From the NCBI GenBank assembly GCA_016185545.1, contig JACPNJ010000003.1, positions 66,567 to 101,596 of the forward strand: a stretch of DNA of 35,030 nucleotides, read 5' to 3'. A model generated the notes under the pieces. The model was not told the DNA's origin. It ran no database searches and was given only the letters and a program-made list of their open reading frames with translations. Numbering within the stretch: the stretch's first letter is position 1; each line of letters begins with the position of its first letter. Shown piece by piece: positions 1-35,030 of the stretch. A program made the position numbers and the translations under genes. The DNA is from Candidatus Yanofskyibacteriota bacterium (lineage in GTDB: Bacteria > Patescibacteriota > Minisyncoccia > 2-02-FULL-40-12 > IGHO2-01-FULL-4-A).

Positions 1-1080
1 AGCATTTAGATAAAATGCGGCTCCCTTGGCAGAACTTAAATAAACCAGAAATTCCCAGGCTGCATTTGAATATTTGGATTGTTTGGAAACAGTCGGCGAC
101 CAGTAATTGGCATAGTTAACCGCAACAGGCGTACTAGAAATCTGCGGCGCTGGCGCAACAGCAAAATTAAAACGGGCGGATTTGTCGCGAATGGTTTTTA
201 TATGATGGGAATAATTTAACATCATCGCGGCATTACCCTCAATAAATGCGTCCATTGAATAATGCTGATTGTCATTCCAGGTATGAAAAGGGTTGGAAGA
301 CTTGGCAAAATCAGTGTAGTACTGCAATGCCGTTTCGCCAATTTTCTCACCACCAACCGAATCAGAAAAGGTAGCGGAGGTATTACTCGTATTAGTCATC
401 TTTACACCGCTTTGGAGCATTAAAAGCGTAAGAATATCAGTTGACCTGTTTATATTTTTGGCTGTACCAATTGCCGCGCCGGCCCTGACAATATTGCCTC
501 TCTCATCAAAAATCGTAAGTTTTTTTACGGCATCGTTAAATTCATCCCAACTGCTTGGTGGCAAAACAATGCCGGCGCTATTAAACAAGTCTTTATTATA
601 ATAAAGGGCCAGTGTATCAACATAAATCGGCAAAGCGTAAATTTGACTGCCGGCAGTAAGATCCTCCACGGTCACGTCAACGAATTGTTCCTGAAATTCC
701 TTGAAAGTAAAAATCGGTTTTTTCTCTTTTGTAAGCAACTGCTGCGGCAAAGGTTGGATTTTATCATAGTGCTTTGGCAGCCAAGTATTGTGCATTAACC
801 AGATATCAGGACCCGTACCGGCCGCGAAAGAATCAATCAACTGTTTTTCATAGTCCTCAAAGTTAAACTGGCGATACATTACGTCTATATTAGGGTTATT
901 TTTTTCAAAATCGCGAATAGCGCTGCTATAAAATGAGCTTCCGTCAAAAACACTCCAAAACTGCAGAGTTATTTTTTCTGATTGACCGCCACCAAAACTT
1001 CCAAGAACTAAAAACATAAGCAGTACAATTACTGCTAAGCCGGCAATGCCACCAATAATTAGTAATTTTGTTTGAGACAA
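1..1080 (-). CDS. Extracellular solute-binding protein of a sugar-type ABC transporter (partial, runs off window start)
   Basis: Manual reverse-strand reading gives an N-terminal TM/lipoprotein-like segment (KLLIIGGIAGLAVIVLLMFLVLGSFGGG) then ITLQFWSVFDGSSFYSSAIRDFEKNNPNIDV...AAGTGPDIWLMHN...LYYNKDLFNSAGI.LPPSSWDEF, typical of MalE/UgpB-like SBPs. Start taken as TTG at 1080, uncertain. Confidence 0.8.
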   Translation of the reverse strand, partial: MSQTKLLIIGGIAGLAVIVLLMFLVLGSFGGGQSEKITLQFWSVFDGSSFYSSAIRDFEKNNPNIDVMYRQFNFEDYEKQLIDSFAAGTGPDIWLMHNTWLPKHYDKIQPLPQQLLTKEKKPIFTFKEFQEQFVDVTVEDLTAGSQIYALPIYVDTLALYYNKDLFNSAGIVLPPSSWDEFNDAVKKLTIFDERGNIVRAGAAIGTAKNINRSTDILTLLMLQSGVKMTNTSNTSATFSDSVGGEKIGETALQYYTDFAKSSNPFHTWNDNQHYSMDAFIEGNAAMMLNYSHHIKTIRDKSARFNFAVAPAPQISSTPVAVNYANYWSPTVSKQSKYSNAAWEFLVYLSSAKGAAFYLNA

Positions 1081-1083
1081 AAT

Positions 1084-1114
1084 TAGGTTATAGGTTATAG
1101 GTTATAGGTTATAG
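1084..1114. repeat. 7-bp tandem repeat (TAGGTTA)x4
   Basis: Direct reading: TAGGTTATAGGTTATAGGTTATAGGTTATAG. Confidence 0.95.
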
Positions 1115-1156
1115 GGGAATTTTTTTACCTGGCCCCTGAAACCTGCCCCCTGAAAC

Positions 1157-1786
1157 CTATATCTTCCTAAATATCATTCCATAATGAAATACTCCGGCAT
1201 CTATCTCACTAAGAAATTGCAAACCGTCGCTAATCAAAACTAATTGTTTCATATCATTTTCATCTGTCCTCAAATCATCCGGCGGACCAAATCCACCTGT
1301 ACCCTTGCGCCAGTCAATTACAATAAGAGAACCGCCGGGCTTCAAAACCCTTCGCGCCTCCATCAATATAGAATGCCTGTCAGTATTTTGAAAAAGAATA
1401 TTCGCCAATAAAACCACGTCTTGAGAACTTTCAGCTAAACCGGAACCGCCAAGCACCTCGAGATTAGCTCTAATGGTTTGGATATTGCTCAATCCTTCCA
1501 TTTTGGCTTTGGTTCGTAGCGTTTCAAGTGATGATTCCATGATATCCACAGCAGTAACAACACCACTTTCCCTGACTCTTTTTGCCATTAGTATTGTAAA
1601 ATAACCGGCACCCGAACCGAAATCAGTCACTCTCATACCCTCCATTAAACCAAAACCAGCCACAATACGTTCAGGATCCATAAATCCCCCGGTTCCATGG
1701 GGCTTAGACACTATACCAGTTGTATTTAACTGCATACTTATTATTCTAACATTTACTCTAACCCAATCAAAAAACCAATTGTGCAC
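1157..1786 (-). CDS. Class I SAM-dependent methyltransferase
   Basis: VTDFGSGAGYFTILMA motif I, DVVLLANILFQNTDRHSILMEARRVLKPGGSLIVIDW. True start may be M18 (1735). Confidence 0.85.
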   Translation of the reverse strand: MHNWFFDWVRVNVRIISMQLNTTGIVSKPHGTGGFMDPERIVAGFGLMEGMRVTDFGSGAGYFTILMAKRVRESGVVTAVDIMESSLETLRTKAKMEGLSNIQTIRANLEVLGGSGLAESSQDVVLLANILFQNTDRHSILMEARRVLKPGGSLIVIDWRKGTGGFGPPDDLRTDENDMKQLVLISDGLQFLSEIDAGVFHYGMIFRKI

Positions 1787-1835
1787 AACCGAAGACTGGC
1801 AATCAACAATTAGCCTTTAGGAATTAGAAACAGAG

Positions 1836-4800
1836 TCAAACCACCGCCACCGAGGCGACCGCATCACCTTGTTCCAGTTTCATAATCCTTACACCTTGCG
1901 TTGCGCGGCCAAGCGCGGATATGCTGGCCAACTCTGTGCGTATTACTACGCCCTTGCGGGAAACGGCAATAATTTCTTTGTCTTCTTCGCCCGTCACATG
2001 AGCGGAAACTATACTGCCTGTTTTGGAAGTAATCTTGGCAGTAAATATTCCTTTGCCGCCGCGCCGCTGAATTTTGTAAGCGGAAAGATCGGTTCTCTTG
2101 CCATAGCCATTGGCCATAACCACAAGCAACTGTAATCCTTTTATGGATTTAGACGGAATCACCTCGGCTCCGACGACTTTTGCTCCAGCATCCACCCCGT
2201 TAGAAGTAGCCGCGCCACGGTCCTCCGGACTCGCGCCTTTGGCGCGAGCGCGACTTCTAACGGGGTCCAAGCGCATGCCTATAACCCCGCCTGCGCCACG
2301 ACCCATCGGACGGACATCCTTTTCTTTAAATCTAACTGCCGCGCCATCTGAAGTAACAAGCATCATTTCGTCCGAACCCGAACTAATTTTAACCCACTTG
2401 AGCTCGTCTTCTTTCTTCAATTTTATCGCAACCATACCGTTTTTTCTAACACTGGAAAATTCCTCTACGGCTACTTTTTTAATAATCCCATTGGCTGTTA
2501 CCATTACGAGATAACCTGTTTTTTCTACTTTTTTGGAAATTGGCACAATAGCAGTAATCCTGTCTTGCGGTGATACCTGCAAGAAATTAACTATCGCTTT
2601 GCCTTTGGCCTGACGTGATGATTCCGGCACTTCATAACCCTTAGTCTGGTAAATCTTGCCGGAATTAGTGAAAAACATCAGGTTATCGTGGGTATTCGCT
2701 ACAAAAAACTGGCTCACCGCATCTTCTTCTTTAGTCGCCATGCCAACCAATCCTTTGCCGCCTCTTTTTTGGGCACGCAAAACGTCCGGCGGCATACGCT
2801 TGATATAGCCGCCATAAGTCATCATGAACAACGACTCCTCTTCCGGAATAAGCTCCTCCTCCCCTATTTCTTTTAAAGCTGTCCTGATGATATTTGTCTG
2901 GCGCGAGTCGGCATATTTGTCTTTGATTTCCTGGAATTCACTTTTAATGACGCCGAGCATTTTTTTGGGATGTGCCAAAAGGTCTTCCAGGTAAGCGATT
3001 ATCTCCTTTTTTTCCTTCAGTTCGTCTTCAATTTTTTTACGTTCCAAACCGGCCAGCTGTTGCAGGCGCATTTCTAAAATTGCCATCGCTTGTCGGTCGG
3101 TAAATTTATATTTTTTTATTAAATTATTAAAAGCATCTTCCTTGGAGGCTGATTTTTTAATCAGCTGGATTATTTCATCAATACGATCTAGGGCTTTTTT
3201 GAGTCCTTCCAGAATATGCGCCCGCTCCTGCGCTTTACGAAGCTCGTACTGACTGCGCCGGCGCACCACAATCCGCCGATGCTCCAAAAATTTTTCCAAA
3301 AGCCCCTTAAGATCCAAAATTTGCGGCTGGATGCCGTCAACCAGCGCCAACGTGTTAACGTGGAATGATTTTTGAAGTTCGGTGTATTTGAAAAGCTGAT
3401 TTAAAACTTTGCGCGGAAAAGCATCCTGCTTAAGGTCAATGGCAATCCGCAGGCCATCCTTGTCGGATTCATCGCGAACATCTTTTATACCGTCAACTTT
3501 TTTCTCTTTCACCAGCTCGGCAATTTTCATAATCAGTTCCGCTTTATTTACCTGATAAGGAATCTCCCTGACAATGATTTGAAATCCACGGCGTTCCGAT
3601 TCAACTATCTCGGTCTTGGCGCGCATCACTATCGGTCCTCTGCCGGTCGCGTAAGCCGCTTGAATGTCTTTCTCATTATAAATCGTCCCGCCGGTTGGAA
3701 AATCTGGGCCTTTTATGAATTGCATCAATTCGTTGACGTCAGAATCTGGACTATCAATAAGATGCATTAAACCATCCAGAACTTCGCCCAGGTTATGCGG
3801 AGGAATGTTTGTGGCCATGCCCACAGCTATGCCCATCGAACCATTAATCAATAAATTCGGGATTCGAGTGGGCAAAACTGTCGGCTCTTGCGTAGAACCG
3901 TCAAAGTTATCACGGAAATCAACTGTTTCTTTTTCTATGTCGGCTAATAATTGTTCCGAGATCGGGGCCAGTTTGGCTTCAGTATACCGATAAGCCGCGG
4001 CGGAATCGCCGTCAACCGAATTATGAACAAAAACACCAGCCGCTAATGCAAAATTATGACTCCCATCGATTGTTAGATCATAAACATCTTCTCGATAATC
4101 TAATTTTTCAATTCTTATAATCTTATGATTTTTATTTATTTCATGGCGAATTAAGTCTGGGTTGTTATTAAAATAATTAGTTAAACCGGTTTCCCACAGC
4201 GGTGCTGCACCATAGGGGTATATTTTGACTCTTGCCTCTTCATAGGTTTCTAAGTTGAGAATCGGGTTTATTTTTAGCGCCTCCTTGCATACATTCAAGA
4301 ATTTTAATTTGCCCGTTTTGTTGGTTATATGATTTTTATTGCCTTTTACAATCTTTTCATGCATAAATTTCCTATATTCCGGATTTTGCCAAAGTTTTTT
4401 TAATGTTTTTGTTGCTCTAATACTAAACTCCGCCCTTCTTTCCGGATGTTTTTCTATAAATTCACTATTTACTCTACTCAAAAACTGGCGCATGTGTACT
4501 CGATAAACTGGATTTTGCCAATTTTTTAGATTTTTTTCAGAAACTCGCTTAGCAATTTTCTGACGGTTCTCAGGCTTAGACCAATAGTTAGCCCTGCCTT
4601 CAGCAAGCTTTCGGTGATATTCTGGATTTTTGTGATTTTGAGATGCCTGTTGGTAATGTATCCGCCAATGCTCACCCCAGTTTAATCTAGTAATATTGTC
4701 CGGATTGTTATTCAGCTTATTAAAATCCACATGATGTCTGACTCGACCAGTATTTTTAAAGTATTTTCTATTTGTTAAGTTATAATTATCGGCTAAATGA

Positions 4801-5522
4801 TGGGCTGGAACCCACTCATCTTTTTTATTCTGATAAATTAAAACGTATCCTTCTCTGTTTAGACGGTCTGTTTTTTCTGAGAATTTTTGATAAAGTGGCA
4901 TAAGCGAATCGGCATGTTTTAAGTGTTGCACTTCTTTGTATTCTCCATTTTTTAACATAAATAGGTGGTTCGGTGTGCATTTTATTTCCTCTCCGTTATC
5001 CAAAGTTAATTTTATTATCTCGGCATTTTTAATGGTTACCCTGGGGTTTTTTATTTCAACAATTGAAATTAAACCCAAGGCATTCACGGTATAAGTATAA
5101 TTTTTTTTGCCGGATTCATACTCTTTCACAAGTTCTTCAAAATTTAAATCTCTGCCATCGGTCAATTTTACTTTAGTATCTTTGGTAAAGCATCCAAAAT
5201 TTCCCTGCCCGTCAACAAGCGGATAGCGCAAAGAAAAATCCTGCGCCATGCGCACCATTGAATCATATGCCGCGGTATCGCCATGAGGATGAAATTGGCC
5301 CAAAACATACCCGACTACTTTAGCCGATTTCTGATATTTGGCGTTGGGCCGTAGACCCATCTCGTGCATGGCATATAAAATCCGCCGATGCACCGGTTTG
5401 AGGCCATCGCGGACGTCAGGCAGGGCGCGCGCAACAATCACGCTCATCGCGTAATCAAGATAAGATTCCTGCATCTCCTGCACTATCTCGCGGGGTTTAA
5501 TTGTGCCAGTTAAAATCGCCAT
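1836..5522 (-). CDS. gyrA: DNA gyrase subunit A, interrupted by an intein
   Basis: Extein: LDYAMSVIVARALPDVRDGLKPVHRRILYAM, GNFG|SVDGDSAAAYRYTEAKL, GyrA C-terminal repeats; 391-aa intein inserted after GNFG. Confidence 0.97.
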   Translation of the reverse strand: MAILTGTIKPREIVQEMQESYLDYAMSVIVARALPDVRDGLKPVHRRILYAMHEMGLRPNAKYQKSAKVVGYVLGQFHPHGDTAAYDSMVRMAQDFSLRYPLVDGQGNFGCFTKDTKVKLTDGRDLNFEELVKEYESGKKNYTYTVNALGLISIVEIKNPRVTIKNAEIIKLTLDNGEEIKCTPNHLFMLKNGEYKEVQHLKHADSLMPLYQKFSEKTDRLNREGYVLIYQNKKDEWVPAHHLADNYNLTNRKYFKNTGRVRHHVDFNKLNNNPDNITRLNWGEHWRIHYQQASQNHKNPEYHRKLAEGRANYWSKPENRQKIAKRVSEKNLKNWQNPVYRVHMRQFLSRVNSEFIEKHPERRAEFSIRATKTLKKLWQNPEYRKFMHEKIVKGNKNHITNKTGKLKFLNVCKEALKINPILNLETYEEARVKIYPYGAAPLWETGLTNYFNNNPDLIRHEINKNHKIIRIEKLDYREDVYDLTIDGSHNFALAAGVFVHNSVDGDSAAAYRYTEAKLAPISEQLLADIEKETVDFRDNFDGSTQEPTVLPTRIPNLLINGSMGIAVGMATNIPPHNLGEVLDGLMHLIDSPDSDVNELMQFIKGPDFPTGGTIYNEKDIQAAYATGRGPIVMRAKTEIVESERRGFQIIVREIPYQVNKAELIMKIAELVKEKKVDGIKDVRDESDKDGLRIAIDLKQDAFPRKVLNQLFKYTELQKSFHVNTLALVDGIQPQILDLKGLLEKFLEHRRIVVRRRSQYELRKAQERAHILEGLKKALDRIDEIIQLIKKSASKEDAFNNLIKKYKFTDRQAMAILEMRLQQLAGLERKKIEDELKEKKEIIAYLEDLLAHPKKMLGVIKSEFQEIKDKYADSRQTNIIRTALKEIGEEELIPEEESLFMMTYGGYIKRMPPDVLRAQKRGGKGLVGMATKEEDAVSQFFVANTHDNLMFFTNSGKIYQTKGYEVPESSRQAKGKAIVNFLQVSPQDRITAIVPISKKVEKTGYLVMVTANGIIKKVAVEEFSSVRKNGMVAIKLKKEDELKWVKISSGSDEMMLVTSDGAAVRFKEKDVRPMGRGAGGVIGMRLDPVRSRARAKGASPEDRGAATSNGVDAGAKVVGAEVIPSKSIKGLQLLVVMANGYGKRTDLSAYKIQRRGGKGIFTAKITSKTGSIVSAHVTGEEDKEIIAVSRKGVVIRTELASISALGRATQGVRIMKLEQGDAVASVAVV
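2195..2265. repeat. 71-bp palindromic element inside gyrA coding sequence
   Basis: 13-bp terminal inverted repeat CCCCGTTAGAAGT...ACTTCTAACGGGG; encodes in-frame PVRSRARAKGASPEDRGAATSNG, absent from a typical GyrA C-terminal domain. Confidence 0.9.
4020..5192 (-). other. GyrA intein (aa 111-501) with HNH homing endonuclease-like core
   Basis: Starts Cys111 (CFTKDTKVKLTDG), block B TPNHLFML (TxxH), C-terminal block VYDLTIDGSHNFALAAGVFVHN followed by Ser+1; HNH-like RHHVDFNKLNNNPDNI and NUMOD-like NPEYHRK/KPENRQK/NPEYRKF repeats. Confidence 0.93.
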
Positions 5523-5600
5523 GCGATTTTACAAGTTGAAAGTTTATAAAGTTAAAAGTTCATAAAGCAAAAACTTTACGAACTTGAAAAACTTGATAAC

Positions 5601-5954
5601 TTATTCCGATATCGGTAGTTTCTGCGGCGGTAATTCTATTTTTTCGGTTCCGGGCGCACTGTTTTGTATTTCCAGGTTTGATTCCGGTCCGGTTAATAGT
5701 TCTGATATGTTTGCCCGCAGATTGCCCCACACATTAAAAATAGTAGCAAACGGCGAGGGGTGCTTGGGTTTATTTTTTTCCGCCAGTATGCGCGCCTGCT
5801 CTTCTTCCGGGTGCATTAAGGCAATAAATTGTTTGGTGGTCTGGCGGAACCAGACAAAACCGATTACTGAAAAAGTAATAACCACGCAAAGCCACAAAAA
5901 AATGTGACGAATATGCTCGGGCTGTTGGCGGATTTCATCTAGAATTCTTTTCAT
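5601..5954 (-). CDS. Hypothetical single-pass membrane protein
   Basis: TM segment IFLWLCVVITFSVIGFVWF; 4-bp overlap with upstream 5951-6592 gene. Confidence 0.7.
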   Translation of the reverse strand: MKRILDEIRQQPEHIRHIFLWLCVVITFSVIGFVWFRQTTKQFIALMHPEEEQARILAEKNKPKHPSPFATIFNVWGNLRANISELLTGPESNLEIQNSAPGTEKIELPPQKLPISE

Positions 5955-6592
5955 AATTTGAACATTACCAATTTCATTTCTTCTGTCGGCAGATTCTTGG
6001 CCGCTATTCTGTAACTTTCCACTTCTTCCGGTTTGATGCCGATTTCTTTAAAAAATTTCTGAGGACCATCTACGTCAATATTGAGTCCGGTTATTTTGTA
6101 ATGCATCGGAACGATGATTTTGGGCTCAATCTGTTTTATGACTTCTACTGCCTCTTTACCATCAATTGTATACTTTCCTCCAACAGGAATAAAGAGTATA
6201 TCAACGTCGCCGATCTGCTCAATTTGCTCATCGTTTAGCTTGGCTTGGCCGAGGTCTCCGAGATGGCATAATCGCATATCCTCAGCACGTATCATATAAA
6301 TAGTATTCAGACCGCGCTGGGTGCCCTGAACGTTGTCATGATAGGATGAAATACCTTCAACGTATACGCCTGATTTTTCGTACTCGCCGGGGCCGTGAAT
6401 AACGAATGACTCTGGCGGCACTTCCTTGACGTTGTTGTGGTCATAATGCTCGTGGGTAACTAAAAATATCTGGTCGTTCAAACGGGGCGGCCGTAGGCCG
6501 ATTTCTTTGGAAAAGGGGTCTATGAGCACGCTTACACCCTTGGATTCCAGACGAAAACACGCTTGTCCGTACCAACTTATAGTCATACTCAA
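5951..6592 (-). CDS. MBL-fold metal-dependent hydrolase (UPF0173-like)
   Basis: [51 protein letters not shown]. Confidence 0.85.
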   Translation of the reverse strand: [213 protein letters not shown]

Positions 6593-6600
6593 ATTATAGC

Positions 6601-6784
6601 AAAAAATCGGGTGCTACGCCATAGCACCTTCTGAGGACTTCAAAAATCCCAGCGAGATTTTTTCATCCGTTGTGATTGCCGCCATTTGTCAAGACGCTTA
6701 CTTCGGGTCGGTCATTGACAAAACCATGCTGGCGGCAATCCCAGCGGCCCCAGAAGGCACTATGGCTTCCGCACCTTATTTTTT
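6601..6784. repeat. Long branched hairpin element, copy 1
   Basis: Outer arms AAAAAATCGGGTGC..GCCATAGCACCTTCT / AGAAGGCACTATGGC..GCACCTTATTTTTT; inner TTGCCGCCA/TGGCGGCAA and TTGTCAA/TTGACAA; conserved core shared with 18823-19028. Confidence 0.85.
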
Positions 6785-6865
6785 ACGCGCTTCTCATAGA
6801 CTCTAAGTTGGCAGTTGGCACTTTGCCGTTAATTAAAAAAGCCAGTGAATACTGGCAGTTAAACC

Positions 6866-7405
6866 TTACCTAATTTGGAAAAATTTGTTTGATTGATAAA
6901 AACCTTCAATTGTCCCTTTGTACCACCATTCTTCAAGTTCAGGTTGTTCTATCAAATCTGGGCGATGGAATGGCACCCTGCCTGGCGATAAAATGACACT
7001 CAGCGGATGCGTTCCTTTTTCCTGGCGTATCCGGATAAGTTCTTGGCCACGAAACCACAGCCCCATTCTTATCACGGAACGTCTGATGGCAATGTCTTGA
7101 ATGTGGGTGCGTATTGTTTCTTGCTTTGTATAGTCAAATCCGGAATTCACATTGGACGGTTCGTCGTCATAAACGTCTGACGCCTCGGCAATCAACTGAT
7201 TAAGAATTTCTGGATTTCTCTTCAAAAACTCAAAGTAAGCATCCTCATATAAAGCACAAACGCCAAAGAAATCAACAAAGGTTTCACCAACCTTCCATGC
7301 TAAACGCCAATTACCCCCACCATATCTCTCGCTCCATTCCTTATTTTTTTTGTCTCTGTGTTTACCCAAGTACCCCGGTCGTTCAACAGTTATCCATTCA
7401 TTCAT
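6866..7405 (-). CDS. Hypothetical protein
   Basis: 179-aa ORF beginning MNEWITVERPGYLGKHRDKKNKEWSERYGGGNWRLAW; no recognised family. Confidence 0.65.
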   Translation of the reverse strand: MNEWITVERPGYLGKHRDKKNKEWSERYGGGNWRLAWKVGETFVDFFGVCALYEDAYFEFLKRNPEILNQLIAEASDVYDDEPSNVNSGFDYTKQETIRTHIQDIAIRRSVIRMGLWFRGQELIRIRQEKGTHPLSVILSPGRVPFHRPDLIEQPELEEWWYKGTIEGFYQSNKFFQIR

Positions 7406-7513
7406 AATTATAGCTCCTGTTTGTTTAAGTTCTCCGGAAAAATTAACAAAATCAAATTATTTTTGCAAGCAACTACTTGCAAGAAATCTACTTGGATGTT
7501 ACTATTTTGCGAT

Positions 7514-8686
7514 ATGGAAATCTTTACTCAAATCAATGACGGATTATCAATGAAAGATTTGCTGGCAAAGTCAGGTTTTGATTTACCTAAAATCGGCCAG
7601 GTCGTTACTGGCGAAATTATCAGCATCGGCAAGAATGCGGTGATGGTTGATTTGGGCTCGCTTGGTACGGGCATTGTGTACCCGGGAGAATTTTATGACC
7701 GGCCCGATATGCAAAAGGCGCTCAAGGCGGGCCAGCAAATTTCAGCAATTTTACTTGATATAGAAAACGAGGATGGCTACCGCGAACTGTCGCTCAAACG
7801 CGCCCAAATGACCACTGCCTGGGAGGACATCCGCAGGAAAAAAGAAAGCGGCGAAGTCATCACAACCAAAATCATAAATATCAATAAGGGCGGGCTTATC
7901 GTTGAAATTGACGGAATCCAAGGGTTTTTGCCCTTATCCCAACTTACACCAGAACACTATCCTAAAGTTGAGGGCGGAGATACGACCAAAATTGTCCAGG
8001 CGTTACAAAAACTCCGTAACCAGGAAATTCAGATAAAAATTTTGGATTTTTCAGAAGACGAGAATCGGCTTATAGTCTCCGAAAAAGCTATTGATGACGC
8101 ACAGCTTAAGGAAGAATTAACTAAATTTAATGTCGGTGACATAGTTGAGGCTGAAATTACCGACGTGACGGATTTCGGGGCATTCGCAACGCTTGCACAA
8201 CCGCCGACCGAAAAGGATGAACTGAAACAACCCGAACTTGCACCGGCAGAAACACAACCAGTTACCAGTTACCAGTTACCAGTTACCAGAATCGAGGGTT
8301 TAATCCACATTTCGGAAATTGACTGGAAACTAGTGGAAAATCCACGCGACTATCTGCAAACCGGACAAAGAGTTCAAGCAAAAATCATTGGCATAGATGA
8401 CAATAAGGTTTCGCTTTCACTTAAAGCGCTCAAGCCAAACCCTTGGGAAAAAATTGAAGAAAAATATCAAGTCGGCCAAATTTTGGACAGAGAAATTGCA
8501 AAAATAAACAATTATGGTGTGGCGGTCAAACTAGACGATGAGGTTTCAGGGTTCTTGCCCGCATCGGAATTCAGCGAGAGCAAAATACCCGATTCTCTTA
8601 AAATCGGCGATAAATTAAATGTAGCGATAGTTTCAATTGATACAAAGGAACATAAAATTATGCTGACCCTACAAAAGAATGCTTAA
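7514..8686 (+). CDS. rpsA: 30S ribosomal protein S1 (multiple S1 domains)
   Basis: Repeated S1/OB domains (GQVVTGEIISIGKNAVMVDLGSLGTGIVYPGEF; GDIVEAEITDVTDFGAFATL; GLIHISEIDW; VSLSLKALKPNPW). Start chosen as ATG 7514 in the ORF beginning at 7358. Confidence 0.9.
   Translation: MEIFTQINDGLSMKDLLAKSGFDLPKIGQVVTGEIISIGKNAVMVDLGSLGTGIVYPGEFYDRPDMQKALKAGQQISAILLDIENEDGYRELSLKRAQMTTAWEDIRRKKESGEVITTKIININKGGLIVEIDGIQGFLPLSQLTPEHYPKVEGGDTTKIVQALQKLRNQEIQIKILDFSEDENRLIVSEKAIDDAQLKEELTKFNVGDIVEAEITDVTDFGAFATLAQPPTEKDELKQPELAPAETQPVTSYQLPVTRIEGLIHISEIDWKLVENPRDYLQTGQRVQAKIIGIDDNKVSLSLKALKPNPWEKIEEKYQVGQILDREIAKINNYGVAVKLDDEVSGFLPASEFSESKIPDSLKIGDKLNVAIVSIDTKEHKIMLTLQKNA
8257..8289. repeat. 7-bp tandem repeat (ACCAGTT)x4 plus partial unit, inside rpsA
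   Basis: ACCAGTTACCAGTTACCAGTTACCAGTTACCAG. Confidence 0.95.
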
Positions 8687-8890
8687 ACTAGCAACTAGGA
8701 ACCAAAAATTAGAAACTAGGATCGCGCGGGGCCCGGTTAAACTAAAGTCAACACAAATTTACAAATCTAAAAAATCTTATAACAGGAAAAAGAGTAAAAT
8801 TAAATTAAGAAAACTACTCCCTGATAACTTAAAAACCGCCCCGAATTAAAAAATCTCGCTTTGGCACGATTTACATGGGGTGTATTGTGA

Positions 8891-8919
8891 TTGACAATCA
8901 TTGTTTTGTAGTGTAATAT
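8891..8919 (+). promoter_or_regulatory. Sigma70-like promoter upstream of 9044 CDS
   Basis: TTGACA - 17 nt - TAATAT. Confidence 0.65.
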
Positions 8920-9043
8920 ATGCATAGTCATAGTTAGGAATTGAGCCCGAATCAAGCCCGAAGACTCAAAAAGGCCAGAACTCTCATGATAGCAACGCTA
9001 AACCGTCAGATCTTTTACAATATGCACGAGGAGGGGTAATAAA

Positions 9044-9871
9044 ATGTACGACCACGCCAAATCAACCAAGTTTTTATTTACTAAAGTCGGAGCTAAAGCA
9101 ATAATAATCCGTTCGTTCCCAGAGCCGGTTGAAGCAATCCGCCCGGAGCATGACGGTTTCCTGATTGAAGCCGAACCCGACCAAAAAGTAGAGTTGGAAC
9201 TCGTTGTTACTGTCCCAAAAAACAGAAATATCACCGGAATAATCGTCCGCAGCTTCAAAGAAGACAAGCCGATCATCGTCAAAAAAAATCAAGCGGACAA
9301 AGCCAAGACCTACCGTATGTTCCGTAAAACTGTGGGGAGCCGTTTGACCCAAGATGAGACGCTGTCCACTAAACACGATGTCAACAATATCCGTTTGGTA
9401 GTCGCGGAGGGTGGCATCTTCCAGATGTGGGAAATTGCCGTTCCGACCAGAATTGTCGGCCCTGTTGCAAACTTTTTTCTCACGATCCAAAAGTTGTACC
9501 AAGCAGGAATGTACAACCTCAACGGACAAATCTACATGCCCGAACATGAATACGACGGCTATCAAAAATGGAACAGCTTGCGGGCGCTTCTCGGCAATAT
9601 GGTCAAAATAGAAACACTGCCAAAAATTAATAAGCCGTTCACGGCACAACCTATGCCGCCTAGTGCCAATGGCACCCACAAGGTGATGTTTTTCTGCCTT
9701 GCCAGCGGCACGGGCATGGCACAAACAAGCCAAGGTCCAGCTTTCATCCATTGGAAAGAACTGCCTCGCCAAGATAGATTTGCTTGCGCTACTGAAGGTC
9801 AATTGATTCACGGCGACATCATAAACAGCAACAAAGGTTTTCGGTTAACAAATATAAAAACCCTGGATTGA
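9044..9871 (+). CDS. Hypothetical protein
   Basis: 275 aa, strong RBS GAGGAGG upstream of ATG; no recognised family. Confidence 0.75.
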   Translation: MYDHAKSTKFLFTKVGAKAIIIRSFPEPVEAIRPEHDGFLIEAEPDQKVELELVVTVPKNRNITGIIVRSFKEDKPIIVKKNQADKAKTYRMFRKTVGSRLTQDETLSTKHDVNNIRLVVAEGGIFQMWEIAVPTRIVGPVANFFLTIQKLYQAGMYNLNGQIYMPEHEYDGYQKWNSLRALLGNMVKIETLPKINKPFTAQPMPPSANGTHKVMFFCLASGTGMAQTSQGPAFIHWKELPRQDRFACATEGQLIHGDIINSNKGFRLTNIKTLD

Positions 9872-9888
9872 TTTCTGTGGGAGGCAAA

Positions 9889-10545
9889 ATGCGGAAAAGA
9901 AAAAAGCACCGCGAGTACGACCCCATACTGGACCCGCATTCTCTGGCCATCGTCAGACAGGCTGCTACAAAAAGGAAATCCGGCCTGCCTGCGCAGACAA
10001 ACAAATCATTGGATCCAACCCGTGTTTTTCACATCGCCACAATAAATCAACCAGTTTCAAAACCAGCCAGCAGTGCGGTTCTCATAATTCCAAGATTTGA
10101 ATCTAAAACCCTGAATGAACCTGAACGAATAGTAATTATTAAGGATTACGAAAAATCAACTCTCGGTTTCCCATTTGGTGGAATTGAGACAGGAAACAAC
10201 GGTTTTATTGACATTGACAGAACACAGGCAGCCAGACGAGAAATCCTTGAGGAAATTTTTAACATTCCGCAAGAAGAATTCTCTGAAGAAAAGGCCGCAA
10301 TACTGGGCGTTGTCATCACAGAACAAGATTTTATCGGAACAATACGGAAAACACACAATCATATCATACACGTGTGTTCTTTAATTCTACCAGCCAGCGC
10401 GCGACCCAAACTTAAACCCGGAAAAGAGCAACAGGCCGTTTTGGCAGTCAAACCATCCAAGATTGATGAATATATTGAAGAAGACATCTTTCTTGATACC
10501 CACGCCAAGGGCTGGGAAATGTACAAGCAACAGTTTAATAAATAA
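9889..10545 (+). CDS. Nudix hydrolase-like protein
   Basis: Nudix-box-like GGIETGNNGFIDIDRTQAARREILEEI; RBS GGGAGG before ATG 9889 (ORF track starts at TTG 9868). Confidence 0.8.
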   Translation: MRKRKKHREYDPILDPHSLAIVRQAATKRKSGLPAQTNKSLDPTRVFHIATINQPVSKPASSAVLIIPRFESKTLNEPERIVIIKDYEKSTLGFPFGGIETGNNGFIDIDRTQAARREILEEIFNIPQEEFSEEKAAILGVVITEQDFIGTIRKTHNHIIHVCSLILPASARPKLKPGKEQQAVLAVKPSKIDEYIEEDIFLDTHAKGWEMYKQQFNK

Positions 10546-10553
10546 TGTGACGG

Positions 10554-10578
10554 GGCGATCCGAGAGGACCGCCTTTTA
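10554..10578 (+). terminator. Rho-independent terminator
   Basis: GGCGATCCGAGAGGACCGCCTTTTATTT. Confidence 0.7.
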
Positions 10579-10687
10579 TTTGATTAAAACTCAAATTTCA
10601 AAGCTCAAATGACAAATGGTTTTGGGTTTCTCCTAATAATGTAAAAGCCCCACACCTTTCGGCACAGGGCTGGTAATAAGAAATCAA

Positions 10688-12124
10688 TCAGAGTGAAACA
10701 ATGGTGTTCCGTTCGCCGTACATAATTTGCCGGCTGAACGGCATAAAGAGATTGGCCGCAATGGCTTTGTTCTCTTGAACGCCGTGCGTCAGCACAATAC
10801 GGTCAAGTGGTTTGCCGTGCCGGCAATTAACGATATCCTGCAAAAATTCAGAAGTTTTTTCCATGGGACTGTGGGCGCTCAAAGCGAAGTGGCTGATGCT
10901 AGCCCTGACGGGAAAATGCCTTGGCTTATCTTCTCCCATTTTCAGCTTCACGCGGCATTCGCTATGCTCATCATCCCGTTCCATTTTCTTGCTTAGCTCC
11001 ACCAGTTTGTGGCCGTTAGAACGCGGGTCAAGCCAGGAGGTGAAATAAAAATCAAAGTTCTTGTGCGATATTCCGGCTTCAAGATAGGCAACGATTGGAC
11101 CGAAATCGCCCATCCCGCCGGTTGTTGCCACTACGCATGGCTCCGAACTGCGAATGAGATGCTCGCGGTGCTTGGCGCTTTCAACGGGCATAATACCGCT
11201 ACCCTCGCCAAGCTTAGGCAAACGGTTATCCCGCTCCGTCCACCGGTTCTCCTGAAAAATCCGGTAGATCTCACGGCCAATACCGTCAATATAGACGCGA
11301 ATCCCCGCCTTTGCAAGCCAAACACCAACGTTCTGGATACGGCCGGTACCAAAGGCGGCAATTATCACTTTGCGGTTGTTGTCGAGACCTTCACGGACTT
11401 TTTCAATAAGCCGCGTAACCTCTTCATCAATAGTCGGCTTTGATTTTGAACCATTAGTCGATGCCGCGCCATAAGTCAGGTCGGTGCCCCAAATCTCATC
11501 GGGTATCCATTCAGTGGGCCAGCTCTGGGATGGCAGTAACGATGCTTGCGTAACCGGCTGGTTGTGCCAGCACTCGTCGCTTGTGAAGTATCCCTTTCTG
11601 CCGGAAGCAAGCGGAATCACAATCCCGCCGTTTCCAGGAATATGGCCTCGTTGGGCAATGTATACCTTCAGTCCCGGCAGAATCTCGCATTCGCCAGGCG
11701 CTGGAATCACAGCTAGCCGACTGATAGCGTCAGCCGCGTCAAATATATTGTATTGGGGATGGTTTTTAAGGCCATCGTTTAAAACTATTGGCACAATATT
11801 GACAGTCTGTGGACTGCAATAGATTTTGGCTTCGGGTTCAAGATAACCGCCGGCGCAAAGCGCGCCGATGGAACCGATGTGGTCAACGTGGGCATGGGTC
11901 AGGAAAACCGCGTCAATCTTCTTGCCTCCCCGAAGAAGCGAGAAGTCCGGGGTGGGTCCGATTCCGCCCATTCCCAGTTCGTCTTCCCTGACAAACTCCA
12001 TCCCGCAATCAACCATAATTCTGTAAAGCCGTCCTCCGGCCATGGTATCAACTGTCGCGCATTGCTGTCCGAGAGAACCGGACCGCGTAGACCCGCCGTG
12101 AATCATTAATCGTTCCGTTTCCAC
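10688..12124 (-). CDS. MBL-fold / beta-CASP-like hydrolase (RNase J/YSH1-like)
   Basis: LTHAHVDHIGSIGALCAGGY, C-terminal SAHSPMEKTSEFL...DRIVLTHG; start taken as GTG 12124 with AGGAGG RBS (ORF track starts at 12178). Confidence 0.8.
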   Translation of the reverse strand: METERLMIHGGSTRSGSLGQQCATVDTMAGGRLYRIMVDCGMEFVREDELGMGGIGPTPDFSLLRGGKKIDAVFLTHAHVDHIGSIGALCAGGYLEPEAKIYCSPQTVNIVPIVLNDGLKNHPQYNIFDAADAISRLAVIPAPGECEILPGLKVYIAQRGHIPGNGGIVIPLASGRKGYFTSDECWHNQPVTQASLLPSQSWPTEWIPDEIWGTDLTYGAASTNGSKSKPTIDEEVTRLIEKVREGLDNNRKVIIAAFGTGRIQNVGVWLAKAGIRVYIDGIGREIYRIFQENRWTERDNRLPKLGEGSGIMPVESAKHREHLIRSSEPCVVATTGGMGDFGPIVAYLEAGISHKNFDFYFTSWLDPRSNGHKLVELSKKMERDDEHSECRVKLKMGEDKPRHFPVRASISHFALSAHSPMEKTSEFLQDIVNCRHGKPLDRIVLTHGVQENKAIAANLFMPFSRQIMYGERNTIVSL

Positions 12125-12232
12125 AATTCCTCCTCGTTTTTTATGTATAAAGTTTTGTGAAGGTTCAAAGGAAAACAACCCATACTAGTTGCTTTCCTTA
12201 AAACCCGCATTTATTACATTTTATCGTACCCC

Positions 12233-12261
12233 TTGACACAAGTCAAGCGGTTTGCTATACT
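12233..12261 (+). promoter_or_regulatory. Sigma70-like promoter
   Basis: TTGACA - 17 nt - TATACT upstream of 12330 CDS. Confidence 0.75.
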
Positions 12262-12329
12262 TGAGTTGGATGATGAGAGGGCCACACGTGAGCCCTACTC
12301 ACTCATATCTTTCACAAAAGGAGCCAGAA

Positions 12330-13448
12330 ATGGCAAAAACACAACAAGGGCAGCCGGCGGCCCAGAAGCCGGCAACAGAACACGAGTCCGCGTTCCTGAA
12401 GTCAAACGCGGTTCTCATCAACGAAACCGCCAAAATCTACGGGCTGGCCGACAAAGCCACACCCGAAGATAAGGCCAAGGTCCGAGAGGGTTGGAAGGCA
12501 GCGCTCAAGGACGGCGATGGCTGGCGCATCATCAAGAATCACTTTGGGATGTGCGTCATTCTGCACGGGTTTGAAGGTCGCCTCTTTGAGGCGATCTACG
12601 ACAGTCACCTGGCCAAGCAAACCGGACGTTTTGCTGAAGCGATGCGGAATGTAGCACGGCTTGTCGACTTCAGAGTCGACAAGTTCGCTCCGTTCGTCGC
12701 AGAACAACTCGTAGACGCGTTCTATGAGAAGTTCGGAAACAGCAGCAGAACATCCGCTGCCGGCGATCTGCTTGCAGCGATGCAGCAGACCGAATTGTCA
12801 TGGAACCCGGACGTCCAGACACTGGAGTACTGGGTAGAATCGTCAGCTCGCCGGAGTGCTAACCGCACCGAGCGGTCTGCTAAAACGCAGACCGCCATTA
12901 CCGAGGCCCTCAATGAGGGCGAAGGGGTGGGCGGGGTGGGCAGTGAACTAACCGAACCTACCGAACCCGAGCCCAAGCCCGAGCCGCGGGTGGAGCTGAC
13001 ATCCAAGCTGGAGGCGGCCAGGGCCCGAAAGGTCAAGGCCGTGGAGAGCGAGGACTTCGCCGCTGCCAAAGCAGCGAAGGATGAGATTGTTCAGCTCGAG
13101 AGCGAGCTGGCAACCCTCGATCAGCCCAAAATGGAAGCAATCTTTCCCACCACCGCTCCCGCTTACGCTCCTGTTCCTGTTGCCGCCGTTCCCGCTACCA
13201 CCCCGACACCGGCTTCCGCGCCGACCGTCACCGCCCAGCCCGCGCCGGCTTCCACCGGCAACGGCGAAGCCACTTTCTTGACCGCTATTGAAGCGTTCAA
13301 GAAGGAGGTCCGCGACACCAAGCCCTCTGCCAAGCTTTCGAAGGAGCTCAAGGCTGGGTTCCTCAACACAGCCGACAAGTTCTTCGCCGAAGGTAATGTT
13401 TCGGGTCTGGAACCGATGCGGTCCCGCTTCCGGAGTCTCCTGACGTAG
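12330..13448 (+). CDS. Hypothetical protein with UVR-like helix motif and Pro/Ala-rich linker
   Basis: RBS AAAGGAG, ATG 12330; SKLEAARARKVKAVESEDFAAAKAAKDEIVQLESEL resembles UVR motif; TTAPAYAPVPVAAVPATTPTPASAPTVTAQPAPAS linker. Confidence 0.75.
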   Translation: MAKTQQGQPAAQKPATEHESAFLKSNAVLINETAKIYGLADKATPEDKAKVREGWKAALKDGDGWRIIKNHFGMCVILHGFEGRLFEAIYDSHLAKQTGRFAEAMRNVARLVDFRVDKFAPFVAEQLVDAFYEKFGNSSRTSAAGDLLAAMQQTELSWNPDVQTLEYWVESSARRSANRTERSAKTQTAITEALNEGEGVGGVGSELTEPTEPEPKPEPRVELTSKLEAARARKVKAVESEDFAAAKAAKDEIVQLESELATLDQPKMEAIFPTTAPAYAPVPVAAVPATTPTPASAPTVTAQPAPASTGNGEATFLTAIEAFKKEVRDTKPSAKLSKELKAGFLNTADKFFAEGNVSGLEPMRSRFRSLLT

Positions 13449-13473
13449 CTTTAGTAAGTCAGGAGCTCTCTCG

Positions 13474-13510
13474 TGATGGACGGTTGGGAACCGTCCATCA
13501 CACTTTTTCT
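13474..13510 (+). terminator. Rho-independent terminator
   Basis: GTGATGGACGGTTGGGAACCGTCCATCACACTTTTTC. Confidence 0.85.
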
Positions 13511-13581
13511 CAAGTTCTTTATTTGTTATTTACCGACTCACACGCAAGTGTGGGTTTTTTTATTGTTTCTCCGCAAGAATA

Positions 13582-13748
13582 CCCGGCACTTTCTGCAGAA
13601 AGTGCCGGGATGAATTGCGGCTAAGAAACAATAACCCCGCCCTTTCTGGTGTCATGGTGTGACCAAAGAAAACCAGAGCCGCAGGCGAGTCATGAGACAA
13701 CTGAATTGCTAAATTGGCTGTGACCCCAGATGGGGCGGGGTATTTTTC
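13582..13748 (+). ncRNA. Candidate structured RNA / attenuator-like region (unidentified)
   Basis: 28-bp perfect palindrome CCCGGCACTTTCTGCAGAAAGTGCCGGG, then ACCCCGCCC...GGGCGGGGT closing stem ending in ATTTTT, with internal CTGGT/ACCAG and potential TGCGGCT/AGCCGCA pairing. Confidence 0.45.
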
Positions 13749-13780
13749 AAGATACCGCGTAGCAAGCCGCGCGGAAATGC

Positions 13781-13809
13781 TTGACTTAATTAATTAGATA
13801 CTATATAAT
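13781..13809 (+). promoter_or_regulatory. Sigma70-like promoter for the 13873-16813 gene pair
   Basis: TTGACT - 17 nt - TATAAT. Confidence 0.8.
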
Positions 13810-13872
13810 TAAACCATCCGCACCTTTACAACCGACTTTACAACAGAACAAGGAGAAAGCTATGATTGGGAC

Positions 13873-14988
13873 ATGGAACAACCACAACCAAATCCAACAA
13901 AAGAAAGGAGAAAGGAAATGGAGACAGGGAGGAAAATGGAAAATAAGAAGCTAGACCAAGACGCTTTAGAGCGGCAGGGCGCTAGGCTTTACAAAAAATA
14001 CGCCAAGGCCGGCCAAGAAATTCCGACTGCTGAAGCAGAAGCATTTCAACAATTGGTCAAGATATCGCTAACCGACTTGATACCAATTGATGGGGTTGAT
14101 TATCGGGAAAACGACAGACATCGGAAACAATGGACCATAAAAACTAACGAAGGCGAGTTCATAAAGGACGACCGAAGGTTTAAATATTTCCGCCAAGATG
14201 TTGGAGTGGAGGCTCTCTTGGGTAAGTACAAGATGGCCGGCCAAGATATCGGCGCGGAGATTTTCCGTTTATTTTTTGGCGACGGAGATGCCCAAATCTT
14301 TCAAGATGTTTCTTTTTTGACCAAAGAAACTGGCTATCCGTTAAACCGCTACTCGTTAACTGACATGAAAAACGTTTATTTTTTTACCGCCAACAAAGTT
14401 GAGCTTGGTGAAACGTTTTCCATCGACGCACGAAAAGCACTTTCAAGACTCGGGTCTTTTCTCAAGGCCATGGGCACTAACGCCGATAAGGAACAGATTT
14501 TTATTGAGGAGACCGTATTAAATCAGGTCAATCTTCAAAAAGAACTAGAGCAAAGACTTGGCAAAGGGCTTACTCCCGATGAGGTAAGAGTAGAAACAGC
14601 GGCCAACCAAAAAGAACTAGGTCGTCTATGGGCAGGATTCAAGGTTGCTTCTTTAGAGCAAGCGCCTGACTTGGTTAGGCGAATACTGAATTTATCCGCC
14701 GAGAATGCCACTCTCAAACAATTTGAAGAATCCGGTGTGCCGGGAATGTTTTTTCCCACCGTACCGCCCGACATGTTTGCCAACCGGACAAGGGCTGGGG
14801 CATATCAGAGGATGGCAACGGAAAGATTGCAACGAGTTGAAGGTCTTCCGCCCGACAGCTTTGAAGCGCAAGAACTGACCAAGCGGGCAAAGAAATACGA
14901 ACAAACCGCCGCCCAATTGTGGCAAACAGGCATGTCTGCGCAGTCAGACCAGCAATCCCCCTCCGAACAGGAGGTGGCCCATGACTAA
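13873..14988 (+). CDS. Hypothetical protein
   Basis: 371-aa ORF; alternative start ATG 13918 with AAAGGAG RBS; overlaps next ORF by 8 nt. Confidence 0.75.
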   Translation: MEQPQPNPTKERRKEMETGRKMENKKLDQDALERQGARLYKKYAKAGQEIPTAEAEAFQQLVKISLTDLIPIDGVDYRENDRHRKQWTIKTNEGEFIKDDRRFKYFRQDVGVEALLGKYKMAGQDIGAEIFRLFFGDGDAQIFQDVSFLTKETGYPLNRYSLTDMKNVYFFTANKVELGETFSIDARKALSRLGSFLKAMGTNADKEQIFIEETVLNQVNLQKELEQRLGKGLTPDEVRVETAANQKELGRLWAGFKVASLEQAPDLVRRILNLSAENATLKQFEESGVPGMFFPTVPPDMFANRTRAGAYQRMATERLQRVEGLPPDSFEAQELTKRAKKYEQTAAQLWQTGMSAQSDQQSPSEQEVAHD

Positions 14989-16813
14989 CCAGACCATCAT
15001 GATCATGCAAGAAAAACCCAAAACAATTGACGCCGGACGCAAAAAAGAACTTAAAAAGGCAGCGTTGAAAACAACCCATGGCGGCCGTCTGGAAACACCA
15101 AAACCAGATAAGCAACGGGATGTTGCCTTCTTTGAAAATATGATCGCGGAATCCTCAACTCTAGAAGAATCTCGCGAGTTATATCAAAAACTCGGCCGAG
15201 ATCTTATTCCTGAGGAAAAATTCAATGGGCTTTTGGAGCGGCAATTCGGAGCCAAAACTCCAGAGCCAATCCAACAACCGCCGGAAAAAACACCAGTTCC
15301 GCAAATTTCAACCCAAGAACAAAAAGAAATAACTGAACCAAAAACAGAAAAAAGCCAGCCACAAAGCCAAGGCAAAGTCAAAATCGGCCAAGAAGAATAC
15401 CCGATTGAGAACTACGAGGAAACCGCCGAAGATGCGGAAATCGTTGCCTTGCGGAAAGTGCTAGCTTCTGAAATAAGCAAGCTGGACAAAAAACTTGCCC
15501 TTCTTGAAAAAATTGCCACCGACACGGGATCGCTTGGATTATCCGAGGATTTGAGAAAAACTCTAAGTTCTAGATTAAGCCAGCTACTGGATAAAAAACC
15601 GGGAGTTGGCGAGAAAACAATTCCTGAAAAGGACAAGACGATCGCCGAAACCATTGAGTCTATTGTGCTTGATAGCGAAGAGCCAACAGTTGACCCGGAC
15701 TTGAAAAAAATCTATCAGGCCAAAGATAAAAGAAAGGCGCTTGACCAGTGCCGGGATGAAACTTGGCGCAAACTACTGACTCTACAACAGATTGACTCCG
15801 GCCACGACCCCGTTTATGAATTGGGCCGCGCCTATGAAAGCGGAGAAATATCTGACGCTGACCATACCAGAATCACGGAAGAAAAAGAGTTAGAAAAATC
15901 GTTCCCCGACGAAACTGTGCTGGAGGAAAAGCCAGCAGATGATTTAGCTGACGAAACACCCGACCTCTACGGCTTCATGGAAAAAACGATCCAAGAGCAA
16001 GCCCAAGAAAGGGCGCGCCAGCAAGCAGAGAGGAAAAGGCAGCGGACCGCCACGCCTACCGATGAGGCGGAGCTGACGGCCAGAACCAAAATGCGCCGGA
16101 TGGCAAGAATGCGCAGAGATGGCGTGAGTGAAGAAGAAGCGGGGACACTCGAGGCCGTCGAAGCCGAATTCAAACCAACTCCGGAGATGTTCGCCGTTTC
16201 CAAGGAAATAAACAAAACCAGAAAAATTGCCACCGAGCGGTTGCACAGCGTTCAGTCACTCGAGCAACTGGACGAAACATCTTTGCGCACCTTGGAAGAT
16301 TTGAACTTCACTTTCCGGCATCTGGAAAGCATGCGCGTAACTCTGCGGCAAATGGAAACTCTAGCCAGAGAGGAATTTGAAAATCAAAAAGAAGAGGCAA
16401 GGAAACTATTGGGTCGCGCTACCGATCACTTCTTCGAAATGAAGCCGTGGCCGAATGCCATGGGGAGTAAGTTGCGAGACGCTCTCCAAAAAATATTGTC
16501 CATCTCCATCAAAGAAAAAGTAACAAAGACCAAGCATGCGAAAGGCCGCGGCAAGAAAGCTGCCGCCGCCGCGCTTGAACAATTTACCGAAAGGATAGCC
16601 AAGGTTTACGCCGAAGGCTTAATTTCAGAAAATGAATTCATGGCCAAGAAACGGCTGACAGATTCTCTGACCAAATCCGCTAGTCCTTTGGGGGATTTGG
16701 ATACCGCTTTCGCTGAGGGTGTGCTGGAAGACGTACTAACCGAAGAAGAATATTTCGCGCTCCGCAAAGGCCTGATATCTTCCTCGGCTAAATCCCATAA
16801 ATCCCAATCTTAA
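14981..16813 (+). CDS. Hypothetical large charged, coiled-coil-rich protein
   Basis: 610-aa ORF; Glu/Lys/Gln-rich, helical; translational overlap with upstream ORF (ATGACTAA). Confidence 0.75.
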   Translation: MTNQTIMIMQEKPKTIDAGRKKELKKAALKTTHGGRLETPKPDKQRDVAFFENMIAESSTLEESRELYQKLGRDLIPEEKFNGLLERQFGAKTPEPIQQPPEKTPVPQISTQEQKEITEPKTEKSQPQSQGKVKIGQEEYPIENYEETAEDAEIVALRKVLASEISKLDKKLALLEKIATDTGSLGLSEDLRKTLSSRLSQLLDKKPGVGEKTIPEKDKTIAETIESIVLDSEEPTVDPDLKKIYQAKDKRKALDQCRDETWRKLLTLQQIDSGHDPVYELGRAYESGEISDADHTRITEEKELEKSFPDETVLEEKPADDLADETPDLYGFMEKTIQEQAQERARQQAERKRQRTATPTDEAELTARTKMRRMARMRRDGVSEEEAGTLEAVEAEFKPTPEMFAVSKEINKTRKIATERLHSVQSLEQLDETSLRTLEDLNFTFRHLESMRVTLRQMETLAREEFENQKEEARKLLGRATDHFFEMKPWPNAMGSKLRDALQKILSISIKEKVTKTKHAKGRGKKAAAAALEQFTERIAKVYAEGLISENEFMAKKRLTDSLTKSASPLGDLDTAFAEGVLEDVLTEEEYFALRKGLISSSAKSHKSQS

Positions 16814-16840
16814 TTTCAATCAATTTCAATTTCACTTATT

Positions 16841-16896
16841 TACCCGGGACCAGTCTTGATTTTGCAAAGCAAAATCGGGATTCCCGGGTTTTATTA
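16841..16896. terminator. Terminator hairpin
   Basis: ACCCGGGA...GATTTTGCAAAGCAAAATC...TCCCGGGTTTTATTATTTT. Confidence 0.75.
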
Positions 16897-16946
16897 TTTT
16901 CTTGTTTTTTTATGCTTTCTATGTTAATTTGTACACCATGATGTAT

Positions 16947-16970
16947 CCCGTTAGAAGTCGTCCTAACGGG
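16947..16970. repeat. Minimal copy of the CCCGTTAG palindrome upstream of ftsH
   Basis: CCCGTTAGAAGTCGTCCTAACGGG. Confidence 0.8.
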
Positions 16971-16998
16971 TTCGCAGCCATAATCAGCAAATAATCTG

Positions 16999-18822
16999 AT
17001 GAAATCCTTAATTAAATATATCGTCATTGTCTTTTTGATACTCCTGGTTATCTCGGGGTTTACGGCGCTGGTACGCTCGCCTTTCGCGCAGGATAAAAAC
17101 GAGGTTTCACTGACCACACTGGTTAATCAGATAAATCAGGCGGAGGTCAAAGAACTAATAGTTAGCGGAGAAAAATTGGAAATTACTCTCAAAGAAGGCG
17201 ATAAGAAAGAGATCTCTAAAAAAGAATCTAATTCGTCAATCAGCGAAACCTTGCTTAATCTTGGCGTAGATAAAGAGAAATTAGCCCTTATTAATCTTGA
17301 TGTGAAAAACGAATCGGGTTTTACGTTTTACCTGGTCAATTTTTTGCCGATTATCCTGCCGTTCCTGTTAGTTGTTTTTCTGTTTTGGTTTATGTTCCGC
17401 CAGGCACAGCGCGGAGCAATGTCCGCTCTGACATTCGGCAAAACAAAAGCACGGCTAGCCGGCGGGGAAAGCAACGGTAAAAAGAAACTGACCTTCAAAG
17501 ACGTCGCCGGTCTGATCGAAGCTAAAGAAGAAATCTCCGAGGTCGTTGAATTTTTGCGTGATCCTAAGAGATTTCAAAAACTCGGCGCTCGTATTCCCCG
17601 CGGCGTTCTGCTCGTCGGTTCCCCCGGTACCGGTAAAACACTCTTAGCCAAAGCCGTTGCTAATGAAGCCGGTGTCCCCTTTTATTTTGTTTCCGGTTCA
17701 GAATTTGTGGAAATGTTCGTAGGCGTCGGCGCAAATCGGGTGCGCGACACTTTTGAAGTGGCAAAGAAAACCGCGCCCTCAATCATTTTTATTGACGAGA
17801 TAGACGCGGTCGGACGTCATCGCGGCGCAGGATTAGGCGGCGGACATGACGAGCGTGAACAAACGCTCAACCAGATACTTGTTGAGATGGATGGTTTTGA
17901 CACTAATGACGCCGTAATCGTAGTGGCTGCTACAAACCGACCCGATATCTTAGACCCCGCCTTGCTCCGGCCAGGACGTTTTGACAGACGCATTATACTT
18001 GACGAACCGTCCATGAAAGACCGCGAAGCAATCCTCAAAATTCACGCTTTGGACAAACCGATTGCTAAGAATTCTGACTTAAAGTTAGTTGCCGAACGCA
18101 CGCCCGGATTTTCGGGTGCTGATTTGGCTAATTTACTGAACGAAGCCGCGATACTGGCGGCACGCAAAAATCAAAAAGAAATCACTCAAGAGAATCTTCT
18201 GCAGTCAATTGAAAAAGTCATGCTCGGACCAGAACGAAGGTCACACGTGTTTACCAAAAAAGAAAAAGAAATTGCCGCGTACCATGAAGCCGGCCACGCA
18301 TTAATTGCTGCTTCGCTTCCACATACTGATCCCGTACATAAAGTTTCAATCGTATCCCGTGGACGAGCCGGCGGATATACTTTGAAATTGCCGCTTGAAG
18401 ATAAGCATCTGCGTTCGCGCTCGGAGTTTGAATCGGAACTTGCGGTTTTGCTTGGCGGGTTTACTGCCGAAAAATTAATCTTCAATGAGCTAACAACTGG
18501 CGCTTCCAACGACCTTAAAGTCGCTTCTGAATTGGCGCGCAAAATGGTTACTCAATACGGAATGTCGGAAAAACTGGGACCGATAACATTCGGCGAGAGA
18601 GAAGAGTTGGTGTTTCTCGGCAAGGAATTGGGCACTGAAAAAAATTATTCCAACGAGATTGCTTTTCAGATAGACAGCGAGGTCAAAAATTTCATTTCCA
18701 AAGCGCTTAAAAAGGCACGCGAGGTGCTTATTAAAAAAATGGTAGTTTTGGAAAAAATCGCACAAGAACTTATCGTCAAGGAAACTCTGGAACAAAAAGA
18801 GTTCTACGCGCTGGTTAAATAA
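16999..18822 (+). CDS. ftsH: ATP-dependent zinc metalloprotease FtsH
   Basis: Two N-terminal TMs, Walker [30 protein letters not shown] metalloprotease motif. Confidence 0.98.
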
Positions 18823-19028
18823 GTGTCTCTAAAATTTTAAGCTCAACCCCTGTGCCTTTTGAGAACTTCAACCCACTCCAGCGAGCGGGTTTCATCTTTT
18901 GTGATTGCCGCCACTTGTCAAGACACTCGTCCGTTTACGGACTCGGTCATTGACAAGACCATGCTGGCGGCAACCCCAGAAGTCTCAAAAAGCACAAGGG
19001 CTTTCGCTTTATAAAATCTTAGAGACAC
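18823..19028. repeat. Long branched hairpin element, copy 2, abutting ftsH stop codon
   Basis: GTGTCTCTAAAATTTTAAGC.. / ..GCTTTATAAAATCTTAGAGACAC outer stem; core GTGATTGCCGCCACTTGTCAAGAC...GGTCATTGACAAGACCATGCTGGCGGCAACCCCAG shared with copy 1. Confidence 0.88.
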
Positions 19029-19104
19029 AAAATTAACCAGTCGGCTCTGAAAAAGGTCAAAAAATTTGTTTTTTAGCTGGTGCTTTGCTAGGGTATTAAA
19101 AACT

Positions 19105-19213
19105 GGATCCCGAACGAGACCGCGAGGGCTCGTCCCGTACGAAGCAGGACGCGGAACACGTCCGCGGCTTCGTACGGGACTCGCAGCGTGCCTCTGCCTC
19201 GTACGGGATGGAC
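19105..19213. repeat. Nested CCCGTACG palindromic element
   Basis: Outer GGATCCCGAACGAG...CTCGTACGGGATGGAC; inner GTCCCGTACGAAGC...GCTTCGTACGGGAC. Confidence 0.85.
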
Positions 19214-19233
19214 TTTGAAAATTGAGGTGACAA

Positions 19234-19911
19234 ATGCCAATTAGAGCGGTGATTCTGGATTTTGACGGGGTAATTTATGGTTCAGGGACATTGCAAGGCG
19301 CCGGCAAGCGAGTAGTTGAGATAGTAAAAACCTGGGGCTATAAAATCCCGGGTGATGTTTATGAAAAACTCAAAAATAATTGGGGTACCGACGGCATCAA
19401 GATGATAGAAATATGTTTCTGTTTAGATTCAGAAGTTGCCAAAGAAATTTATCTGGAATGGGAAAGAATAGACAAAACTGAACTTTATCCGCTTATTCGA
19501 AACTCAAAAGAAGTTATAAAAAAATTAAGATTGCAGCAAATGAAAGTTCTGCTGCTTACCAATAGGCAAAGAAAAAATTTAATGGGGTTGCTGGGTCAAT
19601 TCGGGCTTGTTGAATTATTTGATTTTATTCAAGCTAAGGATGATTGGACTTTTTCAAAGCCCAATCCGCATACTTTTTGTTTTATTTTGCACCAACTTGT
19701 CAAATCGGGCATTCACTCTGAAGAATGCATATATGTCGGCGATACGATTTTGGACTTTGAGTGCACGACGGCCAGAGGCCTGATAAGCGTCAGTGTGACC
19801 ACTGGAGTTTTTAACGAATCGGATTTTATAAAAGCCGGCCAGAAAAAAGAAAATATTATCCGCTCAATCGCCGAATTGCCGGAATGGATTGAAAAATATA
19901 ACCGTGTATAG
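19234..19911 (+). CDS. HAD-family hydrolase
   Basis: VILDFDGVIYGSG (motif I), LLLTNRQRKN, KPNPHTFCFI, CIYVGDTILDFECTTARGL. Confidence 0.9.
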   Translation: MPIRAVILDFDGVIYGSGTLQGAGKRVVEIVKTWGYKIPGDVYEKLKNNWGTDGIKMIEICFCLDSEVAKEIYLEWERIDKTELYPLIRNSKEVIKKLRLQQMKVLLLTNRQRKNLMGLLGQFGLVELFDFIQAKDDWTFSKPNPHTFCFILHQLVKSGIHSEECIYVGDTILDFECTTARGLISVSVTTGVFNESDFIKAGQKKENIIRSIAELPEWIEKYNRV

Positions 19912-19960
19912 CACGGTTTTTGATTGACGAAAGACGCAAAAAAACATAAAATAAAACGAT

Positions 19961-20032
19961 GCGCCCGTAGCTCAATGGCAGAGCAGTCGTCTTATAAGCG
20001 ACAGGTTCTTGGTTCGAATCCAAGCGGGCGCA
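19961..20032 (+). tRNA. tRNA-Ile(TAT)
   Basis: GCGCCCG acceptor, anticodon loop CTTATAA, GGTTCGAATCC T-arm. Confidence 0.9.
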
Positions 20033-20041
20033 CTGAAGTTT

Positions 20042-20064
20042 GGGCGCGTAGCTCAGTCGGGTTG
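20042..20064 (+). pseudogene. 5' tRNA fragment (acceptor + D-arm only)
   Basis: GGGCGCGTAGCTCAGTCGGGTTG resembles a tRNA 5' end; no matching anticodon or T-arm before the next tRNA at 20078. Confidence 0.6.
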
Positions 20065-20077
20065 AAGTGTTTAATGC

Positions 20078-20149
20078 GGGCAGTTAGTTCAGTGGTAGAA
20101 CGGTCGCCTTACACGCGACAGGTCGTAGGTTCAATCCCTACACTGCCCA
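20078..20149 (+). tRNA. tRNA-Val(TAC), CCA follows
   Basis: GGGCAGT/ACTGCCC acceptor, anticodon loop CTTACAC, encoded CCA 20150-20152. Confidence 0.9.
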
Positions 20150-20230
20150 CCAGAACCAGACTTGTTTCTCTTTTTGCGGCATGCTATAACCGCAAATATC
20201 TTGTTCATTAAAATTTATAAGGAGAATCCC

Positions 20231-20923
20231 ATGGATGAACCTGCTGTTTGCGCAAGAAAACCCTATGTTGATTACACGCTTGTCAAAGCCGACGCAACAA
20301 TGGAAGATTTCAGACGTTTTTGCGAAAAAGCTCTTGAAGAAGAAAATCGCCTTGTTATCCGTTCGGTCTGTGTTTTGCCAGACCCGCGCATAATTAAATT
20401 TTGCAAAAAAATCCTTGAAGGCAGCGGCATTCTTTTGTCCACGGTTAATGATTTTCCTTTGGGACGCGGCGGAAAAATGCTAAAACTCTATGGAGCATTG
20501 ACGGCAAAAGAGGCCGGCGCGGACGAGATTGATACCAAGCTTAATGCCGGACTTCTTCGTGAAATAAATTATAAAGATGTCATAGAAGAAATTGCGGTTG
20601 TTGTTAAAGTATTTCCCAAAGCAACAAAGGTCATTATTGAAAGTGGCCATCAGTGGTACAATGAAAGAATCATCAAGGAAGCGGCACATCTTGTGGCAAC
20701 TACTGGCGCTTTTTGCGTCAAAACTTCCACGACGGTCGTGGATAACATCGCGCCAGAAGAAAAAAATCAACATGTCGTATGGATGCACGAATCCGAGCCT
20801 GATTTGGTAAAAAAGGCGGCAGGCGGTTATAGAAAAATTAGCCAAGTGAAACCACTTTGGAAAGTCATACCGCCGGACAAATTGATAGTCGGCTCTTCTG
20901 TGCCTTTTTGGAAAAATCCATAA
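20231..20923 (+). CDS. deoC: Deoxyribose-phosphate aldolase-like
   Basis: KVIIESGHQW and AFCVKTSTT Schiff-base regions, DEIDTKLNAGLL; start ATG 20231 with AAGGAG RBS. Confidence 0.85.
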   Translation: MDEPAVCARKPYVDYTLVKADATMEDFRRFCEKALEEENRLVIRSVCVLPDPRIIKFCKKILEGSGILLSTVNDFPLGRGGKMLKLYGALTAKEAGADEIDTKLNAGLLREINYKDVIEEIAVVVKVFPKATKVIIESGHQWYNERIIKEAAHLVATTGAFCVKTSTTVVDNIAPEEKNQHVVWMHESEPDLVKKAAGGYRKISQVKPLWKVIPPDKLIVGSSVPFWKNP

Positions 20924-20926
20924 TTA

Positions 20927-20952
20927 AAATCGGCATTCTTGCCGATTTTTTG
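20927..20952 (+). terminator. Rho-independent terminator after deoC
   Basis: AAAATCGGCATTCTTGCCGATTTTTTG. Confidence 0.85.
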
Positions 20953-20978
20953 TTTGGTGATTTATATACTTCTTGCTG

Positions 20979-21095
20979 GGGCTTGTGCGTTTGGCCAAGT
21001 TCGAGGCAAAACCGAGCATTGAAGCGAGCCATAGTAGAACTATGGTAAGCGAGAAGCGGAGGTTTTAACGAAGAAATTGGTCAAACCCGCAGGGC
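20979..21095. repeat. Long imperfect palindrome (~115 bp)
   Basis: GGCTTGTGCGTTTGGCCAAGTTCGAGGCAAAACC... pairs with GGTTTTAACGAAGAAATTGGTCAAACCCGCAGGGC; apex CCATAGTAGAACTATGG. Confidence 0.85.
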
Positions 21096-21141
21096 TTAAC
21101 TCAAGCAAAGCCCATAAAATTTCGGGCTTCTTGAGTTAAGC
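21095..21141 (-). terminator. Terminator-like hairpin at end of the phosphorylase gene
   Basis: CTTAACTCAAG.AAAGCCC...GGGCTT.CTTGAGTTAAG, overlaps its stop codon. Confidence 0.7.
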
Positions 21142-22122
21142 GCGCAGGCCAGCCAGTTCAACCATCGCCTCAAGAGCAACCAATATGCACTTGCCTATCC
21201 GTTCCGCCGCGTATGCCGCGTCTATCATCTGGTCAGAGGCAAGATTATCAAGCACGGTGCAAATCGCCCCCGCCCGATAACCCAACATCTCATTGGCAAG
21301 ACGAAAAAGAATGCTCGTTTCCATTTCATGATTTACAATGCGCAAGCCGCCACTTTCAAAATTTGCCATCGATTCAATGAAATCTTCCATGCTAAATAAA
21401 GTCTGAATCCGTCCGACGGTTCTGCCTTCCGGCGCAAAAAATCCGGGCGAAGCAGTAGTAATGCCGCTAGCGACCGCCCGCACTGATTCACCATTTTTGA
21501 GAAATTCTCTGACAGCCATCCTTCCAAGAGCGCTCACAATAGATGAATTTGCCGGTGAAACATAACAGCAAAAACCGGAAAAAAAATTAATGAGAGTGCC
21601 GATTTTCGTTTTTTGAAAATCCCGCGCAATATCTTTCATCTTCACATCCAGAGTCCGTCTTGGATAGAAAACGCCGAGATTATCGAGCCCGATAGCGTAT
21701 TCGGAAATTGCCAATGCACCGAGAGGAACATCTGCAAGCGAAGTTCCGGCCGTACCTACACGGATGATATTCACCGAAGCCGGTGTGTCGCTCCACCGAT
21801 TTTTTTCAGGGTCAAACTCCCAAAGCGCATGCAGTTCCGTCAAAGCAATTTCAATACCGGCAACTCCGATACCGCACGACATCGCCGCCATTGGTACGCC
21901 TTTGTAAGCGCCGCAAATAATATTAAATTCCGGCCGCGCTTTGTTTTGATGTCTAAATTGCACCGAGTTAAAATGCTTTGCAATCGCATTAACCCGTTCC
22001 GCCGCCCCAACCAAAAACAGATTTGTCGGTATATTGTCTGCTTTTTTGAGGTCTATATGATAAAGCGTCCCGTCAAGATAATTAATCAGTTGCGAACCTT
22101 TGGCTTTTCCTTGGCGCATCAT
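21136..22122 (-). CDS. Uridine phosphorylase-like nucleoside phosphorylase
   Basis: YHIDLKK.DNIPTNLFLVGAAERVNAIAKHF, IRVGTAGTSLADVPLGALAIS, NHEMETSILFRLANEMLGYRAGAICTVLDN. Confidence 0.85.
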   Translation of the reverse strand: MMRQGKAKGSQLINYLDGTLYHIDLKKADNIPTNLFLVGAAERVNAIAKHFNSVQFRHQNKARPEFNIICGAYKGVPMAAMSCGIGVAGIEIALTELHALWEFDPEKNRWSDTPASVNIIRVGTAGTSLADVPLGALAISEYAIGLDNLGVFYPRRTLDVKMKDIARDFQKTKIGTLINFFSGFCCYVSPANSSIVSALGRMAVREFLKNGESVRAVASGITTASPGFFAPEGRTVGRIQTLFSMEDFIESMANFESGGLRIVNHEMETSILFRLANEMLGYRAGAICTVLDNLASDQMIDAAYAAERIGKCILVALEAMVELAGLRA

Positions 22123-22184
22123 TTCCTCTTTCTGTTTCTTATTTCAAAGTTAAAGTGCTATTATCGGGATAATAAAAGCATATT

Positions 22185-23180
22185 ATGGATAAGTCAAGTA
22201 ACAATTACGCGCAGATAAAAATCATATATGAAGACCAGGATTTTTTAATTATTGACAAGCCGTCGGGACTTTTGACGCATCCCGTTAGAAGTCTCGCTCA
22301 CGCCAAAGGCGCGAGTCCGGAGGACCTCGGCGAGGCTACTTCTAACGGGACGCATCCCGTTAGAAGTCTCGCTCGTCCCGTTAGAGAGTCTAGGCAAGAT
22401 AAGAAAAATGTGGTTGACGGCAAGTCTAGGGCGTTCACGCTCTCTAACGGGACGAGTCCGGAGGACCTCGGCGAGGCTACTTCTAACGGGACGCATCCCG
22501 TGAATCGCCAAGATAAAAGTGAAAGTGTGGTCGGCTGGCTTCTTGAAAAATATCCTGAGATAGCCAACGTGCGTGATAAATACGGCACTAGCGTCGGCGA
22601 ATGGACAGACTTAAGGCCCGGCATCGTCCACCGCTTGGACCGTGAAACATCGGGATTATTACTGATAGCCAAAAACCAGCCGGCTTTTGATTATCTCAAA
22701 AAACTTTTCGCGGAAAGAAAAATTAAAAAAACCTACCTCGCGTTGGTTTATGGCCACTTTAAAAACAAAAGTGACACAATAGAAACACCACTTGGCAAAT
22801 TCGGCACCCGCCAAACTACCCGCACGCATGGCAAACACGATCTCAAAGAAAAATTCGCTATAACCAATTATAAGGTCTTGAAAGAATTTATAGATCTGGA
22901 GTTACCGGAAACAAGTTACTCGCTACTAGAAATTAGCCCCATGACCGGCCGTACTCATCAAATCCGTGTCCACCTGCAATCAATCGGTCATCCAGTTGTC
23001 TGCGATCCGCTTTATGCTGGTAAAAAACATACTTGCCCGACAGAGTTAGGACGCCTGTTCCTCCATGCCCAAAAGTTATCTTTTGCGCCATTTTCAGGCA
23101 CGTCAATCTCTGTTGAATCAGATCTGCCGCCTATACTAGAAAATTTTCTGTCCAAGCTAACTGCCATTATTAAAGATTAA
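22185..23180 (+). CDS. RluA/RluD-family pseudouridine synthase with in-frame repeat insertions
   Basis: IDKPSGLLTHP, GIVHRLDRETSGLLLIAK, MTGRTHQIRVHLQSIGHPVVCDPLY; ~70 aa of repeat-derived sequence after THP. Confidence 0.93.
   Translation: MDKSSNNYAQIKIIYEDQDFLIIDKPSGLLTHPVRSLAHAKGASPEDLGEATSNGTHPVRSLARPVRESRQDKKNVVDGKSRAFTLSNGTSPEDLGEATSNGTHPVNRQDKSESVVGWLLEKYPEIANVRDKYGTSVGEWTDLRPGIVHRLDRETSGLLLIAKNQPAFDYLKKLFAERKIKKTYLALVYGHFKNKSDTIETPLGKFGTRQTTRTHGKHDLKEKFAITNYKVLKEFIDLELPETSYSLLEISPMTGRTHQIRVHLQSIGHPVVCDPLYAGKKHTCPTELGRLFLHAQKLSFAPFSGTSISVESDLPPILENFLSKLTAIIKD
22280..22350. repeat. 71-bp CCCGTTAG palindromic element in pseudouridine synthase gene
   Basis: TCCCGTTAGAAGT...ACTTCTAACGGGA. 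Confidence 0.92.
22355..22491. repeat. Second CCCGTTAG element carrying a nested palindrome (22375-22453)
   Basis: Outer CCCGTTAGAAGTCTCGCTC...CGAGTCCGGAGGACCTCGGCGAGGCTACTTCTAACGGG interrupted by GTCCCGTTAGAGAG...CTCTCTAACGGGAC. Confidence 0.9.
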
Positions 23181-23198
23181 TAAACTAGTATAAATTTA

Positions 23199-23909
23199 TT
23201 AAGGTTTATTAAGTTGGTTTACGATTGCTCTAACCCAACCGGAAATTTGTCTAGCTAGCATAGAGCTTGCTTTAACCCTGATTCTCAACAAACCATGGTA
23301 TGCCCTTCTTGAACTTTTTCTCTTGGTTTTCTTTCTTCTATTTTTTTGAAAATAAATGCGTGGAAAATAATCTTTAGGCATATTGGTAACTTGCGACCAA
23401 TAGTTAATTGTTTCCGCTATGATTTCTTGCTTATCGTTTCGCCCCATAAAAATATCAAATCCGATTTCTTCTTTTTTCAATTGGCCAATATCTCGAAGCC
23501 ATTTCAAAAATAATTTTATGATGTTCGGATCAGAACTTGTGAAACGCACACCTTTATGCAGGTCGCTTTCGTTGTTATGCAAAAATCTCTCCCGCCAATA
23601 AAGCACAATGCCCATCAGCCAAAGTTCTCTTTTGGAAATTATTCTTAAATCCTTGCCTGAAGAATCTTTTATTTCCTCTATCTTTTGTAAAGTTTTTAAA
23701 GTTCTGCCTTCTGAATTAGCTTTGGCAATCTTGAACCGCCGGTCTTTTAATTTTTGGTTTTGCGCTTCGCTTAGTTTTATTTTCCTGAACCAGTGAGAAA
23801 GGGTTGATTTTGGCACCAAAATTTCTTTTTTAATCTCGGAATACGAAAATCCCTTCTTGCGAAGATCAATTGCGGCATTCTTTTGTAAATTCTTGCTAAA
23901 TTGAACCAC
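23199..23909 (-). CDS. HTH protein with LAGLIDADG-like C-terminal region (degenerate acidic motif), copy A
   Basis: IDLRKKGFSYSEIKKEILVPKSTLSHWFRKI HTH; LMGIVLYWRERF, FTSSDPNIIKLFLKWL, NYWSQVTNMPKDYF. Confidence 0.7.
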   Translation of the reverse strand: MVQFSKNLQKNAAIDLRKKGFSYSEIKKEILVPKSTLSHWFRKIKLSEAQNQKLKDRRFKIAKANSEGRTLKTLQKIEEIKDSSGKDLRIISKRELWLMGIVLYWRERFLHNNESDLHKGVRFTSSDPNIIKLFLKWLRDIGQLKKEEIGFDIFMGRNDKQEIIAETINYWSQVTNMPKDYFPRIYFQKNRRKKTKRKSSRRAYHGLLRIRVKASSMLARQISGWVRAIVNQLNKP

Positions 23910-24225
23910 GGTGGTTATTTATTACTAATATATTAACATAGTTCAATGTAACACTCAAATTAGTTATCCCCTATTATGTTTTTTGGCTTTTATTATTTTT
24001 GTATTAAATAAATTAAGTATGTCATCAATTATTTTTATAGTTATATTAAAATTGAGCAGACGTAATAATCAAAACTAGGGATAGCACCCTTTAATCTTAA
24101 AATGTTAGTGCAGATTGACCCAGAATTTACAATAAAATATGGGACAAGAAATATTGTCTTGAAATTAGGAAGCTATGAAGTTATTTGCATAAAAATTAGA
24201 AACGAGTTAATATGCTGCATATGGA

Positions 24226-24342
24226 TCCCGTACGAAGTAGCCCTAACGGGTCAAACGAACGGGATATCAAATATATAATAACAGTAGTTCTGCGCCTGTA
24301 ACTTATATTAATAACTGCAACGCAGCTACTTCATACGGGATG
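24226..24342. repeat. CCCGTACG palindromic element overlapping rplS start
   Basis: GGATCCCGTACGAAGTAGC...GCTACTTCATACGGGATGG; internal CCCTAACGGG and GAACGGGAT remnants. Confidence 0.85.
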
Positions 24343-24756
24343 GACATACTACAAGCGTTCAATTTAAAAATGGCAGGAGGAGGAATTGCACCCGATATCA
24401 GACCGGGTCAAACCATCAAGGTTCACCAAAAAATACAGGAAGGCGCTAAAACTCGCACTCAGATTTTTGAGGGCATTGTTATCGCACGCAAGCACGGCAA
24501 GGGATTAGGCGCGACAATTACAGTTCGCAAGATTTCCAACGGTATTGGTGTTGAAAGAATTTTTCCCTTACATACTCCTTCCGTTGGCAAATTTGAAATC
24601 GTGAGAACTTCTAAGGTCCGCAGGGCCAAACTTTACTATCTCCGCGATAAAACCGCCCGTGAAACTCGTAAAAAAACAAAATTAATTGAGACCAAATCTC
24701 AACGTTCTCAACCTACATCAAAAGATACTGCAATGTCTAAAACTGCCACCGAATAA
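24340..24756 (+). CDS. rplS: 50S ribosomal protein L19
   Basis: [61 protein letters not shown]. Confidence 0.96.
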
Positions 24757-24840
24757 GCGCGGGTGGCGAAACTGGCAGACGCATCACCTTGAGGTGGTGA
24801 CGGGGGCAACCCCTTGGAGGTTCAAATCCTCTCCCGCGCA
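24757..24840 (+). tRNA. tRNA-Leu(GAG), CCA follows
   Basis: GCGCGGG/CCCGCGC acceptor, anticodon loop TTGAGGT, long variable arm, encoded CCA. Confidence 0.93.
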
Positions 24841-25000
24841 CCAGAATGGAAATTGCAAGTTTGAAGGGTTCGCCTACCGCCATTGGCGAAGCTCGCCCTG
24901 CTGGGCGGCGCTTCGCTCTGCCTTGCCGGAGCCTTCGGCGAAGCGCAGGTCGGCTCGAACCACATTCTGTAAAAGAAAATTTTTTCATACTATTTCTTGC

Positions 25001-25028
25001 AGAAATTCATAGGAATTTCTGTTTTTTG
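25001..25028 (+). terminator. Rho-independent terminator
   Basis: AGAAATTCATAGGAATTTCTGTTTTTTG. Confidence 0.8.
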
Positions 25029-25076
25029 TTTTACTCTTGCTTTTTTCTTTGATTTAGTGTAATGTGCGATTCAGAA

Positions 25077-25099
25077 GAGTTAAACTTGTGTTTAACTCA
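25077..25099 (+). promoter_or_regulatory. Hairpin in 5' region of the peptide/radical SAM pair
   Basis: GAGTTAAACTTGTGTTTAACTC, 9-bp perfect stem. Confidence 0.5.
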
Positions 25100-25138
25100 A
25101 TCTGTACCTTGAAAATCAAATCAAAGGAGAAAAAAACC

Positions 25139-25342
25139 ATGTGGTACATTATCGTCATTTCAGTAGTGGTAGTGCTCAGCATCGTGATTCGGATGCTGAC
25201 AAGAAAGTCTGCAACTGGTAGTTCCAGCTCTGCAAGTTCAATTCCCCCGTCAATAGAGGGTGTTGAGACATCAGAAACCGAAACAGAAAAGGAGGATAAT
25301 TATGATTGTTGCGGCAGAGGACAAGGTCCCTACTATTGCTAA
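25139..25342 (+). CDS. Small protein, N-terminal TM and Cys-containing C-terminus; candidate radical SAM substrate
   Basis: 67 aa MWYIIVISVVVVLSIVIRMLTRK...EKEDNYDCCGRGQGPYYC; AAAGGAG RBS; overlaps radical SAM gene by 41 nt. Confidence 0.6.
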   Translation: MWYIIVISVVVVLSIVIRMLTRKSATGSSSSASSIPPSIEGVETSETETEKEDNYDCCGRGQGPYYC

Positions 25343-26438
25343 GAAACTTTTGGAATTTCTTGATGTTGAACTGACGGAGCGTTGTAACCAACAGTGCCGC
25401 CACTGCTACATCCGCCTTTTGTCCGGCAATCGCGCAGCGATCTCCAGAGAGATGGACACGGCCTTTGTCTGCAGAATCCTCAAGGAAGCGGCAACTCTTG
25501 GTTGTTCGAAAATCCGCTTTACTGGTGGCGAACCTCTTGCCCGGCATGACTTTCCAGAAATTTATGATTTTGCCCACGACTTAGGACTTGGGGTATCAGT
25601 TGCTACTAATGCTACTTTGGTTACCGATGACATCGCTGATCTTTGGGTCAGAAAAAAACCAACTGGTTTGAGTGTTTCTGTCTATGGGTGGGATCAACTA
25701 TCCTTTGAATGGGTAACTCAAACCCGAGATTCCTTTAAACGATTTATTATCGGCGTCAAGCGGATCCAAAAACGAGGTCTACAGTTTCTTTTGCGATATC
25801 CCCCTCTGCGGCTCTTGGTGCAAAACTCCGATAAAATTCGGATTTTAGCTCAAGAATTGGGTGCTTCTTATCCAGTCCCTTATGCCTGGGAACTAACATT
25901 GCATGCCCGCCATAATGATCAAGTTTCAAAACAACTCAAAGCTTTACGACTTGATCCAGAAGAAGCGGCACGTGAGAGACTTAAAGAGCCTGGTGTTGTC
26001 GAAAACGACCTCAGAGTTTTACAGAATGGTACAACAGCTAAGCAAGACAACCGACTTTTTTGGTGCCCGGCAGCTTATAAGCGACCTACCGTCAACGCTT
26101 ATGGTCAACTTCAAGTCTGCCTCCAAGTGCGTCACTCTAATACTCTTTACGATCTACGCATAGGCAGTCTGCATGAAGGGTTGACTGACTTTTTCCCTCA
26201 CTTCCGTAAAATGCGTATTGTGGATACGGCTTATCTAGATCGTTGTGGTCGTTGCCTACTCCGTTCAATTTGTCCCCAATGTCCAGCAATCTCCTGGATG
26301 GAACATGGAAACCTAACAACTCCAGCGGATTACTACTGTGAGATTGCCCACGCTGAAGCACGGATTTTAGGTCTACTTCACGACGGCGAAAAAGGATGGG
26401 AGATAGAATCCCTCCATAGCTCTCAAGCCCGGTACTAA
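25302..26438 (+). CDS. Radical SAM protein with SPASM-like domain
   Basis: CNQQCRHC (CX3CX2C); C-terminal CGRCLLRSICPQC plus upstream CPAAYKRP/VCLQV and YYC; RBS AAAGGAGG. Confidence 0.9.
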   Translation: MIVAAEDKVPTIAKKLLEFLDVELTERCNQQCRHCYIRLLSGNRAAISREMDTAFVCRILKEAATLGCSKIRFTGGEPLARHDFPEIYDFAHDLGLGVSVATNATLVTDDIADLWVRKKPTGLSVSVYGWDQLSFEWVTQTRDSFKRFIIGVKRIQKRGLQFLLRYPPLRLLVQNSDKIRILAQELGASYPVPYAWELTLHARHNDQVSKQLKALRLDPEEAARERLKEPGVVENDLRVLQNGTTAKQDNRLFWCPAAYKRPTVNAYGQLQVCLQVRHSNTLYDLRIGSLHEGLTDFFPHFRKMRIVDTAYLDRCGRCLLRSICPQCPAISWMEHGNLTTPADYYCEIAHAEARILGLLHDGEKGWEIESLHSSQARY

Positions 26439-26455
26439 TTGCATTCGGGCTTTTT
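26424..26455 (+). terminator. Rho-independent terminator after radical SAM gene
   Basis: AAGCCCGGTACTAATTGCATTCGGGCTTTTTC. Confidence 0.75.
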
Positions 26456-26774
26456 CTTTTTGTAAAAGTGCTAAAGAATTTGCCACCAAGACTGAAATTC
26501 GCTAGAATTTCAGTAATCCGAATACCGCTAAAGAAAAACTTGCCTGTCCGCCGAAAGTTTACTGAAAGCGGGAAATTGTCAGCGGTGCGGCTCCCCGCCT
26601 GCGTCGAGGCTTCGGCGGGCAGGCGCCGCCTTTCGGATTTTTCGCGGGGGGCTTTCCTCGCCGCCTTCGGCGATAAAATGCGTTCGAACTATTTTAAGAA
26701 TAGAGCACAAATAAATTTTAAAGCGATGCTTGGTCGACCATCGCTTTCCAAATTATTTTTTCCTTTTTTAAAAC

Positions 26775-27026
26775 ATGCCTGAAAAAGAAATTGGCGAAAT
26801 TACCCATTGGTACGATAAAATAGGAGTTGCCGTGGTAAAACTGGCAGGGTCATTGAAGGTTGGCGATCAAATTAAGGTCCGCCGCGGAGATGAAGAATTT
26901 GACGCAACAATAGAATCAATGCAAATTGACCACAAAGATGTGCAATCAGCCCAAAAGGGCGATGAAGCGGCAATTAAACTCCCGCAAAAATCTAAGGAGG
27001 GTGCGGCAATTTATCTGACGAAATAA
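26775..27026 (+). CDS. Small translation-factor domain 2-like (EF-Tu beta-barrel-like) protein
   Basis: IGEITHWYDKIGVAVVKLAGSLKVGDQIKVRRGDEEFDATIESMQIDHKDVQSAQKGDEAAIKL. Confidence 0.75.
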   Translation: MPEKEIGEITHWYDKIGVAVVKLAGSLKVGDQIKVRRGDEEFDATIESMQIDHKDVQSAQKGDEAAIKLPQKSKEGAAIYLTK

Positions 27027-27089
27027 TAAAGAATAAAGAATGAAGAGCCCATGCGTTGGAAATGGGGTTGGTTGTTTTGGTTTATAATT

Positions 27090-27161
27090 GGGCGCTTAGC
27101 TCAGTGGTAGAGCATCGTCTTGACGTGACGAGGGTCGTGGGTTCGATCCCCTCAGCGCCCA
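27090..27161 (+). tRNA. tRNA-Val(GAC), CCA follows
   Basis: GGGCGCT acceptor, anticodon loop TTGACGT, encoded CCA. Confidence 0.92.
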
Positions 27162-27164
27162 CCA

Positions 27165-27216
27165 AAATCAAATGGCTTATGTTTATCGGATAAACATAAG
27201 CCATTTGATTTTTTGC
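27165..27216 (+). terminator. Long perfect hairpin terminator after tRNA-Val
   Basis: AAAATCAAATGGCTTATGTTTATC/GGATAAACATAAGCCATTTGATTTTTTG. Confidence 0.85.
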
Positions 27217-27250
27217 ATTTTTTTCTGCTATACTACCCTCGTTACTCGTT

Positions 27251-27322
27251 GCCGCGGTAGCTCAGTGGAAGAGCGCAGCCCTGAAGAGGCTGGCGTCGTC
27301 AGTTCGATTCTGACCCGCGGCA
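27251..27322 (+). tRNA. tRNA-Phe(GAA)
   Basis: GCCGCGG/CCGCGGC acceptor, anticodon loop CTGAAGA. Confidence 0.92.
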
Positions 27323-27326
27323 CATA

Positions 27327-27362
27327 ATCCAAAACACAGCCGTACGGCTGTGTTTTGGATTA
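27327..27362. terminator. Perfect palindrome after tRNA-Phe
   Basis: AATCCAAAACACAGCCGTACGGCTGTGTTTTGGATT; no long T-tract. Confidence 0.6.
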
Positions 27363-27446
27363 TCAACAAAGTTATGCACAAAAACTGAACCCCTGTGCTA
27401 TAATAAAGCTAGATACCGTACTGGTTAAAATAAGTTTTATCCACAA

Positions 27447-28109
27447 ATGCGTAAAGACAAAGAAAGAGCTTTTGAACTGCGTCGCTCTGGTAAAAGCTAC
27501 AAACAAATAAGTCGCGAGCTAGAAATACCCATTAGCACTCTTGCCGGGTGGTTTAAAGACGAACCGTGGTCTATTGAAATACGGGACAGATTGGCATCAA
27601 CCGAATCACTCGCCTATCCCGAGAAACTTAAACGTCTCATAGCTATAGTAAAGCATAAGTACGCTATTTTACACGAGTCTTATCGAAAAGAAGCTCGTGA
27701 CGAATTTCCTGCTCTTAAAAATGCTGGGCTCTTTATCGCTGGGCTTATGCTTTATTGGGGTGAGGGCGACAAGAAAGTTGAAAATTCAATCGTTAGATTA
27801 AACAACAGCGAACTGGGGATGATTAGGGTATTCTACTTATTTCTAACCAAAGCCATGGATATACCAAGTGAAAAAATAAGATTCAATTTACTTTTGTATC
27901 CAGATCTAGCAGATATGCCTCTTAAAAGATTATGGTCAAACGCAACCGGTATTCCTTTGTCTCAATTTAGAAAATCTGTTTACATACAAGGACGGCACCC
28001 AACAAGAAGATTGTCTTATGGAGTTGGGAATATTCGTGTCGGCGGAAGAAAATATAAAGAGAAGCTCCTTGAATGGATTAAACTTTATGAAAAAGAGTTG
28101 TGTAACTAA
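27447..28109 (+). CDS. HTH protein with LAGLIDADG-like C-terminal region, copy B
   Basis: FELRRSGKSYKQISRELEIPISTLAGWFKDE; LFIAGLMLYWGEGDKK; LWSNATGIPLSQFRKSV. Confidence 0.75.
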   Translation: MRKDKERAFELRRSGKSYKQISRELEIPISTLAGWFKDEPWSIEIRDRLASTESLAYPEKLKRLIAIVKHKYAILHESYRKEARDEFPALKNAGLFIAGLMLYWGEGDKKVENSIVRLNNSELGMIRVFYLFLTKAMDIPSEKIRFNLLLYPDLADMPLKRLWSNATGIPLSQFRKSVYIQGRHPTRRLSYGVGNIRVGGRKYKEKLLEWIKLYEKELCN

Positions 28110-28162
28110 TCACCATGACATCGTATTGAAAAACGATATAGAAATGTTAAAATGTCTCAATC

Positions 28163-28233
28163 GCGGGTATAGTCTAGTAGCAGGACACGACCTTGCCAAG
28201 GTCGGAGCACGGGTGCAAATCCCGTTACCCGCT
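28163..28233 (+). tRNA. tRNA-Gly(GCC)
   Basis: GCGGGTA/TACCCGC acceptor, CGACC-TTGCCAA-GGTCG anticodon arm. Confidence 0.92.
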
Positions 28234-28255
28234 CAAAAATGCTAGCATTTTTGAG
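28232..28255 (+). terminator. Hairpin after tRNA-Gly
   Basis: CTCAAAAATGCTAGCATTTTTGAG perfect palindrome. Confidence 0.6.
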
Positions 28256-28399
28256 CGAGGCTCGTCCGCCCTTCAGGCGAGACGGCCCGCTCAAGAGGAA
28301 AAACCTAATTTTTACTTGGTTATTTTTCATACAAGTAAGAGTAGGTTAAAACCAAAAATAATAGTGAGTGGCAGGGTAGGATTTGGTAAGGTGTATATT

Positions 28400-28735
28400 A
28401 TGGAAAAAATGCCGTCGTTTGAGAATAAAGAAAATGCAAAACAGCGGCTCATTCGCTTACTCAAGAAAAAAGGAGCGAAAGACCCTGAGGCCAAAAGTCT
28501 TTTAGATATGTGGACGCGCGAGCAGGAAGAGCAAGTTGAAAAAGAGAATAATCCTAATGGGGCGATAGAACTAAATCTTAGACGAGCAAGACTTTATTTT
28601 GAAGCTGGCTATGTAGATGAAGCATCTGAAAACTTTGAAGCCGCCCGAATGCAAGCTTGGAACGAAAACAAACAAAACCTTTATCAAGCAATCATGGCAG
28701 AAATGGATAAGTTGGAAAGTGATTTAGAACAGTAA
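28400..28735 (+). CDS. Hypothetical helical protein
   Basis: Start ATG 28400 within ORF 28193-28735; TPR-like ARLYFEAGYVDEASENFEAA. Confidence 0.65.
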   Translation: MEKMPSFENKENAKQRLIRLLKKKGAKDPEAKSLLDMWTREQEEQVEKENNPNGAIELNLRRARLYFEAGYVDEASENFEAARMQAWNENKQNLYQAIMAEMDKLESDLEQ

Positions 28736-28802
28736 GGTAAGAGATACTAACTGATTTTAGCCAATTCTGCTGATAAACTTGGCGTGAAAAATAAGTCTAG
28801 AA

Positions 28803-28831
28803 TTGACATACCACATTTTTATTAATATAAT
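28803..28831 (+). promoter_or_regulatory. Sigma70-like promoter
   Basis: TTGACA - 17 nt - TATAAT upstream of 28865 CDS. Confidence 0.8.
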
Positions 28832-28864
28832 CTGCCAAGAACTTACGCACGAAAGGGTGGCTCA

Positions 28865-29212
28865 ATGACTGAATCAGAATCCCTGCAAAAGTACCTTCAA
28901 ATTCGTACCAGAATGTTTATCGAAACTCTTGGAGACAGAAACCTTGATATCGTAGAATCTCTCCCCCAAGACTACTTTTTTGACCGATTAATCCTTCTTG
29001 TGTCCAGGATGGTAGGACAAGGTGAATTAGATATTTTCTGCGGTTATCATAAAGGCGAGAAGAAAACCAGCGCCATCTTTCTTTCACTCCAGCCAGGTCA
29101 GCCCCTTATGCTTCTAGGGATGGACGAAGTAAAAAAACGAATTGAGAATATGAAGCACCAAAATATTCCATTTGAACAAAGCCAACAAGCAATAAACGGA
29201 TGGCCTAACTAA
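28865..29212 (+). CDS. Hypothetical protein
   Basis: 115-aa ORF downstream of a strong promoter. Confidence 0.65.
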   Translation: MTESESLQKYLQIRTRMFIETLGDRNLDIVESLPQDYFFDRLILLVSRMVGQGELDIFCGYHKGEKKTSAIFLSLQPGQPLMLLGMDEVKKRIENMKHQNIPFEQSQQAINGWPN

Positions 29213-29313
29213 TTTTTAGCGGTGCGATAACATCAATCCGCTTTTTAATTGATTCTAATCGTTTCTAGTGATAAACTGCAAAATAGCAATGTTTTAAAAA
29301 AGAGAGGGGAAGT

Positions 29314-29715
29314 ATGATAAAATATGACTTGAAGAAATTGCAAGAGATTGTAAAAAAATCAGAATTTTACAAACTAAAGAAGAGTGGCGACGTGGGGGTT
29401 TATTACAAAAGACTTAATGCTAGATCACAGGTTGTCAAACAAGTTTTATCTGCCGTTTACGGTCGAAAAAATGTAAGGGTAAGGAAAGATACAGGTACCG
29501 CTCACTACTGGTTACAGGTATGGGTTTTTACAAATGAGCCGAAAACAAAAAACCACCAGAAAGAAAAGGAAAGAACTTTTCTTATTGAAGGCGAGGTTAG
29601 AAAGATACTAAAGAATTCTGGAATTACATTTGCTCAATATTACACCGACCTTGGTCCCAATGACCATTATGCAGATTGCTTATTGGTTGATATAGAGTTT
29701 AAACCCAGCACTTAA
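29314..29715 (+). CDS. Hypothetical protein
   Basis: 133-aa ORF with AGAGGGG RBS. Confidence 0.65.
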   Translation: MIKYDLKKLQEIVKKSEFYKLKKSGDVGVYYKRLNARSQVVKQVLSAVYGRKNVRVRKDTGTAHYWLQVWVFTNEPKTKNHQKEKERTFLIEGEVRKILKNSGITFAQYYTDLGPNDHYADCLLVDIEFKPST

Positions 29716-29717
29716 TA

Positions 29718-29745
29718 AATTCCCCATCGGGAATTTTTATTTTAC
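29718..29745 (+). terminator. Terminator hairpin
   Basis: AAATTCCCCATCGGGAATTTTTATTTT. Confidence 0.7.
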
Positions 29746-29771
29746 ACCAAAATTGATTTTTTAGAGTTTTT

Positions 29772-30155
29772 ATGGCAAACTTATTTTTTAACATGTCCAA
29801 ACTTAAATTAATTTATCTGTATATTTTCTCAACCGTTGGGCTGGTTTTGATTATTATCGGGTCAACCAGTCTTTTGAACCTGGGACTCAAGACATATATT
29901 TTTAAAAAAGCGGACGCACCGATGATTTATCGCGGACCAATAGCGGCGCCCAAAATCATAACTGATGAATCGGGAAAGGAAAAAGTCGTTGAACAAGGAC
30001 CGACCGAAGAAGAACTTAGGCGACAAGAAAAACAGGACAAAGAATACCGCGTTTCACAGCGCCAGCGTGATGCAGCCCAAGCGTTAGCATTCATAATCGT
30101 CGGTTTGCCGATTTTCATCTACCATTGGCGGATTGTCCGCAAAAAAGATACCTGA
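29772..30155 (+). CDS. Membrane protein, DUF5671-like
   Basis: LIYLYIFSTVGLVLIIIGSTSLLNLGLKTYIF...; two TM segments. Confidence 0.65.
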   Translation: MANLFFNMSKLKLIYLYIFSTVGLVLIIIGSTSLLNLGLKTYIFKKADAPMIYRGPIAAPKIITDESGKEKVVEQGPTEEELRRQEKQDKEYRVSQRQRDAAQALAFIIVGLPIFIYHWRIVRKKDT

Positions 30156-30646
30156 TGTTTTTCTCAATTTTTAAAAAAATGAAAGAGAATATCCGCCATA
30201 AAGTTGAAACGGACGAACCCGGTCTTTATGTCGCTTTGGCATTTCCGGTCTTATTCTCTTTTATCATTACTTTTGCCGGTTCACGTATAATTGGTTATCT
30301 CATAACTTACAATATAATACCCCATCTCTATTTGGAACTTGAGCCGGGACTCCAGATCCATCATTACACTTATGGAGTTTTTATTCTTTTTATAGCTGGC
30401 TATATCGCCCTCACCATTAAACATTCGGCCAGGGGAAAGTTTTATGTTGCTCTTCTGCAGGGTTTTGGACTTGGCCTAGCCATGGATGAATTTGGCATGT
30501 GGCTCAAATTGCGCGATGACGATATCGTACGCTGGAGTTATGACGGCTTTAATATAACTATCGGGCTGTTTTTATTTATTCTCACCGTAAAACCTGGGTT
30601 CAGAATGTTAAAAAAACTGTGGCCAGGCAAAGTATGGCCTAATTGA
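30155..30646 (+). CDS. Hypothetical integral membrane protein
   Basis: Four TM-like segments, conserved-looking IHHYTYGVFILFIAG and AMDEFGMWLKLRDD; TGATG overlap with upstream gene. Confidence 0.7.
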   Translation: MFFSIFKKMKENIRHKVETDEPGLYVALAFPVLFSFIITFAGSRIIGYLITYNIIPHLYLELEPGLQIHHYTYGVFILFIAGYIALTIKHSARGKFYVALLQGFGLGLAMDEFGMWLKLRDDDIVRWSYDGFNITIGLFLFILTVKPGFRMLKKLWPGKVWPN

Positions 30647-30689
30647 CAAACCTACCCCTGTTTTGCTACACTTATAATATGACGTAACA

Positions 30690-30745
30690 AATCCGCTATG
30701 GCGGGTTTTTTAGTGGAAAAAGCCTATTTATAGGCTTTTTCTATT
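30690..30745 (+). terminator. Two consecutive terminator hairpins
   Basis: AATCCGCTATGGCGGGTTTTTT and AAAAAGCCTATTTATAGGCTTTTTCT. Confidence 0.75.
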
Positions 30746-30751
30746 ACAAAA

Positions 30752-31333
30752 ATGTATAAAAACAACAAAAAATTGAATAAAATAGCGGCTATTTCTATGC
30801 TTGTAATCGTGATTTATTTAACTGGTTTTTCGGCCGCCCAAGCGGCAATTCTTGATTGGGTTTCTGGCTCTACTTCTGCTACAGACAAGGCTTCGGTAAA
30901 TTTGGCTTTTGGGTTAATTTCTTCTTTCCTTGGCCGTGATAATCCGACTGACGGTAATGATAAAAATACTGAAAATATGCCGATCGCGCAAAATAGGTCA
31001 GACGCAGATACAGTAGTCTCTAAAAATGTTACGAAAATAGTCAACGAAATAGTAGTAGCAGCCACCGCCTACTCTTCAACACCAGATCAAACTGACAGTA
31101 CACCATTCATCACAGCTTCAAATACTACGGTTCGCGATGGTATTGTCGCGACTAATTTTTTGCCGTTCGGCACAAAAGTTAAAATTCCGGATATTTACGG
31201 CGATAAAATTTTTGTAGTTGAAGACCGAATGAATCGCAGATATTGGCATACGATTGACATCTGGTTTCCCGACAGACAAAGCGCGTTGGAATTTGGATTT
31301 AAAAAAGTGAAAATCCAGATTTTAGAATCATAA
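30752..31333 (+). CDS. Secreted 3D (Asp-Asp-Asp) domain protein
   Basis: Signal/TM N-terminus; VAATAYSSTPDQTD...LPFGTKVKIPDIYGDKIFVVEDRMNRRYWHTIDIWFP. Confidence 0.85.
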   Translation: MYKNNKKLNKIAAISMLVIVIYLTGFSAAQAAILDWVSGSTSATDKASVNLAFGLISSFLGRDNPTDGNDKNTENMPIAQNRSDADTVVSKNVTKIVNEIVVAATAYSSTPDQTDSTPFITASNTTVRDGIVATNFLPFGTKVKIPDIYGDKIFVVEDRMNRRYWHTIDIWFPDRQSALEFGFKKVKIQILES

Positions 31334-31353
31334 ATAACTCCAAAAACAACTCC

Positions 31354-31385
31354 AAAAATCTTGCCTTTAGGCAAGATTTTTGGTT
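31354..31385 (+). terminator. Rho-independent terminator
   Basis: AAAAATCTTGCCTTTAGGCAAGATTTTTGG. Confidence 0.85.
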
Positions 31386-31406
31386 TAATTAATAAAAGCG
31401 TTGATT

Positions 31407-31478
31407 GCCCTCGTAGTTCAATGGATAGAACAATAGCCTTCGAAGCTGGAGATGGGGGTTCGATTCCCTCCGGGGGCA
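31407..31478 (+). tRNA. tRNA-Arg(TCG)
   Basis: GCCCTCG/CGGGGGC acceptor, anticodon loop CTTCGAA. Confidence 0.9.
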
Positions 31479-31520
31479 CAAAACCTTAACTTAATCATTT
31501 AAAACTTATTATTAAGATAT

Positions 31521-32372
31521 ATGACCAAAAATCAAAAATTTTTTCTAATAATTTCGTTTATATTCATCGGCGTGTTTCTGTTTTTAGCTCCTCAAACTTG
31601 GGCAAGAGATCCGATTGATATAGATATCGGAATGGATCTGAATGCCTTGATTGCCAACCAAATTAATGACTTGGCAGGTCGCAGAGTTGTCACTTTTATA
31701 CCCCATTCAACCGCCAATGTTACAGCATCAAATATCAGTCCCACTGGAACAAACTCGCAGTTTAGTATTCAAAAAACGGGCAAAAATATAAGTAAAGGAC
31801 AGAATGCTGAACAATTCAATTTGACCGCCTCGCCCAATGATACTTTAGAATTTATAATCAAGGTCCGATCCTTGTCTTCTTCCGTTTTAAATAATGTGAC
31901 GATAAGAGATATCCTGCCTGGAGGTTTAGTTTACATTAATCGAACTACCGGTCTTAATGGCACAATAACCGTTGACGGCATAACTGGTTCCGGCATTAAT
32001 ATAGGATCACTGCATCCTAATCAAGAAGTTGTGATAAGCTTTAATGCCACAGTCAGTCCTGTATCTGCCTTTCCAGCCGGAACAAACCAAATAATAAATC
32101 AGGCGGGGGTTGTTTCTGACGGTACCTCCGCAGTAGCGACGCAATTACCAATTACAATAATCAATGGCCAAATTGCCGGAACTTCAATTATCGCAAACGC
32201 AGCAGGCGTAAATACCGGAACTACCGGAAGTTTGGCATTATCCGCGGTTTTAAGTTTATTAGTTACTTTCTCGTACATGACTTACACCCAAACGGGATTA
32301 TTCAAAAAACGCGAAGCGCTATCAATAATCCAGAAGCATCATTCCGACAAAAATAAGTTTAATTTTGCGTAG
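31521..32372 (+). CDS. Surface/secreted DUF11 domain protein
   Basis: Signal peptide; DTLEFIIKVRSLSSSVLNNVTIRDILPGGLVYINRTTG; C-terminal NTGTTG + TM + KKR tail. Confidence 0.8.
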   Translation: MTKNQKFFLIISFIFIGVFLFLAPQTWARDPIDIDIGMDLNALIANQINDLAGRRVVTFIPHSTANVTASNISPTGTNSQFSIQKTGKNISKGQNAEQFNLTASPNDTLEFIIKVRSLSSSVLNNVTIRDILPGGLVYINRTTGLNGTITVDGITGSGINIGSLHPNQEVVISFNATVSPVSAFPAGTNQIINQAGVVSDGTSAVATQLPITIINGQIAGTSIIANAAGVNTGTTGSLALSAVLSLLVTFSYMTYTQTGLFKKREALSIIQKHHSDKNKFNFA

Positions 32373-32402
32373 AGAAGCTTCTCTACTAACTCTTGGAATA
32401 CT

Positions 32403-33302
32403 ATGAGTTCTCCTTGGAAGAACAATAAATTTTTATTCTATAATCTTATTGCTCTGGTTTTTATCAAAGCAGTTTTTTCTTACTCCGGTTTTCAATTCGC
32501 AAACTTAATAGACGGGATAGCGGCATTTGCTAAGGAAGATGTGATAATGCAAACAAATGTATTGCGCCAAACATTGGGATTGGGCGGCTTAAAAGAGAGT
32601 ACCGTTCTTGATCTCGCGGCCACACAAAAACTGCAAGACATGATACAAAACCAGTATTTCGCGCATGTAAGTCCCGCCGGGGTTTCACCATGGCACTGGA
32701 TACAAATTAACCAATATAAATATTCCTACGCAGGAGAAAATCTGGCTATAGGTTTCTTGACTGCCAAAGATACGGTTGATGCCTGGGCAAACTCGCCTTC
32801 ACATCGCGCTAATCTGCTCAACCCTAATTATAAAGAAATCGGCATAGCTGTAGCACCGGCGAAACTCCAAAACAGCCAGGGATTTTTGGTGGTCCAGCTT
32901 TTTGGAACACCGCAGCCAGTTATAACAACCGCGGTAAACCAACCTAAACAAGTCGCTGAAATTATACCAACACCAGTTATCACGCGAACTCCAATTCCGA
33001 CAGTTGCTCAAGCCACCATATCACTGACACCGACAATACAATCAACTGCTGAAGAAAATGTGAAAAAACCGATTACTTCTCAGGTCAGCGGCATCAGCCC
33101 GCAGTTAAGTAGAGTGGCTCGTACATTCAATACGGCTTTCGTGTTGTACGCCCTAATCGTATTCTTGATTTCTCTGGTGATAATGGCTTTCTATGGCTTA
33201 AAAAGAGGCTTGGTCATTAAAACCGCGGCAAGTTTTGTTATACTGCTCTTAGCCATCGTTGTACCGGTGATCCAGATAACACACACCGCTTTGATAATAT
33301 AA
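32403..33302 (+). CDS. CAP (SCP/PR-1) domain protein, membrane anchored
   Basis: LRQTLGLGGLKESTVLDLAATQKLQDM..YFAHVSPAGVSPWHWI...YAGENLAIGF...VDAWANSPSHRANLLNPNYKEIGIAV. Confidence 0.9.
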   Translation: MSSPWKNNKFLFYNLIALVFIKAVFSYSGFQFANLIDGIAAFAKEDVIMQTNVLRQTLGLGGLKESTVLDLAATQKLQDMIQNQYFAHVSPAGVSPWHWIQINQYKYSYAGENLAIGFLTAKDTVDAWANSPSHRANLLNPNYKEIGIAVAPAKLQNSQGFLVVQLFGTPQPVITTAVNQPKQVAEIIPTPVITRTPIPTVAQATISLTPTIQSTAEENVKKPITSQVSGISPQLSRVARTFNTAFVLYALIVFLISLVIMAFYGLKRGLVIKTAASFVILLLAIVVPVIQITHTALII

Positions 33303-33329
33303 TCTACTGCTTCTATCCGCCATTTTCAT

Positions 33330-33935
33330 ATGAAATTAAAATTTATAAAAGTTTTTTTGGTTTCTTTTTTTCTGATATTTGCCGTATTAAACGGCAGATT
33401 TTTGTATGCGAATGCGAAATACTGGCTTGATAACGGCGTGGCACCCGTATCCGATCAATCACCCGCCCCTCAAAAACTCACGAACGAAGCACCTCTGCCA
33501 GATAAAGCAATGCTGGTGATTGAAAAGATTGGTGTTTCTGCACCGGTGGTTTTTGGGGTCAGTAACGACAATGACACGATTTTTAAAAATCTGGAAAACG
33601 GCATAGTCTATTATTCAAATACACCCAAGCCTGGACTTAAAGGCGTTTCAATTATTTTGGGTCACAGTTCGGCTTATCCGTGGTATAAAGGAAAATACGG
33701 TTCCGTATTCGCTCTTCTTGGTAAATTACAGTTGGGGGATAAATTTTCCGTACGCTATGATGATGGCCGGACTTTTAATTTCGTCGTCAAGCAGTCGGTA
33801 GTCTTCTCCCCTTTCGCCGATGACTCGCGACTTACACAGATTGAGAAGTCCCCCGGCACATCATTGGTTCTCGTCAGTTGCTGGCCCGTCGGCACAAATT
33901 ACAAACGCATTGCCGTCCAAGCGGAATTGATTTAA
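33330..33935 (+). CDS. Sortase family protein
   Basis: MLVIEKIGVSAPVVFG, SIILGHSSAYPWYKGKYGSVFALLGKLQLGDKF, SLVLVSCWPVGTNYKRIAVQAEL. Confidence 0.9.
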   Translation: MKLKFIKVFLVSFFLIFAVLNGRFLYANAKYWLDNGVAPVSDQSPAPQKLTNEAPLPDKAMLVIEKIGVSAPVVFGVSNDNDTIFKNLENGIVYYSNTPKPGLKGVSIILGHSSAYPWYKGKYGSVFALLGKLQLGDKFSVRYDDGRTFNFVVKQSVVFSPFADDSRLTQIEKSPGTSLVLVSCWPVGTNYKRIAVQAELI

Positions 33936-34030
33936 TCAAACTCGGCTTTAATGGCTGACTATAAAATCTGATTTTAATATAATTAGAACTTTCTTCCCTA
34001 TACTTCTTATACTTATCCACACCTTTTCGC

Positions 34031-34059
34031 TTGAGAGCACATTACATGTGGGATATAAT
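34031..34059 (+). promoter_or_regulatory. Sigma70-like promoter 9 nt upstream of the 34069 start codon
   Basis: TTGAGA - 17 nt - TATAAT. Confidence 0.75.
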
Positions 34060-34068
34060 TAGAAGTAC

Positions 34069-34821
34069 ATGTTTAAGGAATCGCCATTAAAAAATTATCT
34101 GGCACTTAAAAAAGCGGCGACAAAATTAAGGTTGCGCGGTTTAAGTTACGGCGAAATCAAAAAAAAGACATCTTTACCTAAAAGTACTCTAAGTGCTTGG
34201 TTAAAAAATATACCCCTGAAACCAAAAGACCGGAAAAGACTCTATACAAAACAAACTCAAATCCTAGCAAGAGGACCACAAAGTCAAAAAGAAAGAAGAG
34301 CCAGAGAGGTGGAAGAAATAATCAAAAACGCAGAGAGTGAAATCAATTTTCCATTACACCCCGAAACACTCCGTCTTATGGGCGCTGCTCTTTACTGGGC
34401 AGAAGGCAACAAACAAGGAATGTGTGAAATAACAAACTCCGACCCCCATCTTATTGCTTTTGCGGTGAAATGGATTAAACTAACATTCAACATATCACCC
34501 CTTGACTTAAAGGCTAGATTAAACATCTATCCACAACAAAATGATAAAAAAATCAAAAAATTCTGGTCTGAATTGACAGGAATTCCAGTTAAAAGATTTG
34601 GTAAAAGTTTTGTAAAGCCCGTAAGTAAGGGTTATAAGAAAAATAATCTTTACTATGGTACCATCAAAGTAGAGATACCCAAAAGCGTTAATACAAGGTA
34701 TAGAATATTCGGTTGGATAAGCATGGTGTTGAAAAAAATAAATCCCAATGTTGGGCTTACACAAAAAAAGTGGGAATCACTTACAAGAATACAACGACCC
34801 ACACCAGCAAATCTCAAATAA
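34069..34821 (+). CDS. HTH protein with LAGLIDADG-like C-terminal region, copy C
   Basis: KLRLRGLSYGEIKKKTSLPKSTLSAWLKNIPL; LRLMGAALYWAEGNKQ; ITNSDPHLIAFAVKWI; FWSELTGIPVKRFGKSFVKP. Confidence 0.75.
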   Translation: MFKESPLKNYLALKKAATKLRLRGLSYGEIKKKTSLPKSTLSAWLKNIPLKPKDRKRLYTKQTQILARGPQSQKERRAREVEEIIKNAESEINFPLHPETLRLMGAALYWAEGNKQGMCEITNSDPHLIAFAVKWIKLTFNISPLDLKARLNIYPQQNDKKIKKFWSELTGIPVKRFGKSFVKPVSKGYKKNNLYYGTIKVEIPKSVNTRYRIFGWISMVLKKINPNVGLTQKKWESLTRIQRPTPANLK

Positions 34822-34823
34822 CA

Positions 34824-34895
34824 CCCCCCATAGCTTAATTGGCAAAGCAGCGGACTCTTAATCCGTGTATCAAGGTTCGATTCCTTGTGGGGGGA
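34824..34895 (+). tRNA. tRNA-Lys(CTT)
   Basis: CCCCCCA/TGGGGGG acceptor, anticodon loop CTCTTAA. Confidence 0.9.
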
Positions 34896-35030
34896 CTACG
34901 GCTTCAAAATTTGCCGGCAGCGGCAATCGTTTGAGTCTTGAGTAGTATTGAGCGTGGTTATCTGTTTAGTAATCTTTTTGGACTGCTGGCGGTTCATGAA
35001 AGATTTTACAGGAACGTGAAAGATAGTATT

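Follow-up and report, generated by a model that had tools for sequence, protein, structure and literature searches.

In the current work, we describe tiny palindromic mobile elements that insert in frame into essential genes of a Yanofskybacteria-related (Patescibacteria) bacterium, and whose ends match those of a widespread, apparently undescribed transposon of approximately 280 bases, the only gene of which encodes a GIY-YIG nuclease. Our best reading is that the palindromes are non-autonomous derivatives of a new class of minimal GIY-YIG transposon, although catalysis of transposition by the nuclease is inferred from sequence alone. The window analyzed is a 35,030-nucleotide stretch of contig JACPNJ010000003.1 (assembly GCA_016185545.1, positions 66,567 to 101,596), which lies on contig 6 (C6) of an 853-kb, 8-contig genome (G000 below); its nearest named relatives in the nuclease scan described below are Candidatus Yanofskybacteria (Patescibacteria), so that affiliation is an inference.

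The elements were first recognized in an RluA/RluD-type pseudouridine synthase gene encoding 331 aa (22185-23180, plus strand; Pfam PF00849, E = 4.7e-34), in which a 216-bp insert (22280-22495) lies between the N-terminal motif KPSGLLTHP and the rest of the enzyme, adding 72 codons in frame without a stop. The initial annotation had described two palindromic elements in a row, the second split by another palindrome, with a sequence recurring at each boundary like a target or terminal duplication, and this observation is confirmed. Element 1 (22280-22350, plus strand, 71 bp, designated type A) has a terminal inverted repeat (TIR) of TCCCGTTAGAAGT (13/13) and encodes xPVRSLAHAKGASPEDLGEATSNGx in frame, while element 2 (22355-22491, plus strand, 137 bp) is a composite in which the first hairpin tip of a type A element is replaced by a nested 77-bp palindromic element (22376-22452, plus strand; TIR TCCCGTTAGAGAG). 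All three units carry perfect 13-bp terminal inverted repeats beginning TCCCGTTAGA, and the nested palindrome together with its CTCG/CGAG flanks forms a perfect 17-bp inverted repeat. The recurring sequence (ACGCATCCCGT) was resolved into a true 4-bp target-site duplication (TSD), CGCA (22276-22279, 22351-22354, and 22492-22495, the second copy being shared by elements 1 and 2), followed by TCCCGT; the first two TCCCGT copies are element ends, whereas the third belongs to the host gene and merely resembles one. The arrangement is far beyond chance, as the three units fold as single strands at z = -5.8, -8.3, and -4.6 relative to shuffles, and TCCCGTTAGA occurs 49 times in the genome against 3 for the reversed control (copy counts here being derived from searches and individual stretches). 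One refinement is that the 77-bp palindrome is not a plain insertion in the hairpin: it replaces the 11-nt tip (CGCCAAAGGCG, still present in element 1) instead of making a clean 4-bp duplication, for a net gain of 66 bp.

The initial annotation further proposed that element-in-element insertion implied sequential mobility and suggested a RAYT/Y1-type transposase acting in trans, an interpretation that our results support only in part. Sequential mobility is supported by orthologues from the same genus or family, which were examined for the empty and intermediate states that had been named beforehand as a test: three genomes have empty sites (G001, G006, and G002, the last reading …TTTTGACGCA/CCCCGTGAATCGCC…), one genome (G003) has exactly one 71-bp element between two CGCA copies, and the present genome has two plus the nested unit. 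Element 1 and the G003 element are 70/71 (98.6%) identical while the host genes are only 74-77% identical, and the closer G002 (85%) is empty; vertical inheritance from the G000/G003 ancestor is thus disfavored, and repeated insertion at one hot site, or recent transfer, fits better. The host sequence next to the insertion point (22496-22503, plus strand) reads TCCCGTGA, or TCCCGTTA in G001 and G003, where it is host gene sequence, and it looks like an element end. Element-in-element insertion is also real and recurs, as an intergenic nested pair lies in the same window at 19108-19208, where an outer element (TSD TGGA) contains a 47-bp element with its own intact CTCG duplication (19133-19179). 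However, the nested composite need not have formed in the pseudouridine synthase gene, since the same 137-bp composite (98% identical) sits in the dCTP deaminase gene (C6:42565-42702), the G002 and G003 orthologues of which are empty, indicating that composites move as units.

These elements belong to a genome-wide family with terminal repeats YCCCGTTAGA…TCTAACGGGR and a 4-bp duplication, and 21 of the 58 genomes searched, the present one included, carry recognizable copies. Of 24 distinct 71-bp copies, 21 lie in the same phase of an open frame of at least 100 codons, as xPVRSLARAKGASPEDLGEATSNGx. The host genes include SecA in two species at different places, FolD (locus L005, a chimeric copy containing a unit related to the nested type), UvrC, dCTP deaminase, a pyridine-nucleotide oxidoreductase, GH1, and, within the window, gyrase subunit A (1836-5522, minus strand), which carries both an intein (about residues 120-501) and an in-frame type A element (2195-2265, minus strand, 71 bp; TIR CCCCGTTAGAAGT, TSD TCCA). 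Classes of about 107-125 bp are mostly outside ORFs. The window also contains a 115-bp non-autonomous element (24226-24340; TIR TCCCGTACGAAGTA, TSD TGGA) and a solitary TCCCGTTAGA end followed by a short hairpin (TCCCGTTAGAAGTCGTCCTAACGGG), a probable remnant (16946-16955, plus strand). Across all fetched loci, 66 of 103 non-autonomous elements have an exact 4-bp duplication, most commonly TGAA/TTCA, TAAA, and TCAA, while 2 match at 3 bp and 0 at 5 bp, and the displaced controls give 3 and 0. Most of the elements match the right end of a GIY-YIG element at 13-18 of the first 18 bases, with 18 of 18 in 5 cases, two of which are deleted GIY-YIG elements.

The candidate autonomous element was found in the same genome. 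One 280-bp element (locus L050, 1648-1927; equal to locus L118, 1501-1780) has the ends TCCCGTTAGAGCCA and a single ORF of 88 aa, a GIY-YIG nuclease, and a second, with ends TCCCGTACGAACCA, stands in tandem with a 109-bp non-autonomous element inside the same triplicated TGAA, the same geometry as in the window; close relatives lack the genes neighboring these two elements. A protein-similarity scan of 84,980 species genomes gave 433 relatives, of which 80 were kept, in Patescibacteria, Omnitrophota, Planctomycetota, WOR-3, Desulfobacterota, and others, with one element on a contig labeled Woesearchaeota archaeon (locus L165) reflecting either transfer to archaea or mis-binning. By searching for enclosing terminal repeats, 75 of the 80 genes were found to be so bounded, against 2 of 293 shifted windows. 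In 81 elements of 274-285 bp, positions 1-13 of the two ends pair in 93-100% of cases, with compensatory changes at positions 1, 7, 8, and 11-13, and 43 have an exact 4-bp duplication (TGAA in 32) against 0.3 expected. The last residues of the 80-95-residue protein (…LTG) are encoded by the right end, and in 69/81 the next codon, supplied by the duplicated target, is a stop. Of these ORFs, 79/81 are intact and the median dN/dS is about 0.16, so the protein has been kept by selection over long times. Pfam PF01541 matched 17/17 proteins; Y6, Y17, R27, and H31 were invariant, and E64 was conserved at ≥90% in one comparison and invariant in another. The AlphaFold model is confident (pLDDT 94), and the best sequence and fold matches are UPF0213 (BH0048; 1zg2) and the branched-DNA nuclease Slx1 (Slx1-Slx4). 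No relative of the protein was detected in viral contigs.

A wider family is suggested by what was intended as a control. GIY-YIG genes of the same relatives that are at most ~55% identical were expected to lack terminal repeats, but first 7 of 18 and then 34 of 76 were found to be enclosed by them (at most 1 mismatch in 14; displaced control 2/323, a shuffled control being void because its N spacer matches itself), which widened the claim. These genes mostly have other end sequences (TCCCACACATAAC.., CCCCTCACTTGG.., CCAGCCGTAGATTTAA.., and more), with lengths mostly of 274-325 bp and 4-bp duplications in several (TTCA, TTGA, TGGA). Four GIY-YIG genes inside 23S rRNA loci (among them L353, L342, and L359, each with terminal repeats of 14 bp or longer) are all so bounded, in elements of 307-321 bp with terminal-repeat families different from the TCCCGTTAGA group. 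This bears on a published observation that GIY-YIG ORFs in rRNA insertions of CPR bacteria match no intron and appear not to spread by homing (PMC11270868), for which no mobile-element class appears to have been proposed. The 23S rRNA gene of the present genome itself (C6:19833-25074) spans more than 5 kb, so it is heavily interrupted.

Taken together, we favor, with reasonable though not full confidence, a model in which the palindromes are non-autonomous, MITE-like members of a transposon family whose autonomous form consists of two 13-bp terminal inverted repeats and one gene, an 80-95-aa GIY-YIG nuclease of the UPF0213/Slx1-like type. The sequences themselves establish precise insertion with a 4-bp duplication (mostly TGAA/TTCA), matching ends on autonomous and non-autonomous forms, compensatory variation between the two ends, long-term selection on the nuclease, empty and intermediate sites, movement of the nested composite as a unit, and repeated insertion abutting an existing copy at the same 4-bp target. 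By contrast, the mechanism, including cleavage, catalysis of transposition, and mobilization of the short elements in trans, is inferred: the paired ends would form a hairpin or cruciform that the nuclease recognizes, much as Slx1 recognizes branched DNA, and cuts at its base, and a cut staggered by 4 nt at a TGAA-like target would take up the element, with gap filling making the duplication. GIY-YIG enzymes are hydrolytic nucleases for which strand transfer is not established, and the enzyme might either join strands itself or only make breaks that host repair uses. In this view, the ends of resident copies, or look-alikes such as TCCCGTTA in this gene, would themselves be favored targets, explaining tandem and nested arrays, and the 71-bp form persists in genes because 71 + 4 = 75 bp is 25 open codons, presumably translated as an extra loop. 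Type A presence associates with the GIY-YIG subfamily (Fisher p = 0.002), although 10 of 21 type-A-bearing genomes lack a close (≥58% identical) GIY-YIG element, with more distant ones occurring, and copies in genes could also spread by homologous recombination among copies.

Among the alternatives, the main rival, which we consider unlikely, is that the nuclease is a passenger with another function (for example, homing or repair), and that both the 280-bp and the short elements are moved by an unrelated DDE-type or other transposase acting on TCCCGTTAGA ends. A 4-bp duplication and terminal inverted repeats are typical of DDE elements, not every possible transposase family was covered by our searches, and some genomes have short elements without a close GIY-YIG element. 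However, no longer element with these ends and another gene was seen, the only ORF of the elements is GIY-YIG rather than a DDE transposase, this ORF fills the element and is under strong purifying selection across phyla, and more divergent GIY-YIG genes carry entirely different terminal repeats, so that gene and repeat ends travel together. A second, improbable alternative is local duplication and gene conversion, in which element 2 arose by tandem slippage of element 1 and was later altered by recombination with another copy; the outer parts of the two elements are indeed identical over about 60 bp, and type A copies are numerous enough to recombine. Nevertheless, tandem pairs sharing one 4-bp copy occur in 14 of 384 genomes (control 0), and where both elements could be delimited, the outer copies are mostly identical and the two elements often unrelated (216 + 154, 203 + 140, and 65 + 122 bp), which slippage cannot make, and the same composite occurs alone in dCTP deaminase.

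The RAYT/Y1 (REP-associated tyrosine transposase) mobilizer suggested by the initial annotation is similarly improbable and already largely refuted. Palindromic single-stranded DNA is the classic Y1 substrate, the genome has four Y1_Tnp genes (loci L238-L241, on contigs 1, 4, and 5), and 31 of the 58 genomes searched have the family. However, these four genes are flanked by their own, different REP-like palindromes (ACTTAGAGG.., TGTACGACATCGC.., TGTACGACATCGCAAGTCGT..), a separate palindrome system in the same genome; Y1 was not detected in four element-rich, 92-100% complete genomes (G009, G015, G033, and G035); and no association with element presence was found (p = 0.42). IS200/REP transposition also gives no target duplication, whereas a 4-bp duplication is the rule here, and the elements contain no Y1 gene. 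An assembly or binning artefact, conceivable for repeats in an 8-contig assembly, is very unlikely because a single element occurs at the identical base in an independent genome (G003), the composite occurs at a second locus, the reading frame is kept, and the family is present in many independently assembled genomes.

For the short elements alone, the closest known systems are the Rickettsia palindromic elements (RPEs), which are likewise short palindromes inserted in frame in many unrelated, conserved genes and predicted to be translated as extra peptide (PMC10969869); the present elements are shorter (71 bp for type A) and have a clear 4-bp duplication, conserved 13-bp ends, and a candidate autonomous partner, whereas RPEs are not known to have a mobilizing enzyme. 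Bacterial MITEs are also non-autonomous, multicopy, TIR-bounded, and TSD-flanked, and share ends with an autonomous element, but here the autonomous partner appears to encode a GIY-YIG nuclease, not a DDE transposase, and is itself only ~280 bp. REP/RAYT and IS200/IS605 systems are similarly palindromic and probably structure-recognized, but differ in the points given above. GIY-YIG homing endonucleases (I-TevI) belong to the same nuclease superfamily, and a weak NCBIfam match to group I intron endonuclease was obtained below the cut-off; however, there is no intron, no Rfam match to a ribozyme core or known structured RNA was found in 7 loci, the element is almost all ORF, there is no fixed homing site, and TIRs and a TSD are present. 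UPF0213 (YhbQ-type) and Slx1 nucleases are known as stand-alone or complexed nucleases, not as transposon proteins.

Mobile DNA is classified by its transposase chemistry (DDE, HUH/Y1, tyrosine, serine, Cas1, and reverse-transcriptase systems), and we know of no prokaryotic DNA transposon whose only protein is a GIY-YIG nuclease; none was found described in our literature searches, although these covered open-licence papers only, so a prior description cannot be excluded. If the model is correct, it adds an enzyme class to transposition with a gene of under 100 codons, offers a mobilizer for RPE-like in-frame palindromes, and would show how streamlined genomes keep acquiring new protein segments inside gyrase, SecA, and other essential proteins. 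In a broader reading, which we consider only somewhat more likely than not, these would be among the smallest autonomous transposons, with ends recognized by structure and with palindromic derivatives that write new in-frame peptides into essential proteins and account for the unexplained GIY-YIG insertions in CPR rRNA genes. Two further features of type A elements were observed: in four loci (L074, L076, L078, and L081), they are inserted at or just after the start codon (an ATGAA-like target), which recreates an ATG on the far side of the element, and in two others (L242 and L243, in genomes G019 and G024), the last hairpin is enlarged by 40-50 nt of further hairpin without TCCCG ends, representing another way in which the elements grow.
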